Origin: Tritonibacter mobilis
GTDB taxonomy: Bacteria > Pseudomonadota > Alphaproteobacteria > Rhodobacterales > Rhodobacteraceae
Assembly (NCBI RefSeq): GCF_001681715.1
Contig: NZ_LNWY01000001.1
Location: forward strand, 1-64,000
Reading direction: 5' to 3'
DNA: 64,000 nucleotides
Position numbers and translations under genes: made by a program. Shown one piece after another: positions 1 to 64,000 of the stretch. Every line of letters begins with the position of its first letter. Within the stretch, counting starts at the first letter, position 1. The notes below the pieces were generated by a model. It was not told the origin of the DNA, did no database searches, and saw only the letters and a program-made list of their open reading frames with translations.

Positions 1-204
1 CAAAACCACATGTTTTCATATACTTAAAACGCCCTTACAGGAATGCCAGCATTGAGGATTTTACCCACCCTCCCCAAACTTGATGGTTTGCCGTGAGATG
101 AATCATGAAGCCATGTCTATATATTGCGGTCGAAACTCTGCCACACACCAGAGCGATGCGGAATCGACGACTCGAGTCGCCCTCCTACCCGCCAGACATT
201 CGCC

Positions 205-3200
205 CTATAGGTCGATTTCCAGCACCCCGTCGGGGTCTGCTGCACGAGATTGGCACAAGACTATCGCATCGCGCCGTTGCGCTTTGGACAGAACGAAGTC
301 GCGGTGCTCAGCCTCTCCGGCCAGCAACCCGCATTTGCAGACGCCACAGATGCCGTCAGCACATTTCACATCTACATGGATGCCCTGCTCGGCCAATGCA
401 TCAGTGGCGGTTTGCTCCGCACTCACATGGATATCGCGACCAGAGCGCGCCAGTCTCAAGACAAAGGGGTGGTTTTCATACTCTGGCTGCTCAGGCACAG
501 AGAAATACTCCAGATGCCTCGCGTCCTCCGGAAAACCGGCAGCCTCGGCCGCAGTCATGACAGCTTCCATATAGGGCGCGGCCCCACAGGTGTAGACGTG
601 CCAGCCCGGCTGGTACCCCGAGAGGATCTGATCAAAGGCTGCCCGCGTCCCTTCTTGTGATATATGGAGGTGGACCTTGGACGCCCAAGGCATCTGGGCG
701 AGATCATCGAGGTAGCCACCCTGCTCCCGCGACTTGATCGAATAGTGGAACTCAAACTCCGCGCCCAGCGCATGCAAGCGGTGCGCCATGGCGATCATCG
801 GGGTGACCCCAATCCCGCCCCCCATCAGAAAGGTCTTGCTGGCGCTCTCATCGAGCGGAAAGTGATTGATCGGGCGAGAGATGAAAATACGGCGCCCTTC
901 CGAGAAGATCCTGTGCAAGAGCTTTGAGCCGCCACGCCCAGCCTCTTCGCGCAACACGCCAATCTGGTAATGCGAGCGATCCGCCGGATTGCCCGACATG
1001 GAATACTGACGCAGAAACTCTGGGGCGACGACGATATCAAGATGCGCTCCGGCACTCCACTCCGGCAAATCGGAGCCATCGGCAGCACGGAATTCGTATT
1101 TTGTGACTCCTGCGGCCATCCCTTCTACCTTTGAGACGATCACCTGTAGAACCGGGCTCTCGTCATCATTGGTATAAAGGTGATCCCAATCACCTGTCTC
1201 GCCCCGCTCCCTGCGTTGTTTGTATTCCTCGGCGGTGATCATGGCCTGATAGGCTTCGATCCCGGCTTCGCGATCCATTGGAAACGGATAGGGATAAGGG
1301 TGCGGTGCGAGGTGAGCCGGGTAGACCGCCAGCGTCTGATCCTCGTAGCGCAGGTTGAGGTCCTTTTGCAGATCCCGCGCATTCACCGGATGCCGGGTCG
1401 GGCGATAGGCACCGTCTTCTTCCAGTTCCAGATCCCACCACCATTTCTTGGTCGGGTTCATCTCGCCATGGCCCAGCATATCGTCGAGCCGTGCCAAAGC
1501 CGGCGCGGCCTTGGGAATGTTCATCGCCGCCCAGCGGAAGGGCTTTTCCGCAAAGATCCCTTCGAGGTTCCAAGGACAGGTTTTCATGCACCGACCACAC
1601 ATCGCGCCGCCTGGCGTGGTGATCCGGTAGGTGGTGCATTTCTGGCTGTCGGATTTCCAGATCTCGTAGCCGTTAAACATCAGCTTCGGACCCGCAGTGA
1701 TCGCGCCCGACGGGCATTCGCGCGCACATTTATTACAGGACTCGCAAAAGGATTGCAGGCCGAAGTCAATCGGCTTGTCATGCGCCATCGGCATGTCGGT
1801 GGTCACCACACCGGATTTCAGGCGCGGGCCGAGGAAGGGATTGAGGATCACCTCGCCAATGCGTGAGACCTCACCCAGACCGGACAGCAACAACAAGGGC
1901 GGTTGCAGAACCTCGCCATCCATCACCGTGTGTGCCTTGGCCTTATAGCCAAGATTGCGGATCTGGCGTGCAATCACGCCCCCCAACAGCGAGAACCGCA
2001 GATACGCGCGCATGGATTGCGCAACCGCAATCCAGTCGTCGCCTGAGGTCCCTTCGGTCGTGTCGAACCCCTGATCGACGATCATCGAAATCGCATGCGG
2101 CTGATCCGGCACAATGGGTGTGCCGGTGGCATCATGGCTGTACCATGTCCAATCCGGGCAACGGCTGATCCCGACCGCATCAATCCCCAACCAATAGGAA
2201 GCCGCTTTCACCATATCCGCATTGCGCGTAGCATCCGTCGGACGAGGCCCGTCGGCAGGCGTGCCGTCCTGCAACAGCACAAACGCCCCAAGCATCCGCC
2301 GCTGCGCCATTGAAGGCGCCGCCTTGCGGACATAGAAGCCGCCGGTCGCGGCCTTTTGGTTCCCCTTGCCCATATCGCCGAACTGGGCACGGGCAAACAT
2401 ATCGGCGCGTTTGGGCACACGGGCCACGCGCGCCTCATCTATATATGTCGTGGGCGTCTCCACTCGCTTCAGTGTCTCAAAAGGGTGCGGGCCATCGCGA
2501 AAGTCGCGGTCTTTATAAGGATCACCGTTCAGGGCAGACCGCTCTGCCCCTGCCCCGATCCACCAGCGCAAATCGCGCCCGTTTTGTCCGGGCTGCTCGG
2601 GCAGCGGCGCCAAGGGGCGATCTTCGGCCAACTCAAAGTCGGTGGTCACGGCCGCCAGACCATACCGGGTGCCCCAATAGGGCGCAACAAGCTGGCCATC
2701 TTCCATACGCACCAACCCCGCCGCAACCGCGAGCCGGTTTAGATCCACATCAGACGACGTCCCAGTATGCGCCTTGGCATCCCAGCCCAGCAATCGGATG
2801 TAATTGGCAATCACCACCGCCGTTTCGGCGCTGCGTAGACAGGCCCGATGCGCCTCCGCGCCCTCGATCCAGTCACACCCCGCCTCTTCCGGGCGAGGAT
2901 CACGCGGCATTTCATAGAGGAACACAATCGCATGACGATGCGCACCAATCGTGGTGGGTGGCGCGTGCATGGCTTCTTTGAGGTCCGCCATGATCATGTC
3001 GATCCCCGAGGCCAGCGTCTTGGTCTGGCGGGTCTTCAGATCCTCGGCCAAACGGTCGATGTCCGGATTGAGCCACGGCGTTGACAGGCGGGCCTCTTCC
3101 GTCATCGGCCCGATGCCCACCATGGAAGCATCCGCAAAATACCCAAAGGCTTTGATGTGATCTGATCGCTCTTGCAGATCGGTCGGCACCTCGCCGCGAG

Positions 3201-3417
3201 AACCATTCACCAGCCCATCGCGGATCGCATCCATCATCGCCTGATATTCGCACATCGCGTTGATGATGCTGTCAGGCTTTTGCGGGCGGCGGAAATTGAG
3301 CGGCGCCGATGGCGGCAAATCACTCAGCTCCGCATGATCGCAACGCTTCAACCGCTCCAGCGGGAAAGGCCCCATATGCACGGGCCGATGCCGGGAGGAA
3401 AAGAAACGAATGGACAT
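205..3417 (-). CDS. Self-sufficient reductive dehalogenase (RdhA fused to flavin/2Fe-2S reductase)
   Basis: This 1070-residue protein joins a catabolic-type reductive dehalogenase to its own electron-supply module. Residues about 400-620 form the cobalamin/iron-sulfur core, with ferredoxin motifs C558/C561/C564/C568 and C594/C607/C610/C614 and a candidate catalytic tyrosine at 426 (TWYSHD). Residues about 755-1070 resemble phthalate-dioxygenase-type reductases: an RQYSM flavin motif (803), a GGGIGVTP nucleotide motif (867), and a plant-type 2Fe-2S site with CADGICGVC at 1019-1027. There is no Tat signal and no RdhB anchor gene, so it should be cytoplasmic and non-respiratory, like the NpRdhA and BhbA families. 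Residues 200-270 look like a decayed copy of 480-552. The start follows an AGGAG ribosome site. The likely reaction is NAD(P)H-driven removal of halogen from an aromatic ring; the substrate is unknown. Confidence 0.9.
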   Translation of the reverse strand: MSIRFFSSRHRPVHMGPFPLERLKRCDHAELSDLPPSAPLNFRRPQKPDSIINAMCEYQAMMDAIRDGLVNGSRGEVPTDLQERSDHIKAFGYFADASMVGIGPMTEEARLSTPWLNPDIDRLAEDLKTRQTKTLASGIDMIMADLKEAMHAPPTTIGAHRHAIVFLYEMPRDPRPEEAGCDWIEGAEAHRACLRSAETAVVIANYIRLLGWDAKAHTGTSSDVDLNRLAVAAGLVRMEDGQLVAPYWGTRYGLAAVTTDFELAEDRPLAPLPEQPGQNGRDLRWWIGAGAERSALNGDPYKDRDFRDGPHPFETLKRVETPTTYIDEARVARVPKRADMFARAQFGDMGKGNQKAATGGFYVRKAAPSMAQRRMLGAFVLLQDGTPADGPRPTDATRNADMVKAASYWLGIDAVGISRCPDWTWYSHDATGTPIVPDQPHAISMIVDQGFDTTEGTSGDDWIAVAQSMRAYLRFSLLGGVIARQIRNLGYKAKAHTVMDGEVLQPPLLLLSGLGEVSRIGEVILNPFLGPRLKSGVVTTDMPMAHDKPIDFGLQSFCESCNKCARECPSGAITAGPKLMFNGYEIWKSDSQKCTTYRITTPGGAMCGRCMKTCPWNLEGIFAEKPFRWAAMNIPKAAPALARLDDMLGHGEMNPTKKWWWDLELEEDGAYRPTRHPVNARDLQKDLNLRYEDQTLAVYPAHLAPHPYPYPFPMDREAGIEAYQAMITAEEYKQRRERGETGDWDHLYTNDDESPVLQVIVSKVEGMAAGVTKYEFRAADGSDLPEWSAGAHLDIVVAPEFLRQYSMSGNPADRSHYQIGVLREEAGRGGSKLLHRIFSEGRRIFISRPINHFPLDESASKTFLMGGGIGVTPMIAMAHRLHALGAEFEFHYSIKSREQGGYLDDLAQMPWASKVHLHISQEGTRAAFDQILSGYQPGWHVYTCGAAPYMEAVMTAAEAAGFPEDARHLEYFSVPEQPEYENHPFVLRLARSGRDIHVSAEQTATDALAEQGIHVDVKCADGICGVCKCGLLAGEAEHRDFVLSKAQRRDAIVLCQSRAADPDGVLEIDL

Positions 3418-3757
3418 GCTGGCTCTCCTGAGGACGGCGATGGCGATCTGCAGACGGGAACCTCCCGCCAGATGTCAGATGCTACTGGCCTTATGGATTG
3501 GATGCAGGACAAACAGATTTGATGTGCCGCCAAGTGGCACATTGCTCAAATTTCATGCGTCCCCTTCGCAGCAAAAGGCGCATCAGCTTGATGCTGCCCT
3601 CAGCGGCTTGTGCATCGCATTGCATTGTGGTTGGAGGGCAGTAACCGCCCCGTATGCCGATGTTTGGTATTTTTTTCCGAGAGGGCGACAGAACGTTAAA
3701 TGGTAGCCGTAACACATTTGACAGGCGCAGCGCCGCCCCGACCTATCAAGGATACGC
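3418..3757. other. Divergent intergenic region, dehalogenase / RND operon
   Basis: This 340-base gap separates the minus-strand dehalogenase from the plus-strand efflux operon and must hold both promoters. I see one clear inverted repeat (3522-3542) and a ribosome site (AAGGA) just before 3758. No convincing sigma-70 hexamer pair and no gene are visible. Confidence 0.6.
3522..3542. promoter_or_regulatory. Candidate operator upstream of the dehalogenase
   Basis: The arms ATGTGCC and GGCACAT form a perfect 7-bp inverted repeat with a 7-base spacer, 105 bases upstream of the dehalogenase start and about 215 upstream of the RND adaptor. The symmetry and position suit a dimeric regulator, but no regulator gene is adjacent and the cognate protein is unknown. 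Confidence 0.35.
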
Positions 3758-4948
3758 ATGGCTTATTCGTTTACTTATATTTACGCCCCGCTGAAATGGA
3801 TCAGCGCCGGGCTGATTTCTCTGGCTTTATCCGCGAGTGCGTCTGCCCAACCGATGCCCGGCGGTGATCGCGGCCCTATACCGGCTGGAGTGATCACACT
3901 CAGCGAGGCACAGGTGCCTTTCTCGGTAACGCTGCCCGGACGCGCCATCGCCTATGAAGAGGTCAATATCCGCCCGCGCGTCGACGGCACTATTAGCGAA
4001 ATACCCTATGAAGCTGGGCGCAAGGTCGAAAAAGGCGATGTTCTGTTTCGCATTGAAGGTGACACCTTTGAGGTAGACGTCGCCGCAGCCGAGGCCGAAG
4101 TCGCGCGCGCAGAGGCCGCCGTCACCGCAGCCGAGGCCACATTATCTCGCTATGAGCGCCTGCAAGGAACAGGCGTGACCATTGAGGACGTGGAAAACGC
4201 CCGCGTGACGGTGCTGCAGAACAAGGCCGAGCTGAGCTCGGCAAACGCAAAACTCAAACTGGCTCGATTGAATCTGGAACGGACCGAGATCCACAGCCCG
4301 ATCACGGGCATTGTCGCGGTTCCCGAAGTTTCCGTTGGGGCCGTGGTCACAGCTAATCAAGCTGATGCGCTCACCACGGTGACCCGTCTCGACCCGATCT
4401 ACATCGATGTTGAGGAATCCAGTAAACGCCTCGCAGAGGTTCGCGCGTTGATGGAAGGTGGTACGCTGCAACGGGGCGAAGGGCTGGATCTGACGCTCAC
4501 GCTGGAGAACGGCGTCCAATACGATCAAAAAGGCACGCTTGAATCGCCCGGCACCCGCGTCTCCACCACAACCGGCAGCTTTGAGTTCCGCATCCGTTTT
4601 GACAATCCAGAGCGACATATTCTGCCGGGGCAATTCCTGCGCGTCGAAATCGAGCTTGGCACGACACGCGCCGTTATGGTGCCCCAAGGGGCCACCTCGC
4701 GGGCTGCAGACGGCACGCTCACCGCTTTTGTGGCCGTTGATGGCAAGGCGGAGCAACGCGAGCTGACCGAACACGGAAGTTATCAAAACGCGTGGATCGT
4801 CACCGACGGCATCGCCCCCGGCGAAGCCCTGATCGTCGATGGATTAATGGCCATGCGTGATGGAGCCGACATTCAGCCCGTCAGCGTGGAAATATCTGAA
4901 AATGGCGTCGTCACGGACGCCAAAGATGCCAGCAGCGACGAGAGCTAA
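3758..4948 (+). CDS. RND efflux periplasmic adaptor (AcrA/MexA family)
   Basis: This 396-residue membrane-fusion protein bridges an inner-membrane RND pump and an outer-membrane channel. A signal peptide (about residues 1-30, ending ASASA-Q) has no lipobox cysteine, so it is not a lipoprotein. Next come the first lipoyl half (VNIRPRVDGTI, PYEAGRKVEKGDVLF), an alanine/glutamate-rich coiled-coil hairpin (about 105-170), the second lipoyl half (ERTEIHSPITGIV) and the beta-barrel and membrane-proximal domains. An AAGGA ribosome site precedes the start. The pump gene follows after 2 bases, so the pair is an operon. No TolC-type channel gene is nearby. Confidence 0.93.
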   Translation: MAYSFTYIYAPLKWISAGLISLALSASASAQPMPGGDRGPIPAGVITLSEAQVPFSVTLPGRAIAYEEVNIRPRVDGTISEIPYEAGRKVEKGDVLFRIEGDTFEVDVAAAEAEVARAEAAVTAAEATLSRYERLQGTGVTIEDVENARVTVLQNKAELSSANAKLKLARLNLERTEIHSPITGIVAVPEVSVGAVVTANQADALTTVTRLDPIYIDVEESSKRLAEVRALMEGGTLQRGEGLDLTLTLENGVQYDQKGTLESPGTRVSTTTGSFEFRIRFDNPERHILPGQFLRVEIELGTTRAVMVPQGATSRAADGTLTAFVAVDGKAEQRELTEHGSYQNAWIVTDGIAPGEALIVDGLMAMRDGADIQPVSVEISENGVVTDAKDASSDES

Positions 4949-4950
4949 TC

Positions 4951-7900
4951 ATGGGTCTATTCTTTATCCGGCGCCCGGTCTTTGCCTGGGTGCTTGCCCT
5001 GATGACGATGCTCATCGGCGCGTGGTCCGCCTTCACCCTGCCAGTGGCGCAATACCCGGACATCGCGCCTACCACTGTTCGGGTCTCGGCCAGCTACAAC
5101 GGGGCCACTGCCGAGGCGGTCGAAAATTCCGTCACCCGTGTCATCGAAGATGCGATGACGGGGCTCGACGGGATGATCTACATGACCGCGCGCTCTTCCG
5201 AAGGGTCAAGCTCCATCCAGATCACCTTTGACGAAAGCGTCGAGCCAATCGACGCGCAAAATGAGGTGCAAACCAAGGTCTCGCAAGTTGAAAGCCAGCT
5301 GCCAACGGCCGTGCGCAGCCGGGGCGTGACCGTGTCGCGCTCCTCATCGTCGATCTTGCTCGTCGGGGCCATCGTTGCGGATGACAGCCGATATTCTACC
5401 GTGCAATTGGGCAATATCCTGTCTGAACAGGTCGAGGGGCCGATCCAGCGCACCGAGGGTGTCGGCGGCGTCAGCATCTTTGGCTCAGGCTATGCTATGC
5501 GGATCTGGCTCGATCCAATTGCGCTGGCCCGGTTCCAATTGACACCGCAGGATGTTGTCGGTGCCGTCGAGGAGCAAAACACCACCGTCTCCGTCGGCTC
5601 ACTGGGCAGCCAGCCAACGCTTGCGGGGCAACAGTTCAACGCCACCATCACCGCCCAGAGCCAGATGACCACCGTCGATGAATTCGAGCAGATCCTGCTG
5701 AAATCCGACGAGGACGGCGGCGCGGTGCGGCTGGCTGATGTGGCGCGGGTAGAAATCGGCCAAGAAAGCTATGGCGGTGACTCGCGCTTTTCCGGCCAGA
5801 ACGCTACGGGCTTTGGCGTAAACCTCGCAACCGGGGCCAATGCGGTCGACACAGCCGCTGCGGTACGCGCAACGCTCGACCGGCTTGCGCCATCGCTGCC
5901 CGATGGTGTCAGATTTGAAATCGCCTATGACACCTCCCCTTTTGTGGAGCTGTCGATTGAGCAGGTCTACCACACCCTGATTGAGGCCGTGGTACTGGTC
6001 TTTCTGGTGCTGCTGCTGTTTCTGCAAAGCTGGCGCGCAACACTGATCCCACTGATTGCAGTGCCGGTTGTCTTGTTGGGAACCTTTGCCGTGCTGCAGC
6101 TAGGTGGTTTTTCCATCAACACGCTCACCATGTTTGCCATGGTGCTCGCGATTGGGCTTTTGGTCGATGACGCCATCGTCGTGGTCGAAAACGTCGAACG
6201 CCTGATGGAAGACGAGGGCCTCACGGCATTGGACGCGACCCGCAAGAGCATGGGGCAGATCACCTCGGCATTGCTCGGTATCAACGTGGTACTGGCAGCG
6301 GTTTTCTTGCCAATGGCATTCTTTGGCGGCTCCACCGGCGTCATCTACCGGCAGTTCTCCGTCACGATGGTGACCGCCATGACGCTGTCGCTTTGTGTCG
6401 CGATTATTCTGTCGCCGCCTATGTCGGCACGCCTGCTGAAACCCAAGACCGGGCAGCCGCGTTTTGCGCCGTTTCGCTGGTTCAATGCGCTCGTTGCCCG
6501 CGCCATCACCGGTTATGGCGCAGGCGTGAAGGGCACACTGCGGCTGCCGTTTTTGATGCCACTTGCGTTGGTCGCGGTTTTGGTCGGTGCCTATATGGTC
6601 AACAACCGCCTCACCACCTCGTTCATCCCGACCGAGGATCAGGGTGTGTTGATCACCATCGTCACCCTGCCCGAAGGCGCAACCACCGCCCAGACCACGG
6701 CCACGGTTGAGAAACTCGAACAGTTCTTCCTTGCCGATGAAGGGGTCGAGAGCACCTTTGCCGCGCTGGGGTTTGGCTTTTCGGGCAGCGGCCAGAACCG
6801 GGCACTGGTGTTTGTAAAACTCAAAAGCTTTGATGAACGCAGTGGGCGCGCCGATCTGACGGCTGCGCAGGTGGCGCAACGCGCCAATATTGCGTTCAGT
6901 CAGCTGCGCGACGGGCAGATTTTCGTGCTGCAACCCCCGGCAATCCGCGGGCTCGGCAATAGCGGCGGCTTTGAGATGTATCTGGTGGACCAGTCGGGGG
7001 CCGGTTCAGAGGCTCTGCAGGCTGCGGCCGAACAACTTGTTGCAAACGCCACAAATAGCGAACGCGTGACCAACCTCAGCGCCAATGGCACGGAAAAGGA
7101 CAGCGCGGTGAAGATCACAATTGACCGCGCCAAAGCCGAGAGCTTCGGGCTCACCCTCTCTGACGTGAACGGCATGCTCTCGGTGATTTTTGCGGGCCTT
7201 GAGGTGAACGATTTTGAACTGGGTGCGGCGCTGCGTCCAGTTATCGTACAGGGGGACGCCGCACATCGGATGCAGACCGAAGATGTATTCGACTGGTATG
7301 CCCGCAACGCTTCCGGTGAAATGGTGCCCTTCTCTGCCTTCATGTCGACCTCGTGGGAACCGGTCGCCCCCACGCTAGAGCGTTATGGCGGCACCTCCGC
7401 ATTGGAGATTTCCGGCTCTCCCGGCGTTGGCTACAGCTCTGGTAGCGCAATGGAGGAAATGGAGGCGCTGGTGGCGGAACTTGACGGGGGATATGCTGCA
7501 GCTTGGACTGGTCTGAGCTATCAGGAACGCCAGTCCGGCGATCAGGCACCAATCCTTTATGCAATCTCTGCGCTGGTGGTCTTCTTGGCTCTGGCCGCGC
7601 TCTACGAGAGCTGGTCGATCCCGCTTGCCGTGATGCTGGCGGTGCCGGTTGGCATTCTTGGCGCGCTGTTTTCTGCGTGGATCTTTGGGCAGTCCAATGA
7701 TGTCTATTTCAAAGTGGGCATGCTGACGACCATCGGCCTCGCCGCGCGCAACGCCATTTTGATCGTCGAATTTGCCGAAGACCTGCGCCGTGACGGTATG
7801 CGCATCGCAGAAGCCGCGATTGAGGCCGCGCGGTTGCGCTTGCGCCCGATCCTGATGACTGCGCTGACCTTCATCCTCGGCGTGCTGCCGCTCGCAATTG

Positions 7901-8061
7901 CGACAGGGGCCGGGGCGGCATCGCAAAACGCCATCGGGATTGGTGTCATTGGTGGGATGCTGGCCTCGACCTTCCTCGGGATTTTCATGGTTCCTGCCTT
8001 TTATGTCCTGATTATGCGTGTCACGCGAAAACTCTCGGGCGATAGAGCCGCGCAAACCTAA
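4951..8061 (+). CDS. RND multidrug efflux pump (AcrB/HAE1 family)
   Basis: This 1036-residue inner-membrane proton/drug antiporter has the family length and layout: a first membrane helix (11-30), two large periplasmic loops and 12 predicted helices. The helix-4 proton-relay aspartates are D406 and D407 (GLLVDDAIVVVENVE). The helix-10 position that is lysine in AcrB (K940, in the SAKNAILI context) is arginine here, R933 in AARNAILIVEF. It is probably still functional because charge is kept. It lies 2 bases after the adaptor gene and is followed by a strong hairpin. Substrates cannot be predicted. Confidence 0.95.
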   Translation: MGLFFIRRPVFAWVLALMTMLIGAWSAFTLPVAQYPDIAPTTVRVSASYNGATAEAVENSVTRVIEDAMTGLDGMIYMTARSSEGSSSIQITFDESVEPIDAQNEVQTKVSQVESQLPTAVRSRGVTVSRSSSSILLVGAIVADDSRYSTVQLGNILSEQVEGPIQRTEGVGGVSIFGSGYAMRIWLDPIALARFQLTPQDVVGAVEEQNTTVSVGSLGSQPTLAGQQFNATITAQSQMTTVDEFEQILLKSDEDGGAVRLADVARVEIGQESYGGDSRFSGQNATGFGVNLATGANAVDTAAAVRATLDRLAPSLPDGVRFEIAYDTSPFVELSIEQVYHTLIEAVVLVFLVLLLFLQSWRATLIPLIAVPVVLLGTFAVLQLGGFSINTLTMFAMVLAIGLLVDDAIVVVENVERLMEDEGLTALDATRKSMGQITSALLGINVVLAAVFLPMAFFGGSTGVIYRQFSVTMVTAMTLSLCVAIILSPPMSARLLKPKTGQPRFAPFRWFNALVARAITGYGAGVKGTLRLPFLMPLALVAVLVGAYMVNNRLTTSFIPTEDQGVLITIVTLPEGATTAQTTATVEKLEQFFLADEGVESTFAALGFGFSGSGQNRALVFVKLKSFDERSGRADLTAAQVAQRANIAFSQLRDGQIFVLQPPAIRGLGNSGGFEMYLVDQSGAGSEALQAAAEQLVANATNSERVTNLSANGTEKDSAVKITIDRAKAESFGLTLSDVNGMLSVIFAGLEVNDFELGAALRPVIVQGDAAHRMQTEDVFDWYARNASGEMVPFSAFMSTSWEPVAPTLERYGGTSALEISGSPGVGYSSGSAMEEMEALVAELDGGYAAAWTGLSYQERQSGDQAPILYAISALVVFLALAALYESWSIPLAVMLAVPVGILGALFSAWIFGQSNDVYFKVGMLTTIGLAARNAILIVEFAEDLRRDGMRIAEAAIEAARLRLRPILMTALTFILGVLPLAIATGAGAASQNAIGIGVIGGMLASTFLGIFMVPAFYVLIMRVTRKLSGDRAAQT

Positions 8062-8065
8062 CCGG

Positions 8066-8093
8066 TGTGGCGCGCTCAACCGGGCGCGCCACA
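8066..8093 (+). terminator. Hairpin after RND operon
   Basis: The arms TGTGGCGCGC and GCGCGCCACA form a perfect 10-bp stem with an 8-base loop, 5 bases after the pump stop codon. The following bases (TCCTTAC) are only weakly U-rich, so it is a probable but not classical terminator. Confidence 0.6.
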
Positions 8094-8217
8094 TCCTTAC
8101 ACCTTGAGGCGCAAACTGTTTGCGGCTCTTGTCGCGCCTCTGCCATAGTCCAAACCACACCACTAAATGTCGAAGCACAGAGCCGTTGGCCGCCTTCGAT
8201 CAATCGCGGGCTTGGTT

Positions 8218-9537
8218 ATGCTGGACGTTTTAAAAGATCGCACCTATCGCCATCTGTTTCTTGCACAGCTGGTGGCTCTCCTTGGCACCGGACTGGCCAC
8301 TGTTGCCTTGGGGCTTACGGCTTACGATCTGGCACAGGACAGTGCCGCCATGGTGCTTGGGACAATATTCACCATCAAGATGGTGGCCTATGTCTCGATC
8401 AGCCCACTTGCGGGCGCAGTAGCAGAACGGGTCAGTCGGCGTAAGATGTTGGTTGCGCTGGATCTTGTGCGGGCCAGCTGCGCGATTTGCCTGCCCTTCG
8501 CCACCAGTGCGGGGCAAATCTATGTTCTGATTTTCGTTCTGCAGGCTGCCTCTGCAGCCTTCACACCGACGTTTCAGGCCACAATCCCAGAGGTGCTCCC
8601 AGAAGAAGAGCGTTACACCCGCGCGCTGTCACTCTCGCGGCTGGCCTATGATCTTGAAAACATTCTGTCGCCGATGGTTGCGGCGCTCTTGCTAATCATA
8701 CTGAGTTATAACACGCTCTTTATTGCAACCGCCGCTGGTTTCATTGCCTCTGCACTACTCGTGATCAGCGTGGCTTTGCCCTCTCCACGCCCGACCGCGC
8801 GCCGGGGCATCTATGATCGCACCACACGCGGCATTCGCATCTATCTCGCAACGCCACGCCTGCGCGGATTACTTGCCCTGTGCCTTGCAGTCTCCAGTTG
8901 CGGCGCCATGGTGCTGGTAAATTCTGTGGTCTTGGTGCGCAGCCAGCTAGGGCTTGGAGAAAGCGACCTTGCGTGGACTATGTTTGCCTTTGGTGCAGGC
9001 AGTATGGTTGTGGCCCTTGCCCTGCCCCGGATGTTGGAAACACTGCCAAACCGCCCGGTGATGATCGCTGGTGCGATGATTATGACGCTCGCGCTCGGCG
9101 TACTGGCAGCGGTGATCGCGATATCTGGCCTGTCTTGGCCACTGTTGCTGCTGGTTTGGTTTCTGGTTGGTTTTGGATTTTCCGCAGCCCTGACCCCGTC
9201 GGGGCGCTTGCTCAAACAATCCGCCCACCCCGAGGATCGTCCAGCGCTCTTTGCGGCGCAGTTCGCGCTGTCTCATGCTTGCTGGCTCATCACATATCCG
9301 CTGGCAGGGTTTCTGATGACAACCTACGGAACCGTGCCGACGCTCATTGTCCTCATTGTCTTGGCCCTGTTCAGCATCATAGCTGCACTCCGCCTATGGC
9401 CAGCACAGGACGTGGAAGAGATTGAACACAGACATGACAACCTCCCGCTGGATCATCCGCATCTGAACGGGCAACGCCAGCACAGCCATCCACTGATCAT
9501 CGACGACATGCACCCGCGTTGGGATATCCGGTTCTGA
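8218..9537 (+). CDS. MFS exporter with histidine-rich C-terminal tail (NreB-like)
   Basis: This is a 439-residue major facilitator protein with about 12 hydrophobic segments and the loop motif GAVAERVSRRKML typical of drug/siderophore/metal exporters. The last 35 residues are hydrophilic and carry seven histidines (EHRHD, LDHPHLN, QHSHP, DDMH). The nickel exporter NreB of Achromobacter has a comparable His-rich cytoplasmic tail, which suggests divalent-metal export; this is inference from the tail. I start at 8218 (MLDVLKDRTYRHLF); an in-frame ATG at 8167 would add 17 residues, and neither has a strong ribosome site. Confidence 0.8.
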   Translation: MLDVLKDRTYRHLFLAQLVALLGTGLATVALGLTAYDLAQDSAAMVLGTIFTIKMVAYVSISPLAGAVAERVSRRKMLVALDLVRASCAICLPFATSAGQIYVLIFVLQAASAAFTPTFQATIPEVLPEEERYTRALSLSRLAYDLENILSPMVAALLLIILSYNTLFIATAAGFIASALLVISVALPSPRPTARRGIYDRTTRGIRIYLATPRLRGLLALCLAVSSCGAMVLVNSVVLVRSQLGLGESDLAWTMFAFGAGSMVVALALPRMLETLPNRPVMIAGAMIMTLALGVLAAVIAISGLSWPLLLLVWFLVGFGFSAALTPSGRLLKQSAHPEDRPALFAAQFALSHACWLITYPLAGFLMTTYGTVPTLIVLIVLALFSIIAALRLWPAQDVEEIEHRHDNLPLDHPHLNGQRQHSHPLIIDDMHPRWDIRF

Positions 9538-9582
9538 GATGGAATGCCCGTGCCGCCCAGATTGCCAATCGCGGGATTATCT

Positions 9583-9594
9583 CTCATAAATGAG
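9583..9594. promoter_or_regulatory. Small inverted repeat upstream of FAD oxidoreductase operon
   Basis: CTCAT-AA-ATGAG lies about 95 bases before the next start, inside an imperfect larger symmetry (GGGAT at 9573 and ATCCC at 9601). It could be an operator or a short hairpin. No regulator gene is adjacent. Confidence 0.25.
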
Positions 9595-9688
9595 TATCTT
9601 ATCCCGGCCCGGTCACCTGACTGGAATCATTTCGAGACGTTAGAATTTAAGAGCCGCGCCATTCTCCGCGCGGCAGGAGATCCCATAA

Positions 9689-11176
9689 ATGAAGACATTC
9701 TCCAGACGAGCGGCCCTTGTTGGGCTTGGTGGCGTGGCGGGCTGGGGGCTGTCGCGCGGGCTGGGCGCAAACCTTCCCGTTTATGACGGAACCAAGCGGA
9801 TCACACAGCAAGCAGGTGAGAATTTTTTAAATGATGCCAGCGGCTTGTCTGAAACCCCAATCCATAAACACCTGATTATAGAACAAGACGCCGGGCAGGC
9901 ATTGATTGATGCGCTGCGCGCTGAGCTCAAACAGGCCCGCCTAGAGGGGCGGCCGCTCAATATCGGCGCGGCGCGTCACTCCATGGGCGGGCAAGCGATC
10001 CCTAAACAAGGCACCGCGATCACCTTTGACAATGGCACAGTCGAACTCGACAGCGCGCAGCAAACCTACAAGGCACACGCCGGAGCCCGCTGGTCGCAGA
10101 TCATTGCCGCATTGGATCCCGCTGGCTGGTCCCCCAAGGTCATGCAATCCAACAATGATTTCGGCGTCGCAGCGACGTTTTCGGTGAACGCCCATGGATG
10201 GCCAGTTCCCTTTGGCCCGATGGGATCAACCGTGCGCAGCCTCAGGATGCTTTTACCCTCGGGCGATCTGGTTACCTGCTCTACCACAGAAAACAGCGAT
10301 CTCTTTAATATGGCGATGGGAGGCTATGGTCTGATTGGCCTCATCATCGACCTTGAGGTCGAAATGGTGAAAAACACGCGTCTGACACCCTCCTTTGATC
10401 TGCTGAATGCTGCGGATTTCCCTGCGGCCTTTCGGCAGGCGGTTGATGATCCAGCGGTGACAATGGCTTACGGTCGCCTGAACGTCGAACGCGCCAGCTT
10501 CTTTCAAAAAGCCTTGCTCGTTACTTACCGCGAAACACCGGATCAATCTGATCTGCCTTCTGCATCCGGGTCAGGCTGGATGGCTCATGTTGCAAGCCGT
10601 CTGTACCGCGCGCAGCTCGGCAATGAGGCGGTCAAGTCCTTTCGCTGGTGGAATGAAACGCGGGTCGGCCCTGCGCTCGGCTCTGGTGATGTCACACGCA
10701 ACTCACTGATAAACGAGCCTGTCATTACGCTCGATGACCGCGACCCCGATCGCACCGACATTCTACACGAGTATTTCGTGGGCTTTGACGCTTTTGACGG
10801 TTTCCTCAGCGCCTGCCGAGAGGTGATCCCCGCCTCCTATCAGGAATTCCTGAACGTGACCCTGCGCTATGTGGCGCAGGATGAGCAAAGCGCGCTTTCA
10901 TTTGCGACCGAACCGAGGATTGCTGCGGTTATGTCCTTTAGTCAGGAGCTGACCAACCGCGGCGAGGCCGATATGGCGCGCATGACCCGCGACCTGATTG
11001 ACAGGATTATCGCGATCGGCGGGGCCTACTACCTCCCCTATCGCCCGCATGCGACGGTAGAGCAATTTGCCACCGCCTACCCCAAGGCGCGGAGTTTTGC
11101 GCAGGCAAAACGTGCGCTGGACCCTGAACTGGTGCTGCGCAACAATCTCTGGGACAGCTATCTGGATCGCCTATGA
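9689..11176 (+). CDS. Tat-exported FAD-linked oxidoreductase (VAO/FAD_binding_4 family)
   Basis: This 495-residue flavoprotein starts with a twin-arginine leader (SRRAALVGLGGVAGW), so it is probably folded with FAD and exported to the periplasm. Residues about 80-240 are an FAD_binding_4 domain (GAARHSMGGQA near 92, VNAHGW near 169, GGYGLIGLIIDLEV near 210). The C-terminal part resembles sugar-lactone oxidase or sugar-alcohol oxidase proteins, but the substrate cannot be named. The start follows AGGAG. The stop overlaps the next start (ATGA), making it the first gene of a four-gene coupled operon. Confidence 0.85.
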   Translation: MKTFSRRAALVGLGGVAGWGLSRGLGANLPVYDGTKRITQQAGENFLNDASGLSETPIHKHLIIEQDAGQALIDALRAELKQARLEGRPLNIGAARHSMGGQAIPKQGTAITFDNGTVELDSAQQTYKAHAGARWSQIIAALDPAGWSPKVMQSNNDFGVAATFSVNAHGWPVPFGPMGSTVRSLRMLLPSGDLVTCSTTENSDLFNMAMGGYGLIGLIIDLEVEMVKNTRLTPSFDLLNAADFPAAFRQAVDDPAVTMAYGRLNVERASFFQKALLVTYRETPDQSDLPSASGSGWMAHVASRLYRAQLGNEAVKSFRWWNETRVGPALGSGDVTRNSLINEPVITLDDRDPDRTDILHEYFVGFDAFDGFLSACREVIPASYQEFLNVTLRYVAQDEQSALSFATEPRIAAVMSFSQELTNRGEADMARMTRDLIDRIIAIGGAYYLPYRPHATVEQFATAYPKARSFAQAKRALDPELVLRNNLWDSYLDRL

Positions 11177-11583
11177 CTTTGCTTCAAAAACTCTCCCTTG
11201 GGTACTTCGTGGCGCTGATGATTGCCGCCTCGCTGAATTATATTCCCGGCCTCACCGATGAAGCCGGGCTGGCCTTTGGGATCTTTGCACTCGATATTTA
11301 TGACGATGCCCTGCATGTGGCTTCCGCGCTCTGGGCGCTGGTGGCAGCGCTCCTGTCGCACAAAGCGGCGCGCAGTTTTCTGATCCTGTTTGGCTTTACC
11401 TATCTCGGGGATGGGATATTTGGGTTCTTTACCGGTTACGGCTACCTCGACCTTGGAATTTTCACCAACGAGGCACTTGGGATGGAGATCTCGCTGCGCC
11501 GCGTGTTGGCAAACCTGCCGCATCTGGCATTGGGGGGGCTGGCTGTCTGGGCAGGCTTGCGCAATCTTGGGCAACCGAAATGA
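11173..11583 (+). CDS. Small integral membrane protein, unknown function
   Basis: This 136-residue protein is mostly hydrophobic, with about four membrane segments (near 8-28, 45-65, 68-90 and 112-130). It contains the string IYDDALHVASALWAL in the second segment. Starts and stops overlap both neighbours by ATGA, so it is translated with the FAD enzyme and the next protein. It may act as a membrane partner of the exported oxidoreductase; no family is recognised with confidence. Confidence 0.75.
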   Translation: MTLLQKLSLGYFVALMIAASLNYIPGLTDEAGLAFGIFALDIYDDALHVASALWALVAALLSHKAARSFLILFGFTYLGDGIFGFFTGYGYLDLGIFTNEALGMEISLRRVLANLPHLALGGLAVWAGLRNLGQPK

Positions 11584-12632
11584 AAACCCTACGGCGCTGG
11601 ATCAAACGTCTCGGGTTGCTGGCGGTGCTGCTCGCACTCAGCCTCAGTGCACCCGTTATCTATGTCGAGACCATGTGCAGGGGCAACGCCACGCCTGAGC
11701 CTTATCGCGCGCTGATTGAGCCCGCGCACCAGCGGCCTGAGACCCGCACGCTGATGACCTATCCGGAGTGGTACATCGTACACGCCTATGAAGATTACGC
11801 CGAGGTGCTCCGCACCGGGGATCCGCACGACTACGCCTATCTGCGCGGCATCGGAGGGTTCTGGTCGTCGCTCTGCGCCCTGAACGAAGAATCTTCCGCT
11901 TATGGCGAGGTCGATGGTGCAACCAAACAGATGGTCTATGTCATAGGCGTCAGCTTCACTGCTGAACTGGCCCTGAAAGCCGCTTACGAAGAAACGCTGG
12001 GGCGGTTCTTTGCGGTGATCCGTGGGTCTGAACACAGCCCGCTTGACCAGATCTCTGCCCGGCAGGCGGCCGATTATGCCACCTTCCTGCAGCAAGTCCC
12101 GTGGTACAAATGGCCGTTTCGCGATGATGTCGAAGAACTGAGCCAAGAAGCGACCTCGGCGCTCCGTGACCGAGAGCGCAATATCGCCCTGGGGTTGGAG
12201 TACCGTGCCAAAGCTGCCTACGCAGATCTGATCGAACAGGCTGTGGCGCAGGTCGGCGCTGATGCGTTGACCCTGCGGATGATTGTCCGTGGCGCGTCAG
12301 AGGCACAACTGCGGGATATGGACGGCGTCAGAATTATTCAGCAGCGCCCCGAGGGGATCGAGATTGAAACACCGCGCTACCGCACCCTGACCCATTTGCT
12401 GCAAAACATGGCCGCTCAGGGGATTGATGTGGTCGAAATTGCCGGAAACGATGACATCCTGCTGACGGCGCTGTCAAAAACACCAACCGCACCCGGATCG
12501 ATCATGAGCGCGCGCCGTCAGGGATTTCGGGACTATCGGCACCTGATTGGCCTCAAGGTCGCAGATCTTGCCGAACGCCTGCGCGATATGCCGGGCTCGG
12601 ATCTGACGCTGGAGCATATCCATGACTATTAG
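11580..12632 (+). CDS. Conserved-looking membrane-anchored protein, unknown function
   Basis: This 350-residue protein has an N-terminal membrane segment (about 8-28, LGLLAVLLALSLSAPVIYV) and a large soluble remainder. The string MTYPEWYIVHAYEDYAEVL (57-75) looks like a family motif, and paired cysteines occur at C34 and C100. The topology suggests a periplasmic domain. No catalytic fold is recognised. The start overlaps the upstream stop (ATGA) and the end overlaps the next gene by 11 bases, tying it to the FAD oxidoreductase operon. Confidence 0.75.
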   Translation: MKTLRRWIKRLGLLAVLLALSLSAPVIYVETMCRGNATPEPYRALIEPAHQRPETRTLMTYPEWYIVHAYEDYAEVLRTGDPHDYAYLRGIGGFWSSLCALNEESSAYGEVDGATKQMVYVIGVSFTAELALKAAYEETLGRFFAVIRGSEHSPLDQISARQAADYATFLQQVPWYKWPFRDDVEELSQEATSALRDRERNIALGLEYRAKAAYADLIEQAVAQVGADALTLRMIVRGASEAQLRDMDGVRIIQQRPEGIEIETPRYRTLTHLLQNMAAQGIDVVEIAGNDDILLTALSKTPTAPGSIMSARRQGFRDYRHLIGLKVADLAERLRDMPGSDLTLEHIHDY

Positions 12633-12930
12633 ATCGCTCCTTTTTGCCCTGCCACTCTTGTTGGCAGGGTGGGTATCGGTGCTGATCGCGGTTGCGCTCG
12701 TGACGGATGAAGCCCCCGCCTATGTGGTGCTGTTTCCCAGCGCCCAGCTTATGCAACACCTTCCCGCAGGCAGTGCCATCATCGCCGCATCACAGCTCAG
12801 CATAACCGTTTCCTCTGCGCAGCCGGGATACGCCAAGGCGCTCTATGCCAGTGGGGCGCGACTGGTCTTGCCCGCGGGCCTGCCCGGATGCTTGCCCCTG
12901 CCAGCGGGCTTTCGCAGCGCGACAAAGTGA
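12622..12930 (+). CDS. Small secreted or membrane protein, unknown function
   Basis: This 102-residue protein has one N-terminal hydrophobic segment (about 6-28), then a short alanine-rich exported region with one cysteine near the end. It overlaps the previous gene by 11 bases and closes the four-gene operon. It resembles no family I can name; support comes from the overlap, the sensible signal or anchor segment and matching base composition. Confidence 0.6.
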   Translation: MTIRSLLFALPLLLAGWVSVLIAVALVTDEAPAYVVLFPSAQLMQHLPAGSAIIAASQLSITVSSAQPGYAKALYASGARLVLPAGLPGCLPLPAGFRSATK

Positions 12931-13085
12931 ACCCCGCTGAGGTTTGTTCTAGTCAGTCCGTGGCCTCGCGTGATGTGATATTTGGTATACATGATACATT
13001 GTGAGTGCGCCTAAAACATTCTACCAATCCGGTCGCACGCCCAGCCCGATTCCCAGCTCGGCCAAAATCTACGGACAACTCTCCA

Positions 13086-15401
13086 ATGACTTTACGTCTC
13101 ACAGCCCTGTCGGGGCTGTCTTTTCTGCTGACCTCTACAGCACTTTTCGCCGCTGATTTACAACTCTACCACGAGGAAGGCCTGTCGACAGGAATTGCCC
13201 TGTCCTTCCCATTCGCCATCGAAGAGAACCGCGCCACCATCGCCCGGCTGTCTTATGGCCGGGACGAGGATCATAACGCTCAGCTCAGCATCGAGGCCAT
13301 GCGGCGCATGACCCTCGCCCATGGCTGGACGGTTGGTGTGGGGGTGTTTGCCGATAGTTCAACGGATGACATCGGCAATCGTTTCTCTCAGGTTGGCATG
13401 AGTGGAGATCTGCAGCGCGGGATCTTTCAAGCCAATCTGAACGCCTATTTGCCAGTCGGAACCAAGAGCCACGCAGACGCACGCCATGACGCCCTTGCGG
13501 AAATGGATGGAACGATCCGGTTCAAAGGCGGACGCAGCCTCGCGCTGCGGGGTCTGGATGCGGAAATGGGTGCGCGGTTTGCATTCTCTGCGCTGGGAGG
13601 CGGGTCTTTCGGCCTGTTTGGCGGTGGCTTCACCTTTGAACACAGCGATGGTGCATCTTATGACGGCACCTCCGCACGTGCCGAATTGGAACTGGAAAAC
13701 CTCTTTGGTACCTATCCGGGCGCATTGGTGCGCGCTGGCGTACGTGCCGAACGCGCCGCGGGCCGCACCGATAGCAGCGCCTATGTCTCGCTGAGCATTC
13801 CACTAGGGGCCAAACCCACCAAGACCACGGGAGAAAATGGACGTCCGCGCGCATCCAGCCTTAATCGCCTGACGCGCGACACCCTGCGCCGTCGCCGTGT
13901 CACCACCCGCGCCGGAGCCTATGGCGCAGCAGAAGCCGTCACGCTCTCCGGTCAAGCTCTTGGCGGTTTCACCCGCGCTAGCGAGGGCGACAATCTACAG
14001 GACGCGCTGAACACAACAGGCGCCAATGGTTTGGTCTTTGCGTCGGGGAGCTTCACCACCGCAGGCTTGACCCTTGCAAACGGTCAAACGCTTGTTGGGG
14101 GCGGCGGTGCCGTGACATTGCAGGCCGCAAATGGTCGCCAGATGGTGCTCGCCAACTCGGGCGCTGCGACCACCATTCAGGGACAGGCTGTTACGAGCGG
14201 ATCAGCAGATGCCACCAACGCTGAACCGGTATCCGCCATCCTGACCATGGCGAATGACAGCACCGCGCGACATCTGACACTGACGGGCGGCCTGCAAGGT
14301 ATCGCCGCACATGGCGCGGATACTGTGACCGTCTCAGATATCCATATCTCCGACACCCTCGATGATGCGGTTCATTTAACAGACGTCAGCAATGCCAGCT
14401 TTAGCGAGATTTCAATCGACAATGCTGGTGGCAATGGCTTTGCCGCGACAGGTGGCAGCAACATCGCGATCAGCGGCGCCAACATCGCTACACCTGGTGA
14501 AAATGGGTTTGAGCTGCGCAACATCGACGGGTTCAGCCTGCAAAATGCCCATCTCAGCGATATGGCAATCTGTGAAGACAACACCCTGTGTGAATTCAGC
14601 GTCTACAACCCCAATTCCGTCCCCAATTCCGGGGTAAATGCCATCGGCCTGACCAATGCCAGCTTCGACAACATCCGGATGGACGATGTCACTTATGGTT
14701 TCTTCCTTGCCTCGGAAATAAGCACCGCAGATTACGACTACACCATCACCCGCGGCTCAACTGATCTGAGCCTCAACGACATCACCATCACCAACAGCCG
14801 CCGAGAGGCCATTCTTGCGGTGGGGGTCGATGGGCTGGATATGACGCATGTCACCCTCGACAACAGCGCGCAAGATCGCGATATGGACCTCGTGGTGATC
14901 CAGTCCAGCGGGCGTGTCACCATGGAGAATGCCACTCTGAGTGGCGGTATCAACGGGCTGATGCTGGTGGACGCCTTGCGCCTTGAGAGTATCACCGAGG
15001 ATATGCGTTTTCGTAACATCACCATAAGTGACACCAGCCGGGCGGGGATCTTCCTGAACCCGATCCGAAACGTGAACTTTGAAAATATCACGGTGAGCAA
15101 TGCAGGCACCCACGGCATCTTCTTGCTCGGGGACAGCTGGGGCTACAATGGTGGGCCAATCACCGACGTCGAGTTCACCGATGTCACAATCGACAATGCG
15201 GCAACTGCCGGTGTGAACTTCTATGGGCCTGCAACCAATGTCAGCGGCAATGTGACAGTCCTCAATACGCCCGCAGATTGCAGCGCCGATACCGGGTCTT
15301 GGTCCGGCACCGCGCTCGACAATGACGCAAGCCACACATTGACTATCAATGGCATGGTGATGGGCACGGACACACTTGCAGATTGCACATCCCCTTACTG
15401 A
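13086..15401 (+). CDS. Inverse-autotransporter-like outer-membrane protein with beta-helix passenger
   Basis: This 771-residue exported protein has a signal peptide (1-22, ending ALFA-AD). Residues 23-242 show alternating beta-strand patterns like the inverse autotransporter (intimin-type, type Ve) barrel: GWTVGVGVFAD (80-90), RFSQVGMSG (99-107), FQANLNAYLPVG (114-125), AYVSLSIPLG (232-241). An arginine-rich segment (253-275, with RRRR at 268-271) follows the barrel. Residues about 300-760 are a right-handed parallel beta-helix with many asparagine-ladder repeats (such as NITISDTSRAGIFL and NVNFENITVSNAGTHGIFL). The model is an N-terminal barrel and a surface-exposed passenger. I start at 13086, where the signal peptide begins; an upstream in-frame GTG (13005) would put a polar leader before it. 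Confidence 0.75.
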   Translation: MTLRLTALSGLSFLLTSTALFAADLQLYHEEGLSTGIALSFPFAIEENRATIARLSYGRDEDHNAQLSIEAMRRMTLAHGWTVGVGVFADSSTDDIGNRFSQVGMSGDLQRGIFQANLNAYLPVGTKSHADARHDALAEMDGTIRFKGGRSLALRGLDAEMGARFAFSALGGGSFGLFGGGFTFEHSDGASYDGTSARAELELENLFGTYPGALVRAGVRAERAAGRTDSSAYVSLSIPLGAKPTKTTGENGRPRASSLNRLTRDTLRRRRVTTRAGAYGAAEAVTLSGQALGGFTRASEGDNLQDALNTTGANGLVFASGSFTTAGLTLANGQTLVGGGGAVTLQAANGRQMVLANSGAATTIQGQAVTSGSADATNAEPVSAILTMANDSTARHLTLTGGLQGIAAHGADTVTVSDIHISDTLDDAVHLTDVSNASFSEISIDNAGGNGFAATGGSNIAISGANIATPGENGFELRNIDGFSLQNAHLSDMAICEDNTLCEFSVYNPNSVPNSGVNAIGLTNASFDNIRMDDVTYGFFLASEISTADYDYTITRGSTDLSLNDITITNSRREAILAVGVDGLDMTHVTLDNSAQDRDMDLVVIQSSGRVTMENATLSGGINGLMLVDALRLESITEDMRFRNITISDTSRAGIFLNPIRNVNFENITVSNAGTHGIFLLGDSWGYNGGPITDVEFTDVTIDNAATAGVNFYGPATNVSGNVTVLNTPADCSADTGSWSGTALDNDASHTLTINGMVMGTDTLADCTSPY

Positions 15402-15411
15402 TAGAGAACAC

Positions 15412-15439
15412 CACCCCGATCCAAATTTGGGTCGGGGTG
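15412..15439. terminator. Bidirectional terminator between convergent genes
   Basis: CACCCCGA and TCGGGGTG, with an inner CCAAA/TTTGG, form a 14-position stem containing one T-G wobble between two convergent stop codons (15401 and 15448). Position and strength fit transcription termination in both directions. Confidence 0.6.
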
Positions 15440-15447
15440 CGCCATCC

Positions 15448-16590
15448 TCAGCTCAGTCGGCGGAGCAGCTCCAGCGACGGATCACCTGTTGCAGCAAGGC
15501 CTTGGCGGCGCTGATAGGCGCTGATGGCCTCGCGGGTTTTGGGCCCAATCACACCGTCAGCGGTGCCAATATCAAAGCCATTCGCCGTCAGCCCCTTTTG
15601 CAAGGCGATCCGATCAGCCTTGCGCAGACCATAGCGATCCGGCGGGAAGCTCGCACGCAGCGGCCCGCCCCCCGCAATCCGGTCAGAAAGATGGCCGACA
15701 CCGATGGCATAGGAATCGGAGTTATTATAGCGTTTCAGCGCCCGGAAGTTGGCCGTGGTGACAAACTGAGGCCCGCCGGGCTGTGGCTGAATAACCGACC
15801 CAGAGGGCGCGCCGGGACCATTTTCAGCGCCCCATTTCACCCCTTTTTGCCAGCCATTGCGAGACAGATAGGCCGCGGTCGAGGCCAAGGCATCACTGGG
15901 ATCGTCCGACCAGATATCCCGCCGCCCGTCGCCGGTGAAATCCACTGCAAAAGACAGGTATGACGTCGGAATAAACTGCGTATGTCCCATCGCTCCCGCC
16001 CAGCTACCGGTCATGTTTTGTGGGGCAATATCACCATTGCGTAGGATCTTCAGCGCCGCGATCAGCTGCTTTTCAAAGAGTGCGCCGCGCCGTCCATCAT
16101 ACGCCAGCGTCGAGGTGGAGGAAATCACCGGCACATTGCCACGCCGTTCTCCATAATAGCTTTCCAGCCCCCAAACGGCGGCAACCACATGGGCCTCAAC
16201 CCCATATCGGCGTTCAATCGCATCCAGCGTAGCGCGATGACGGGCATAGGCCGCGCGTCCCTTGCTGACACGCTCGTCCGAGACTGCAATCGACAGATAG
16301 TCCTCTAGCGTGCGGCTGAACTCGGTCTGGTTGCGATCTCGCTTTACAACACCGGGCAGATAGCCGGTGCCCCGAAACGCACGCGACAACAGATCCTGAG
16401 AGAACCCTTGCCGCGCCACGCGCTCACGGAAATCGGCAACCCATTTGTCATATCCTGCGTTACGGGCCGGGCGCAGGTCGGCGGCAAGCCCTGAGGCGCC
16501 GGACGGGCCGCTTGTGGTGCTCACCCCTGTGCAGCTGGCCAGCCCAAAAGCAGCAGCAACCGCACCGAATTGTCGTCTGTTCATGGACAT
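15448..16590 (-). CDS. Lytic murein transglycosylase, MltB type, with peptidoglycan-binding domain
   Basis: This 380-residue lipoprotein cuts glycan strands of peptidoglycan. It has a lipobox (GLASC, cysteine 20). The SLT_2/MltB catalytic domain (about 45-290) contains the WGLESYYG motif with the catalytic glutamate and MGHTQFIPTSYLSFAVDFTG. A C-terminal peptidoglycan-binding domain (about 320-375) carries ANGFDIGTADGVIGPKT. A GGAGG ribosome site precedes the start. It is a stand-alone gene, convergent with the beta-helix gene. Confidence 0.93.
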   Translation of the reverse strand: MSMNRRQFGAVAAAFGLASCTGVSTTSGPSGASGLAADLRPARNAGYDKWVADFRERVARQGFSQDLLSRAFRGTGYLPGVVKRDRNQTEFSRTLEDYLSIAVSDERVSKGRAAYARHRATLDAIERRYGVEAHVVAAVWGLESYYGERRGNVPVISSTSTLAYDGRRGALFEKQLIAALKILRNGDIAPQNMTGSWAGAMGHTQFIPTSYLSFAVDFTGDGRRDIWSDDPSDALASTAAYLSRNGWQKGVKWGAENGPGAPSGSVIQPQPGGPQFVTTANFRALKRYNNSDSYAIGVGHLSDRIAGGGPLRASFPPDRYGLRKADRIALQKGLTANGFDIGTADGVIGPKTREAISAYQRRQGLAATGDPSLELLRRLS

Positions 16591-16690
16591 GTTTCACCCT
16601 CCGCAAGTTTCAATGACAGGTTGCAGGAAATCCGCTTTACCGCAACCACTTGCACGAGATTTCGCCGCAAGGTGGCGGCGCAATGCCAAA

Positions 16691-16710
16691 GGGGGCGCCA
16701 AAGCGCCCCC
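16691..16710 (-). terminator. Terminator after the binding-protein gene
   Basis: GGGGGCGC-CAAA-GCGCCCCC is a perfect 8-bp stem with a 4-base loop, about 30 bases downstream of the minus-strand stop at 16739. A short T run (TTT) follows on the minus strand. Confidence 0.65.
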
Positions 16711-16738
16711 CTCACACAGGTATAAAAGCCTGATTGAC

Positions 16739-17812
16739 TTAGCTGTCGCCGCCAGATGCGCGCTTGGACAGCATGTTCATCACGTTGTTTGCGACTTTGG
16801 TGTAGGGCGGCCAGAACAGCTCTTCGGCAAAGAACTCGGGGTTTTCGTCGAGCATCGGGTTGGCGTCGACCAATGTGGTCGCTGCCACCATGCCAAGCCC
16901 GTTCACAATACGCTCTTGGACCTCTTTGCCGATAAAGTAGTTGGCAAAAATTTCAGCCGCTTCGAGCTTGTCGCCTTCGAGCGTCTTGGAAAAGTTGATG
17001 GTGTCGAGCCAGACCGTGCTGCCCTCATCAAAGTTCACGAGGCTCCAATTGCCGCCCGAAGCCACATGCGCGGATGCACCGGGACCATAGGATGCCACAA
17101 AGGCAAAATCATCGCGGAATTCCGGACCTGCACTCCAGAAGAAGCCGACCTGCTCATAAAGCGCCGTCAGGGTTTGCTGCAACGCACCATCGGCTTTTTG
17201 CATTTCTGCCATCTTTTTGCGATCGCCAGAGGCATCCTGAACTGCAAAGGGGGCCTCTCCCATTGCCATCAGCGCCAGAGCCACATTGGGCTGCACCTGA
17301 CCAGAGGTGAGCGAGATACGTCCGCTCCACTCAGGTTTCAGCAGGTCAGCGACCGATGCAGGGTGCTCGGACACCACGTCATCATTGGCCCAAATCCCAT
17401 ATGCACCCCCGCCAAATGGCAGGTAGAGCGGCCCTGCGTCGGACATGCCCATCTCAATAGCACTCAGCTCTGGCAGCAGTGCCTGCGCATTGCTCAACCG
17501 CGGCGAAGAGGTATCGATGGGCTGCAACAGGTTGGAGAACGGAACGCCCTCCATGTTGATGTAATTCAGCGTCAGGAAGGACACATCCACATCACCAGAG
17601 CGGATCACGTCAAACATCTGCTCCGGCCCCTCGGCGAGCGTGTCCATAACGCGCACTTCGATGTCGTAGCCTTGCTCCTTCAAGAGCGCATTGACTGCGG
17701 TGACTTCTTCGGGCGCGACATAACCGTCCCAAGTGAAAATGTTCAGATATTCCGTAGCCTGCGCCATTGTCCCGCCTAGGGTCAGCATAGCGCCAAGAAG
17801 CAAATTCCGCAT
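16739..17812 (-). CDS. Polyamine-type ABC substrate-binding protein (PotD/PotF-like), orphan
   Basis: This 357-residue periplasmic binding protein has a signal peptide (1-19, ending AMAQA-T). The mature start YLNIFTWDGYVAPE matches the PotD/PotF family, which binds spermidine, putrescine or related cations. I choose the start at 17812, preceded by AGGAG, over an upstream ATG at 17842 that would put polar residues before the signal peptide. No permease or ATPase gene is adjacent, so it must share a transporter or serve as a sensor. Ligand specificity cannot be read. Confidence 0.88.
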   Translation of the reverse strand: MRNLLLGAMLTLGGTMAQATEYLNIFTWDGYVAPEEVTAVNALLKEQGYDIEVRVMDTLAEGPEQMFDVIRSGDVDVSFLTLNYINMEGVPFSNLLQPIDTSSPRLSNAQALLPELSAIEMGMSDAGPLYLPFGGGAYGIWANDDVVSEHPASVADLLKPEWSGRISLTSGQVQPNVALALMAMGEAPFAVQDASGDRKKMAEMQKADGALQQTLTALYEQVGFFWSAGPEFRDDFAFVASYGPGASAHVASGGNWSLVNFDEGSTVWLDTINFSKTLEGDKLEAAEIFANYFIGKEVQERIVNGLGMVAATTLVDANPMLDENPEFFAEELFWPPYTKVANNVMNMLSKRASGGDS

Positions 17813-18053
17813 GTGAGAGAACTCCTGTCTAAATAAATCCACCCGCCGCCCTCAATATGGCAGCAGTGCTGGCTGCAAGGTCGCTGGGAGGTATGAACAG
17901 GACGTGAATCCGACCCGCTAAGGCCCGGAAATACATGATGCAATTTAGACAAGTTACGGGCGATTTGCGCAATCAACCCACGCGGCTAGCGCCCGTGGTG
18001 GAGCACATAAAGCAACGGCGCGCATGTTCACTGCGCGGCACCAGCTACGTCTT

Positions 18054-18080
18054 GGGTTGGCGGAGCCTGCCCGCCAACCC
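18054..18080. repeat. Strong inverted repeat in the 17813-18114 gap
   Basis: GGGTTGGCGG and CCGCCAACCC form a perfect 10-bp stem with a 7-base loop, 35 bases downstream of the minus-strand FKBP gene. It lacks a T tract on either side, so it may be a weak terminator or mRNA-end stabiliser. The rest of the 302-base gap holds only the upstream region of the binding-protein gene, with no visible gene. Confidence 0.5.
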
Positions 18081-18114
18081 GTAAAGTCATATCAGATCAA
18101 ACATCTTGGGGCGC

Positions 18115-18543
18115 TTAGGCGATCGCCACAAGTTCCACGTCAAAGACCAGATCCTGACCGGCCAGACGATGGTTGGCATCCAGCGTCACGCTCGCCTCAT
18201 CGACTTCGATCACAGTCACCGGCAATACCTGCCCTTCGGGCGTCTGCATCTGCAGCATGGTGCCGATCTCAAGCGGGATATCATCCGGGATACCTTCGCG
18301 CGGCACAGCCTGACGCGCCGATGGGTTTACCGGGCCGTATGCGTCCTCGCAGGCGATCTCCAGCGTCTTCTTATCGCCTTCGGCCATCTCCAGCATGCCT
18401 TCGTCCATGCCCTTGATGACATGGCCGGCACCAACAGTGAACTCGAGCGGGTCACGCCCTTCGGAACTGTCAAAGACGGTGCCGTCTGTCAGCTTGCCTG
18501 TGTAGTGAATGCGAACCGTGTCGCCATTTTTTACCGCGGTCAT
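18115..18543 (-). CDS. FKBP-type peptidyl-prolyl isomerase (SlyD-like)
   Basis: This 142-residue cytoplasmic folding helper begins with the FKBP strand VRIHYTGKLTDGTVFDSSEG, carries GHVIKGMDEGMLEMAEGDKK, and has an inserted chaperone flap (about 70-125) as in SlyD. The histidine-rich metal-binding tail of E. coli SlyD is absent. The start at 18543 follows a GGGGGT ribosome site; an upstream ATG at 18582 would add 13 unlikely residues. It is a stand-alone gene. Confidence 0.92.
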   Translation of the reverse strand: MTAVKNGDTVRIHYTGKLTDGTVFDSSEGRDPLEFTVGAGHVIKGMDEGMLEMAEGDKKTLEIACEDAYGPVNPSARQAVPREGIPDDIPLEIGTMLQMQTPEGQVLPVTVIEVDEASVTLDANHRLAGQDLVFDVELVAIA

Positions 18544-18708
18544 GATGACCCCCTTTCGGGTTCTCAGGTGTATTTCAGGCACGCAGGCCCAATGATAGCG
18601 CGCACCCTAACGGCCATGGCGCGAGAGTAAACCCGTACCAACACAATTTAGCCCATTGAGACCAGCGCTGCTTGTGGCAGGTTTCCCCTTCATACGGGAG
18701 GGCTCTGA

Positions 18709-19398
18709 ATGACGATCAAAACCTGCATTTTCGATGCCTATGGGACGCTGTTTGATGTCAGCGCTGCCGCACGACAAGCCGCCACAGAACCAGACTTCCC
18801 GCAGCTCGCCGAAAGCTGGTCCATATTGGCGCAGAACTGGCGTTTGAAACAGCTGCAATACACATGGCTCAGGGCCATTTCCGGCGCGCACACAGATTTC
18901 TGGCAGGTCACGCAGGAGGGGCTTGATTGGGCGTTGGAAGCGGCGAGCCTCAATGGTCAGCCAGCGCTCCGGCAACGATTGCTCGATCTCTATTGGGAGC
19001 TTGAGGCCTATCCAGAAGTTCCAGCCATGCTGCGCACACTTAAAGACGCGGGATATCAAACCGGCATCCTTTCCAATGGCTCTCCCGATATGCTCGCAGG
19101 TGCCGTTCAGTCTGCCTCTCTCGGGGCATTGCTTGACGATGTGCTCTCTGTGGAAAGTGTCGGTATCTTCAAACCCGCCGCCGCCGTCTATGATCTGGTC
19201 GGGCAGCGGTTTGGGCATTCGAAATCCGAAGTGCTGTTTGTCTCTTCTAACGGCTGGGATGCAGGTTGCGCGGCGGGCTACGGGTTTACCTCCGTTTGGG
19301 TCAATCGCGCGGCCGACCCCATCGACCGCCTCCCGTGGCCGCCTGCACATGTCCTGAGCGACCTCACGTCGATCCCGGATATTGCCGCCACCGCCTGA
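18709..19398 (+). CDS. L-2-haloacid dehalogenase (HAD superfamily type II)
   Basis: This 229-residue enzyme should hydrolyse short L-2-halo acids to D-2-hydroxy acids. Expected active-site residues are present: nucleophile D9 and T13 in FDAYGTLFD, R45 in NWRLKQLQY, S122/N123 in LSNGS, K155 and Y161 in FKPAAAVYD, and S180/N181/D184 in VSSNGWDAG. That set, especially R45 with SSNGWD, separates true haloacid dehalogenases from generic HAD phosphatases. A GGGAGGG ribosome site precedes the start. The next gene starts 25 bases after the stop. Confidence 0.9.
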   Translation: MTIKTCIFDAYGTLFDVSAAARQAATEPDFPQLAESWSILAQNWRLKQLQYTWLRAISGAHTDFWQVTQEGLDWALEAASLNGQPALRQRLLDLYWELEAYPEVPAMLRTLKDAGYQTGILSNGSPDMLAGAVQSASLGALLDDVLSVESVGIFKPAAAVYDLVGQRFGHSKSEVLFVSSNGWDAGCAAGYGFTSVWVNRAADPIDRLPWPPAHVLSDLTSIPDIAATA

Positions 19399-19423
19399 CT
19401 CTCAACAGAGGACCAATTTCCAC

Positions 19424-20272
19424 ATGAGCCGCTTTGACACATCTGACGGGCTGTCGCTTTATTATGAAACCCACGGCGACCCGAAGGGGCCACCGCTGAT
19501 TTGCCTGCCCGGTCTCACACGCGATGGGCAGGATTTCCGCTACGCGCTGCCACATCTCACTGATTACCGGGTGATCCTGCTGGATTTGCGCGGGCGGGGC
19601 CGCTCGGACTATGCCGAAGACCCTGCCAGCTACAACATCCTGACCGAAGCCTCTGATGTGTTAGCTTTGATGGACCATCTGAACTTGGCTCAGGCCGCAA
19701 TCCTTGGCACCTCGCGCGGCGGCCTTGTGGCGCTCGCCCTTGCCGGGACCGCCCGCGAGAAGTTGTCAGCCGTAATCCTCAATGATGTGGGCCCCGATAT
19801 CGCGGATGAGGGGCTTGGCCGTATCTTTGACTATCTCGGCCGCCGCCCCGCCGCCAAAACTCATGCGCAGGCCGCTCAGGCGCTAGAGGCCGCCATGGCC
19901 CCCGCCTTCCCCGGCGTGCCCCCATCACGCTGGCTGGAAGAGGTACAGACCTTTTACAAAGCCACGCCCGACGGTCTGGAACTGCGCTATGACGCTCGCC
20001 TGCGCGACGCAATGCTCGCGCAGGCCAAAGCTCTCGCCGAGATGGAAGAAAAACTCAGCCTCTGGCCATGGTTTGCCGCATTGGATGGCCTCCCCTGCGG
20101 CGTGATCCGCGCAGCCCAATCCGATATTCTCTCACAAGACACCTACCACGAGATGCAGCGCCGCCTGCCTGCACTCCACGCCGTGGAACTTCCTGATCGC
20201 GGCCATATCCCTTTCCTTGATGAGCCTGACGCGCTCGCCCTTATTCATTCCGTTATGAAGGACATCAAATGA
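19424..20272 (+). CDS. Alpha/beta hydrolase
   Basis: This 282-residue cytoplasmic hydrolase has the fold's early strands (ICLPGLTRDGQDF, ILLDLRGRGRSDYAED), nucleophile elbow GTSRGG with S97, and the C-terminal histidine in DRGHIPFLDEP. The substrate is unknown. I choose the start at 19424 (AGAGGA upstream). Its stop overlaps the next start by ATGA, so it is co-translated with the PLP enzyme and probably in one operon with the haloacid dehalogenase. Confidence 0.88.
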   Translation: MSRFDTSDGLSLYYETHGDPKGPPLICLPGLTRDGQDFRYALPHLTDYRVILLDLRGRGRSDYAEDPASYNILTEASDVLALMDHLNLAQAAILGTSRGGLVALALAGTAREKLSAVILNDVGPDIADEGLGRIFDYLGRRPAAKTHAQAAQALEAAMAPAFPGVPPSRWLEEVQTFYKATPDGLELRYDARLRDAMLAQAKALAEMEEKLSLWPWFAALDGLPCGVIRAAQSDILSQDTYHEMQRRLPALHAVELPDRGHIPFLDEPDALALIHSVMKDIK

Positions 20273-21246
20273 CCTCCCTCGCCCTGATCGAAGCCGCTGC
20301 AGAGCGGCTCAAAGGCCACGCGCGCCGCACGCCGCTGCTGTCATCGCCATTTCTGGACGACATTGCCGGTCGCCGCGTATTCGTCAAAGCCGAATGCCTG
20401 CAACACACCGGGTCGTTCAAATTCCGCGGTGGCTGGGCAGCGCTCTCGGCCATGGATCCCGAATTGCGCAAACGCGGTGTCATCGCCTATTCTTCGGGCA
20501 ATCACGCTCAAGGCGTCGCCGCCGCTGCCAAGGCGCATGGCGCGCCCGCTGTCATCGTCATGCCTGCCGATGCGCCACAGCTTAAAATCGACAACACCCG
20601 TGCCCTCGGCGCTGAGGTCGTGCTTTATGATCGCGCCGCAGGCGAGAGCCGCGAAGCCGCAGCCGACCCCTTGATCACAGAACGCGGCCTGACACTCATC
20701 AAACCCTATGATGAGCCCGAGGTGATCGCCGGACAGGGCACCACCGGGCTGGAGATTGCCGAACAAGCCGCCGAACAGGGCGTCACCAAAGCCGATGTTC
20801 TGGTGTGCTGCGGCGGAGGGGGTCTTACTGCGGGCATTGCTCTGGCCCTGGAGGATCGCGCGCCTAGCCTGCGTGTGCGCCCGGCAGAACCCGAAGGTTT
20901 TGACGATGTCGCACGCTCTCAGGCGTCAGGAAAGATTGAGAGCAACCCCACACCCACCGGCTCCATTTGTGATGCAATTCTGACGCCCGCACCCGGAGAC
21001 ATTACATGGCCGCTCTTGTCACGGCTCTGTGGTCCCGGCCTGACCGTTACCGATGACGAGGCGTTGCGCGCTATGGCGCTTGCATTTCAACGCCTCAAGA
21101 TCGTTCTGGAACCGGGCGGCGCCGTCTCCTTGGCTGCCGCGTTGTTTCATCGCGATGAACTCAATGGTGATGCGGTCATCGCAGTGGCCACGGGCGGCAA
21201 TGTTGACCCCGCAACATTTGCCAAAGCCCTCTCGCGCTTTGCCTGA
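20269..21246 (+). CDS. Threonine/serine dehydratase-like PLP enzyme (fold type II)
   Basis: This 325-residue enzyme has the PLP lysine in HTGSFKFRG (K51), the substrate loop SSGNHAQG and the phosphate-binding loop CCGGGGLTAG (near 180). The length lacks the C-terminal ACT regulatory domain of biosynthetic IlvA, so it fits catabolic dehydratases or racemase-like members. The start overlaps the hydrolase stop. A hairpin repeat follows 33 bases after the stop. Confidence 0.88.
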   Translation: MTSLALIEAAAERLKGHARRTPLLSSPFLDDIAGRRVFVKAECLQHTGSFKFRGGWAALSAMDPELRKRGVIAYSSGNHAQGVAAAAKAHGAPAVIVMPADAPQLKIDNTRALGAEVVLYDRAAGESREAAADPLITERGLTLIKPYDEPEVIAGQGTTGLEIAEQAAEQGVTKADVLVCCGGGGLTAGIALALEDRAPSLRVRPAEPEGFDDVARSQASGKIESNPTPTGSICDAILTPAPGDITWPLLSRLCGPGLTVTDDEALRAMALAFQRLKIVLEPGGAVSLAAALFHRDELNGDAVIAVATGGNVDPATFAKALSRFA

Positions 21247-21278
21247 TCTTTCTTCTAACCGCAAATATCCCGGGGAGC

Positions 21279-21299
21279 GCGAGGGGCAGCGCCCCTCGC
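21279..21299. repeat. GC-rich hairpin (possible dispersed repeat or terminator)
   Basis: GCGAGGGGC-AGC-GCCCCTCGC is a perfect 9-bp stem with a 3-base loop, just after the PLP enzyme, preceded by AAATATCCCGGGGA. It probably stops transcription from the dehydratase gene. Whether it is a dispersed family needs a genome-wide search. Confidence 0.5.
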
Positions 21300-21370
21300 A
21301 TCTGCTGTCGCTGGCCTCTCGCGTCGCTTGCACCTAAAGTCATCCGGCAACCAACAACAGAGCCATCCTC

Positions 21371-22162
21371 ATGCCTATTGCCGACCTCGGCGACGTCCAA
21401 TTGAATTACACCTTGCGCGGTCCTACCGATGCCCCAGCCGTTGTCTTCGCCCATGCGCTTGGCACCGATCAAAGCATCTGGGATGCCGTTATCAATGCGT
21501 TGCCGGAAAACCTGCGCATCCTTACCTTCGACATGCGTGGACATGGGGCCTCTTCGGTCCCGGATGCGCCTTACTCCATGGGCACCCTGATCCGTGATGC
21601 GGAACGGCTCATGGAGGTCTGCGAAATCCGCGACAGTCTTTTTGTCGGCCTGTCGATAGGCGGCATGATCGCACAGGGGCTTGCAGTCAAACGCCTCGAT
21701 CTGATCCGCGCGCTTGTGCTCTCCAACACGGCTGCAAAAATCGGCACCCCGGAAATCTGGGCACGCCGAATGGACGCGGTCCGGGCCAATGGTCTGAATG
21801 CGATCTTGGACGATACCATGCAGCGCTGGTTTCCACGCCGCTACCTACAATCGGGCGCGCATCTTGCGACCCAAAGGCGTGTTCAGAAGACCTCCGTTGA
21901 GGGGTATCTGGGATGTTGTGCCGCGATCGCAGGGACGGATTTCTATACTCCGACCTCTGGTCTGCGTCTGCCTGTGCTCGGCATAGCAGGCTCTGATGAT
22001 GGCTCCACCCCGCCAGACCTCGTCCGAGAAACCACTGACCTGATCCCCGGATCACAATTCACGGTGTTGCGCCGAACCGGCCATGTCCCCCCCATCGACC
22101 AGCCCGAAGCTTTTGCGGAGCGTCTGACCCAATTCATGCACGACGTGGGGCACCTCGCCTGA
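21371..22162 (+). CDS. pcaD: 3-oxoadipate enol-lactonase
   Basis: This 263-residue alpha/beta hydrolase matches PcaD, which opens 3-oxoadipate enol-lactone in the protocatechuate branch of the beta-ketoadipate pathway. Family features are YTLRGPTDAP, FAHALGTDQSIWD, FDMRGHGASS, nucleophile elbow GLSIGG with S95, and a late histidine in RRTGHVPPIDQPEAF. The other pca genes are not in the window. Function is assigned by overall pattern; related lactonases or esterases cannot be fully excluded. Confidence 0.82.
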   Translation: MPIADLGDVQLNYTLRGPTDAPAVVFAHALGTDQSIWDAVINALPENLRILTFDMRGHGASSVPDAPYSMGTLIRDAERLMEVCEIRDSLFVGLSIGGMIAQGLAVKRLDLIRALVLSNTAAKIGTPEIWARRMDAVRANGLNAILDDTMQRWFPRRYLQSGAHLATQRRVQKTSVEGYLGCCAAIAGTDFYTPTSGLRLPVLGIAGSDDGSTPPDLVRETTDLIPGSQFTVLRRTGHVPPIDQPEAFAERLTQFMHDVGHLA

Positions 22163-22170
22163 CCCCCACC

Positions 22171-22196
22171 CCGCCCCACCAGCATGGCGGGGGCGG
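22171..22196. terminator. Hairpin between convergent pcaD and TRAP permease
   Basis: CCGCCCC and GGGGCGG pair across a 12-base loop in the short gap between two convergent genes. There is no T tract. It probably limits read-through from both sides. Confidence 0.4.
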
Positions 22197-22246
22197 TGCG
22201 GGTCTGAATATGCCAGTTGCCTCAGGACATTTGGTCTTTCATAGGG

Positions 22247-23797
22247 TCAAAAGATCGCCGAGGGCAGCCACGTTGCGATCTCAGGCACAAGCCAGACCAA
22301 CAAGACCCCCAGCACCTGCAAGCCGATAAAAGGAGCAACACCTTGATAGATATGACGGGTTGTAACCTCTTTGGGCGCAGCCCCCCGCAAATAGAACAGC
22401 GAGAACCCAAATGGCGGCGTCAGGAATGAGGTCTGCAGGTTGATCGCGATCAATATCCCAAGCCAAACCGGGTCATGCCCCATCAGGATCAGCGTCGGCG
22501 TCACCAGCGGCAGCACAATGACCGAGATCTCGACAAAGTCCAAAAAGAACCCCAGCACAAAGATGAACAGCATCGAGAACACCAGCGCCCCCATCGGGCC
22601 ACCGGGCATATTCCCAAGGATATGAGCAACGCGCTCTTCGCCGCCCAACCCGATAAAGACCAGTGAGAACATGCTAGCGGCAAGCATGGTGGCAAAAATC
22701 ATCGCAGTCATGGTCGCCGTGGAGGTGACAGCTTCGTGCAGGATGCGTTTCTTCATGCCGCTGCGCAACGACAACAGGATTGCAGCAGCCCCCGCTATCG
22801 CGAGGAATGCGTAAAACAGCCCAATTGCAAAATCGCTGCTGCTCAGGTCACTGCGTTGCAAACGCACAGGATGAAGACCCGACAAAACGCCCAACGCAAT
22901 AAGCGCCCCTGCCCCCAGAAGGATCACGCGCGCAGACCCACCACAGCGCAGGCCCGCCATCAGCAAGGCTCCGATGGCGCCGACAGACGCAGCCTCGGTC
23001 GGGGTCGCAACACCGCCGAGAATTGCGCCCAGCACCGCAAAGATCAACAAGATCGGCGGCACCACGGCCTGCAAAACTTGCGCGCGGCTCGGACGGGCGA
23101 CATCAGCCGGTGCGGATGGCATGTCCTGCGGCCGCAAGACGCCTCTGACCAGAATATAAAGCAGATAGAGCACAACCAGCAGCAGCCCCGGAAGCAAGGC
23201 CGCCGCAAAAAACTGTCCCACCGACAGCGCCTCAACGGCAAATTTGCCCTGCTCATACTGGGCCTGCTGATAGGCGTTGGACATTACATCCGCGAGGATA
23301 ATCAGCAAGGTTGATGGCGGAATGATCTGCCCCAAGGTCCCCGCAGTGCAGACAATCCCCGAAGCCACCCTTGGATCATATCCCGCACGCAGCATGGCCG
23401 GGAGCGCAATCATCCCCATGGCGACAACGGTCGCACCTACAATTCCTGTCGAGGCCGCCAAAAGCGCCCCCACCAGCACCACAGAGATCCCAAGCCCACC
23501 TTTGATCTGGCCGAACAAACGCCCCATTGTATCTAGTAGCTCTTCGGCGATCCGGCTCTTTTCCAAGATCGCGCCCATCAGCACAAACAGCGGAATGGCG
23601 ATTAGCACCTCATTGCTGAGGAGACCAAAAACCCGCTGACCAAACGCACCAAGGAGCGAGATATCCATGACCCCCAGAATCCAGCCGAGGTAAGCAAACA
23701 GGATCGCAATTCCGGCGATGGAGAAGGCAACCGGAAACCCCATGAGGATTACAGCCATCAACGCCGCAAACATGATCAGGTCGAGGTAAGCAATCAT
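22247..23797 (-). CDS. TRAP transporter large permease (DctM type)
   Basis: This 516-residue protein is the main membrane subunit of a sodium-driven TRAP importer, with repeated hydrophobic segments and motifs such as FVLMGAILEKSRIAEELLD and GEVATPTEAAS-like GGVATPTEAASVGAI. It is longer than a typical DctM (about 430) because of an extra hydrophobic stretch near residues 275-330. That extended form goes with TakP-type receptors. Its start overlaps the small subunit stop by 4 bases. Confidence 0.92.
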   Translation of the reverse strand: MIAYLDLIMFAALMAVILMGFPVAFSIAGIAILFAYLGWILGVMDISLLGAFGQRVFGLLSNEVLIAIPLFVLMGAILEKSRIAEELLDTMGRLFGQIKGGLGISVVLVGALLAASTGIVGATVVAMGMIALPAMLRAGYDPRVASGIVCTAGTLGQIIPPSTLLIILADVMSNAYQQAQYEQGKFAVEALSVGQFFAAALLPGLLLVVLYLLYILVRGVLRPQDMPSAPADVARPSRAQVLQAVVPPILLIFAVLGAILGGVATPTEAASVGAIGALLMAGLRCGGSARVILLGAGALIALGVLSGLHPVRLQRSDLSSSDFAIGLFYAFLAIAGAAAILLSLRSGMKKRILHEAVTSTATMTAMIFATMLAASMFSLVFIGLGGEERVAHILGNMPGGPMGALVFSMLFIFVLGFFLDFVEISVIVLPLVTPTLILMGHDPVWLGILIAINLQTSFLTPPFGFSLFYLRGAAPKEVTTRHIYQGVAPFIGLQVLGVLLVWLVPEIATWLPSAIF

Positions 23798-24291
23798 TGG
23801 GCGGGCCTTTCACAAAGCAGGCGGATCAGCAGAGCGACGGATTGCAGCATAATGAGCACGCAAAAAGCGGGGATCAGTGATTTGAGCAAAAACACGGCTT
23901 CGATTCCGCCAACGGCGATTGGCCCCTCAAGGATCGACCAAGAGTTGCGCACAGATGGCCACGACCAATAAAGCAGCGCCGTCATCGACGGCAGCAGCAG
24001 GAACACATGACCGAATATGTCGATCCGGCGCTGTCCGCGTGGGCTAAGACCTGCGTAAAACACATCCACCCGTACGTGTTTGTCGACCAGCAGCGTATAG
24101 CCCGCAGCAAGCATAAAGAGGGTAGAATGCATATAGAGCACGCTTTCCTGTGCGGCGATGGAGTTTACGCCAAAGACGTACCGCCCCACCACGATGGCGA
24201 ATTGCGCCAGTACCATCAAAAGCGCCAGCCAGCGTATCACATGCGCAAGCCCGCGATTGATGCCGTCCAAAGCATCTGCAACCCGTAGCAT
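23794..24291 (-). CDS. TRAP transporter small permease (DctQ type)
   Basis: This 165-residue protein has four predicted membrane helices and the family features RWLALLMVLAQFAIVVGRYVFG near the N-terminus and DKHVRVDVFY in the middle. A GGGGAGAGG ribosome site lies just before the start, 19 bases after a terminator that separates it from the receptor gene. Its stop overlaps the large permease start (ATGA). Confidence 0.92.
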   Translation of the reverse strand: MLRVADALDGINRGLAHVIRWLALLMVLAQFAIVVGRYVFGVNSIAAQESVLYMHSTLFMLAAGYTLLVDKHVRVDVFYAGLSPRGQRRIDIFGHVFLLLPSMTALLYWSWPSVRNSWSILEGPIAVGGIEAVFLLKSLIPAFCVLIMLQSVALLIRLLCERPAQ

Positions 24292-24309
24292 CCTGCACCT
24301 CTCCCCAAG

Positions 24310-24342
24310 AAAAAACCGGCGCTCACCATCAGGGAGCGCCGG
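24310..24342 (-). terminator. Rho-independent terminator between TRAP receptor and permease genes
   Basis: On the minus strand CCGGCGCTC pairs perfectly with GAGCGCCGG (9 bp, 9-base loop) and is followed directly by TTTTTT. It lies after the receptor stop (24363) and before the small permease start (24291). It should partly end transcription, giving more receptor than permease. Confidence 0.85.
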
Positions 24343-24362
24343 CAGGTCCGTTTCTTTTGCGA

Positions 24363-25448
24363 TCAGTAGCCCATCACCGAAGCACGGGCGTTCATCTGAC
24401 CGTTGTCAGCATAGGTCATGTATCCACCGACGCTGTCACGATACGCGATAAAGCTCTCGGTGATGCGGCGCACCAGCTCGTCTTCGTCTTCGCGCAGTTC
24501 AGAGATGACCTCGGCAGCGGCAGTACCCATTGCGGCGATCACGTCCTCGGGGAACATTTTCACCTGCACGCCGTCTTCTTCCACCATCTTCTTCAGCGCC
24601 AATGCATGTTTGGTGGTGTATTCGGTCCAAACCGGGTTGTAGAGGCTCTCGCATGCCAAGGAGACAACCTGCTGTAGATCTTCCGGCAGTTCCGCAAAGA
24701 CAGTGGCGTTGACACCGCATTCCTCAGCCGAGGACGGCTCACCGACGCCGGGCCAGTAGTAATTCTTGGCGACCTGATAATAACCAAGCGCACTATCGGT
24801 CCATGGGCCGATAAACTCACCCGCGTCCAATGCACCAGTCTGCAGGCCTTGGAACATCGCAGGGCCGCTGGTGGCCTCTGCCGCCATACCCAGCTTTGAA
24901 GCCATCTCAGAGGCGAGACCAGTTGTGCGGAACTTCAGACCCTTCAGATCTTCAGCGGAATTGACTTCGTTCTTGAACCAGCCACCCCATTGCGGACCAG
25001 AGTTGCCGCACAGGAAGGGCTTAATGCCAAACCGGCCATACATCTCGTCATAAAGCGCCTGACCACCACCGTGATAGAGCCAGCCAAACTGCTCATCTGC
25101 GCGCAAACCAAAGGGCTGCGAGCCAAACAACAGAATACCTTTGGACTTGGAGCCCCAATACGCAGGAACCGCGTGGTAGAGTTCTGCGGTGCCCTCAGAA
25201 ACCGCGTCAAAAACGCCCCGACCCGGAACCAGTTCACCCGCCGCGAACAGTTTAACCTCGATCCGGCCACCCGAAAGCGTGGTGATCCGATCTGCGAGCA
25301 TCTGCGCCGCCACACCGGGGCCGGGCAAGTTTTTTGGCCAGGCTGTGACCAGCTTCCATTGCATCTTGCCCTGAGCAATTGCAGGGCTTGCCAGCGCAGT
25401 GGCCGCCGCGCCAATCGCGCCGGTTTTCAGAAACGCACGTCTTTGCAT
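24363..25448 (-). CDS. TRAP transporter substrate receptor (DctP/TakP-like), Tat-type leader
   Basis: This 361-residue periplasmic receptor has a twin-arginine leader (QRRAFLKTGAIGAAATAL) and matures near ASPAIAQG. The body resembles TakP-type receptors that bind 2-oxo acids and related carboxylates (WKLVTAWPKNLPGPG, FRTTGLASEMASKLG, QTGALDAGEFIGPW). The ligand is likely a carboxylate, perhaps the acid processed by the dehydrogenase and enolase-superfamily genes downstream of the divergent GntR gene. It is transcribed from a promoter overlapping a candidate GntR operator. Confidence 0.9.
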   Translation of the reverse strand: MQRRAFLKTGAIGAAATALASPAIAQGKMQWKLVTAWPKNLPGPGVAAQMLADRITTLSGGRIEVKLFAAGELVPGRGVFDAVSEGTAELYHAVPAYWGSKSKGILLFGSQPFGLRADEQFGWLYHGGGQALYDEMYGRFGIKPFLCGNSGPQWGGWFKNEVNSAEDLKGLKFRTTGLASEMASKLGMAAEATSGPAMFQGLQTGALDAGEFIGPWTDSALGYYQVAKNYYWPGVGEPSSAEECGVNATVFAELPEDLQQVVSLACESLYNPVWTEYTTKHALALKKMVEEDGVQVKMFPEDVIAAMGTAAAEVISELREDEDELVRRITESFIAYRDSVGGYMTYADNGQMNARASVMGY

Positions 25449-25525
25449 ATGTCCAGTCCTCTGTCGGTAGATCTGCGATTGGGCGGTCGCCAGCAGCGCA
25501 GACTCAGTTTATTTTGTAGGTGCTT

Positions 25526-25557
25526 TACATTAATATGTAGGTACATATTCTTGTCAA
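25526..25557 (-). promoter_or_regulatory. Promoter of the TRAP receptor gene overlapped by a GntR-type operator
   Basis: On the minus strand TTGACA (25557-25552) is followed after 17 bases by ATTAAT (25534-25529), a plausible sigma-70 promoter about 75 bases before the receptor start. The spacer and -10 hold three alternating half-sites: TACAT (25526), ATGTA (25535) and TACAT (25542). ATGTA-GG-TACAT is a good fit to GntR/HutC-type operators. The divergent GntR gene starts 106 bases away. Confidence 0.6.
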
Positions 25558-25651
25558 TCATCGTCGCGACGTTTGGCTACGTGTTTCGACATGCCCCCTC
25601 ATTCGCATGAATATGAGGCAGTTTTTTGAGTTCAGGTTTTAGGAGCAACAG

Positions 25652-26353
25652 ATGTCAGAGCGGCGACGGCATTCATGGATGGAGATCCGGGACAGCATTC
25701 GAGGCCTGATTCTGAACGCAACCTATGGTCCGGGAGATAAGCTGCCGCGCGACGAAGAACTGGCCCTGCGCTTTGGTTGCGCCCGCTCCACGGTGCACAG
25801 GGCGATGCGTGATCTGGCCCAAAACGGCATCGTGGAACGCAGACGCAAAGGCGGAACCACCGTACGCCGTGATCCGGTCACACGCGCCACTTTGGACATC
25901 CCCATCACCCGACTCGAGGTCGAACAACGCGGCTATCGCTATCGCCACCGCTTGATCCGCCAATCGGTCCAAGACACTCCCCCTGCGATCATGGCCAATT
26001 TCGGGTTTTCAGAGCCCCGTGCGATGCTGCGTGTCGAGGCCCTGCATCTCGCCGACAATCGCCCCTACATCTTTGAAGACCGCTGGATTTCGTTGGAAAC
26101 CGTCCCCGAAATCACCTCCGTCGACCTCACCCATGAAAACGCAAACGAATGGCTGGTGCGCAATCGCCCCTACAGCAAATGCGACTTGCGTCTATATGCG
26201 CGCACCGCCACGGCAGGTGATCGCGACATGCTGCAAGCTCAGGAGGGGGAAGCCTTGTTTGTGATGGAACGCACGACATGGATAGATGCGGCCCCAATCA
26301 CCAGCCTCTGCGCGGTTGCGCACCCCGGGTATCAACTGTTCACTCAAGGCTAG
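25652..26353 (+). CDS. GntR-family regulator, HutC/UTRA subfamily
   Basis: This 233-residue DNA-binding repressor has an N-terminal winged helix (about 10-75; YGPGDKLPRDEELALRFG, RSTVHRAMRDLAQNGIVERR) and a C-terminal UTRA ligand-binding domain (about 95-230). It is divergent from the TRAP transporter and upstream of the dehydrogenase and enolase-superfamily genes, so it probably controls all of them in response to a carboxylate or sugar acid. The candidate operator lies at 25526-25546. An AGGAG ribosome site precedes the start. Confidence 0.9.
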   Translation: MSERRRHSWMEIRDSIRGLILNATYGPGDKLPRDEELALRFGCARSTVHRAMRDLAQNGIVERRRKGGTTVRRDPVTRATLDIPITRLEVEQRGYRYRHRLIRQSVQDTPPAIMANFGFSEPRAMLRVEALHLADNRPYIFEDRWISLETVPEITSVDLTHENANEWLVRNRPYSKCDLRLYARTATAGDRDMLQAQEGEALFVMERTTWIDAAPITSLCAVAHPGYQLFTQG

Positions 26354-26567
26354 GCGCCGCCCCACCATCTACCGGATGAATGAGGCAAGTAGAGGATGAC
26401 CCCGGCCCTTCGTCCGCCAATTCCATCTGTCGCAACACAGGTTTGCCGAACATGCCGTCCTCCTATGGTCCTTCCCTTACATGAATACGACACCCAGACG
26501 CCGTTTTTCGCATTGCGATCCGCCTGACCGCCCGTCACGCTAGAGGCAACAAGCGGGGAGAGCCTAT

Positions 26568-27659
26568 ATGCAGACCATCAAAGCCGCCGTATGCCACAGC
26601 TTTGACAGCGCATTACGGATTGAGGAGATCACTATTGCGCCCCCCGGCCCCAGAGAAGTCGAAGTCACCCTTGACGCGGTCGCGATCTGCCACAGCGATA
26701 TTTCATTTGCGGATGGCGCTTGGGGCGGGCCACTGCCCGCCGTCTACGGACATGAGGCCGCAGGCCGCATCAGCGCATTGGGGTCAGGCGTCGAAGGTGT
26801 CTCTGTCGGGGATGATGTGATTGTCACATTGATCCGCGCCTGCGGTCATTGCCCCTCATGTGCCTCTGGTAAACCTGTCAATTGCACCACGCCTTATGAT
26901 GGGTTGACAGGCCCCCTCTTCACTGTCGCCGGAGAACCGGTGTTTCAGGCCATGGCCTGCGGTGCGTTTGCGGAAAAGGTGGTGGTCTCCAGCCGCCAAA
27001 TCGTCGCGATCCCCTCAGATATGCCCAAGGATGTGGCCGCGCTGATTTCCTGCGGCGTCATCACAGGCATTGGTGGGGCCGTTAACGCGGCAAACTTGCG
27101 CGCAGGCGAAGACGTGGTGGTGATCGGCGCAGGCGGCGTTGGCCTCAACGCCATCCAAGGCGCACGGATCGCAGGTGCGCGCCGCATTGTAGCGGTCGAC
27201 ATGAGTGCGGAGAAACTGGAAATCGCCAAAGAGTTTGGAGCGACCCACGGTGTCCTCGCCAACGCGCCGAAACCATGGCGCAGCGCCGCCGCAGCGCTTG
27301 GCGGCAAAGGAGCGGAGGTGGTGCTGATTACCGTCGGCGCTGTTGCGGCCTATGATCAGGCCCCACGCTATTTGGGCCCGGGCGGCCGTGCGGTGATGAT
27401 CGGCATGCCGCACTCCGGCGAAACTGCACAGTACGAACCGGTGGTGATGGCGGCACTTGGTCAGGGCCTCAAAGGGTCAAAAATGGGAGACGTGGTGATC
27501 CAGCGCGATGTGCCATGGATCATTGATCTCTATCAGCAAGGGCGTTTGAAACTTGACGAATTGATCTCCGGCAGGTGGTCTCTCTCGCAGATCAACGAGG
27601 CGATCGCGGACACCAGATCCGGATCAGCCCGCCGCAATGTCATCCTGTTAAACCGTTAG
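26568..27659 (+). CDS. Zinc-dependent alcohol dehydrogenase (MDR superfamily)
   Basis: This 363-residue NAD(P)-linked dehydrogenase carries catalytic zinc ligands C41 (ICHSD) and H62/E63 (GHEAAG), structural zinc cysteines C92/C95/C98/C106 and the Rossmann motif GAGGVG near 187. It resembles class III-type and related medium-chain dehydrogenases; the substrate alcohol is unknown. A GGGAG ribosome site precedes the start. Position between the GntR gene and the enolase-superfamily gene suggests oxidation of a hydroxyl in the same catabolic route. Confidence 0.92.
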   Translation: MQTIKAAVCHSFDSALRIEEITIAPPGPREVEVTLDAVAICHSDISFADGAWGGPLPAVYGHEAAGRISALGSGVEGVSVGDDVIVTLIRACGHCPSCASGKPVNCTTPYDGLTGPLFTVAGEPVFQAMACGAFAEKVVVSSRQIVAIPSDMPKDVAALISCGVITGIGGAVNAANLRAGEDVVVIGAGGVGLNAIQGARIAGARRIVAVDMSAEKLEIAKEFGATHGVLANAPKPWRSAAAALGGKGAEVVLITVGAVAAYDQAPRYLGPGGRAVMIGMPHSGETAQYEPVVMAALGQGLKGSKMGDVVIQRDVPWIIDLYQQGRLKLDELISGRWSLSQINEAIADTRSGSARRNVILLNR

Positions 27660-27780
27660 AATTCTGTTCAATCGCCATCAACAGCAGGCGTCTTGTCGCC
27701 TCCCTGACCGCACCGTCCGACATCTGGCGACGTGACATAGCAACCAGCAGCCGGGATCCGAGCCGAATGGCCCGGATCCG

Positions 27781-27813
27781 CGCGCGCCGGGGCCTCGACG
27801 GCCCCGGCGCGCG
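27781..27813. terminator. Strong GC hairpin between dehydrogenase and enolase-superfamily gene
   Basis: CGCGCGCCGGGGCC and GGCCCCGGCGCGCG form a perfect 14-bp stem with a 5-base loop, about 120 bases after one stop and 45 before the next start. There is no T tract. It may reduce read-through or stabilise an mRNA end. Confidence 0.5.
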
Positions 27814-27858
27814 CTCCCACCTCCACCCGATTGGCCAAACAACAAAGGACCGAGAGAC

Positions 27859-29091
27859 ATGAAACTCCAGGACCTCGACATCATCATCACCGCCCCGCCC
27901 GCACCGGGCTGGGGTGGGCGTTACTGGATCCTTGTAAAACTCACCACAGACACTGGGATCACAGGTTGGGGGGAATGCTACGCCTCCACCGTCGGGCCAA
28001 TCGCCATGCGTGCAGTCACTGAGGATGTCTTTGCACGCCATATGCAGGGCGAAAATCCCGAAGACATCGAATTGATGTTTCGCCGTGCCTACTCATCTGG
28101 GTTCACCCAACGCCCCGATCCCACCGTAATTGGTGCCTTCTCGGGTCTGGAAATCGCCTGCTGGGACATTCTGGGAAAAGATCGCAATCGCCCCGTTCAC
28201 GCACTGCTTGGCGGTCGGATGAACGACCGCATTCGGGCCTATACATATCTATACCCATTGCCCCACCACGACATCAGCGCCTTCTGGACCTCACCGGAAA
28301 TGGCGGCTGAGTCGGCTCTGGATGCGGTTGCGCGCGGCTATACTGCGGTAAAATTCGACCCTGCAGGACCCTATACGATCCGGGGCGGGCATATGCCTGC
28401 GATGTCGGATATCACCCAGTCGGTCGCCTTCTGCAAAGCGATCCGGGACGCGGTTGGCGACAAAGCGGATCTTTTGTTTGGCACCCACGGTCAATTCAAC
28501 ACCGCCGGAGCGATCCGCCTCGGACAAGCACTGGAGCCATTTAGCCCGCTCTGGTTCGAAGAACCCACCCCTCCCGATGCCATCGATGACATGGCGCGCG
28601 TCGCACGCGGCGTGCGCATCCCCGTCGCAACCGGCGAACGGCTCTGCACAAAGGCGGAATTCGCAGCCGTCCTGCGTGCGGGTGCCGCGGAAATCCTGCA
28701 ACCCGCCCTCGGGCGCGCCGGTGGGATCTGGGAGATGAAGAAGACCGCAGCCATAGCCGAAGTCTTTAGCGCGCAAATGGCACCGCATCTTTATGCCGGT
28801 CCGGTGGAGTGGGCCGCCAATATTCATCTCGCCGCCTCGATCCCGAATATCCTGATGGCCGAGACAATCGAGACCCCGTTTCACGATGCCCTGATCAAAA
28901 GCTCCATTCGTGTTGAAAACGGCTTTGTCACGCCGCCTGACGCACCGGGATTAGGCATAGATGTCGATGAAGACCTCGCCCGTGCACATCCGTTTGAGGG
29001 CAGTGATCTGCACCTCAACATGCAAGAATCCCCCTGCAATTATGCCGAGGGTAACGCGTTTGTGGGCGGCGCGCCCCCAATCAAAGGTTGA
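27859..29091 (+). CDS. Mandelate racemase/muconate lactonizing enzyme family protein (enolase superfamily)
   Basis: This 410-residue enzyme has the N-terminal capping domain and C-terminal barrel of the superfamily, which removes a proton next to a carboxylate. K165 (AVKFD) is the likely base; E234 (LWFEEPTPP) and E260 (VATGERLCT) fit the second and third magnesium ligands; H310 is a candidate acid/base. At the usual first metal-ligand aspartate position the sequence is G208-T-H210 (LLFGTHGQFN), so that ligand is missing or shifted. Probable activity is acid-sugar dehydration or racemisation; the substrate is unknown. Confidence 0.88.
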   Translation: MKLQDLDIIITAPPAPGWGGRYWILVKLTTDTGITGWGECYASTVGPIAMRAVTEDVFARHMQGENPEDIELMFRRAYSSGFTQRPDPTVIGAFSGLEIACWDILGKDRNRPVHALLGGRMNDRIRAYTYLYPLPHHDISAFWTSPEMAAESALDAVARGYTAVKFDPAGPYTIRGGHMPAMSDITQSVAFCKAIRDAVGDKADLLFGTHGQFNTAGAIRLGQALEPFSPLWFEEPTPPDAIDDMARVARGVRIPVATGERLCTKAEFAAVLRAGAAEILQPALGRAGGIWEMKKTAAIAEVFSAQMAPHLYAGPVEWAANIHLAASIPNILMAETIETPFHDALIKSSIRVENGFVTPPDAPGLGIDVDEDLARAHPFEGSDLHLNMQESPCNYAEGNAFVGGAPPIKG

Positions 29092-29219
29092 AACCTGATG
29101 GCGCGGCTCCCTATATCCAGCGAGGTGACTGAGCCGCGCAATGAGCAAAGGTCCGCTAAAAAGAATAAATCTTTACCAAAACTCTTGCGACGGCACCGTC
29201 ATCCATGGCTTTACTCTAA

Positions 29220-29241
29220 TTAGCGTCAGTTTTTGCGCTAA
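29220..29241. promoter_or_regulatory. Candidate operator upstream of the ArsR-type repressor
   Basis: TTAGCG and CGCTAA form an inverted repeat with a 10-base T-rich spacer, about 55 bases before the repressor start, in an AT-rich stretch. It is a reasonable site for autoregulation by a small winged-helix dimer. Half-site sequence is not a known consensus. Confidence 0.3.
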
Positions 29242-29295
29242 AATTCTCATTTTTGCCCAAGGCCGTCTCTTCGGCCCTCGAAAGAAGACCCGAGT

Positions 29296-29613
29296 ATGAT
29301 GACTGAGACATTGGACCTGCCCGCAAACTCCATGGTGGAGAACGCCTCTGACGCGGCCGCGCTACTCAAAGCGCTCGCCCATGAAGGGCGGCTGATGATC
29401 CTGTGTTATCTGGCGGGCGAAAAGGAACTTTCGGTCGGCGCACTAGAGGACCTTCTGGGCAAACGCCAAGCGGCGGTCAGCCAATTGTTGTCGCGCCTGC
29501 GCGAAGATCGGCTGGTGGTCGCGCGGCGTGAAGGAAAGACTGTCTATTACTCCCTCGCGGATGGACCGGCCACTCGGGTTCTGGAAACCCTGCACGACAT
29601 ATACTGTCGCTGA
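29296..29613 (+). CDS. ArsR-family repressor resembling SqrR/BigR (sulfide/persulfide sensing)
   Basis: This 105-residue winged-helix repressor has the ArsR core (KALAHEGRLMILCYLAGE, LLGKRQAAVSQLLSRLRED, REGKTVYYSLAD). Two cysteines, C37 in the early helix and C104 at the C-terminus (DIYCR), match the pair that forms a polysulfide bridge in SqrR and BigR, and the CxC metal motif of ArsR/SmtB is absent. A persulfide response is therefore likely. No sulfide-oxidation gene is adjacent, so the targets are elsewhere or unknown. A second ATG at 29299 is an alternative start. Confidence 0.85.
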   Translation: MMTETLDLPANSMVENASDAAALLKALAHEGRLMILCYLAGEKELSVGALEDLLGKRQAAVSQLLSRLREDRLVVARREGKTVYYSLADGPATRVLETLHDIYCR

Positions 29614-29638
29614 GGCCCCACTTAGGCGAGGCCTCTTT
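29612..29638 (+). terminator. Short hairpin after the ArsR-type gene
   Basis: GAGGCC and GGCCTC pair across a 12-base loop and are followed by TTTC, overlapping the end of the repressor gene. The stem is short and the T tract weak, so this is a tentative terminator. Confidence 0.35.
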
Positions 29639-29650
29639 CGAGACATGGAC

Positions 29651-30499
29651 TTAGCCGTCAGCACGCAAGACTTGGCGCTGCTGACCAAGTCCTTGAATTT
29701 TCAACTCCATTACATCTCCGTCGCGTAGGAATACGGGTGTTGGTTTTTGCCCCATACCCACACCGGGCGGGGTCCCGGTTGCAATCACATCGCCCGGATG
29801 CAGCGTCATCAACTGGCTCAGATGGCTGATGATCTCGGCAACAGAGAAAATCATCTTGTCAGTATTGCCAGTCTGCATGCGCGTCCCGTTCACGTCACAT
29901 GACAGTGCGAGGTTTTGCGGATCGGCAACTTCATCTGCGGTCACCAGCCACGGGCCAATCGGCCCAAAGGTGTCGCAGCTTTTGCCTTTGGTCCACTGAC
30001 CGGTAAGTTGCATCTGAAAATCACGTTCAGAGACGTCATTGACGATGCAGTAGCCCGCCACATGTTCTAGCGCGCTTTCAACCGTCACGTATTTGGCTGC
30101 AGCACCAATTACGACTCCCAGTTCGACTTCCCAATCGGTGGCTTTCGATCCGCGCGGAATGCGAACATCATCATTGGCCCCAACGATGGCTGAATTTGCT
30201 TTCATGAAAAGAATGGGGTGTTCGGGAGGCGTCGCCCCCACCTCTTCGGCATGATCGGAATAGTTGAGTCCGATGCAGAGAAATTTGCCGATCTGTCCCA
30301 CACAAGGCGCATAATCGATCTCTCCGGAAATCTCTGGCAAGGCGCTCTGATCGAGTGCCCGGATGTCAGCCAGAACCGACGCTCCCAGCGTTTCCGGCCC
30401 AAGATCCGACACGTGGTCAGACAAATCCCGCGCAACGCCCTGCGCGTCGATCAGGCCCGGACGCACACCCTCAGCCGTGCGGTATCGAAACAGTTTCAT
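29651..30499 (-). CDS. Fumarylacetoacetate hydrolase family protein
   Basis: This 282-residue enzyme belongs to the FAH superfamily, which hydrolyses, decarboxylates or hydrates beta-keto and 2-oxo acids. Family motifs are CIGLNYSDHAEE, KATDWEVELGVVIG (metal-binding glutamate), YCIVNDVSERD and GDVIATGTPPGVGMG. It is convergent with the repressor gene. It may process products of the neighbouring dehydrogenase and enolase-superfamily enzymes, a common pairing in sugar-acid pathways, but nothing in the sequence proves this. Confidence 0.9.
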   Translation of the reverse strand: MKLFRYRTAEGVRPGLIDAQGVARDLSDHVSDLGPETLGASVLADIRALDQSALPEISGEIDYAPCVGQIGKFLCIGLNYSDHAEEVGATPPEHPILFMKANSAIVGANDDVRIPRGSKATDWEVELGVVIGAAAKYVTVESALEHVAGYCIVNDVSERDFQMQLTGQWTKGKSCDTFGPIGPWLVTADEVADPQNLALSCDVNGTRMQTGNTDKMIFSVAEIISHLSQLMTLHPGDVIATGTPPGVGMGQKPTPVFLRDGDVMELKIQGLGQQRQVLRADG

Positions 30500-30570
30500 G
30501 CGATCTCTCTCCCTTGAACTAGCTGTGTCTTACCCATCGCCTACGGCAAGTTGCGCAGCACTCATCTGCC

Positions 30571-33500
30571 CTAGCTGGACAGATAGCCCGCCACAACCTG
30601 CAGCAATTTGAAGGCGGTATTTGCGTCATTCTCGACCACAGCAAGGAATTCTTCCTCACCGATACGCAAACAGGTCAGATCACTTTCAGCGATCATCGAT
30701 AAGGCGCGGGGCTCTTTGCGGATCAGGCCCAACTCGCCCACCAAACGACCGGGACCGACTTTGGCGATCAACTGACCTTCCGCGCCTTCACTCTCAGCCG
30801 GCAGATATAACCCCGCCTCGCCTTCGATGATCATATAGGCACCATCCGTTGCCGCATCGTCCTTATGAAACACCGCCGTGCCAGGTGCGGCTTCATACCA
30901 GCGCGCCCCGAACGCAAGAAGACGCAGCTGACGTCGGTTGAGACCGGAAAAAAGCTCAGTCGACTCAAGTGCCCGCAGTTTGCGCGACAGATCGGCAGCG
31001 GAGGCGCTGTCCTCATCTCCTGCGCCGCGATCCTCTGCGCGCTCATCCTTGAGGCGGCCCTGACGCATCTCGAAATAGTGGTCAAACCGATCCGGCTCGC
31101 GAAAGGCTGGTTCGAGGAAAATCAATGTTGTTTGAGGCAACAACTCGCGCAGATTGTCCTGCATCGCGCGCCGGGTACTGCGGTCAAAACTGGCCAATGC
31201 GCCATCAAGGATCAGAATGTCGGGCCGTTTGATTGAGGCCCGGCAAAAGGCCAAGGGTTCCGCAAAGCTCTGCCCAAGCCCCTGCCCGCCAACTGAAACG
31301 GGCAGATCAAAGATCAGTTCCACCACCATTTCGCGTACGCCAGCCGCATCAATGACCTCAGCGACAGCCTTGCGCAGATCCTCGGCCCGCGCCCCGGCAT
31401 TATCCGAGATTTTGCCAAATATCGCGTTTTCCAACACCGTAAAGCCGGGAGCGAAATGACCCTTGTGGAGCGGCACAAATAGGTCATTTAGCGTTTCAAG
31501 AAGCTCGCGACCGTGGCTTTCGCGCAGCGTCAGAATGCGGTCCTCAATCTCAGAGCTGAACGCCGGCCCCAATGCTTCGGCTGAGATAGAAAACGGCACA
31601 ATCATCATCTGTGCCAGTTCTTCTGGTTCCAGCGCTTCTGTGCCTCTGGATTTCACCTTTTGCAGCAGTTGCAGCGCCGCCTCATAATCGCTGGCCTCAA
31701 GCCCGAGTTTGCGGAACAGCGGATGAACCGTGCCATCCATGCCAAAGATCTGCCGCAGCATCTCCAGCACGTCCTGCGCCAACCCGACCAAATCCGTGTC
31801 GAGCCCGATCCGTCGCAACGTCTGCAAAAACTCGGTCTGCTCACGCAGCAGTTCAAATGTAATCGGCACCGAGCGCGTGGCATAGAGCAGGTTTTCCACC
31901 ACCGGCAACGCCGGGTTATAGTGGGCACGGTTGTTGAAATGCGCAAATGCATCCAGTCCCGCATCCATCAAGGCCTGCTGCACACGCGGGCGAAGCTGAA
32001 TCAAAGCATCTGCCAGCTTGGGGTGATCATGTTTGTCAAAAACCTGATCCATACCACGACGCAACAGCGCCGTGTCTGAGCCAATCCCTTCGACGATCCG
32101 CAACCACCAGTCGCGCAGTTCTTCTGTCTTTTCAAACCCTGCGATCTTGGGATCGACCCAATTGACATCAAAGGGGTCGGGGCTGTTTCCTGCGCGGATC
32201 GCATCGCGTAGCGCACGCGGGTCGCTTGGGTCTTCCAACGGACGTACCCGCAGCGGCATAAGCACATTTTCACCAAACGATCCCTGAAACAATGCAGGGC
32301 GCGATGTGGCATGGCCGATACGGGTGGCCAGCACCATCTGGTGCAATTCGCGGATGTCATGCCCGGCCAATGTCACCGTACCCGAGGCAGGCAGGACCTC
32401 GCGCGTCAGCACCTCGGCAAGCGCGCGGCGGTCCTCCTCCGACGGGGCGGCAATGCCAATCAACTCGCCTTTCGGGAAGGTGGCTGACAGCTCTTCGAGC
32501 ACCAGATTGCCGTCGGCATCGCGCACGCTGACACCATCCAGAACGATGTCACCGCCCAGATGGGGAAGCTCTTCTGGTTCCCCCTGCATCAGGCGTTCGT
32601 CCACCATATCCGGCGGCGCAAATCGCTCAAGGATCACCTCCCAGCGCAGCGACATATCCTGCGTCTGGTTGTAATAGGTCAGCAATTCCTTCCAAGGTGA
32701 CGCGAGATCTTTATAGGCCGCAAGCGCGGCCACCAACGCCCCCAAAGACACTTTCCCCTGCAGCACCAGATAACCGCCGACCGCATAAAAGAAAAATGGT
32801 GTCAGCTGGGTGATGAAGTTGTTGAGGAACTTCATGAAGAATTTCTTCTGATAGATCTCAAAACGGATCTCATAGAGCCGCCCCAGACGCTCCGTCACCC
32901 GCGCCATCCGGTAGCGCCAGCCGCCATTCACCCGTAAAGTGGAGGCACCGACCGCGCTTTCGCCAATCTCTGAAGCCAGCGCGCGCACCTGTTGGATGCG
33001 TTTTTTGTTGAGCAGATTGATGCGACGCTGCAAGAGCGGGATCAGCCAGCCCTGCAGAGGGATCAATGCAACCGCAGCAAGGCCAAACCAGAAATTCTGC
33101 GCAAAAAGAAAGTAGAGGATGGTCAGCATCTGCCCGGCCTGCAGTACCGGCTGACTCACGGCGTCCCCCATCAAGCCGCCCATCGGCTCGGACTCAGAGG
33201 TGATCATCGAGACCAGTTCCCCCTGACTGGTGCGCTCGAAATAGGGCTGAGGGAATCGCAAAACCCGCGCAATCAAACTGTAGCGGAACCGGCGCAGCAT
33301 TCGCTCTGCCAGCACACCTTTCATGGTGTTGATGCGCATTTTTGTCAGCCCATGCGCAAGCACCGCCAACAGGAACGCGCCACATAGAATCCAGAGATAG
33401 GTCAGTTGATCAAACTGCTGTCCCCAGACTTCGATGGTCGAGCTTTGCGCGCCGATGGCGTCGTTGATAATGCGTTTGGGCAGCTCCAACGTCAGGTAGA

Positions 33501-33666
33501 GCAGCGGAAACAGACAGGCGGTAACAACCAGCAGAATCAGCTGATCGCGCTTGGAATATTTCCAGATGAAATGGAATAGCGAGCGTTCTATGGGGCGGCT
33601 CCGCAGATCTTGCGTCAGGGCGAAGGTCTGCGTCACCAGACCAGTGGAATTTACGTGTTTTGACAT
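30571..33666 (-). CDS. ABC-exporter-like protein with degenerate ATPase and C-terminal cyclic-nucleotide-binding-type domain
   Basis: This 1031-residue protein has an exporter-type membrane domain (about 35-340, six helices). An ATPase-like domain follows (about 370-870) but key motifs are lost: the Walker A position reads GIAAPSEEDRRAL (404-416) without GKST, the signature is VGGQGLGQSFAEPLAFCRAS (792-811), and Walker B ends LILDG (818-822) where the catalytic glutamate should follow the aspartate. About 270 unusual residues (471-740) are inserted in it. Residues 896-1031 form a cNMP-type beta-barrel (GAYMIIEGEAGLYL, GRLVGELGLIRKEPRALSM). The start at 33666 is chosen because upstream residues are not membrane-like. 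It may be a sensor or scaffold rather than a pump. Confidence 0.85.
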   Translation of the reverse strand: MSKHVNSTGLVTQTFALTQDLRSRPIERSLFHFIWKYSKRDQLILLVVTACLFPLLYLTLELPKRIINDAIGAQSSTIEVWGQQFDQLTYLWILCGAFLLAVLAHGLTKMRINTMKGVLAERMLRRFRYSLIARVLRFPQPYFERTSQGELVSMITSESEPMGGLMGDAVSQPVLQAGQMLTILYFLFAQNFWFGLAAVALIPLQGWLIPLLQRRINLLNKKRIQQVRALASEIGESAVGASTLRVNGGWRYRMARVTERLGRLYEIRFEIYQKKFFMKFLNNFITQLTPFFFYAVGGYLVLQGKVSLGALVAALAAYKDLASPWKELLTYYNQTQDMSLRWEVILERFAPPDMVDERLMQGEPEELPHLGGDIVLDGVSVRDADGNLVLEELSATFPKGELIGIAAPSEEDRRALAEVLTREVLPASGTVTLAGHDIRELHQMVLATRIGHATSRPALFQGSFGENVLMPLRVRPLEDPSDPRALRDAIRAGNSPDPFDVNWVDPKIAGFEKTEELRDWWLRIVEGIGSDTALLRRGMDQVFDKHDHPKLADALIQLRPRVQQALMDAGLDAFAHFNNRAHYNPALPVVENLLYATRSVPITFELLREQTEFLQTLRRIGLDTDLVGLAQDVLEMLRQIFGMDGTVHPLFRKLGLEASDYEAALQLLQKVKSRGTEALEPEELAQMMIVPFSISAEALGPAFSSEIEDRILTLRESHGRELLETLNDLFVPLHKGHFAPGFTVLENAIFGKISDNAGARAEDLRKAVAEVIDAAGVREMVVELIFDLPVSVGGQGLGQSFAEPLAFCRASIKRPDILILDGALASFDRSTRRAMQDNLRELLPQTTLIFLEPAFREPDRFDHYFEMRQGRLKDERAEDRGAGDEDSASAADLSRKLRALESTELFSGLNRRQLRLLAFGARWYEAAPGTAVFHKDDAATDGAYMIIEGEAGLYLPAESEGAEGQLIAKVGPGRLVGELGLIRKEPRALSMIAESDLTCLRIGEEEFLAVVENDANTAFKLLQVVAGYLSS

Positions 33667-33742
33667 GGTTAGCGCGGTTTGTCCCTTACAGGCAATGACG
33701 CAGGCAGCACCGGTCACATGTCTAGAGGGATGGCTGATACAC

Positions 33743-33764
33743 GTCTGTGAGCTATGTCACAGAC
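33743..33764. promoter_or_regulatory. Perfect CRP/FNR-family palindrome
   Basis: GTCTGTGA-GCTATG-TCACAGAC has perfect 8-bp arms and contains TGTGA-N6-TCACA, the textbook CRP-type site. It lies between two divergent genes, 77 bases upstream of the ABC/cNMP start and 95 upstream of the DUF3307 start, so a CRP-family regulator probably controls one or both. Confidence 0.7.
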
Positions 33765-33858
33765 AGTTGGATGCGATATTTGCGATACGGAGAAAACACC
33801 GTAAGGTCCGTCGGATATATGCTCCGCCGTTTGATGCCACTGCCAGAGGAAGCCTGCC

Positions 33859-34248
33859 TTGCCTGAACATATCGGTATAGTCCTGCTGTTGATCTGCCTG
33901 TTTGAAGTCAAACATATGTTTGCCGACTTCTACCTGCAGACCAAAAAAATGTTGTCAGGACGGTGCCAGTATTTTCATCCGGGCCGGGCGCAACATGCGG
34001 GCGTACATGCCTTGGCCTCGGTGGTGGTATTGTTCATCGTCGGCAGCCCGCCGTGGTTTATTGCGGTGATTTGCGCGGTGGAATGGTTCATTCATTTCAA
34101 TATCGACTTCTGGAAGGCGCATCACACTGAATGCCACAAGCTCGATCCGACCCAAGGGGCGTTTTGGCGCGCTATGGGCACGGATCAGCTGTTGCACCAT
34201 CTGACCTATGTGGGGATGACCGCCGCCTGGGCTGCGGTAAGCTTCTGA
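33859..34248 (+). CDS. DUF3307 family membrane protein
   Basis: This 129-residue protein has about three to four membrane segments with conserved-type polar residues inside them: HMFADFYLQTKK (19-30), HAGVHALASVV (46-56) and FIHFNIDFWKAHH. This matches the DUF3307 family, of unknown function. It uses a TTG start with an AGAGGA ribosome site 10 bases upstream. It is divergent from the ABC/cNMP gene and shares its CRP-like regulatory region. Confidence 0.82.
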   Translation: MPEHIGIVLLLICLFEVKHMFADFYLQTKKMLSGRCQYFHPGRAQHAGVHALASVVVLFIVGSPPWFIAVICAVEWFIHFNIDFWKAHHTECHKLDPTQGAFWRAMGTDQLLHHLTYVGMTAAWAAVSF

Positions 34249-34323
34249 TGGAACACACGGTGGACGGGGAGGCTCCCGCCCGTCTCGGAAGCATATAGAT
34301 GCTCCCTCCCCCGTTGGGCCCGG

Positions 34324-34343
34324 CGCCGCGCATGCGCGCGGCG
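34324..34343. terminator. GC hairpin between convergent genes
   Basis: CGCCGCGC-ATGC-GCGCGGCG is a perfect 8-bp stem with a 4-base loop in the gap between the converging DUF3307 and DJ-1/PfpI genes. It lacks a T tract. Confidence 0.4.
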
Positions 34344-34349
34344 ATTGCA

Positions 34350-34940
34350 TCAAGACGCGGCCTTCTGCCCCGATTTGTGCTCCGCGCCCAGCATTGACTT
34401 CAGCTGGTGCACAGTCTCCAGGGGCGCGTTGAGTGCCGCCATGATCTCGGCAGCAAAGCTCACCGGTGCCGTCCCCGGTGCTGTGATCACACCCCCGTCA
34501 GACAAGGCTGTGGGCTGATCCACATATTGCGCAGCCCCGGCGTAACCCTCCGCATGTGTGCCAAGAAACCCGACATCGTTTGACGTATGGCGTACACTGT
34601 TCAGCAACCCTGCCCGCGCCAGCGCCAATGTGCCGCCGCAGATGCCCGCAACTACGGCACCACGCGCATGCATCCCCTCCAATACGCCAGAGATATCAGG
34701 CGCTTCGGGCTGCTCCCAGAGGGTGCCTCCCACGACCACCAGCGCATCGGGTTCCCAGGTATCGAGCAACTCGAAACCATCGGATACGCGCGCCACAAGT
34801 CCTCCCATCGAGACCACATCCCCCGGCGTGGGCGTCACATAACGTATGTCCAGCCCAAAATAGGCCTGTCCGAGACCACACAGAACCCCGTATTCCCAAT
34901 CCGCAAACCCCTGCGTCAGCAGCACAGCCACTTTGCTCAT
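34350..34940 (-). CDS. DJ-1/PfpI family protein
   Basis: This 196-residue protein has the class I glutamine-amidotransferase-like fold. The nucleophile elbow is C101 in VAGICGGTLALA, and E16 (GFADWEYG) fits the conserved acidic partner. The family includes chaperones, deglycase-like stress proteins and proteases; the exact role is unknown. I start at 34940 (MSKVAVLLTQGF); an upstream ATG at 34967 would add a polar leader. The gene is not in an obvious operon. Confidence 0.88.
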   Translation of the reverse strand: MSKVAVLLTQGFADWEYGVLCGLGQAYFGLDIRYVTPTPGDVVSMGGLVARVSDGFELLDTWEPDALVVVGGTLWEQPEAPDISGVLEGMHARGAVVAGICGGTLALARAGLLNSVRHTSNDVGFLGTHAEGYAGAAQYVDQPTALSDGGVITAPGTAPVSFAAEIMAALNAPLETVHQLKSMLGAEHKSGQKAAS

Positions 34941-35042
34941 CCAAATGCGGCCTCTCTCACTCACCACCTGAATCAGAACATATAGTGAACATCCTGTTCG
35001 AGCAAGCGGAAATCTAACGCACGAGTGTGAGACTGCCCCGCG

Positions 35043-35507
35043 TTAAGGCACCACCGGTGTGTCTCGTTTAATGGTTTTCAAAATGACATGCGTTTGTGCG
35101 CTTGCAACACCTGCCAGCCGAAACAAAAATCGTTCCAGAAACTGATTATAGGCCTCCAGATCCGGGGCCAAAACCCGCAGGTGATAATCCGCCTGACCTG
35201 TGGTTGCATAGCATTCCACCACATGTGGATTGCTTTCCACCGCACGGATAAATTCCGTCAGATGTTCTGGGGCATGGCGGGTCAAATTCACTTGGACCAA
35301 GGCCTCAAAACTCAGGCCCATCGCCTTGGGCACCACCACAGCACCGTAACGCGCAATGACACCTGCGTCTTCTAATGCGCGCACGCGCCGCCAGAACGCC
35401 GAGGGCGACATGCCGACGGCCTCTGCCAGATCCGCATTGGACATGCGGCAATCTTCTTGCAGCAAGGTAAGGATACGGCGATCACGTTCATCCAGCTTCA
35501 GTGTCAC
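35043..35507 (-). CDS. Lrp/AsnC family transcriptional regulator
   Basis: This regulator of about 154 residues has the N-terminal helix-turn-helix (LDERDRRILTLLQEDCRMSNADLAEAVGMSPSAFWRR read across 4-40) and a C-terminal RAM ligand-binding domain. A GTG start at 35507 lies 5 bases after a GAGAGG ribosome site; an upstream ATG at 35528 is possible. It is divergent from the indolepyruvate oxidoreductase gene, which it probably regulates in response to an amino acid. Confidence 0.9.
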   Translation of the reverse strand: MTLKLDERDRRILTLLQEDCRMSNADLAEAVGMSPSAFWRRVRALEDAGVIARYGAVVVPKAMGLSFEALVQVNLTRHAPEHLTEFIRAVESNPHVVECYATTGQADYHLRVLAPDLEAYNQFLERFLFRLAGVASAQTHVILKTIKRDTPVVP

Positions 35508-35654
35508 AACACCCTCTCGGAAAATCAACGATTTGCGAATAATTTATCCCCACTTGTGCAAAATCCCGTGAAATCTGGCAAGTTTTTTCGCCTCTTCAGG
35601 AGTATGATTGCACGACCAGCCATCCCTTTGATCGATAGCCACCAAGGAGCCACC

Positions 35655-38600
35655 ATGACCGAGCTGTCCCACGCGTTTCAGACTTACCAGCTGGAGGACC
35701 GCTACGCCCGCACCGAAGGCCGCGTGTTTCTGACCGGAACACAAGCCCTCGCCCGGATCATGTTGGACCAATCCCGCCGCGACCGCGCCGCCGGGCTGAA
35801 CACGGCGGGCTTTGTCTCCGGCTATCGCGGCTCCCCCCTTGGCGGTGTCGATCTCGAATTCTGGCGCGCCCGCAACCGGATGAGCGAAGCTGGCATCACC
35901 TTCATGCCCGCCGTCAATGAGGACCTCGGCGCAACGGCCGTTCTGGGCGCGCAACAGGCCATTCTTGATCCCGACTGCGCGGTCGAGGGCGTGTTTTCCA
36001 TGTGGTACGGCAAAGGCCCCGGCGTGGACCGCTCCGGCGATGCGCTGAAACACGGCAACGCTTATGGCTCTTCGCCTAAAGGTGGCGTTCTGGTGGTGGC
36101 GGGCGATGACCACGGCTGTGTCTCCTCCTCCATGCCGCATCAGTCCGATGTGGCCTTCATGTCGTGGTTCATGCCGGTGCTAAACCCCGCCGATGTGGGT
36201 GAATACCTGTCCTTTGGCGAATACGGCATCGCGCTGTCGCGCTATTCCGGCACATGGGTGGGGTTCAAGGCCGTCTCGGAAACGGTGGAAAGCGGCCGCT
36301 CGGTCGAACTGCCCAAGGACCGCGCCTTCACCCTGCCCGATCTGCCCGACTACCCCGGCGGGCTGCACATCCGGTCTTCCGACCTGCCCAGCCCCGAGAT
36401 CGAAACCCGCATTCGCGCCAAACTTCAGGCCGTGCGCGCCTTTGCCGAGGCCAACCCGATCGACCGCCGCATCTACGATCTGCCAGAGGCCCGCTTCGGC
36501 ATCGTCACCACTGGCAAGGGGCATCTCGACCTGATGGAGGCGCTGCGCCTGCTGGATCTGGACGAGGACGCCTGCCGCCGCCTGGGCATCGATATCTACA
36601 AGGTCGGCATGGTCTGGCCGCTGGCCCGTGCCGAGGCGCTGCGCTTTGTGAACGGCAAGGAAGAAGTGCTGGTCATTGAGGAAAAACGCGGCATCATCGA
36701 AAGTCAGTTCAAGGAGTATTTCTACGACTGGCCCGGCGACAAGCCCAAGAAAATGGTCGGAAAATACCACGCCGCAGGCGAGCCGCTGATCCCATGGGTG
36801 GGCGAGTTGAGCCCTCTGATGCTGGTGCCGGTGGTGGCCGAACGTCTTGACCGTTTCTTCCCGGAACTGAACCTGCGCGACAAGGCGCGCGCTCTGACCG
36901 AGCAGCCGCCCAACCTTTTGAACATCCCCGGTGCCACCCGCACACCCTACTTCTGTTCCGGCTGCCCGCATAACACCTCCACCAAAGTACCCGAAGGCTC
37001 CACCGCCAACTCCGGGATCGGCTGTCACGTCATGGCCTCATGGATGGGGCGCGACACCGCAGGCTATGCGCAGATGGGCGGCGAAGGCGTGCCGCATCTG
37101 GTCGCGTCCAAGTACAACGGCGGCAAACATGTGTTCCAGAACCTTGGCGAAGGCACATGGTATCACTCCGGCTCGCTCGCCATCCGTCAGGCGGTGGCAG
37201 CGGGGGCCAATATCACCTTCAAGGTGCTCTATAATGATGCGGTGGCCATGACCGGCGGTCAGCCCGTGGACGGCCCGGTCTCGGTCGCCGGCATCGCGCA
37301 GGCCGGGCGCGCCGAAGGCGTGGAGCGCATCGCGCTGATCTCTGATGATATCGGGAAATTCACCCGCAGCGACTTCCCGGCGGGCACGTCTTTTCATGAT
37401 CGCGCCGACCTCGATCTGGTCCAGCGCGAGCTGCGCGAGATCAAGGGCGTCACCCTCCTAATCTACGAGCAAACCTGCGCCACCGAGAAACGTCGCCGCC
37501 GCAAACGCGGCAAGATGGAAGACCCCAAGCGCTTTGCCTATATCAACGATCTGGTCTGCGAGGGCTGCGGCGATTGCTCCGTCGAGAGCAACTGCCTGAG
37601 CGTCGAACCCAAGGAGACCCCGTTTGGGCGCAAGCGCAAAATCAACCTCTCCAGTTGCAACAAGGATTTCTCCTGCCTCAATGGCTTCTGCCCCAGCTTC
37701 GTGACGGTTAAGGGCGCAACCCGGCGCAAGAAGGAACTGCGCGATCTGGACGCCCAACAGCTCACCGCCGATCTGCCCGCACCCAAGCTGCCTGCGCTGG
37801 GCAAACCCTTTGACCTCTTGGTCACCGGCGTTGGCGGCACCGGTGTGGTCACGGTTGGCGCGCTCATCACCATGGCCGCACATCTGGAGGGCAAAGGCGC
37901 ATCGGTGCTTGATTTCACAGGCTTTGCGCAGAAATTCGGCACCGTCCTCAGCTACATCCGCCTCGCCAAATCCCCGGATGAGGTCCATCAGGTGCGCACC
38001 GATCTGAGCGCGGCCGACGCGGTAATCGCCTGTGACGCAGTGGTCTCCTCCGCGCCCAAAGCCTCTGCGCACTACCGCGAAGGCAGCCGGGTGGCGCTGA
38101 ACCTTGCCGAAATGCCCACCGGCGACATCGTGCTGCGCCGCGACGCCACACTCGACATCCCCGCCCGCGCCCGCGCAGTGGCCTCGGTGGTCGGCACCGA
38201 GAACATCACCGCCCTCAATGCAAACACAATTGCCGAAACACTTCTGGGCGATGCGGTGCTGGCCAATGTCATCATGCTGGGGTTCTCATGGCAACAAGGT
38301 CTGGTGCCCGTCAGCCTCACCGCATTGCAACAGGCCATTGTGTTGAATGGCGTCGCGATCGAGAAAAACCAGCTCGCCTTCGCCATTGGCCGCGCCATGG
38401 CCGCCGCACCGGACCGCCTGAAATCCCACTACAGCAAGGACACGCCAGAGGACGAAACGCTGGAGCAGCTCATCGACCGCCGCGCCGCGTTCCTGACCTC
38501 CTACCAAAACGCGGCCTATGCCAAGTCCTACACGGATCGCCTGAAGCGCCTGCACACAGCACTGCCCGCAGATCAAGCCGACGCGCTCACGGCCACCGCA

Positions 38601-39074
38601 GCCCGCAGCCTCTTTAAACTCATGGCCTATAAGGACGAGTTCGAAGTGGCACGCCTGATGAGCGCAGACAGCTTCCGCGCCGAACTCGACCGCGAATTCG
38701 ACGGCGACTTCACCGTCAAATACCACATGGCCCCGCCGTTCTTGAACTTCAAAACCGATGCCCGGGGCCGCCCTGTCAAACGCGCGCTTGGGGCTTGGAT
38801 GACACCGGTGCTGTCCTTGCTGGCCAAAGGCAAGACCTTCCGTCAGTCCCCACTCAACCCCTTCGCCTACCACGCCGAGGCCCGGATGCACCGCGAACTC
38901 AGGGAGTGGTTCCAGAACATGATCGATGACATCATCGCCTACCCCACGCTGGTTTCAACTGAAACGCTCGAACAGATCCTGAAAGCTCCGATGGAGATCC
39001 GTGGCTATGGCCCGGTGCGCGAAGATGCCGCCATAAAGGTCAAAGCCAAGGTCGAAATGCTTCGCAAGCACTGA
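35655..39074 (+). CDS. Indolepyruvate ferredoxin oxidoreductase, fused alpha/beta subunits
   Basis: This 1139-residue enzyme oxidatively decarboxylates aryl-pyruvates from aromatic amino acids to acyl-CoA, passing electrons to ferredoxin. A thiamine-diphosphate region lies in the first two thirds (GYRGSPLGGVDLEFW near the N-terminus, CSGCPHNTS, GIGCHVMASWMG), then cysteines C635/C638/C641/C647 (CEGCGDC...C) for a cluster and a gamma-type domain (VTGVGGTGVVTVGAL near 725). The long fused form is typical of proteobacteria. An AAGGAG ribosome site fixes the start at 35655. Confidence 0.93.
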   Translation: MTELSHAFQTYQLEDRYARTEGRVFLTGTQALARIMLDQSRRDRAAGLNTAGFVSGYRGSPLGGVDLEFWRARNRMSEAGITFMPAVNEDLGATAVLGAQQAILDPDCAVEGVFSMWYGKGPGVDRSGDALKHGNAYGSSPKGGVLVVAGDDHGCVSSSMPHQSDVAFMSWFMPVLNPADVGEYLSFGEYGIALSRYSGTWVGFKAVSETVESGRSVELPKDRAFTLPDLPDYPGGLHIRSSDLPSPEIETRIRAKLQAVRAFAEANPIDRRIYDLPEARFGIVTTGKGHLDLMEALRLLDLDEDACRRLGIDIYKVGMVWPLARAEALRFVNGKEEVLVIEEKRGIIESQFKEYFYDWPGDKPKKMVGKYHAAGEPLIPWVGELSPLMLVPVVAERLDRFFPELNLRDKARALTEQPPNLLNIPGATRTPYFCSGCPHNTSTKVPEGSTANSGIGCHVMASWMGRDTAGYAQMGGEGVPHLVASKYNGGKHVFQNLGEGTWYHSGSLAIRQAVAAGANITFKVLYNDAVAMTGGQPVDGPVSVAGIAQAGRAEGVERIALISDDIGKFTRSDFPAGTSFHDRADLDLVQRELREIKGVTLLIYEQTCATEKRRRRKRGKMEDPKRFAYINDLVCEGCGDCSVESNCLSVEPKETPFGRKRKINLSSCNKDFSCLNGFCPSFVTVKGATRRKKELRDLDAQQLTADLPAPKLPALGKPFDLLVTGVGGTGVVTVGALITMAAHLEGKGASVLDFTGFAQKFGTVLSYIRLAKSPDEVHQVRTDLSAADAVIACDAVVSSAPKASAHYREGSRVALNLAEMPTGDIVLRRDATLDIPARARAVASVVGTENITALNANTIAETLLGDAVLANVIMLGFSWQQGLVPVSLTALQQAIVLNGVAIEKNQLAFAIGRAMAAAPDRLKSHYSKDTPEDETLEQLIDRRAAFLTSYQNAAYAKSYTDRLKRLHTALPADQADALTATAARSLFKLMAYKDEFEVARLMSADSFRAELDREFDGDFTVKYHMAPPFLNFKTDARGRPVKRALGAWMTPVLSLLAKGKTFRQSPLNPFAYHAEARMHRELREWFQNMIDDIIAYPTLVSTETLEQILKAPMEIRGYGPVREDAAIKVKAKVEMLRKH

Positions 39075-39097
39075 CCTCCTTCATCTTTTGATAAATA

Positions 39098-39110
39098 CCT
39101 CCGCCGGAGG
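39098..39110. repeat. Short palindrome after indolepyruvate oxidoreductase
   Basis: CCTCCG-C-CGGAGG follows AAATA 24 bases after the stop codon. It is a small hairpin that may be a terminator or a copy of a short dispersed intergenic repeat. A genome-wide count would decide. Confidence 0.4.
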
Positions 39111-39183
39111 CATCGGCCCTGCTCCCTCTTGGGGGCAGGGCTCAAGCCTGTCGCGCGTCAGCGCGCCCGTCTGGCTGACATCA

Positions 39184-39861
39184 CTACTGCGACAGGTCGC
39201 GCCAGAAAGCGCGGCTATACTCCGCAAACTCCTGCAGCTCGGCTTCTGTTGGTGCCTGACCGGTAAAAACCTTCAGATATTCCGGTGTCATCGCCAGCCG
39301 GTAGTCATGGCTCTCTTCCGGTTCCGCCATATCATAGCCAAGCTGCATATAATAAAGCACTTTTGCCCGCGTCAGAGCCTCGCGCTCGCCACAGCCGTAG
39401 CGCCCAAACATTGACGTCAACGCCGTCACACGGGCCAGATCTCCCGCCCGCATGCGCGCCAGCACCGCATCGGACCGGCGCGCCCAATCCCGCACCGCAA
39501 AATCAAGCGCGGTGTTGAACAGATCCGGGTTTGCGATGCAGCGAAACACATTCAAAACCGCGCCAGTCACCCGCTCTGCCGGAGCCTCTGCCTGACGGAT
39601 CAGGCCTGCGGTATTGGTCTCTTCCCAGCGGGTCAGCAGGGCGTCCAGCAAATCCTGACGTGACTTGAAATACCAATAAAACGACGAGCGCGAGACCCCC
39701 ATCGCCTCCGCCAAGGCCAGCACCTTCACCCGCTCTTCCCCGTCGCGGATCAGGACATCCAGCCCGATATTGAGCCAATCCTCACGGGTGACTTTGATAT
39801 TGCCGATCAAAGGCGCGGCTTCGGGGTCATCGCGATGGAGCAGGGGTTTGGGGGGCATCAA
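39184..39861 (-). CDS. TetR family transcriptional regulator
   Basis: This 225-residue repressor has the N-terminal helix-turn-helix of the family (ALAEAMGVSRSSFYWYFKSR, about 50-70) after an unusually long polar leader of about 25 residues, and a helical ligand-binding domain. It is divergent from the peptide-type ABC operon 370 bases away and may regulate it, but no operator is obvious. Confidence 0.88.
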   Translation of the reverse strand: MMPPKPLLHRDDPEAAPLIGNIKVTREDWLNIGLDVLIRDGEERVKVLALAEAMGVSRSSFYWYFKSRQDLLDALLTRWEETNTAGLIRQAEAPAERVTGAVLNVFRCIANPDLFNTALDFAVRDWARRSDAVLARMRAGDLARVTALTSMFGRYGCGEREALTRAKVLYYMQLGYDMAEPEESHDYRLAMTPEYLKVFTGQAPTEAELQEFAEYSRAFWRDLSQ

Positions 39862-40233
39862 GGTCTCAGTTCAGGATTTAGGCTCCGTCACAGTGCCCCG
39901 CCCTGCATATCAGTGCAAGCCACCCCGGGCAGGGGGCACCGGATCACCACGTTTGAGTGCGGCTCGGCCGTGTGGCATCAGATTTCTGCCCCGAGCTGGA
40001 ACCGCAGCCGCAATTGTCGCGTTGGTGTTGCATCATCTCTCTAAGAGCGCCCCAAGAGCCGGGCTCCAACGACTGGACGCTGTCCAAAGGGGCACAAATC
40101 CCGAAACTCCACGGCACTCGGGGTAAATGGCATTTGACTACAAGGGCCTGCACGCGCGAAGGTAAGGGCCAAAAATCAGGGAGAACTCTCATTTCCAAAC
40201 CTGCGCGGCGGCTACGCGGCTGGGGCGTCTGAC
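39862..40233. other. Intergenic region before the ABC operon
   Basis: This 372-base gap separates the TetR gene and the ABC importer operon. I see no strong promoter hexamers, operator symmetry or credible gene. A 91-codon reading frame (39957-40232) has no ribosome site and improbable composition. Confidence 0.5.
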
Positions 40234-42006
40234 ATGCGCCCCCTCCTGTCAGTCGAAGATCTCAGCATTGGGTTCGGACGCGATGCACCCGTGGTGCAGA
40301 ACGTGAATTTTGCCGTGAACCCCGGCGAAACGCTGGCACTTGTCGGCGAAAGCGGCTCTGGCAAGACCATCAGCTGCCGCGCCGTGCTGCGCATTCTGCC
40401 GCGGGCTGCGCGGTTGCACTCGGGACGTATGATCCTGAGTGGGCAGGAAGGCGACATCGACCTTGCCCGGATCAGCGAGCGTCAGATGCGCAGCGACGTG
40501 CGCGGCAACCGCATCGCCATGATTTTTCAGGAACCGATGCGCTCGCTTTCGCCGCTACATCGCATTGGCAATCAGGTGGTCGAGGTCATCCACCTGCATA
40601 GAAATACTTCAGAAGCAGACGCCAAACGCGAGGTGCTGGAGTGTTTCGAACGTGTGGGCTTTGCCGACCCGGAACGGACATGGCGGTCTTATCCGTTTGA
40701 ACTCTCGGGCGGGATGCGCCAACGCGCGATGATCGCTATGGCCATGGTGGCCAAACCTGATCTGCTGATCGCCGATGAACCCACAACCGCGCTGGATGTG
40801 ACCACACAGGCGCAGGTTCTTGGGTTGATGAAGGATCTCCAGCAGGAAACCGGCATGGCGATGATCCTTGTCACCCATGACCTTGGCGTGGTGGCCAATA
40901 TGGCCGAGCAGGTGGTGGTGATGCACAAGGGTCGGGTCATGGAGGCAGGCCCTGCAGAGCCGATCCTGCGCGCACCCGCGCACCCCTACACCAAAGATCT
41001 GTTCAACGCCGCCCCCAAGATCCCGGAGGCGATCTGCCCGCTTCGTGACCCGCAGGAGGACCTGATCCTAGAGCTGCGCAACGTCACCAAAACCTTCACC
41101 ATGCGCTCTGGCAAAAACTGGTCCAAACCCGCGTTGGTCCGGGCTTGCGAGGATGTCGATCTCAGCCTGCCGCGTGGCAAAACGCTGGCCATCGTTGGCG
41201 AAAGCGGCTCTGGCAAGACCACCGCAGCCCGCATCGCTTTGGGGGCGGAAACCGTGGACGCCGGGGGCGAGGTGCTGTTTCGCCCAACCACGGGGGCAGC
41301 GCCGCTTCAGGTACACGCTATGGACCGCGACGCCCGGCGCGCGTTCCAGCGTCAGGCACAGATGGTGTTCCAAGACCCCTACTCTTCGCTCAGTCCGCGC
41401 CAGCGCATCTTGGATACTCTGGCCGAACCGCTCGAAATTCACCGCATCGGCAACCGGGCCGAGCACAAATCCCGTGCCGCCGAGATGCTGCGTCTGGTGG
41501 GTCTTCCGGTGGATATGCTCAGCCGCTATCCACACGCGTTTTCCGGCGGCCAGCGCCAGCGCCTGTCGATTGCCCGCGCGCTGATGCTCGACCCGGCGCT
41601 TTTGGTCTGTGACGAGCCGACCTCGGCGCTGGATGTTTCGGTGCAGGAGCAGATCCTGACCCTCCTCGAAGAGATCCGCGACGCCCGCCAGCTCTCATAT
41701 CTGTTTATCAGCCACGACCTTGCGGTGGTGGCGCGTATCGCGGATGAGGTCGCGGTGATGCGACGGGGCCTGATTGTCGAACTAGGCCCGCCCGAAGTGC
41801 TGTTTCATGATCCCAAACACCCCTACACAAAGGCGTTGATCGCCGCTCAACCGGTCCCGGATGTGGATCGGCCTATCAATCTCAAACTTGTGGCACAGGG
41901 CGCAGGCGCGCCCGAAAGCTGGCCGGAGGCCTTCCGCTTTGCGGGACAGGATGCCCCGCCATTGGTGCCACTGGACCCCGGACATAAGGTACGCTGTCAT
42001 GTCTAA
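40234..42006 (+). CDS. Peptide-type ABC importer, fused dual ATPase (DppD-DppF-like)
   Basis: This 590-residue cytoplasmic protein joins two complete ATPase domains. The first has Walker A GESGSGKT at 38, signature LSGGMRQR and Walker [13 protein letters not shown]; the second has Walker [16 protein letters not shown] at 322, signature [15 protein letters not shown] and [12 protein letters not shown]. Both carry the C-terminal HPYT(K) sequence of oligopeptide transporters. The fused form resembles YejF/GsiA. It overlaps the binding-protein gene by 8 bases and leads a five-gene operon. Confidence 0.94.
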
Positions 42007-43918
42007 CCCCCGCCTTCTGCTTTCCCTCCCCTCTGCGCTGGCCTTGGCTTTGTTGCCGCTTGCGGCCCTCGCACAGCCGTCGGTGCAGGAAAGCGCCTTT
42101 TGGAGCCAAGAGGTCAGCGCTGGCGATCTGCCCCCCGCCGCAGATCGCATCCCCGCAGAGCCGTTGGTGGTGAATGTCGCCGCCAAGGGACGCGCTCCCG
42201 GCCTTCAGGGCGGCACGCTCAACACGATGGTCACGCGCTCCAAGGACATCCGCCAGATGGTGGTTTACGGCTACGCCCGGCTTGTGGGCTATAACGAGAC
42301 ATATGATCTGGTGCCCGACATCCTTCAGAGCTATGAAAACGAGGGCGATCGCAAGTTCACTCTGAACCTGCGCGAAGGGCACAAATGGTCCTCTGGCGAC
42401 CCGTTCACCTCTGCCGATTTTGAATATTGGTGGAAACACATCGCCAATAACGAAGAGCTAAACCCCACCGGCCCCCCGGATTTTGTCCGCGTCGAGGGAG
42501 AGCTGCCAGAGGTCACATTCCCAGACGCAACCACAGTGGTGTTTGAGTGGAGCAAGCCCAATCCGAGCTTTCTTCAGGTGCTGGCGCAGGCGGTGCCGCC
42601 CTTCATCTACCGCCCTTCTGCCTATCTGAAACAATTCCACAAGGATTTTGCCGACCCGGACGCCTTGCAGGATGAAATCGACTATGCCCGCGTCAAAAGC
42701 TGGGCCGCGCTGCATAATAAGCGCGACAACATGGATAAATTCGACAACCCCGACTTGCCGACGTTGCAACCATGGATCAATGCCACCGCCGGCAAGAAGA
42801 TCCGCCATCAGTTCGTGCGCAATCCCTATTACCACCGCATAGATGAGAACGGCGTGCAGCTCCCTTACATCGACACGGTCGAAATGGAGATCGTCTCGGG
42901 CGGGCTGGTCGCGGCGAAATCGAACGCGGGTGAGGCCGATCTACAGGCGCGTGGGCTTGATTTCCGCGACATCCCGATCCTGCGCAAGGGCGAGGCAAAC
43001 GGCAACTATCGCACGGAGCTTTGGTCGTCGGGCACCGCATCGCAGATCGCGATTTACCCCAATCTCAATTCCGCTGATGATGTCTGGCGCGAAACCCTGC
43101 GTGACGTGCGTGTGCGCCGCGCCCTTTCGGTTGCGATCAACCGCGCTGCAATCAACAAATCGCTTTATTTTAAGCTCGCCAAACCCGGCGCGATGACCGT
43201 GCTGGAGCAAAGCCCCTTCTTTGATCAAGCTTTGCGTGATGCATGGGCGCAGTATGATCCGGATCTGGCCAATACACTGTTGGATGAGGCAGGCTTTACC
43301 GAACGCGATGGCTACGGCATCCGCCGCCTGCCCGATGGCCGCCCCATGGAGCTGGTGGTCGAAACCGCAGGAGAGCGGCAAGAGGTTGAAAACGCATTGC
43401 AGATCATCACCGATGACTGGCGCGATGTGGGGGTAAAACTGGTGATGCGGCCGCTTGATCGGGACATTCTGCGCAATCGCGTGTTCTCTGGAACCACCAT
43501 GGCATCGGTCTGGTACGGCTGGGACAATGGCCTGCCGCAAAGCTACACTTCCCCCGCCTATCTTGCGCCAACAGATCAAGTCTTTCTGTCATGGCCCAAA
43601 TGGGGGCAGTTTTATCAGACCAGCGGCGCGGTGGGCGAGGCACCAGATATACCAGCAGCACAACGCCTGATGGAGCTGTTGGACAATTGGAATAACGCCC
43701 CCGACGCCGACAAGCGCGCCGAAGCATGGCACGAGATGCTGCAAATCCACGCCGACAACGTTTTTGCCATCGGTCTGGTGGCCGGGGCTCCACAGCCGGT
43801 GGTGATCTCCAACCGTCTGCGCAACGTACCCAAAACAGCCATCTGGGCCTGGGAGCCCGGCGCACATTTCGGCGTGCACCGCATGGATGAATTCTACTTT
43901 GAGGACGGCGAAGGCTGA
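41999..43918 (+). CDS. Peptide-type ABC substrate-binding protein (SBP family 5)
   Basis: This 639-residue periplasmic receptor has a signal peptide (1-24, ending AALAQ) and the family-5 pattern of oligopeptide/dipeptide receptors (YDLVPDILQSYENEGDRKF, GHKWSSGDPFTSADFEYWW, VRRALSVAINRAAINKSL). It is larger than classic DppA (about 535), closer to YejA-like receptors. Its start overlaps the ATPase gene by 8 bases and its stop overlaps the permease start by one base. The ligand is unknown; a CoA-transferase in the operon suggests a carboxylic compound rather than a simple peptide. Confidence 0.92.
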   Translation: MSNPRLLLSLPSALALALLPLAALAQPSVQESAFWSQEVSAGDLPPAADRIPAEPLVVNVAAKGRAPGLQGGTLNTMVTRSKDIRQMVVYGYARLVGYNETYDLVPDILQSYENEGDRKFTLNLREGHKWSSGDPFTSADFEYWWKHIANNEELNPTGPPDFVRVEGELPEVTFPDATTVVFEWSKPNPSFLQVLAQAVPPFIYRPSAYLKQFHKDFADPDALQDEIDYARVKSWAALHNKRDNMDKFDNPDLPTLQPWINATAGKKIRHQFVRNPYYHRIDENGVQLPYIDTVEMEIVSGGLVAAKSNAGEADLQARGLDFRDIPILRKGEANGNYRTELWSSGTASQIAIYPNLNSADDVWRETLRDVRVRRALSVAINRAAINKSLYFKLAKPGAMTVLEQSPFFDQALRDAWAQYDPDLANTLLDEAGFTERDGYGIRRLPDGRPMELVVETAGERQEVENALQIITDDWRDVGVKLVMRPLDRDILRNRVFSGTTMASVWYGWDNGLPQSYTSPAYLAPTDQVFLSWPKWGQFYQTSGAVGEAPDIPAAQRLMELLDNWNNAPDADKRAEAWHEMLQIHADNVFAIGLVAGAPQPVVISNRLRNVPKTAIWAWEPGAHFGVHRMDEFYFEDGEG

Positions 43919-44946
43919 TGGAAATTCTGCGCTACGCGGTCTATCGCTTTGGCACCATGCTGCTGACACTGCTTCTGGTGTCGGTGTTGATCTTCTGGAT
44001 CATCAACCTGCCACCGGGGGATTTTCTCTCCAATCAGATCGCAGAGCTGCGCGCCACCGGTCAGGAAGCGGGCGTCGCCAAGGCCGAATTCCTTCGCAAG
44101 GAATATGCACTCGACCGATCGCTGACAGAGCAATATCTGATCTGGATGGGGTTTTGGCCCGGGCCACACGGGTTTTCCGGCATGCTGCAGGGCAATTTCG
44201 GCTGGTCGTTTGAATTTGATCGCCCGGTGTCGGAAATCGTTGGGGAAAGCCTCTGGCTCACGGTGCTGGTGAACCTCGCAGCCGTTCTGTTTGTTTATAT
44301 GGTCGCGCTGCCCTTGGGCGTTCTGGCCGCCGCCAAGTCACGCACCATGATCGACTACACCGCTGCTTTTATTGGCTATCTGGGCCTCGCCACACCGAAT
44401 TTCCTGCTCGCGCTGATCCTGTTTTATTACGGGCATCAATATCTGAACCTGCCCATCGGGGGCCTGATGGCACCCGAATTTGAAGGCGAGCCAATGACTT
44501 GGGAGAAGGTCAAATCCATCCTGATCCACCTGATCGTACCGACCTTTGTGATCGGCACCTCCGGGGCCTCTGCCATGATGCAGCGGTTGCGGGCAAACAT
44601 GCTGGATGAGCTGGGCAAACCCTATGTGGAAACCGCCGTGGCCAAGGGCATGCGCCCCTCAAGGATGCTTGCGAAATATCCGCTGCGGGTGGCGTTCAAT
44701 CCCTTTGTGGCCGACATTGGCAACCTGCTCCCCTCCATGGTCTCAGGCTCGGTGCTGGTCTCCGTGGTGCTGGGGCTGCAAACCATCGGCCCGGTCTTGC
44801 TGCAGGCGCTTAAATCGCAGGACATGTTCCTTTCGGGGTTCGTTTTGATGTTCGTGGCGCTCTTGACCCTCATCGGCACCATGATCTCCGACGTACTGCT
44901 GGTCCTGCTGGATCCGCGCATCCGCTATGAGGGGCGTGAGACATGA
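43918..44946 (+). CDS. Peptide-type ABC permease (DppB-like)
   Basis: This 342-residue membrane protein has about six helices. It starts with YAVYRFGTMLLTLLLVSVL, as in DppB/OppB, and carries the EAA-loop region PYVETAVAKGMRPSRMLAKY for ATPase contact. It overlaps the receptor stop by one base (TGATG) and the next permease start by ATGA. Confidence 0.93.
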   Translation: MEILRYAVYRFGTMLLTLLLVSVLIFWIINLPPGDFLSNQIAELRATGQEAGVAKAEFLRKEYALDRSLTEQYLIWMGFWPGPHGFSGMLQGNFGWSFEFDRPVSEIVGESLWLTVLVNLAAVLFVYMVALPLGVLAAAKSRTMIDYTAAFIGYLGLATPNFLLALILFYYGHQYLNLPIGGLMAPEFEGEPMTWEKVKSILIHLIVPTFVIGTSGASAMMQRLRANMLDELGKPYVETAVAKGMRPSRMLAKYPLRVAFNPFVADIGNLLPSMVSGSVLVSVVLGLQTIGPVLLQALKSQDMFLSGFVLMFVALLTLIGTMISDVLLVLLDPRIRYEGRET

Positions 44947-46100
44947 GCCAGAAGTCCCCCGATGGGCGCTATGTCGATGATGCGCCCTATGATCCGCAGG
45001 CCTCGATCCGCGAGTTGGATCGCAAGGATCTGGACGCTCCCAATTGGGTGCTGATCTGGCGCAAGTTCAAGACCCATCGTCTGGGCCTGATCTCCGGCAT
45101 CTTCCTGCTGTTTTGCTATGTGATGCTGCCCTTTGTCGGCTTCATCGCCCCCTACGGGCCAAATGAACGCGACGCCGAACATCTTTATTCGCCGCCGCAA
45201 TCGGTAAATCTGTTCCATGAGGGCGAGTTTATGGGTCCCTTTATCTATCCGCTGACGTCTGAAGCCGATCTTGCGACCTTTCAGTGGGTGGTGAAGCCCG
45301 ACTACGACAACCCACAAAAGATCCGGTTTTTCTGCGAGGGAGAACCCTATCGGCTGGCGGGGGTGATCGAAGCCGACACCCGCCTGTTCTGCGCCCCCGA
45401 GGGCGCGACGCTGTTCCTCTGGGGGTCGGATCGTTTGGGGCGCGATATTTTCAGCCGTATCCTGTTTGGCGCGCAGCTGTCGCTGACTGTGGGCCTGATC
45501 GGGATCACGGTATCCTTTGTGCTGGGGATCTTTTTTGGCTCTGTCGCGGGCTATTTCGGCGGTAAGATTGACTGGGTCATCAACCGCGCCATTGAGATCC
45601 TGCGCAGCCTGCCAGAGCTGCCTTTGTGGCTGGCGCTCTCGGCGGCGGTGCCCTCGACCTGGTCGCCGGTGGCGGTGTTTTTCATCATCTCAATCATCCT
45701 CGGCATTCTTGATTGGCCGGGGCTTGCGCGTTCCGTCAGGGCCAAATTCCTGAGCTTGCGCGAGGAGGAATACGTCCGCGCGGCTGAAATGATGGGAGCC
45801 TCCTCTGGCCGCGTCATCAGAAAACACCTGTTGCCCAACTTCATGAGCCACCTCATCGCCTCGGCCACATTGTCGATCCCGGCGATGATCTTGGGCGAAA
45901 CCGCGCTCTCGTTCCTCGGCCTTGGTCTGCGCGCACCTGCGGTCAGTTGGGGTGTAATGCTCAATGACGCCCAAAACCTCGCCAATATCGAGATCTACCC
46001 TTGGACTGCGATCCCGATGCTGCCCATCATCGTCGTGGTGCTTGCGTTCAATTTCCTCGGCGATGGGCTGCGCGACAGTCTGGATCCCTATCAGCAATGA
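44943..46100 (+). CDS. Peptide-type ABC permease (DppC-like), extended
   Basis: This 385-residue inner-membrane partner has the OppC N-terminal helix (KTHRLGLISGIFLLFCYVM) and the BPD_transp_1 domain with EAA loop (LREEEYVRAAEMMGASSGR). It is longer than DppC (about 300) because of a polar insert between helices 1 and 2 (about 80-165), probably periplasmic, as in YejE. Start and stop overlap both neighbours by ATGA. Confidence 0.93.
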   Translation: MSQKSPDGRYVDDAPYDPQASIRELDRKDLDAPNWVLIWRKFKTHRLGLISGIFLLFCYVMLPFVGFIAPYGPNERDAEHLYSPPQSVNLFHEGEFMGPFIYPLTSEADLATFQWVVKPDYDNPQKIRFFCEGEPYRLAGVIEADTRLFCAPEGATLFLWGSDRLGRDIFSRILFGAQLSLTVGLIGITVSFVLGIFFGSVAGYFGGKIDWVINRAIEILRSLPELPLWLALSAAVPSTWSPVAVFFIISIILGILDWPGLARSVRAKFLSLREEEYVRAAEMMGASSGRVIRKHLLPNFMSHLIASATLSIPAMILGETALSFLGLGLRAPAVSWGVMLNDAQNLANIEIYPWTAIPMLPIIVVVLAFNFLGDGLRDSLDPYQQ

Positions 46101-47449
46101 GCCTCGTAACCACCCTGCCCGCGACTGGCACCTATCGCGTGACCGGCGAAGGCCATCGCCCCAGCCTTTACGCGGTGTCGGAGCTCGCCAATGCCTCGGT
46201 TGCTGCTGTGGGACTGGCAATGGCGGATCTCATAGAGGCGCTCGGGCTGGCCCCGCATGCGCCCGAGATCACCGTAGATCAGCGTCTGGCGTCCTTATGG
46301 TTTGGCTATTCTTTCCGCCCCGAAGGCTGGGAGATGCCATCGCTCTGGGACCCGATTGCGGGTGACTATCCTTGCGCGGATGGCTGGATACGGTTGCACA
46401 CCAATCTGCCACATCACCGCGCTGCGGCGCTCTCTGTGCTGGGCTGCGCTGAGGCGCGTGACGCGGTGGCGGCAGCGGTACTGAATTGGCAGGGCGACGC
46501 TTTGGAAACTGCGGTGGTCGGCGCGGGTGGCGTTGCAGCCGCCATGCGCAGCCGCTCAGATTGGCTCGACCATCCGCAAGGGGCGGCAGTGGCGCAAGAG
46601 CCACTGATCGACTGGATCAAACCTCGCCGGGTTGTGCTGCGGGATCGCCCGAAGGCATGTCTGTCCCGCCCCCTTCAGGGGATGCGGGTGCTCGATCTGA
46701 CGCGCGTGTTGGCCGGTCCGGTCAGCACCCGCACGCTGGCCGGGTTCGGCGCCGATGTGCTCAGGATCGACCCGCCGGATTGGGACGAGCCGGGCGTGTT
46801 GCAGGAAATCTCGCTGGGCAAACGGATGGCCTCGCTGAACCTGCGAACAAAATCAGGCCGTGACCGCCTCAGGGAGCTGATGTCGGAGGCGGATGTATTG
46901 GTCCATGGATATCGTCCGGGGGCATTGGACGCGCTGGGGCTGGATCTGGCCACGCGCGATGCCATCGCCCCCAACCGCGTTGAGGTGACGCTCAACGCCT
47001 ATGGCTGGACCGGTCCTTGGGCCAAACGGCGCGGGTTTGACAGCCTTGTGCAGATGAGTTCCGGGATTGCCGAGGCCGGGTGGCGATGGGCACAGGCTGA
47101 AAAGCCAACCCCCTTGCCGGTTCAGGCCCTGGATCACGCCACCGGCTATATGATGGCGGCGGCAGTTCTCTCCGGAGTGGCAACGGCGGCGCGAAGCGAA
47201 AGTGTCGGTGTTGCGCGCCTGTCGCTTGCACGGATGGCGGAGGAATTGACCGGCTTGCCAAAGACACTTTCTGGGCCTGAGATTACAGGGGCCACAGGAG
47301 ATGACTACGCCAGCCACGAGGACAGCGGTTGGGGCCCTGCATTGAGACTACGGCCGCCGCTCTCGCTTCATGGCTGTCAGATGTGCTGGAGCCTGCCATC
47401 CAATCCAAGCGGTCGTCATCCAGCGCAGTGGCCTGAGGCGCATTTCTGA
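46097..47449 (+). CDS. Family III CoA-transferase (CaiB/BaiF), apparently circularly permuted
   Basis: This 450-residue protein is co-translated with the permease (ATGA). Residues about 190-380 match the N-terminal half of family III CoA-transferases (RVLDLTRVLAGPVSTRTLAG, LGKRMASLNLR, RRGFDSLVQMSSG with candidate nucleophile D315). Residues about 25-115, placed before it, resemble the usual C-terminal half (ITVDQRLASLWF, YPCADGWIRLH, HRAAALSVLG). The order looks reversed relative to the family. It may activate the imported carboxylate to its CoA ester. The last 50 residues are not recognised. Confidence 0.8.
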   Translation: MSLVTTLPATGTYRVTGEGHRPSLYAVSELANASVAAVGLAMADLIEALGLAPHAPEITVDQRLASLWFGYSFRPEGWEMPSLWDPIAGDYPCADGWIRLHTNLPHHRAAALSVLGCAEARDAVAAAVLNWQGDALETAVVGAGGVAAAMRSRSDWLDHPQGAAVAQEPLIDWIKPRRVVLRDRPKACLSRPLQGMRVLDLTRVLAGPVSTRTLAGFGADVLRIDPPDWDEPGVLQEISLGKRMASLNLRTKSGRDRLRELMSEADVLVHGYRPGALDALGLDLATRDAIAPNRVEVTLNAYGWTGPWAKRRGFDSLVQMSSGIAEAGWRWAQAEKPTPLPVQALDHATGYMMAAAVLSGVATAARSESVGVARLSLARMAEELTGLPKTLSGPEITGATGDDYASHEDSGWGPALRLRPPLSLHGCQMCWSLPSNPSGRHPAQWPEAHF

Positions 47450-47510
47450 CCTCATTTCCCACGCCCTCTGTCTCGAAATAGTTTTATGCGACGCCCGACG
47501 GGTATGATTT

Positions 47511-47533
47511 CGCTTCGGGCTTTGCCCGAAGCG
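47511..47533. repeat. Hairpin downstream of the ABC/CoA-transferase operon
   Basis: CGCTTCGGGC-TTT-GCCCGAAGCG is a perfect 10-bp stem with a 3-base loop, about 60 bases after the CoA-transferase stop, in a convergent gap. It probably helps termination. Confidence 0.55.
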
Positions 47534-47537
47534 ACCC

Positions 47538-47570
47538 GCGCGGCGCGGACCCTCTGGGTCCGCGCCGCGC
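47538..47570. repeat. Second long GC hairpin in the same gap
   Basis: GCGCGGCGCGGACCC-TCT-GGGTCCGCGCCGCGC is a perfect 15-bp stem with a 3-base loop, immediately after the first hairpin. A similarly built element (57037-57071) follows another operon, suggesting an intergenic repeat family or strong Rho-independent-like stops without T tracts. Confidence 0.55.
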
Positions 47571-47648
47571 TAGGCCCAACTCCAAAGGAGGCGCAGGGCA
47601 CCTGCGGCTCGCTGCGGAGGCGGGAGTGCCCCCGATCCGGCTCCCCTG

Positions 47649-50006
47649 TCAGCGATCGTCTCCAGTGCCGCCGTCATTGGCATCCATCAGATCATCCTCA
47701 ATCGCCGCATGCGCCGCCCCCAAGGCCGCATCACGCTTGGCTGGCGTGACCTTTTCACCGTTGTCGTCAACAACCCGCACCGTAACCTCGCGGTGCGCAA
47801 ATTTGATATCTTCGCGTTCAAACAGATCGCGGATCTCCTGAAACACCTTTTTGCGCACCAGCCATTGATCGCCGGGCTTGGTCATGAATTTCACACGGAT
47901 GATCATCGCAGAATCCTGCATCTCGATCACACCTTGCGATTTCAATGGCTGGATGAAGTTATGCCCGATCACCGGATCGTTCAGCAGCTCCTGACCCAGT
48001 TTCTTGATCAGCTTGCGGACCTTTTCAACATCCGTGTCATAGGTCACCCGCAATGGCAGTTTCATAATCACCCAATCGCGCGAGTAGTTGGTCAGCACCT
48101 GAATTTCACCAAAGGGGATCGTATGCAGCGCGCCAAGGTGATGGCGCAGCTGGAAGGAGCGCACGGAGATCTTCTCTACCGTTCCTTTCACACTGCCAAT
48201 ATCGATATATTCCCCGCGCCGGAACGCATCATCAATCAGGAAGAACGCGCCCGAGAAGATATCACGCACCAGCGTCTGAGACCCGAACCCCACCGCAAGA
48301 CCGACAACACCCGCGCCAGCAAACAGCGGGCTGACGTTGATGCCGATTTCCATCAGCACGATAAGAACGATGGTGACAACGACCACCGCCAGAATGGCCC
48401 CTCGAAACAGCGGCAACAAAGTGGCGAGACGGCTGGCACTGCTGCCCCCGCCCTCGTCACCCAACTCCCCATCCGGCTGGTCCTGCGTCTCTTCCTCGAT
48501 TTTGCTGTCGATCCAGATCCGCGCGATGTGAAAGACCAGATAGCCGATGAACAGGATCACCAGCACATCAATCGTCCGGTCAAGCCGGGGCGCATCCTGA
48601 AGCGCAAACTCCGGGTCCCAGACATAGATCAGCGACACAGCCCCGCCCAGAAAGGCAAGGATACCTGCCGCGCGCCGGGCCAGATCCTTGAACGTCGCAA
48701 TGGGGTGCGGTGCACGCCCCGATGTCGGGGCATCGTCCAACAGCACCTCCGCCCCCTCATCTTCTGCGCTGTCAGCGCTTGGCACATCTGAGATCACCCT
48801 GCGACGGGTCGCGAATTGCTCAATCACATAGTTGATCAAGCCATAGACCACCAAAATTGAGGTCAGCACCGCGAACAGACCCATGTTCGGCGGCACCGGG
48901 CTTGGGTTTTCCAAAACCAGATCAAAGGTCAGCGCAAGCCAGCCAAAGGCAATGTAAAGGATCACCATTGGCGCCCAGACCCATGACAGCAACCGATTGG
49001 GCCAGGCCACCGCCTGCGCCTCTCCGTCGCCTCGGATCGCACCAGAAATTGCCCGTGCGTTGAACAGCACCAGCAAGATTGCCAGCAATGACGACGCCAG
49101 CATCAGGATCGAATAGGTCAATGCGTAGATATTGTAATTCAGGCCAAAATCCTGAACCCAGGTCGAGACCATCACCGCCGCGAAATCAAAGGTCGCAAGC
49201 CCCGACAGCCAGAAATAGAGCCGCCGCGCCGCTCGATCATCCAGCGACGGAATACGGTATTGGCTGAGATAGGGCGACAACACCATGCGCCAAAGATCGG
49301 AGATGGTTCGCGCCACAAAAAAGGTCAGATAGACCGCAAGCGAGGTGAACTCAACCGACACATCGCCAGAGGTTCCAAATACCAATAGCGTCACCACCAA
49401 GGCAAATATCATCGCAAAGAGCGTCGCCCCGACCCCGGCGAAAAAACGGATGATCAAAAAGGGCATCTTGCCCGCGTAGCCTTCGGGCTGTTCCTCAATA
49501 CGGCTCACCACATAGCGTTTGATCAGTCGCTTGCCGTAGATCTCTGTCGAAAGCCAACGCCCGATCAGCAGCAGTATCGTGGTAATCACCACCACCCGCA
49601 CATAAGTCATGATGCGCCCATCCGGGCTGGTAGCGCGCAAAATATAGGCCATCTCATTATATGAACTGGGCAGCGCTTTGAGCCGCTCGTTCAGCTTGGC
49701 GCGAAAATCACGCACCTCGCTTTGGGCTTTCATCATGGTGGATGCGCCGCCCATGACGCCGGGTTCCTTGACCATTTCGGCTTCGGCCTGCGCCACGACC
49801 TCTGCACCACTCAGCGCCCGACCGCTGCTGTCGACAATCACCACACCAACGCCAGCCTCTGCGGCTTGGCGAATAGCCGAAGCCAGATCCTGCTGTGCTG
49901 CTGCCTGCGGTGTTTCCGCAGCCTGCGCCTTGAGGGCAGCACCGCTTAGAAGACACAACGTGGCGGCAACCAGACACAGACATAAGGCGTTTATAAGTCT
50001 TGGCAT
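47649..50006 (-). CDS. MscS-family mechanosensitive channel with periplasmic N-terminal domain
   Basis: This 785-residue membrane protein should gate solute release under membrane tension. It has a signal peptide (1-30), a periplasmic region (about 30-135; the DUF3772 assignment is tentative), roughly ten helices, then the MscS pore and beta-domain (AGVVGLAVGFGSQTLVRD, FFLIDDAFRRGEYIDIG, IPFGEIQVLTNYSRDW, about 575-670) and a cytoplasmic C-terminal part. It is a stand-alone gene divergent from the glycosyltransferase operon. Confidence 0.92.
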   Translation of the reverse strand: MPRLINALCLCLVAATLCLLSGAALKAQAAETPQAAAQQDLASAIRQAAEAGVGVVIVDSSGRALSGAEVVAQAEAEMVKEPGVMGGASTMMKAQSEVRDFRAKLNERLKALPSSYNEMAYILRATSPDGRIMTYVRVVVITTILLLIGRWLSTEIYGKRLIKRYVVSRIEEQPEGYAGKMPFLIIRFFAGVGATLFAMIFALVVTLLVFGTSGDVSVEFTSLAVYLTFFVARTISDLWRMVLSPYLSQYRIPSLDDRAARRLYFWLSGLATFDFAAVMVSTWVQDFGLNYNIYALTYSILMLASSLLAILLVLFNARAISGAIRGDGEAQAVAWPNRLLSWVWAPMVILYIAFGWLALTFDLVLENPSPVPPNMGLFAVLTSILVVYGLINYVIEQFATRRRVISDVPSADSAEDEGAEVLLDDAPTSGRAPHPIATFKDLARRAAGILAFLGGAVSLIYVWDPEFALQDAPRLDRTIDVLVILFIGYLVFHIARIWIDSKIEEETQDQPDGELGDEGGGSSASRLATLLPLFRGAILAVVVVTIVLIVLMEIGINVSPLFAGAGVVGLAVGFGSQTLVRDIFSGAFFLIDDAFRRGEYIDIGSVKGTVEKISVRSFQLRHHLGALHTIPFGEIQVLTNYSRDWVIMKLPLRVTYDTDVEKVRKLIKKLGQELLNDPVIGHNFIQPLKSQGVIEMQDSAMIIRVKFMTKPGDQWLVRKKVFQEIRDLFEREDIKFAHREVTVRVVDDNGEKVTPAKRDAALGAAHAAIEDDLMDANDGGTGDDR

Positions 50007-50422
50007 GGCATCGCTTCCTCTCCCTCGGGCGCATTATTCTCGAGCTTAGCCGCAAACGGGCCACGATTGTCGATTTTGCGCCTCCGATTGCACTCGGATT
50101 CTATAGGTTTGATTGCACGAAGGGCCGACGCAAGCTATATCACGGATGTTTCAGAGCTTGGGTTGTTGTCATGACGTGTTCACACGGCCATATGAAGCCC
50201 CGGTAACAGGCATGAGAAATCCGGCCGCGCCGCTGGTTCAAAGAGGCGCGTTCAAAGGACGTTGGGGCGGAATATGGCCAAGACGCATCGCGCCACTCAA
50301 TCGAGGCGCTGCACATCCCCCCCGATGCGGCACCACGCCGCCTCTCGCTATGCGCGATTGTCACATTGCCTGCGCCCCTCTTTGACCATCCGCCCGACCA
50401 TCAGTTGCAAGCGAGCCCCCGC
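50007..50422. other. Intergenic region before the glycosyltransferase operon
   Basis: This 416-base gap holds a candidate promoter at 50113-50141 and otherwise no recognisable element. A 50-codon arginine-rich frame (50275-50426) ends with ATGA on the first glycosyltransferase start; it could be a leader peptide but composition does not support a gene. Confidence 0.5.
50113..50141 (+). promoter_or_regulatory. Candidate sigma-70 promoter of the glycosyltransferase operon
   Basis: TTGCAC (50113) and TATATC (50136) are separated by 17 bases, a fair -35/-10 pair about 280 bases upstream of the first glycosyltransferase. The long leader is unexplained. Confidence 0.4.
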
Positions 50423-51643
50423 ATGAGCGCCAGCACCACCCCCCGTTTAGGCCCCTCGGACCGCGGCCCGCGTATTCTGTTTTACAGCCACGACACTTTT
50501 GGCCTTGGCCATCTGCGCCGCTCGCGCGCACTGGCGGCAGCGATCACCTCCGCCGATCCAAAGGCCTCTGCGATGATCCTGACCGGCTCGCCGGTGGCGG
50601 GGCGGTTTGCCTTTCCCAACCGGGTGGACCACATGCGCCTGCCCGGCGTCATCAAACGTGCCGATGGCTCTTATGCCAGCCGCACCATGGGCATGACTAT
50701 CGAGGAAACCACCGAGTTGCGCGCCGGGCTCATCCGCTCCACCGCCGAACAATTCGCGCCCGATATTCTGGTGGTTGATAAAGAACCCACCGGTTTTCGC
50801 GGCGAATTGATCCCGACACTGGACCTGCTGCAGGATCGCGGTCAGGCGCGATTGGTTCTGGGGCTGCGCGATGTGCTGGATGAACCCGAAGTGCTGCGCG
50901 CCGAGTGGGACCGCAAATCCGCTCTGCAGGCCACCGAAAAATACTACGATGAAATCTGGATTTACGGGCTGCATGATGTCTACGACCCCACCGCCGGCTT
51001 ACCACTGAGCAAAGAGGCGCAGGCACGGATGCATTGGACCGGCTACCTGCGCCGCGACCTTGGCGAGGTGGGAGAGCCACCCGAGCAGCCCTATGTGCTG
51101 ATCACCCCCGGTGGCGGTGGCGATGGTGCCATGATGGTGGATCTGGCAATCTCGGCTTATGAACGCGACCCCACCCTCGCCCCACGCGCGGTTCTGGTCT
51201 ACGGCCCGTTCCTGTCGGGAGAGACCCGCGCCGCGTTTGAGGATCGCGTCGCCGCACTGGACGGTCGTGTCACCGCTGTCGGCTTTGAAAGCCAGATCGA
51301 GACCCTGTTTGCCGGCGCGCAGGGCGTGATCTGCATGGGCGGTTACAACACCTTCTGCGAGGTTCTGTCCTTTGACAAACCCGCCGTGATCGTACCTCGC
51401 ACCACACCCCGTCTGGAGCAGTGGATTCGCGCCAGCCGTGCAGAGGAACTGGGCCTTGTCACCATGCTCGATGAAACCCGCGATGGCTGGACGCCGGATG
51501 CGATGATCGGCGCAATCCGTGCGCTGGAGCGTCAGCCCAACCCGTCCAAAGCAATCTCTGACGGGCTGCTTGATGGGCTTGATTATGTCACCACACGGGT
51601 GGATGCCTTGTTGCACCAACTCCCGCGCGAGGCCGCCGAATGA
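50423..51643 (+). CDS. Glycosyltransferase, GT-B fold (predicted glycosyltransferase, MurG-like)
   Basis: This 406-residue enzyme starts with ILFYSHDTFGLGHLRRSRAL, the glycine/histidine loop of MurG-like transferases, and has the nucleotide-sugar region GFESQIETLFAGAQGVICMG and YNTFCEVLSFDKPAVIVPR (about 290-325). It appears distantly paralogous to the fifth gene of the operon (54565). It begins a seven-gene operon; its stop overlaps the next start by ATGA. Donor and acceptor are unknown. The ribosome site before 50423 is weak. Confidence 0.85.
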   Translation: MSASTTPRLGPSDRGPRILFYSHDTFGLGHLRRSRALAAAITSADPKASAMILTGSPVAGRFAFPNRVDHMRLPGVIKRADGSYASRTMGMTIEETTELRAGLIRSTAEQFAPDILVVDKEPTGFRGELIPTLDLLQDRGQARLVLGLRDVLDEPEVLRAEWDRKSALQATEKYYDEIWIYGLHDVYDPTAGLPLSKEAQARMHWTGYLRRDLGEVGEPPEQPYVLITPGGGGDGAMMVDLAISAYERDPTLAPRAVLVYGPFLSGETRAAFEDRVAALDGRVTAVGFESQIETLFAGAQGVICMGGYNTFCEVLSFDKPAVIVPRTTPRLEQWIRASRAEELGLVTMLDETRDGWTPDAMIGAIRALERQPNPSKAISDGLLDGLDYVTTRVDALLHQLPREAAE

Positions 51644-52884
51644 CCGCTGAACGCCCGGCGCTCGCCGTATTGGTCAAAGGCTGGCCACGCCTGTCCGAGA
51701 CCTTCATTGCGCAGGAACTTGTCGCCCTTGAGGACGCAGGCCAGCCATTTGAAATCTGGTCGCTGCGCCACCCCACCGACACGAAGACCCACCCGCTGCA
51801 TGATCGCTTGCAGGCCCCGGTGCACTACCTGCCGGAATACCTTTATGACGACCCGGCCCGCGTGGCGAAATCGCGCACCATTGCGCAAGCCCTGCCCGGC
51901 TATGCCGCCGCCTATCGCATCTGGCGCGCGGATCTGCGCCGTGATCCCAGCCACAATCGCATTCGCCGGTTTGGTCAGGCTTGCGTGCTGGCGGCGGAAC
52001 TGCCACCCGAGGTGCGCGGGCTTTATGCGCATTTCCTGCACACGCCGTCATCGGTGGCGCGCTACGCCGCGATCATGCGCGGCCTGCCATGGAGCTTTTC
52101 CGCCCACGCCAAGGACATCTGGACCTCGCCCGAATGGGAATTGCGCGAAAAGCTCTCATCACGGACCCATGGCGCGGCCTTTGGCGCGACCTGCACGGGC
52201 TTTGGCGCAAAACACCTGCAAGATCTCTCGGCTGGCACACCGGTGGATCTGATCTATCACGGCCTTGACCTGACGCGGTTCCCTGCCCCGCCCGACCGGG
52301 AGGCGCGCGCGCCTGACGCCCCCTTTCACATGATGTCGGTGGGGCGTCTCGTCGAGAAAAAGGGCTTTGACCGGCTGATCGCCGCGCTGGCGCTGCTGCC
52401 TGCGGATCTGGACTGGCACTGGACCCATATTGGCGGTGGCGGGCTGGGCGATCTGCTGCAAGGCATGGCCGAGGACGCAGGGATTGCAGCGCGCATCACA
52501 TGGCGCGGCGCCTGTGACCAGCCGGAGGTGATCGCCGCCATGCGCGCCGCGGACCTCTTTGTGCTGCCCTCGCGCGTGGCGGAGGATGGCGATCGCGACG
52601 GGCTGCCCAATGTGCTGATGGAGGCCGCATCGCAGGGCCTGCCGATCCTGTCGACGCCCGTGTCGGCGATCCCGGAATTCATCCAAAGCGGTACCCATGG
52701 TCTCCTCAGTGATGACACCCCCGCAGCGCTTGCCGACGCGATGCTGCGCCTCGCACATGCCCCAGACGAGGCCCGCCGCATGGCCGACGCCGCGCTCAAC
52801 CGCCTGCGTCGTGATTTCGGCATGGACCCGGGCATCCGGCAGCTGAACACCCGCCTGAATGCCATGCTCAAGGGCGCTGCATGA
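51640..52884 (+). CDS. Glycosyltransferase group 1 (GT4-like)
   Basis: This 414-residue GT-B enzyme has an N-terminal acceptor domain (KGWPRLSETFIAQELVALE) and a GT4 donor domain (SVGRLVEKKGFDRLIAAL; RDGLPNVLMEAASQGLPIL, with the donor-binding glutamates). ATGA overlaps link it to both neighbours. The opening RLSETFI is typical of exopolysaccharide and lipopolysaccharide transferases. Confidence 0.9.
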   Translation: MTAERPALAVLVKGWPRLSETFIAQELVALEDAGQPFEIWSLRHPTDTKTHPLHDRLQAPVHYLPEYLYDDPARVAKSRTIAQALPGYAAAYRIWRADLRRDPSHNRIRRFGQACVLAAELPPEVRGLYAHFLHTPSSVARYAAIMRGLPWSFSAHAKDIWTSPEWELREKLSSRTHGAAFGATCTGFGAKHLQDLSAGTPVDLIYHGLDLTRFPAPPDREARAPDAPFHMMSVGRLVEKKGFDRLIAALALLPADLDWHWTHIGGGGLGDLLQGMAEDAGIAARITWRGACDQPEVIAAMRAADLFVLPSRVAEDGDRDGLPNVLMEAASQGLPILSTPVSAIPEFIQSGTHGLLSDDTPAALADAMLRLAHAPDEARRMADAALNRLRRDFGMDPGIRQLNTRLNAMLKGAA

Positions 52885-53987
52885 CCGCGCCCCGCATCGC
52901 CTATTATGCGCCGATGAAGGCCCCGACCCATCCGACGCCCTCCGGCGACCGGGCCATGGCACAAAGCCTGATGGGCCTGTTGGAAAGGGGCGGTGCAGAG
53001 GTCATTCTCGCGTCTGAGCTGCGCCTGCATGACAAACTCGGCGACCGCGACCACCAGCAAATCCTGCAACAGCGCGCTGCGGATGAGGTGGGCCGCCTGA
53101 TAGAAGAACTGCCCGAGGTCGACGCTTGGGTCACCTATCATAACTATTACAAAGCCCCCGACCTGATCGGCCCCGCCGTGGCGGCCGCCCGTGACATTCC
53201 TTATGTGCAGATCGAGAGCACCCGCGCCAGCAAACGCCTGACGGGCCCGTGGTCGGAATTTGCGCAAGCCGCACATGCGGCAGCGGATCAGGCGGCGGTG
53301 ATCTTCTACCTCACCGAACAGGACCGCGAGACACTGGAGCGTGATCGTGCGGGCAACCAGCAACTGGTGCACTTGCGCCCCTTCCTGCCGCAAGATGCCC
53401 TCCCCGCGCCCGGCACGGGTGATGGCCCAATGCTCGCTGCCGGTATGATGCGGCGGGGTGACAAGCTGGCCTCCTATGCGCTCATCGCCGAGACGCTGCG
53501 CCATCTGGAGAGCACAGAGCACGCGGTCGACTGGCAGCTCTTGATTGCGGGCGACGGCCCCGCGCGCGCCGAGGTGGAATCGCTTTTTGCACGCTTTGGA
53601 ACGCGCGTGCGCTTTCTCGGTCAGCTCGATGCCGCAGCCATGGCAGAGGCTTATCGCACAGCACAGCTGTTCCTGTGGCCCGGAGTCAATGAAGCCTTCG
53701 GCATGGTTTACCTGGAGGCGCAATCCCACGGGCTGCCGGTGGTGGCGCAAGACCGCCCCGGCCTGCGCGATGTGCTGCTGCCCTCAATGCCCGGTGACTA
53801 TCCTGCGCCTGATGCCGGGGCCTCCGCACTGGCGGGTCGCGTTCTGCACCTTCTCGACAGTGCCTCTGAGCGCGAAGACCTCGGGCGGCGGGCGCGCGAA
53901 CATATCGCCACCCACCACCTGCGACCCGCCGCTGCGGACACCCTTTGGGCTGCGCTGGGACCACTGATAAAGGAACGGCGCACATGA
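52881..53987 (+). CDS. Glycosyltransferase group 1 (GT4-like)
   Basis: This 368-residue protein begins IAYYAPMKAPTHPTPSGDRA, a group-1 transferase start, and has the donor-binding motif NEAFGMVYLEAQSHGLPVV (about 272-290) with both glutamates. ATGA overlaps join it to the preceding transferase and to the phosphatase gene after it. Substrate is unknown. Confidence 0.9.
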   Translation: MTAPRIAYYAPMKAPTHPTPSGDRAMAQSLMGLLERGGAEVILASELRLHDKLGDRDHQQILQQRAADEVGRLIEELPEVDAWVTYHNYYKAPDLIGPAVAAARDIPYVQIESTRASKRLTGPWSEFAQAAHAAADQAAVIFYLTEQDRETLERDRAGNQQLVHLRPFLPQDALPAPGTGDGPMLAAGMMRRGDKLASYALIAETLRHLESTEHAVDWQLLIAGDGPARAEVESLFARFGTRVRFLGQLDAAAMAEAYRTAQLFLWPGVNEAFGMVYLEAQSHGLPVVAQDRPGLRDVLLPSMPGDYPAPDAGASALAGRVLHLLDSASEREDLGRRAREHIATHHLRPAAADTLWAALGPLIKERRT

Positions 53988-54568
53988 TCCGTCTTGCCCT
54001 GCTGCGTCACGGCCATACCGCATGGAACCGTGCGGGCCGCATTCAGGGCCGCAGCGACATCCCGCTTGACGAGACCGCACGCGCAGACCTCGCCGCGCAG
54101 TCTCTCCCCGAGGGCTGGAACGACGCGGATCTCTGGTCAAGCCCCCTGACACGCGCCTCTGAAACCGCCGCGCTTGTGGCGGGGCGCGCACCACAGACCA
54201 CAGCTGCACTCATCGAGATGAACTGGGGCGCGTGGGAAGGCCAGCACGGGGTGGACCTGCGTGCAGATCCCGCGTCCGGCTTTCGCGACATCGAACACTG
54301 GGGCTGGGATTATCGCCCCCCCGGCGGTGAAAGCCCGCTTGAGGTCTGGAACCGCATCAATCCGTGGATCGAGAGCCTCGCGCGCGACACCATCGCGGTC
54401 TGCCATATCGGGATCATGCGTATGATCCTTGCCCGCGCCCATGGCTGGGATTTCGACGGCCCTGCTCCGTTTCAGGTCAAACGCAATCGACTCTTTGTGG
54501 TGGAGATCTCGCGCGACAAGCTCACGCCCTGGCCCGATCCCATTCGACTTGAGCGACGCCCATCATGA
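53984..54568 (+). CDS. Histidine phosphatase family protein
   Basis: This 194-residue enzyme has the RHG catalytic motif (LALLRHGHTAWNRAGRIQG, 4-22), the acid residue region EMNWGAWEG and the second histidine (IAVCHIGIM). It removes phosphate from a small molecule; within a glycosyltransferase operon a sugar phosphate or lipid-linked phosphate is plausible. I start at 53984, where ATGA overlaps the upstream stop. Confidence 0.9.
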   Translation: MIRLALLRHGHTAWNRAGRIQGRSDIPLDETARADLAAQSLPEGWNDADLWSSPLTRASETAALVAGRAPQTTAALIEMNWGAWEGQHGVDLRADPASGFRDIEHWGWDYRPPGGESPLEVWNRINPWIESLARDTIAVCHIGIMRMILARAHGWDFDGPAPFQVKRNRLFVVEISRDKLTPWPDPIRLERRPS

Positions 54569-55704
54569 AGGTCTTGATCGCCGTCACCCACCTTCTGGGC
54601 ACCGGGCATCTGTCACGCGCCCTGACACTGGGGCGCGCATTTGCTTCTGAAAATCATCAGGTTACGGTGGTTTCTGGTGGTTTTCCGGCACCGCAACTCT
54701 CTGCGCAGGGTCTGCAGTTTGAACAATTACCGCCCCTGCGCTCTGATGGCGTGGAGTTCTCGCGCCTGCTCGGCACGGATGGCACGGTTGCGGATGAGGC
54801 TTATCTGATGCGCAGGCGGCAACAGATGCAGGCGCGGGTGCAGGATCAGCAGCCGGATGTGCTGATCACCGAGCTCTACCCGTTTGGCCGTCGTTCCCTC
54901 CGCGGTGAGTTTCGCGCTCTGCTGGAGGCCGCGCACGCGCTGCCTCGCCGTCCGCTGGTGCTGTCGTCGATCCGCGATATCCTCGCACCGCCCTCCAAGC
55001 CCAAAAAGGCCGAAGACGCCGATGCAATGATCGCCGCCTACTACGACGGCGTGCTTGTGCACTCGGACCCCAAGGCCACGACGCTGGACGTCAGTTGGCC
55101 GGTCTCAGAGATGCTGGCATCACGGCTGCAGTATACAGGCTATGTCGCACCACCTGCTGCAGCACCGCACCCCGAGGGCCTCGGCAAAGGGGAAATCCTC
55201 GTCAGTGCCGGCGGTGGCAGCGTCGGGGATGCGCTTTACGCTTGCGCGATTGAGGCCGCCAAACTGATGCCCGATTACCGCTGGCGCATTCTGGTTGGCG
55301 GCGCGGATGCACGGGCACGCATCGCTGACCTTGAGGATGCAGGCTCGCCCGCGATCCTGGAACCCGCCCGCCCGGATTTTCGCGCCATGCTGCCCCATGC
55401 GGCGGCCTCCGTCAGCATGTGTGGCTACAACACCGCGCTCGATCTGCTGCAATCCGGCACACCCGCCGTTCTGGTGCCGTTTGATGCGGGCAAAGAGGTG
55501 GAACAATCCCTGCGCGCCCAGAGCCTTTCGCCCCTCGCAGGCATTGAGGTGGAGGGAGCAGCAACCCTCACCCCGGCTAGTCTGTGCGCCGCACTCTCCC
55601 GTGCCATGCACGATACGCAACGCGGCCTTGACGGCTTTGAATTTGACGGAGCGCAGCGGAGCGTGGAGATTGCCGCAACGCTGCTGAGGCGGCAGCGCGC
55701 TTGA
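54565..55704 (+). CDS. Glycosyltransferase, GT-B fold (MurG-like)
   Basis: This 379-residue enzyme has the N-terminal loop VTHLLGTGHLSRALTLGRAF and C-terminal donor-site region RAMLPHAAASVSMCGYNTAL with LLQSGTPAVLVPFDAG. The pattern parallels the first gene of the operon, pointing to duplicated transferases adding related sugars. ATGA joins it to the phosphatase gene; the next start lies just after its stop. Confidence 0.86.
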   Translation: MKVLIAVTHLLGTGHLSRALTLGRAFASENHQVTVVSGGFPAPQLSAQGLQFEQLPPLRSDGVEFSRLLGTDGTVADEAYLMRRRQQMQARVQDQQPDVLITELYPFGRRSLRGEFRALLEAAHALPRRPLVLSSIRDILAPPSKPKKAEDADAMIAAYYDGVLVHSDPKATTLDVSWPVSEMLASRLQYTGYVAPPAAAPHPEGLGKGEILVSAGGGSVGDALYACAIEAAKLMPDYRWRILVGGADARARIADLEDAGSPAILEPARPDFRAMLPHAAASVSMCGYNTALDLLQSGTPAVLVPFDAGKEVEQSLRAQSLSPLAGIEVEGAATLTPASLCAALSRAMHDTQRGLDGFEFDGAQRSVEIAATLLRRQRA

Positions 55705-55724
55705 GCGCAACGGGGGGGACGGAC

Positions 55725-56483
55725 ATGACACGAGGCTGGGACGAGCTGGACGCGGAGTTGGCGCATTGGACCACGGAGGGCCTGCGGCTACCGCTCTGGT
55801 GGCGGGATGATGATGCCATTGCACCCACGGAGGCGCTGGTCCAGCTGGGGGCATTGGCGACGCGGCTCGACCTGCCGGTGCACCTGGCGGTGATCCCCGA
55901 AACTGCGCAAGAGGAACTGGCACAGGCGGTTGCGCAATCCAGCCACCTGATCCCGGTGGTGCATGGCTGGGCGCATAAAAACCACGCCAGCGCAGATAAG
56001 AAGAAATGCGAATTTCCCAGCACCCGCCCGGTGGATGAGGCGCTCAATGCGGCGGAGCAGGGGATGGACCGCCTGAAACATCTGTTTGGTCCCGCGTTGC
56101 AGCCGATGTTCGTTCCCCCTTGGAACCGGATTTCTCCAGCCATGCTGCCCTGGCTTGCGGGTCTGAGCTTTGCTGCGGTCTCCACCTATGGGCCACGCAA
56201 GCGCGTTCAGGCCGCGCCGGGTTTGGTGCAGATCAACACCCATATCGACCCCATCGACTGGAAACATGGACGGGGTCTGGTGCCCGAAGATCACCTCCTG
56301 TCACGGTTGGTCGACACGCTCATAGCACGCCGCACCGGTCAGCAAGATAGCGCAGAGCCACTTGGCCTGCTGACGCATCACCTTGTACACAGTGACGAGG
56401 TGTGGGAGTTCTGCGAAACACTGCTGCGCCGACTGCTGGATGGCCCGGCACACCCTTGGCGTTTCAATGAAAGGATTGGCTGA
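55725..56483 (+). CDS. Polysaccharide deacetylase-like protein
   Basis: This 252-residue protein has the metal-binding start of the NodB/CE4-like fold, WWRDDDAIAP with D28-D30, and histidines H80, H84 and H87 in VVHGWAHKNHA. It may remove an acetyl group from an amino sugar in the product of the operon. I start at 55725 after a GGGGGGACGG ribosome site; an in-frame TTG at 55701 overlaps the previous stop and is the alternative. Confidence 0.8.
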   Translation: MTRGWDELDAELAHWTTEGLRLPLWWRDDDAIAPTEALVQLGALATRLDLPVHLAVIPETAQEELAQAVAQSSHLIPVVHGWAHKNHASADKKKCEFPSTRPVDEALNAAEQGMDRLKHLFGPALQPMFVPPWNRISPAMLPWLAGLSFAAVSTYGPRKRVQAAPGLVQINTHIDPIDWKHGRGLVPEDHLLSRLVDTLIARRTGQQDSAEPLGLLTHHLVHSDEVWEFCETLLRRLLDGPAHPWRFNERIG

Positions 56484-56484
56484 G

Positions 56485-56964
56485 ATGAGCCGACTGGACA
56501 GCATGCTACGCCGCCTCACTGCGCAACGCGATGGGCTGAACTGGGCCGCGCAACAGATCTCGGGCGTTGAGGGGGATGTGCTTGATCTGGGATTGGGCAA
56601 CGGGCGCACCTATGACCATCTGCGCGAGGTCATGCCGGAGCGGCGGGTCTGGGTCATTGATCGCGTCCTGCAATGCCACCCGTCTTGCGTGCCCCCTGAA
56701 GAAAACTTCCTGCAAGGCGAGGCAGAACCGATGCTGGCGCGACTTGCGGATGGCGGGCATCGGCTGGCCCTTGCACATTACGATCTTGGGTTTGGCGTCA
56801 AGGAACAGGATGTTGCCGAAGCCGCAAAACTCTCACCCGCGATTTTGCAGGTCATGGCAGCGGGAGGGCTGATCATTTCGGGTCAGCCATTGGTGGGGTT
56901 TGAGGAAATCGACGGCCCCGAAGGCATCCCCGAAGGCCGTTACATGTTCTACCGCGCCGGGTAA
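56485..56964 (+). CDS. SAM-dependent methyltransferase (class I)
   Basis: This 159-residue enzyme has the SAM-binding motif DVLDLGLGNGRTYDHLRE (32-49) and the acidic residue after strand 2 (VWVIDRVLQ). Length and motif fit small class I methyltransferases. It is the last gene of the glycosyltransferase operon and might methylate a sugar or lipid carrier. Its start follows the deacetylase stop by one base. Confidence 0.83.
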   Translation: MSRLDSMLRRLTAQRDGLNWAAQQISGVEGDVLDLGLGNGRTYDHLREVMPERRVWVIDRVLQCHPSCVPPEENFLQGEAEPMLARLADGGHRLALAHYDLGFGVKEQDVAEAAKLSPAILQVMAAGGLIISGQPLVGFEEIDGPEGIPEGRYMFYRAG

Positions 56965-57036
56965 GCCGAGATCTCTTACCCCAGCGGAGAGCCTGGCGGC
57001 TCTCAGGTTTTGCGCTTTGCTTTGCAAATCGCGGTG

Positions 57037-57071
57037 GGGCGGTGGCCGCGCCTGCGGCGCGGCCACCGCCC
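57037..57071. terminator. 16-bp GC hairpin after the glycan operon
   Basis: GGGCGGTGGCCGCGCC-TGC-GGCGCGGCCACCGCCC is a perfect 16-bp stem with a 3-base loop, about 70 bases after the methyltransferase stop. It is built like the repeat at 47538 and may be a terminator or a member of an intergenic repeat family. Confidence 0.55.
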
Positions 57072-57167
57072 GGCCCAACGCTTTTGGGGGAGGCTTTGCC
57101 TCACTCATAAAGGGGCGGGAGGTCCCCCTCCCTGCAAAACAAAGAACAGGTCAGCAGTCCTGTCAGA

Positions 57168-57187
57168 TTGTTTCGCATGCGAAACAA
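57168..57187. promoter_or_regulatory. Perfect 20-bp palindrome
   Basis: TTGTTTCGCATGCGAAACAA is identical to its reverse complement over 20 bases, an unusually long perfect palindrome. It is an operator-like element lying downstream of both flanking genes, so its target is unclear. Confidence 0.5.
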
Positions 57188-57235
57188 CAGGTCACAGAGA
57201 CTGATACTTTATGTGGGCGTTGCACATGCAGCGTA

Positions 57236-57278
57236 CGCTGACATCTGGGGATGCGCTTGCTTGCACCAGATGTCAGCG
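57236..57278. repeat. Long inverted repeat with 17-base loop
   Basis: CGCTGACATCTGG and CCAGATGTCAGCG form a perfect 13-bp stem with a 17-base loop. There is no following T tract. It may be part of an untranslated RNA, a stem for RNA processing, or an operator pair. Confidence 0.45.
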
Positions 57279-57314
57279 GACTCACCGGATCTTTAACCTA
57301 CTGAAGTATAAACT

Positions 57315-57345
57315 TAACGCGCGCCCACGTAAGGCGCGCGCGTTA
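57315..57345 (-). terminator. Terminator after phnM
   Basis: On the minus strand TAACGCGCGCGCC pairs with GGCGCGCGTTA across a 7-base loop with a 2-base bulge, about 25 bases after the phnM stop, followed by AGTTTATACTT. It is a likely end of the phnM transcript. Confidence 0.6.
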
Positions 57346-57367
57346 TCGCTTCTCAATGCCTTCCCCG

Positions 57368-58510
57368 TCAGGCGACACGCGCACCGCGCGCATAAACGGC
57401 CCGTGGCATCGGAACCCCGTCGCCAACACGGAACCGGATGAGGTCTGCGCGTTTGCCAACCTCCAGCACGCCGCGATCCGTCAAGCCAACCGCAGCAGCA
57501 GGCGCCGCTGTCACCGTCGCCATACCGCGCGCCAGATCACCCCAGATGTCACCGAGTTTGACCGCCGCCTGCAAGAGTGCCGCCGGGATGTAATCTGACG
57601 AGACGATGTCCAGCAATTCCAGATCTGCAAGCTCGCGCGCCGCGACATTGCCGGAATGCGACCCGCCGCGAATGAGGTTTGGCGCGCCCATCATCACCTT
57701 GATGCCATGGTCGTGACAGGCCCGAGCCGCCTCGACCGTGGTGGGAAACTCGGCCAGTCGAATGCCGTGGCCTGCAGAGGTGGCAACCTGCTCGGCGGTG
57801 GTGTCATCGTGGCTTGCCAGCACCGCCCCAAACCGCGCCGCCTCAGACACCGTGGCCGCTTCGTGCATATCGCCATATTGCGCGCGCAGATCTTTCAGCT
57901 CGGCCACATGGTTGATGAATTCCTCATCGGACATGCCGCGTTTGGATTTCACATATTGTTCGAGCTTGGAGATATCGCGGAACTGGCGCTGACCCGGCGT
58001 GTGGTCCATCAGGCTGACCAGCCCGACACGGTCCTCGGCGGTGAACTCCGACAGCTCCTCGGCCAGCGTTTCCGAACAGACCTCAGCGCGCAGGTGCAGG
58101 AAGTGGCTGATCTTCAGCATGTCCTTGGCGCGCAACTCCAGCATCTCGGTGGCAAGCTGGCGGGCATATTTCAGGTAGCGCCCTTTGCCGCGCGGGATCG
58201 AGCCCACGCGCATTGCATCAAATACCGTGGTGATCCCGGTGGAGGCCAGTTCCGCGTCATGGGCCACCAGCGCTGCCGCGTGGGGCCAGTCGACGCCGGG
58301 GCGCGGTTCGATGTGGCGTTCCAGATTGTCCGTGTGCAGCTCCACCAGACCGGGGCTGAGGAAATCGCCCTCAAGATCCACCGCACCGGCAGGGACAGTG
58401 GTGCCCTCGGAGATGTCGGCAATCACGCCTTGGCTGATTTTCAAGCTACCTGTGCGGGTTTCACCTGCAAGGATCAGCGTGGCATTGGCAAGGATCAACT
58501 CTTGTGTCAT
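57368..58510 (-). CDS. phnM: Alpha-D-ribose 1-methylphosphonate 5-triphosphate diphosphatase
   Basis: This 380-residue amidohydrolase-fold enzyme removes diphosphate from the ribose-methylphosphonate triphosphate made by PhnGHIL before PhnJ cuts the C-P bond. Features are VELHTDNLERHIEPRPGVDW (metal-binding histidine), ITTVFDAMRVG and SDYIPAALLQAAV near the C-terminus. I start at 58510 (MTQELILANATLIL). It is separated from the rest of the minus-strand phn genes by the plus-strand DUF1045 gene, so it needs its own promoter or read-through. Confidence 0.93.
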   Translation of the reverse strand: MTQELILANATLILAGETRTGSLKISQGVIADISEGTTVPAGAVDLEGDFLSPGLVELHTDNLERHIEPRPGVDWPHAAALVAHDAELASTGITTVFDAMRVGSIPRGKGRYLKYARQLATEMLELRAKDMLKISHFLHLRAEVCSETLAEELSEFTAEDRVGLVSLMDHTPGQRQFRDISKLEQYVKSKRGMSDEEFINHVAELKDLRAQYGDMHEAATVSEAARFGAVLASHDDTTAEQVATSAGHGIRLAEFPTTVEAARACHDHGIKVMMGAPNLIRGGSHSGNVAARELADLELLDIVSSDYIPAALLQAAVKLGDIWGDLARGMATVTAAPAAAVGLTDRGVLEVGKRADLIRFRVGDGVPMPRAVYARGARVA

Positions 58511-58562
58511 CTGAAGTTCACATCTTTCGGGATAGGGAAGGCCCACGTCTTAGGAGGCCAAT

Positions 58563-59246
58563 GTGACATTTACGCGATACGCGATTTATTATGCGCCCCC
58601 CGCCGAGGCGGCGTGGAGCAAATGGGCAACCGGCTGGCTCGGTTGGGATATGGAGGCGGGCTGTGCAACCGCGCTCCCCGACGCCGGGGCGTTGGATGTG
58701 GCGGCGATCACGGCAACGCCGCGCAAATACGGGCTGCATGCGACGATGAAACCGCCGATGCGGCTGGCGACAGGCACCGATGAGGACGCCCTGCGCGCAG
58801 CATGCGCGGAACTGGCCGCCACCCGCGCCCCGGTCCGTCTGGAGGGTTTGCAGGTGGAACGTCTGGGCCGGTTTCTGGCGCTGCGCCCGCTTGGGGATGT
58901 GCACGCGCTCAATGCGCTGGCAGCGGCTTGCGTGACCGAGCTTGACACCTTTCGCGCACCCGCTCCCGATGCAGAGATCGAGAAACGCCGGGCAGCGGGT
59001 CTGAGCGCTGAGCAGGACACAAACCTCATCCAGTGGGGGTATCCTTATGTGCTGGATCAGTTCCGTTTTCACATCACCCTCACCGGCAAGCTGCCCAAGG
59101 GCGATCTGCCTGCGGTCGAGGACTACCTCGCGACCGAACTGGCACCGCTGTTGCCACAGCCCTTTGAGATCAACGATCTGGCGCTGATGGGCGAGGCCGA
59201 GGATGGGCGTTTTCACCTGATCCAACGCTACCCCCTCTTGGCCTGA
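58563..59246 (+). CDS. DUF1045 phosphonate-locus protein (2H phosphoesterase-like)
   Basis: This 227-residue protein matches the family found in phosphonate operons. Two HxT motifs, H59-A-T (GLHATMKPP) and H170-I-T (FRFHITLTG), mark the 2H phosphoesterase superfamily, which hydrolyses cyclic phosphates. A role in opening the cyclic phosphate product of C-P lyase, in place of PhnP, is plausible inference. It uses a GTG start 5 bases after TAGGAGG. It faces opposite to the phn operon: divergent from phnM and overlapping the end of phnN by 19 bases. Confidence 0.88.
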   Translation: MTFTRYAIYYAPPAEAAWSKWATGWLGWDMEAGCATALPDAGALDVAAITATPRKYGLHATMKPPMRLATGTDEDALRAACAELAATRAPVRLEGLQVERLGRFLALRPLGDVHALNALAAACVTELDTFRAPAPDAEIEKRRAAGLSAEQDTNLIQWGYPYVLDQFRFHITLTGKLPKGDLPAVEDYLATELAPLLPQPFEINDLALMGEAEDGRFHLIQRYPLLA

Positions 59247-59800
59247 ATGATCGACTGAGCCTGGACGATCGCGGCGCAAAGATCGCCGCTGTTGTCCACC
59301 TCATAGACCTGTTTCAGCCCCTCGGGCAGCGCGAGGCTGGCGCGTGCAAGGCGGCGTTTGACCTCATCGGCATCCTCGCGCCCGCGGCCTGCCAGCCGCT
59401 CTGCCAGAACCTCTGGCCGGGCGGTGACGGAAATCACGCGGAAGTCGTCAAACACCTCCTGCGCTTGCAAAAGCACCGCGCGTGACAGGTTCACCAGCAC
59501 ACCGGACGCGCCGATGCGCAGTTTCTCGATGTCGCGCGGCACGCCGTAGCGCAGCCCATGGGCATTCCAGTGAAGCGCAAAGACATCCGCCTCGACCAGC
59601 GCCGCGAACTCGGCCTCGCTGACGGGTTGATAATCCTCCCCCCCGGCCTCTGGCGCGCGCGTGATGACGCGGCGCATGCTGCGCAGGCGCGGATCGGCCA
59701 CGGCAAGGCCGCTCATCAGACTGTCTTTGCCGACGCCCGAGGGGCCGACAACGGCAATCACCGGCCCTTTTGCGGGGGTTATGTCGGCAGGCGCGCTCAT
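59228..59800 (-). CDS. phnN: Ribose 1,5-bisphosphokinase
   Basis: This 190-residue kinase converts ribose 1,5-bisphosphate to PRPP, the last step recovering the ribose used in C-P lyase. It has the P-loop GPSGVGKDSLM (18-28) and guanylate-kinase-like motifs (RVITRAPEAGGEDYQPVSE). Its start overlaps the phnL stop by 4 bases. Its 3' end overlaps the convergent DUF1045 gene. Confidence 0.92.
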   Translation of the reverse strand: MSAPADITPAKGPVIAVVGPSGVGKDSLMSGLAVADPRLRSMRRVITRAPEAGGEDYQPVSEAEFAALVEADVFALHWNAHGLRYGVPRDIEKLRIGASGVLVNLSRAVLLQAQEVFDDFRVISVTARPEVLAERLAGRGREDADEVKRRLARASLALPEGLKQVYEVDNSGDLCAAIVQAQSIIQAKRG

Positions 59801-60501
59801 GCGGCGGCCTTGGGCGCAAAGGCCGAGACATCAATGAAACGGTCGCAGACCTGTTCACGGGCGGATTCGTCGTGGAAGATGCCGATGATGGCCGCGCCGC
59901 GCTCCTTGGCGGTCTCAATGAGGTTCAGCACGGTTGCGCGGTTCTGCGCATCCAGGCTAGCGGTCGGCTCGTCGAGCAGCATCGCCGGGTAGTCATAGGC
60001 AAAGCCGCGCGCGATATTGACCCGCTGCTGTTCGCCACCGGAGAAGGTTGTGGGGCTCAGGGTCCAGAGACGCTCGGGAATATTGAGCTGCGCCAGAAGC
60101 GACGCCGCGCGGTCGCGGGCTTTTTCCACCGGGGTGCCAACGGACAGAAGCGGCTCTGCCACCACATCCAGCGTCGAGACCCGTGGCACCACCCGCAGGA
60201 ACTGGCTGACATAGCCCAGTGTCTTGCGGCGCAGTTCCAGAATTTCGCGCGGCTCGGCATTGGCGACATCCAGCCCGCCAATCATGATATGGCCGGAGGC
60301 GGCAAGGTAATTGCCGTAAATCAGCCGCATCAGGGTCGATTTCCCGGCGCCCGAGGCACCGATCAGCCCGACACATTCGCCGGGGTTCACCGAAAGGGTG
60401 GCCCCTTCCATCACGGGGATCAGGGCGCTGCCCTGATTGTGCAGCGTGAAGGTCTTGGAGACATTTTGAATGTCGATCATAGGAGAGTAAGACGCGGTCA
60501 T
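59797..60501 (-). CDS. phnL: C-P lyase pathway ATP-binding protein PhnL
   Basis: This 234-residue ABC-type ATPase acts in the first C-P lyase step with PhnG, PhnH and PhnI. It begins IDIQNVSKTFTLHNQG like other PhnL and has Walker A GASGAGKST, signature FSGGEQQRVNIARG and Walker B MLLDEPTAS. I choose 60501 as start because it overlaps the upstream stop (ATGA) and has an AAGG ribosome site; a second ATG at 60480 lacks both. Confidence 0.94.
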   Translation of the reverse strand: MTASYSPMIDIQNVSKTFTLHNQGSALIPVMEGATLSVNPGECVGLIGASGAGKSTLMRLIYGNYLAASGHIMIGGLDVANAEPREILELRRKTLGYVSQFLRVVPRVSTLDVVAEPLLSVGTPVEKARDRAASLLAQLNIPERLWTLSPTTFSGGEQQRVNIARGFAYDYPAMLLDEPTASLDAQNRATVLNLIETAKERGAAIIGIFHDESAREQVCDRFIDVSAFAPKAAA

Positions 60502-61442
60502 AGCCAGCCTTTCCATCGGAAGAAGAGAAGCGTGCCGAGCGCAGAGAACCCCATCAATCCGGTGGCGATCAGCCAGCCGAAATCGGAGTGCAGCCCCGGC
60601 AGAAATTCGAAGTTCATGCCATAGACAGATGCCACCAGCGTCGGCGGCAGAAAGATCACGGCCACCACGGAGACAATGCGCCCCGTGATGCCCTGTTCGA
60701 GCGTGACCATGCCGAGGATCACATCGGTGAGATGCGAGATCCGCCCGGAGAGAAAATCCGCGTGCACCAAAAGCGCCTGAATGTCGCGGCCTGTCGCCTG
60801 AGTGAAACCGCGCAGATCCTTGGCATCATGGGTGACACCAAAGGTCGACAGCGCCCGGTCAAGCGTCAGCAAGCACTGGCGGTACTTCGCCAGCATCTCG
60901 CCCGCGCGACCAACATCGCGCAGCATCACTTCAAGCGCATCACCCCAGACGCCCTTGTCGTCAAAGAGCTTAGCCGCGCGTTCGTCCAACTCGCGCCCGA
61001 CCCCTTCAAGAAGGTCGGCCATCCGGGCGACGATCTCTTCCATCAGAGAGAGAAAAAGATGCGGCACCGTTTTGCAGCCTGCATTGCTGCCCTCCGCATG
61101 GGCGGGCAGTGTCTCAAACGGGCGCGGCGCGTGGTAGCGCACCGTGACCAGACGATCCGGCCCCAAGAGACAGGCCACCGGGCCGAAGGTGCGGTTTTTC
61201 TCCGGATCCAGCCCCGGCAGGGACACGGTCAGCACATCCACTTTGCCCGCCCGATAGAACCTGTTGGAGACCTCGATCTCCTCCATATCCGCAAGGGTCG
61301 GAACGCTGAACCCCAGCGCCTCCACCCGTGCCACCTGTTCCGGCTGGGGCCGGTAGAGATCGACCCAGTGGGCCGACTCCAGCGGGGCATCATCTGCCAG
61401 CCGGGTCAGGGTTGCGTTATCCATCGAGTAGGCAAAGAGCAT
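60498..61442 (-). CDS. CorA-family divalent cation transporter inside the phn operon
   Basis: This 314-residue protein has the CorA cytoplasmic domain, a long helix (about 145-240), and two C-terminal helices with the selectivity motif YGMN (GMN at 275-277) followed by FEFLPGL. It imports Mg, Co or Ni, or exports zinc as in ZntB. It lies between phnK (3 bases upstream) and phnL (ATGA overlap), so it is co-expressed with C-P lyase. Classical phn operons do not have it; a metal supply role for PhnM or PhnJ is inference. Confidence 0.92.
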   Translation of the reverse strand: MLFAYSMDNATLTRLADDAPLESAHWVDLYRPQPEQVARVEALGFSVPTLADMEEIEVSNRFYRAGKVDVLTVSLPGLDPEKNRTFGPVACLLGPDRLVTVRYHAPRPFETLPAHAEGSNAGCKTVPHLFLSLMEEIVARMADLLEGVGRELDERAAKLFDDKGVWGDALEVMLRDVGRAGEMLAKYRQCLLTLDRALSTFGVTHDAKDLRGFTQATGRDIQALLVHADFLSGRISHLTDVILGMVTLEQGITGRIVSVVAVIFLPPTLVASVYGMNFEFLPGLHSDFGWLIATGLMGFSALGTLLFFRWKGWL

Positions 61443-61445
61443 GTT

Positions 61446-62219
61446 TCACACCTGCAGCACTGAAGAGACCAGAAGCTGAGTATAGGCATGTTGTGGATCA
61501 TCAAGCACCTGATCCGTGAGGCCGGTTTCCACGACGTGGCCCGATTTCATGACCATCAGGCGATCCGCCAGCAGGCGCACGACCGCGAGGTCATGGGTGA
61601 CGATAATCGCCGAGAGGCCCATTTCGCGCACCAAGCCACGCAGCAGATCCAAAAGCCGCGCCTGAACCGATACATCAAGACCGCCGGTGGGTTCGTCCAT
61701 GAACACCAGACGCGGGCCAGTGACGAGGTTGCGGGCAATCTGCAAGCGTTGCTGCATACCGCCGGAGAATGCCGTGGGGCGATCATCCACCCGGCTCTCG
61801 TCGATTTCTACCCGGTCGAGCCAGTCGACGGCGCGGTCGCGGATGTTGCCATAGTGGCGGTCGCCGACGGCCATCAGACGTTCACCGATGTTGCCACCGG
61901 CAGAGACTGACATGCGCAAGCCATCGCGGGCATGCTGGTGCACAAAGGCCCAGTCGGTGCGGCCGAGCATGCGGCGCTCGGGTTCCGACATGGTGAGCGT
62001 ATCAATGGGGCCACGGTCGCGAGTGTCAAAGATCACCTCGCCGCCGTCCGTGTCCAGATGACCCGCAAGGCAGTTCAGCAAGGTGGATTTGCCGGAACCG
62101 GACTCGCCCACGATGCCCATGACTTCGCCCGGATAAAGGTCAAAGGAGACATCCGTACAGCCGATGCGATGGCCATACATCTTTTTGATATTGTTGACTT
62201 TCAGAAGGGGATGCATCAC
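61446..62219 (-). CDS. phnK: C-P lyase complex ATP-binding protein PhnK
   Basis: This 257-residue ABC-type ATPase binds the PhnGHIJ core. It has Walker A GESGSGKST, signature FSGGMQQRLQIARN, and Walker B LVFMDEPTGGLD. Residues 81-110 (RRMLGRTDWAFVHQHARDGL) match PhnK closely. The start overlaps the phnJ stop by 4 bases. Confidence 0.94.
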   Translation of the reverse strand: MMHPLLKVNNIKKMYGHRIGCTDVSFDLYPGEVMGIVGESGSGKSTLLNCLAGHLDTDGGEVIFDTRDRGPIDTLTMSEPERRMLGRTDWAFVHQHARDGLRMSVSAGGNIGERLMAVGDRHYGNIRDRAVDWLDRVEIDESRVDDRPTAFSGGMQQRLQIARNLVTGPRLVFMDEPTGGLDVSVQARLLDLLRGLVREMGLSAIIVTHDLAVVRLLADRLMVMKSGHVVETGLTDQVLDDPQHAYTQLLVSSVLQV

Positions 62220-63097
62220 GCGGCCTCCGGTCCGGTGGTGAGAGGAGCGTCCTGGCCCAGACGACCCACATGGCCCGCCTCACGCCGAGAGCGACAATAG
62301 TCGGTGTCGGAGCAGACGAACATCCGCCCGCCCTGATCATCGAGGATCACCTCGTCGAGATAGCTGTCCTCTGCGGCGCAGAGATCGCAGGGGTGGTCGG
62401 CCTTGGTGGCCTCGAACGGGTAGTCCTCGAAATCGAGAGAGACCACTTTGGTGTAGGGCGGAACCGCGTAGATACGCTGCTCCCGCCCCGCACCAAAGAG
62501 CTGGATCGCGGCCATTTCCATCTTGGGGTTGTCGAACTTCGGAATGGGAGACGGATCCATCACGTAGCGCCCTTCCACCTTCACCGGATAGGCGTAGGCG
62601 GTGGCAATGGCGCCATGTTGGCTGATGTCTTCATAGAGTTTCACATGCATGAGGCCGTATTCCTCAAGCGCGTGCATCTTGCGGGTCTCGGTTTCGCGCG
62701 GCTCCAGAAAGCGCAGGGGTTCCGGGATCGGCACCTGATAGACAATGATCTGATCCTCGCGCAGATCGGCCTCCGGTATGCGGTGGCGGGTCTGGATGAT
62801 CGAGGCTTTTTCGGTTTCCTCGGTAGTGGCGACACCTGCGGTGCGTTCAAAGAACTTACGGATAGAGACCGCGTTGGTGGTGTCATCGGCACCCTGATCA
62901 ATGACCTTGAAGGTATCATCCGGCGTCAGCGCCGCCGCAGAGACCTGCACGCCGCCGGTGCCCCAGCCATAGGGCATGGGCATTTCGCGGCTGGCAAAGG
63001 GAACCTGATAGCCGGGAATGGCCAAACCCTTGAGGATCGCGCGACGGATCATCCGCTTGGTCTGCTCGTCGAGGTATGCAAAGTTGTAGTCAGACAT
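62216..63097 (-). CDS. phnJ: C-P lyase, radical SAM catalytic subunit
   Basis: This 293-residue enzyme cleaves the carbon-phosphorus bond by radical chemistry, releasing methane or another alkane. The four cysteines C237, C240, C262 and C268 have exactly the spacing of E. coli PhnJ C241/C244/C266/C272. Near the N-terminus GLAIPGYQVPFASREMPMPY holds the region of the glycyl radical. The start follows AAGGGG. A plus-strand small gene separates it from phnI. Confidence 0.96.
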   Translation of the reverse strand: MSDYNFAYLDEQTKRMIRRAILKGLAIPGYQVPFASREMPMPYGWGTGGVQVSAAALTPDDTFKVIDQGADDTTNAVSIRKFFERTAGVATTEETEKASIIQTRHRIPEADLREDQIIVYQVPIPEPLRFLEPRETETRKMHALEEYGLMHVKLYEDISQHGAIATAYAYPVKVEGRYVMDPSPIPKFDNPKMEMAAIQLFGAGREQRIYAVPPYTKVVSLDFEDYPFEATKADHPCDLCAAEDSYLDEVILDDQGGRMFVCSDTDYCRSRREAGHVGRLGQDAPLTTGPEAA

Positions 63098-63149
63098 GTT
63101 AACGACCCCTTACCGGATTTCTGTGACCTGCATTTGAGGGCGATCCCAA

Positions 63150-63371
63150 ATGAGCTTTGAACAAAAATTGGCTTTCGCATTTGGAGGAGGTTTTTTCCTG
63201 TTGATCTATTGTCTCGTTCGGTTGGCGATTAGATTTCGCCGAGGAGATTTTGACAGCGCCCCAGCCAAAGGCGATCAAACGAAAGCGCATAATTCGATAG
63301 ATCCAATCGATGTAGCGGTCGGCACGGGACATTACGGAGGTGGTGCAATCCATAGAGACGGAGAAGATTAA
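63150..63371 (+). CDS. Small membrane protein inserted between phnI and phnJ (opposite strand)
   Basis: This 73-residue protein has a single membrane segment (about 8-28, AFAFGGGFFLLIYCLVRLAI), then a basic stop-transfer RFRRG and a polar glycine/histidine-containing tail (GTGHYGGGAIHRDGE). A GAGGG ribosome site lies 8 bases before the ATG. It is on the plus strand inside a minus-strand operon, and its GC content looks lower than that of phnI and phnJ. No family is recognised. It could be a recent insertion. Confidence 0.6.
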   Translation: MSFEQKLAFAFGGGFFLLIYCLVRLAIRFRRGDFDSAPAKGDQTKAHNSIDPIDVAVGTGHYGGGAIHRDGED

Positions 63372-63373
63372 GC

Positions 63374-64000
63374 TCATTCCGCCGCCTCCCGCGCCTGCTC
63401 CGCTGCGACACGCGCGGCTTCGGCCTCGCGGCGCAGCTTGCGCACCAGTTCAAGTTCGGACTGGAAATCGACGTAGTGCGGCAGCTTGATATGTTCGAGA
63501 AAGCCGGTCGCCTGAATGTTGTCGCAATGGCTGAGGACAAATTCCTCATCCTGCGCGGCGGCTCCCAGATTGTCCTCGCCCAATTCCTTCCAGCGCAAAG
63601 CCCGATCCACCAGCGCCATGGAGATCGCCTTACGCTCTGTCTGACCGAACACCAGACCATAGCCACGGGTGAACTGCGGCGGCTCGGTCTTGGAACCTTT
63701 GAACTGGTTCACCGTCTCGCATTCCGTCAGTTCCACCTCGCCGATTTCGATGGCAAAGCCCAGCTCGGGGATGTCCATTTCGACCGCCACGGTGCCGATG
63801 CGCAGCTCGCCCACAAAGGCGTGGTTGCGCGCATAGCCGCGCTGGGTGGAATAGGCCATGCCCAGCACAAAGCCCTCATCGCCGCGTGTCAGCGTCTGCA
63901 ACCGGGTGGCACGATCCGCCGGGAAGGACATCGGCTCGCGGGTGATGTCCTTGGGCGTCGCATCCGACTCTTCCTCGGTCTGGATGATATCCTCGCCACG
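63374..64000 (-). CDS. phnI: C-P lyase subunit PhnI, C-terminal part (cut by window edge)
   Basis: The last 208 residues of PhnI lie in the window; the N-terminal part continues past base 64000. The visible part includes DEGFVLGMAYSTQRGYARNH, ELGFAIEIGEVELTECETV and TRGYGLVFGQTERKAISMAL, all characteristic. PhnI, with PhnG, PhnH and PhnL, attaches methylphosphonate to the ribose of ATP. phnG and phnH are expected just beyond the edge. Confidence 0.94.
   Translation of the reverse strand, partial: RGEDIIQTEEESDATPKDITREPMSFPADRATRLQTLTRGDEGFVLGMAYSTQRGYARNHAFVGELRIGTVAVEMDIPELGFAIEIGEVELTECETVNQFKGSKTEPPQFTRGYGLVFGQTERKAISMALVDRALRWKELGEDNLGAAAQDEEFVLSHCDNIQATGFLEHIKLPHYVDFQSELELVRKLRREAEAARVAAEQAREAAE

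Follow-up and report, generated by a model that had tools for sequence, protein, structure and literature searches.

A predicted self-sufficient catabolic reductive dehalogenase encoded near a contig end in Tritonibacter mobilis

Does a single gene at the edge of a Tritonibacter mobilis contig encode a reductive dehalogenase together with its own electron supply, and if so, what might such an enzyme do for the cell? The window analysed here, a stretch of 64,000 nucleotides, had been described in an earlier note as coding at positions 205 to 3,417 for a corrinoid dehalogenase joined to a NAD(P)H-flavin-2Fe-2S reductase. That the region is coding holds, with the strand corrected: an intact open reading frame runs on the minus strand from 3417 to 205, with an ATG start, 1070 residues and a stop, and the plus-strand reading of the same interval is interrupted by stops. 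Relatives at 80 loci from other genomes share 69.5–98% identity over nearly the whole length, and dN/dS is about 0.04–0.05 against four relatives; the frame is therefore far beyond chance, and the gene is under purifying selection.

Two modules in one chain

The protein matches TIGR02486 (NCBIfam) with 211.1 bits, above the cut-off of 160.35, and is the only gene product in this genome to exceed it. In a PDB sequence search, the reductive dehalogenase match occupied the N-terminal two thirds (NpRdhA chains, E about 1e-159) and phthalate dioxygenase reductase (2pia) matched the C-terminal third of the same chain, in which Pfam places a Fer2 domain. PF13486 (Pfam Dehalogenase) matched neither the protein at E up to 1 nor the genome, but it was equally silent in 14 of 14 control genomes, and its silence is no proof of absence. 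An AlphaFold model built from a 31-row input reached a mean pLDDT of 67, with most of region 553-726 under 50. Searched with this model, Foldseek recovered two folds, the best match being NpRdhA (E 1e-48), at a TM-score of only 0.45–0.46 on the query and an rmsd of 12.7–12.8. As far as so weak a model allows, these matches support both the dehalogenase and the reductase fold; because it is weak in the cofactor region, the model positions neither the insert described below nor the domains, and is uninformative on domain contacts. Judged from its sequence, then, the gene is a dehalogenase core fused to a reductase in one chain (Table 1), as the earlier note had proposed.

Table 1. Predicted features of the gene and its product, by position in the window
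Feature	Residues	Position	Strand	Basis
Whole frame, putative fused self-sufficient catabolic reductive dehalogenase	1070 aa	205..3417	minus	TIGR02486 and orthologues
Second dehalogenase/cobalamin-binding fold copy, N-terminal, probably vestigial		2611..3177	minus	Weaker separate TIGR02486 match
Insert core	117-147	2977..3069	minus	Conserved in roseobacter-type fused enzymes; unaligned in NpRdhA
Predicted catalytic corrinoid-binding core and cluster region		1465..2127	minus	TIGR02486 match over cut-off
Predicted proton donor (NpRdhA Y426)	Y472	2002..2004	minus	34/34 aligned fused sequences
Equivalent of NpRdhA K488	K534	1816..1818	minus	34/34 aligned fused sequences
First [4Fe-4S] motif, CESCNKCARECP	558-569	1711..1746	minus	Sequence alignment
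Equivalent of NpRdhA R552	R598	1624..1626	minus	34/34 aligned fused sequences
Second [4Fe-4S] motif, CGRCMKTCP	607-615	1573..1599	minus	Sequence alignment
Phthalate-dioxygenase-reductase-like module	about 753-1070	208..1161	minus	2pia, E 8e-54, residues 753-1067 (PDB sequence search)
RQYS, which we take to be the flavin (FMN) motif	803-806	1000..1011	minus	R803, Q804, S806 invariant 34/34
GGIGVTP, presumably the NAD(P)-binding loop	867-873	799..819	minus	Motif present
Cysteines that we take to be [2Fe-2S] ligands	C1019, C1024, C1027, C1055	253..363	minus	Fer2 match; all four invariant 34/34

Is this a respiratory or a catabolic enzyme? The pattern RRxFL of a Tat motif was not found in the protein, nor was one seen on reading its N-terminus, MSIRFFSSRHRP, by eye; a cytoplasmic location is predicted for this reason. 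The neighbours scanned included nothing recognisable as rdhB; they comprise part of the open reading frames and, downstream, the 204 bp before the contig ends. Both absences agree with the earlier note, and neither the Tat signal nor the RdhB anchor of respiratory RdhA proteins (PceA/CprA type) was thus seen, by motif and among the scanned neighbours. A second TIGR02486 match, below the cut-off, covers residues about 81-269 (E 2.6e-12). Catabolic RdhAs have been described as carrying a vestigial duplication of the cobalamin-binding domain (PMC10463259), so that a weaker second match in the N-terminal half is what would be expected and supports the catabolic reading. The placement in the cytoplasm with NAD(P)H as electron source, also put forward previously, draws support from the sequence, from the missing Tat motif and from JtRdhA, which has the same architecture (PMC10463259). 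By these features the protein belongs to a subfamily already known, the 'self-sufficient catabolic RdhA' (BhbA and the biochemically characterised JtRdhA).

Conserved residues, pocket and insert

Loss of the key residues, which would have spoken against a dehalogenase, was not seen: the catalytic residues and the cluster cysteines are all present. F341, S468 (S422 in NpRdhA), M469, Y472, K534 and R598 are shared with NpRdhA and do not vary among the 34 fused proteins aligned, and the eleven cysteines of the motifs and the [2Fe-2S] site, along with C594, are invariant in the same 34 sequences. The surrounding pocket differs from that of NpRdhA at F290 (here M340), K307 (T358), P311 (Y362), A419 (V465) and N452 (V498). 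Y362, V465 and V498 each occur in 32 of the 34 fused sequences and M340 in 31; BhbA and the OM-1 protein instead have F at 340, S at 362, S at 465 and A at 498. Residues 117-147 fall in the gap between two alignment blocks of NpRdhA in the PDB sequence search. This insert has a mean conservation of 0.895 against 0.81 overall (31 sequences), but its sequence diverges in BhbA and the OM-1 protein. The authors of the JtRdhA study describe an insert peculiar to the fused enzymes (PMC10463259).

Might the roseobacter-type fused enzymes form a group apart from BhbA, defined by their own pocket (M340/Y362/V465/V498) and the conserved insert, with the insert gating the active site or docking the [2Fe-2S] domain and with halogenated phenolics of marine origin, not pollutant-like bromobenzoates, as natural substrate? 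We offer this as a tentative proposal and consider it rather doubtful. Less probable still, though worth weighing, is the view that the altered pocket reflects a shift of the roseobacter group to some other halogenated natural substrate in place of simple bromobenzoates. The four pocket positions at which most fused sequences depart from BhbA and the OM-1 protein point that way; the unchanged catalytic residues argue against it, as do reports that JtRdhA accepts a broad range of bromo- and iodophenols and that its changes around the second bromine site are no more than minor and conservative (PMC10463259). That the protein is an epoxyqueuosine reductase (QueG), or some other class III cobalamin enzyme that does not dehalogenate, we regard as extremely improbable: its TIGR00276 match is weak (23.3 bits against a cut-off of 200), it exceeds the dehalogenase cut-off, and a separate weak dehalogenase match elsewhere in the genome (C45, 26.6 bits) would be the likelier QueG.

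Distribution, genomic context and proposed function

The bacterial family was sampled with 394 genomes from 393 genera; 149 of the genomes, and 148 of the genera, gave a match at E up to 1e-200, and in 145 of these 149 the match covers at least 90% of the length. Many marine bacteria of the roseobacter group thus appear, from sequence similarity, to carry close relatives, and finding the gene here is unsurprising. Among viral contigs there was no relative, none of three pattern matches being confirmed, and our literature search found no experiments on this particular protein.

Upstream of the gene lie an RND efflux pair, transcribed divergently from it, and an MFS transporter. Promoter scanning of the upstream gap yielded no sigma-70-like promoter, but one terminator-like site, against 0.4 expected from shuffles; no repeats were found. 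The divergent layout recurs at three further loci (L001, L003, L008), 4 of 87 in all, and is missing beside the closest copies, so the efflux pump was rejected as a general partner. At two of these copies (L090, whose protein is 98.6% identical, and L020, 97.9%) the DNA shared with the window is confined to the gene itself and at most 282 bp past its start. The 87 loci revealed no conserved operon, the most widespread neighbour cluster occurring in 18 at scattered positions. In this survey the 80 genome loci had flanks of at most 8 kb, many contigs ending just past the gene; neighbouring reading frames were chosen by length, with family scans on one representative per cluster. A possible ABC (B12?) transporter beside many Phaeobacter-type copies, suggested by gene size, was dropped once family scans showed these genes to be pxpBCA, for 5-oxoprolinase, and one for a chemotaxis receptor. 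Representative neighbours at Ruegeria loci were a molybdenum-hydroxylase-type gene set and LysR. Lacking a conserved operon, the genomic context names no substrate for the roseobacter group.

What, then, would the enzyme do? We consider it very probably a cytoplasmic, self-sufficient catabolic reductive dehalogenase that acts as an NAD(P)H-driven ortho-debrominase/deiodinase of phenols. From the family we infer its cofactor binding, activity, substrate and physiological role as follows. In the C-terminal reductase FMN would accept a hydride from NAD(P)H, and single electrons would travel from it, by way of the [2Fe-2S] domain and both [4Fe-4S] clusters, to a base-off cobalamin in the core. There the halogen of an ortho-halogenated phenol would contact cobalt and leave as halide, and Tyr472 and Lys534 as a pair, together with Arg598 and Ser468, would bind the phenol oxygen and protonate the ring carbon. 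Likely substrates would be bromo- and iodophenols, for example of the bromo-4-hydroxybenzoate or bromo-4-hydroxyphenylacetate types, and the products would be phenols that the cell can oxidise; its genome encodes a 4-hydroxybenzoate hydroxylase (PobA, 684 bits against a cut-off of 539). The genome check for cobalamin genes suggested previously came out in part: CobN is present (1024.8 bits against 822, scored with neighbours in the frame), but no BtuB equivalog over cut-off was found in the genome. The missing BtuB, the pocket changes relative to NpRdhA, the silence of PF13486 and the lack of a conserved operon count against the reading given here.

A role in detoxification, in which toxic bromophenols near algae or sponges are dehalogenated without feeding carbon metabolism, is the more serious competitor, if still somewhat unlikely. 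The roseobacter-group copies stand without conserved catabolic neighbours, and the divergent efflux pair in the window would suit such a role, were it not missing beside the nearest copies. BhbA and the OM-1 relative, moreover, adjoin genes of aromatic-ring catabolism, and pobA and pcaD in the present genome likewise favour catabolism.

If the predicted catabolic dehalogenase is active, such bacteria would contribute to aerobic debromination in the sea. It is a well-supported addition to a sparsely characterised subfamily, of which a single member had received detailed study according to the authors of the JtRdhA work (2023; PMC10463259), and it could serve to test whether bromine and iodine are the only halogens that fused enzymes remove, a question raised in the same work.

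Comparison with characterised dehalogenases

The earlier note had placed the protein in the 'NpRdhA/BhbA type' and called for comparison with characterised catabolic enzymes. NpRdhA of Nitratireductor pacificus (4ras, 6zxu) shows 44% identity in an alignment of 503 positions within the catalytic part and has the same Ser/Met/Tyr/Lys/Arg residues; unlike the window enzyme, it lacks the reductase domain (the 4ras chain has 704 aa) and an aligned counterpart of the insert, besides the pocket differences given above. It has been placed in a clade without this domain (PMC10463259). NpRdhA is hence a structural relative, and the fused reference enzymes are BhbA, for which the former designation stands, and JtRdhA. 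BhbA of Comamonas sp. 7D-2 (WP_015585978, L088) is fused, aligns over its full length, is 50% identical and shares the catalytic residues. Its insert and pocket differ, and its gene is plasmid-borne, beside protocatechuate 4,5-dioxygenase genes; close to that of the relative from Nitratireductor OM-1 are pobA and genes for protocatechuate/extradiol dioxygenases.

Nearer to the window enzyme are two orthologues of the same length, one on p2 of Tritonibacter mobilis (L090) and one on the TM1040 megaplasmid (L087, 91% identical), each with other genes directly upstream. Ros_A3X954 of Roseobacter sp. MED193, a dehalogenase that debrominates 2,6-dibromophenol and is reported to be oxygen-sensitive (PMC13101508), was considered as a tested orthologue, but the cluster motifs published for it (residues 283, 337) belong to a short additional gene of MED193 and are not those of the fused orthologue that this strain also carries, so the idea was rejected. 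It is an unfused paralogue of 395 aa, 28.7% identical over 237 residues, and differs in its oxygen sensitivity from JtRdhA, which depends on NADPH, is active whether or not air is present, and removes bromine and iodine but not chlorine (PMC10463259). The chlorinated analogues tested inhibited JtRdhA and were not turned over (PMC10463259); bromo- and iodophenols are consequently the better test substrates, and of the bromo- and chlorophenols first suggested only the former are retained. By its published description, JtRdhA of Jhaorihella thermophila (WP_104007082; PMC10463259), likewise from a marine bacterium, resembles the window enzyme in architecture: both have no Tat motif, a duplicated cobalamin domain, two [4Fe-4S] clusters, the conserved catalytic Y/K/R and a fused PDOR module.

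Dehalogenase and reductase in one chain

The gene is a real, intact and conserved member of an already described RdhA subfamily, defined in PMC10463259 as 'full-length/self-sufficient catabolic RdhA', with BhbA, JtRdhA and a Ruegeria pomeroyi RdhA in its tree legend. A mainly alphaproteobacterial rdhA cluster, equated with BhbA, already appears in PMC3939436 (2014). The earlier note had proposed a dehalogenase and a reductase joined in a single protein, and this was borne out. The reductive dehalogenase (RDH) model TIGR02486 matches residues 431–651 (211.1 bits for the whole protein, cut-off 160.35), and a PDB sequence search aligned residues 753–1067 to phthalate dioxygenase reductase 2pia (E 8e-54). 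The same search aligned chain 6zxu of NpRdhA, from Nitratireductor pacificus, to residues 2–107 and 159–730 (whole-chain E 8.6e-160). Foldseek, queried with a weak model (mean pLDDT 67.3), ranked NpRdhA chains first, then two self-sufficient P450s, then 2pia; with this model the TM-scores on the query were low, 0.45–0.46 for NpRdhA. NpRdhA itself had been offered as an example of the fused type and has to be dropped as such, being assigned in PMC10463259 to a clade without a reductase domain. A second TIGR02486 match in the N-terminal half (2611–3177, E 2.6e-12, below cut-off in the genome search) fits the vestigial duplication that this paper treats as typical of catabolic RdhAs. Pfam PF13486 matched neither the protein nor the genome, which speaks against a plain Pfam annotation of the dehalogenase; it likewise matched none of 14 control genomes.

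Catalytic residues, pocket and insert

Residues were mapped to NpRdhA through the PDB-search alignment and compared across 34 fused proteins: the window protein, 30 picked from the 80 genome loci, and three encoded on plasmids, namely BhbA of Comamonas sp. 7D-2 (L088) and the copies of Nitratireductor OM-1 (L089) and Aminobacter (L092). NpRdhA F291, S422, M423, Y426, K488 and R552 correspond to F341, S468, M469, Y472, K534 and R598, invariant in 34/34; the roles of Y426, K488, R552 and S422 follow PMC7565698. Cysteines 558, 561, 564, 568, 594, 607, 610, 614, 1019, 1024, 1027 and 1055 are equally invariant. The earlier note had named loss of corrinoid-binding residues as evidence against its reading; among these catalytic residues and cysteines, no loss is seen. 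The pocket differs from NpRdhA at F290 (M340; M in 31/34), K307 (T358; T in 10/34, K in 20/34), P311 (Y362), A419 (V465) and N452 (V498), the last three window residues each recurring in 32/34. F310 is kept as F361, yet this position is variable (F in 6/34). Only BhbA and OM-1 have F, S, S and A at 340, 362, 465 and 498, whereas the Aminobacter copy matches the window protein there.

Residues ~108–158 lie between the two NpRdhA-aligned blocks and lack an aligned counterpart in NpRdhA, which has about nine residues there. Their core, 117–147, has a mean conservation of 0.895 (31 sequences), compared with 0.907 for the corrinoid core and 0.81 for the whole protein, although BhbA and OM-1 diverge from the others here. 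From an AlphaFold model of JtRdhA, PMC10463259 describes an insert, confined to fused enzymes and predicted to fold over the active site, that may correspond to this one. NG86 dN/dS ratios, calculated from separate dN and dS values, were ~0.042 against L090 (T. mobilis A3R06 plasmid p2), ~0.053 against L020, and ~0.040 and ~0.049 against L087 (TM1040 megaplasmid) and L001, the latter two being rough because dS exceeds 1 for both.

Distribution and probable activity

A scan of genome contigs gave 584 related stretches; the best 80 are 69.5–98% identical and, judged by their record titles, come mostly from Rhodobacterales with some Hyphomicrobiales. At E up to 1e-200, 149/394 genomes of the same family match (148/393 genera), as do 141/347 of the more complete ones. 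Five of 150 rows cover less than 90% of the query, and four of these are the sole row of their genome, so that 145 family genomes have a near full-length match. Within the genus, 10/18 genomes, own included, match the dehalogenase part at ≥70% identity, one (G006) only across residues 1–567. No relative was confirmed in the viral contigs searched. In a FastTree phylogeny covering 87 fused proteins, with NpRdhA as root, the window protein groups with L087, L090, L020, L001, L002, L003 and L008 (support 1.0) and BhbA with OM-1 (local support 0.997), while the Aminobacter copy falls outside the other 84.

In some roseobacters (Roseobacter sp. MED193, L122, and the genomes of L005 and L040) the fused enzyme is accompanied by another RDH that is short and unfused, with a short-frame match above cut-off in 3/4 genomes searched; the TIGR02486 search of the window's own genome gave no second gene above cut-off. 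The debrominating Ros_A3X954 is described in PMC13101508, which calls putative bhbA homologues widespread in the Roseobacter clade. We rejected its identity with the fused MED193 enzyme: the published motif positions fit the short second gene (28.7% identical across 237 residues).

What would the window protein act on? Judged by its residues and its studied relatives, it is likely an NAD(P)H-driven phenol dehalogenase, with bromine or iodine the likelier leaving group by analogy with JtRdhA. According to PMC10463259, JtRdhA performs NADPH-dependent debromination and deiodination and is inhibited by chlorinated analogues; of the bromo- and chlorophenols put forward as test substrates, the former are thus the better choice, as would be iodophenols. 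Searches of the literature, largely at the level of titles and abstract openings, found no test of a Tritonibacter enzyme. The suggested genome check for cobalamin came out in part: the single pathway marker used for aerobic synthesis, CobN, was found (1024.8 bits including neighbours in frame, cut-off 822), and no BtuB equivalog for uptake exceeded its cut-off, TonB-receptor-like stretches matching weakly. 4-Hydroxybenzoate hydroxylase PobA is also present in the genome (684 bits, cut-off 539). The window enzyme may have a catabolic or a detoxifying role, and its neighbours do not reveal which.

Gene surroundings

Coordinates of the dehalogenase gene and surrounding features
Feature	Location	Strand	Remarks
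Dehalogenase ORF	3417-205	minus	one intact ORF, 1070 aa
RND efflux adaptor + permease	window 3758-8061	+	divergent from dehalogenase
798-aa ORF	window 13005-15401	+	matches PF13229 (right-handed beta-helix) and no NCBIfam model
Haloacid dehalogenase type II	window 18709-19398	+	TIGR01428, 189 bits, cut-off 125
3-Oxoadipate enol-lactonase pcaD	window 21371-22162	+	288 bits, cut-off 256
Ribosomal RNA operon	L090:15984-21508	same direction as dehalogenase gene	directly downstream, T. mobilis megaplasmid

The window starts at base 1 of contig C1 (4.7-Mb genome, 59 contigs), so only 204 bases are visible 3' of the stop codon. At L090, whose protein is 98.6% identical, a 16S-tRNA-tRNA-23S-5S operon begins ~770 bases past the gene; such a repeat would probably account for the contig end here and for short downstream contig ends in several relatives.

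The RND pair on the upstream side is followed by an MFS transporter. It adjoins the dehalogenase in 4/87 loci (the window and, in the same place, L001, L003 and L008) but not in the nearer copies L090 and L020 (97.9% identical), where DNA similarity stops at window 3699 and 3430, respectively; this spot therefore seems to have been rearranged repeatedly. The haloacid dehalogenase and pcaD genes sit 15–18 kb from the dehalogenase, and those between look unrelated; in TM1040, genes with these two annotations lie 7–10 kb from its copy.

With each neighbour cluster identified from a single representative, the commonest occurs in 18/87 loci at scattered positions; 5-oxoprolinase genes (12–14 of 87) and a molybdenum-hydroxylase large subunit (14) are group-specific. 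Among roseobacters the gene thus appears to stand alone, whereas BhbA lies beside protocatechuate 4,5-dioxygenase genes and the OM-1 copy near pobA and dioxygenase genes.
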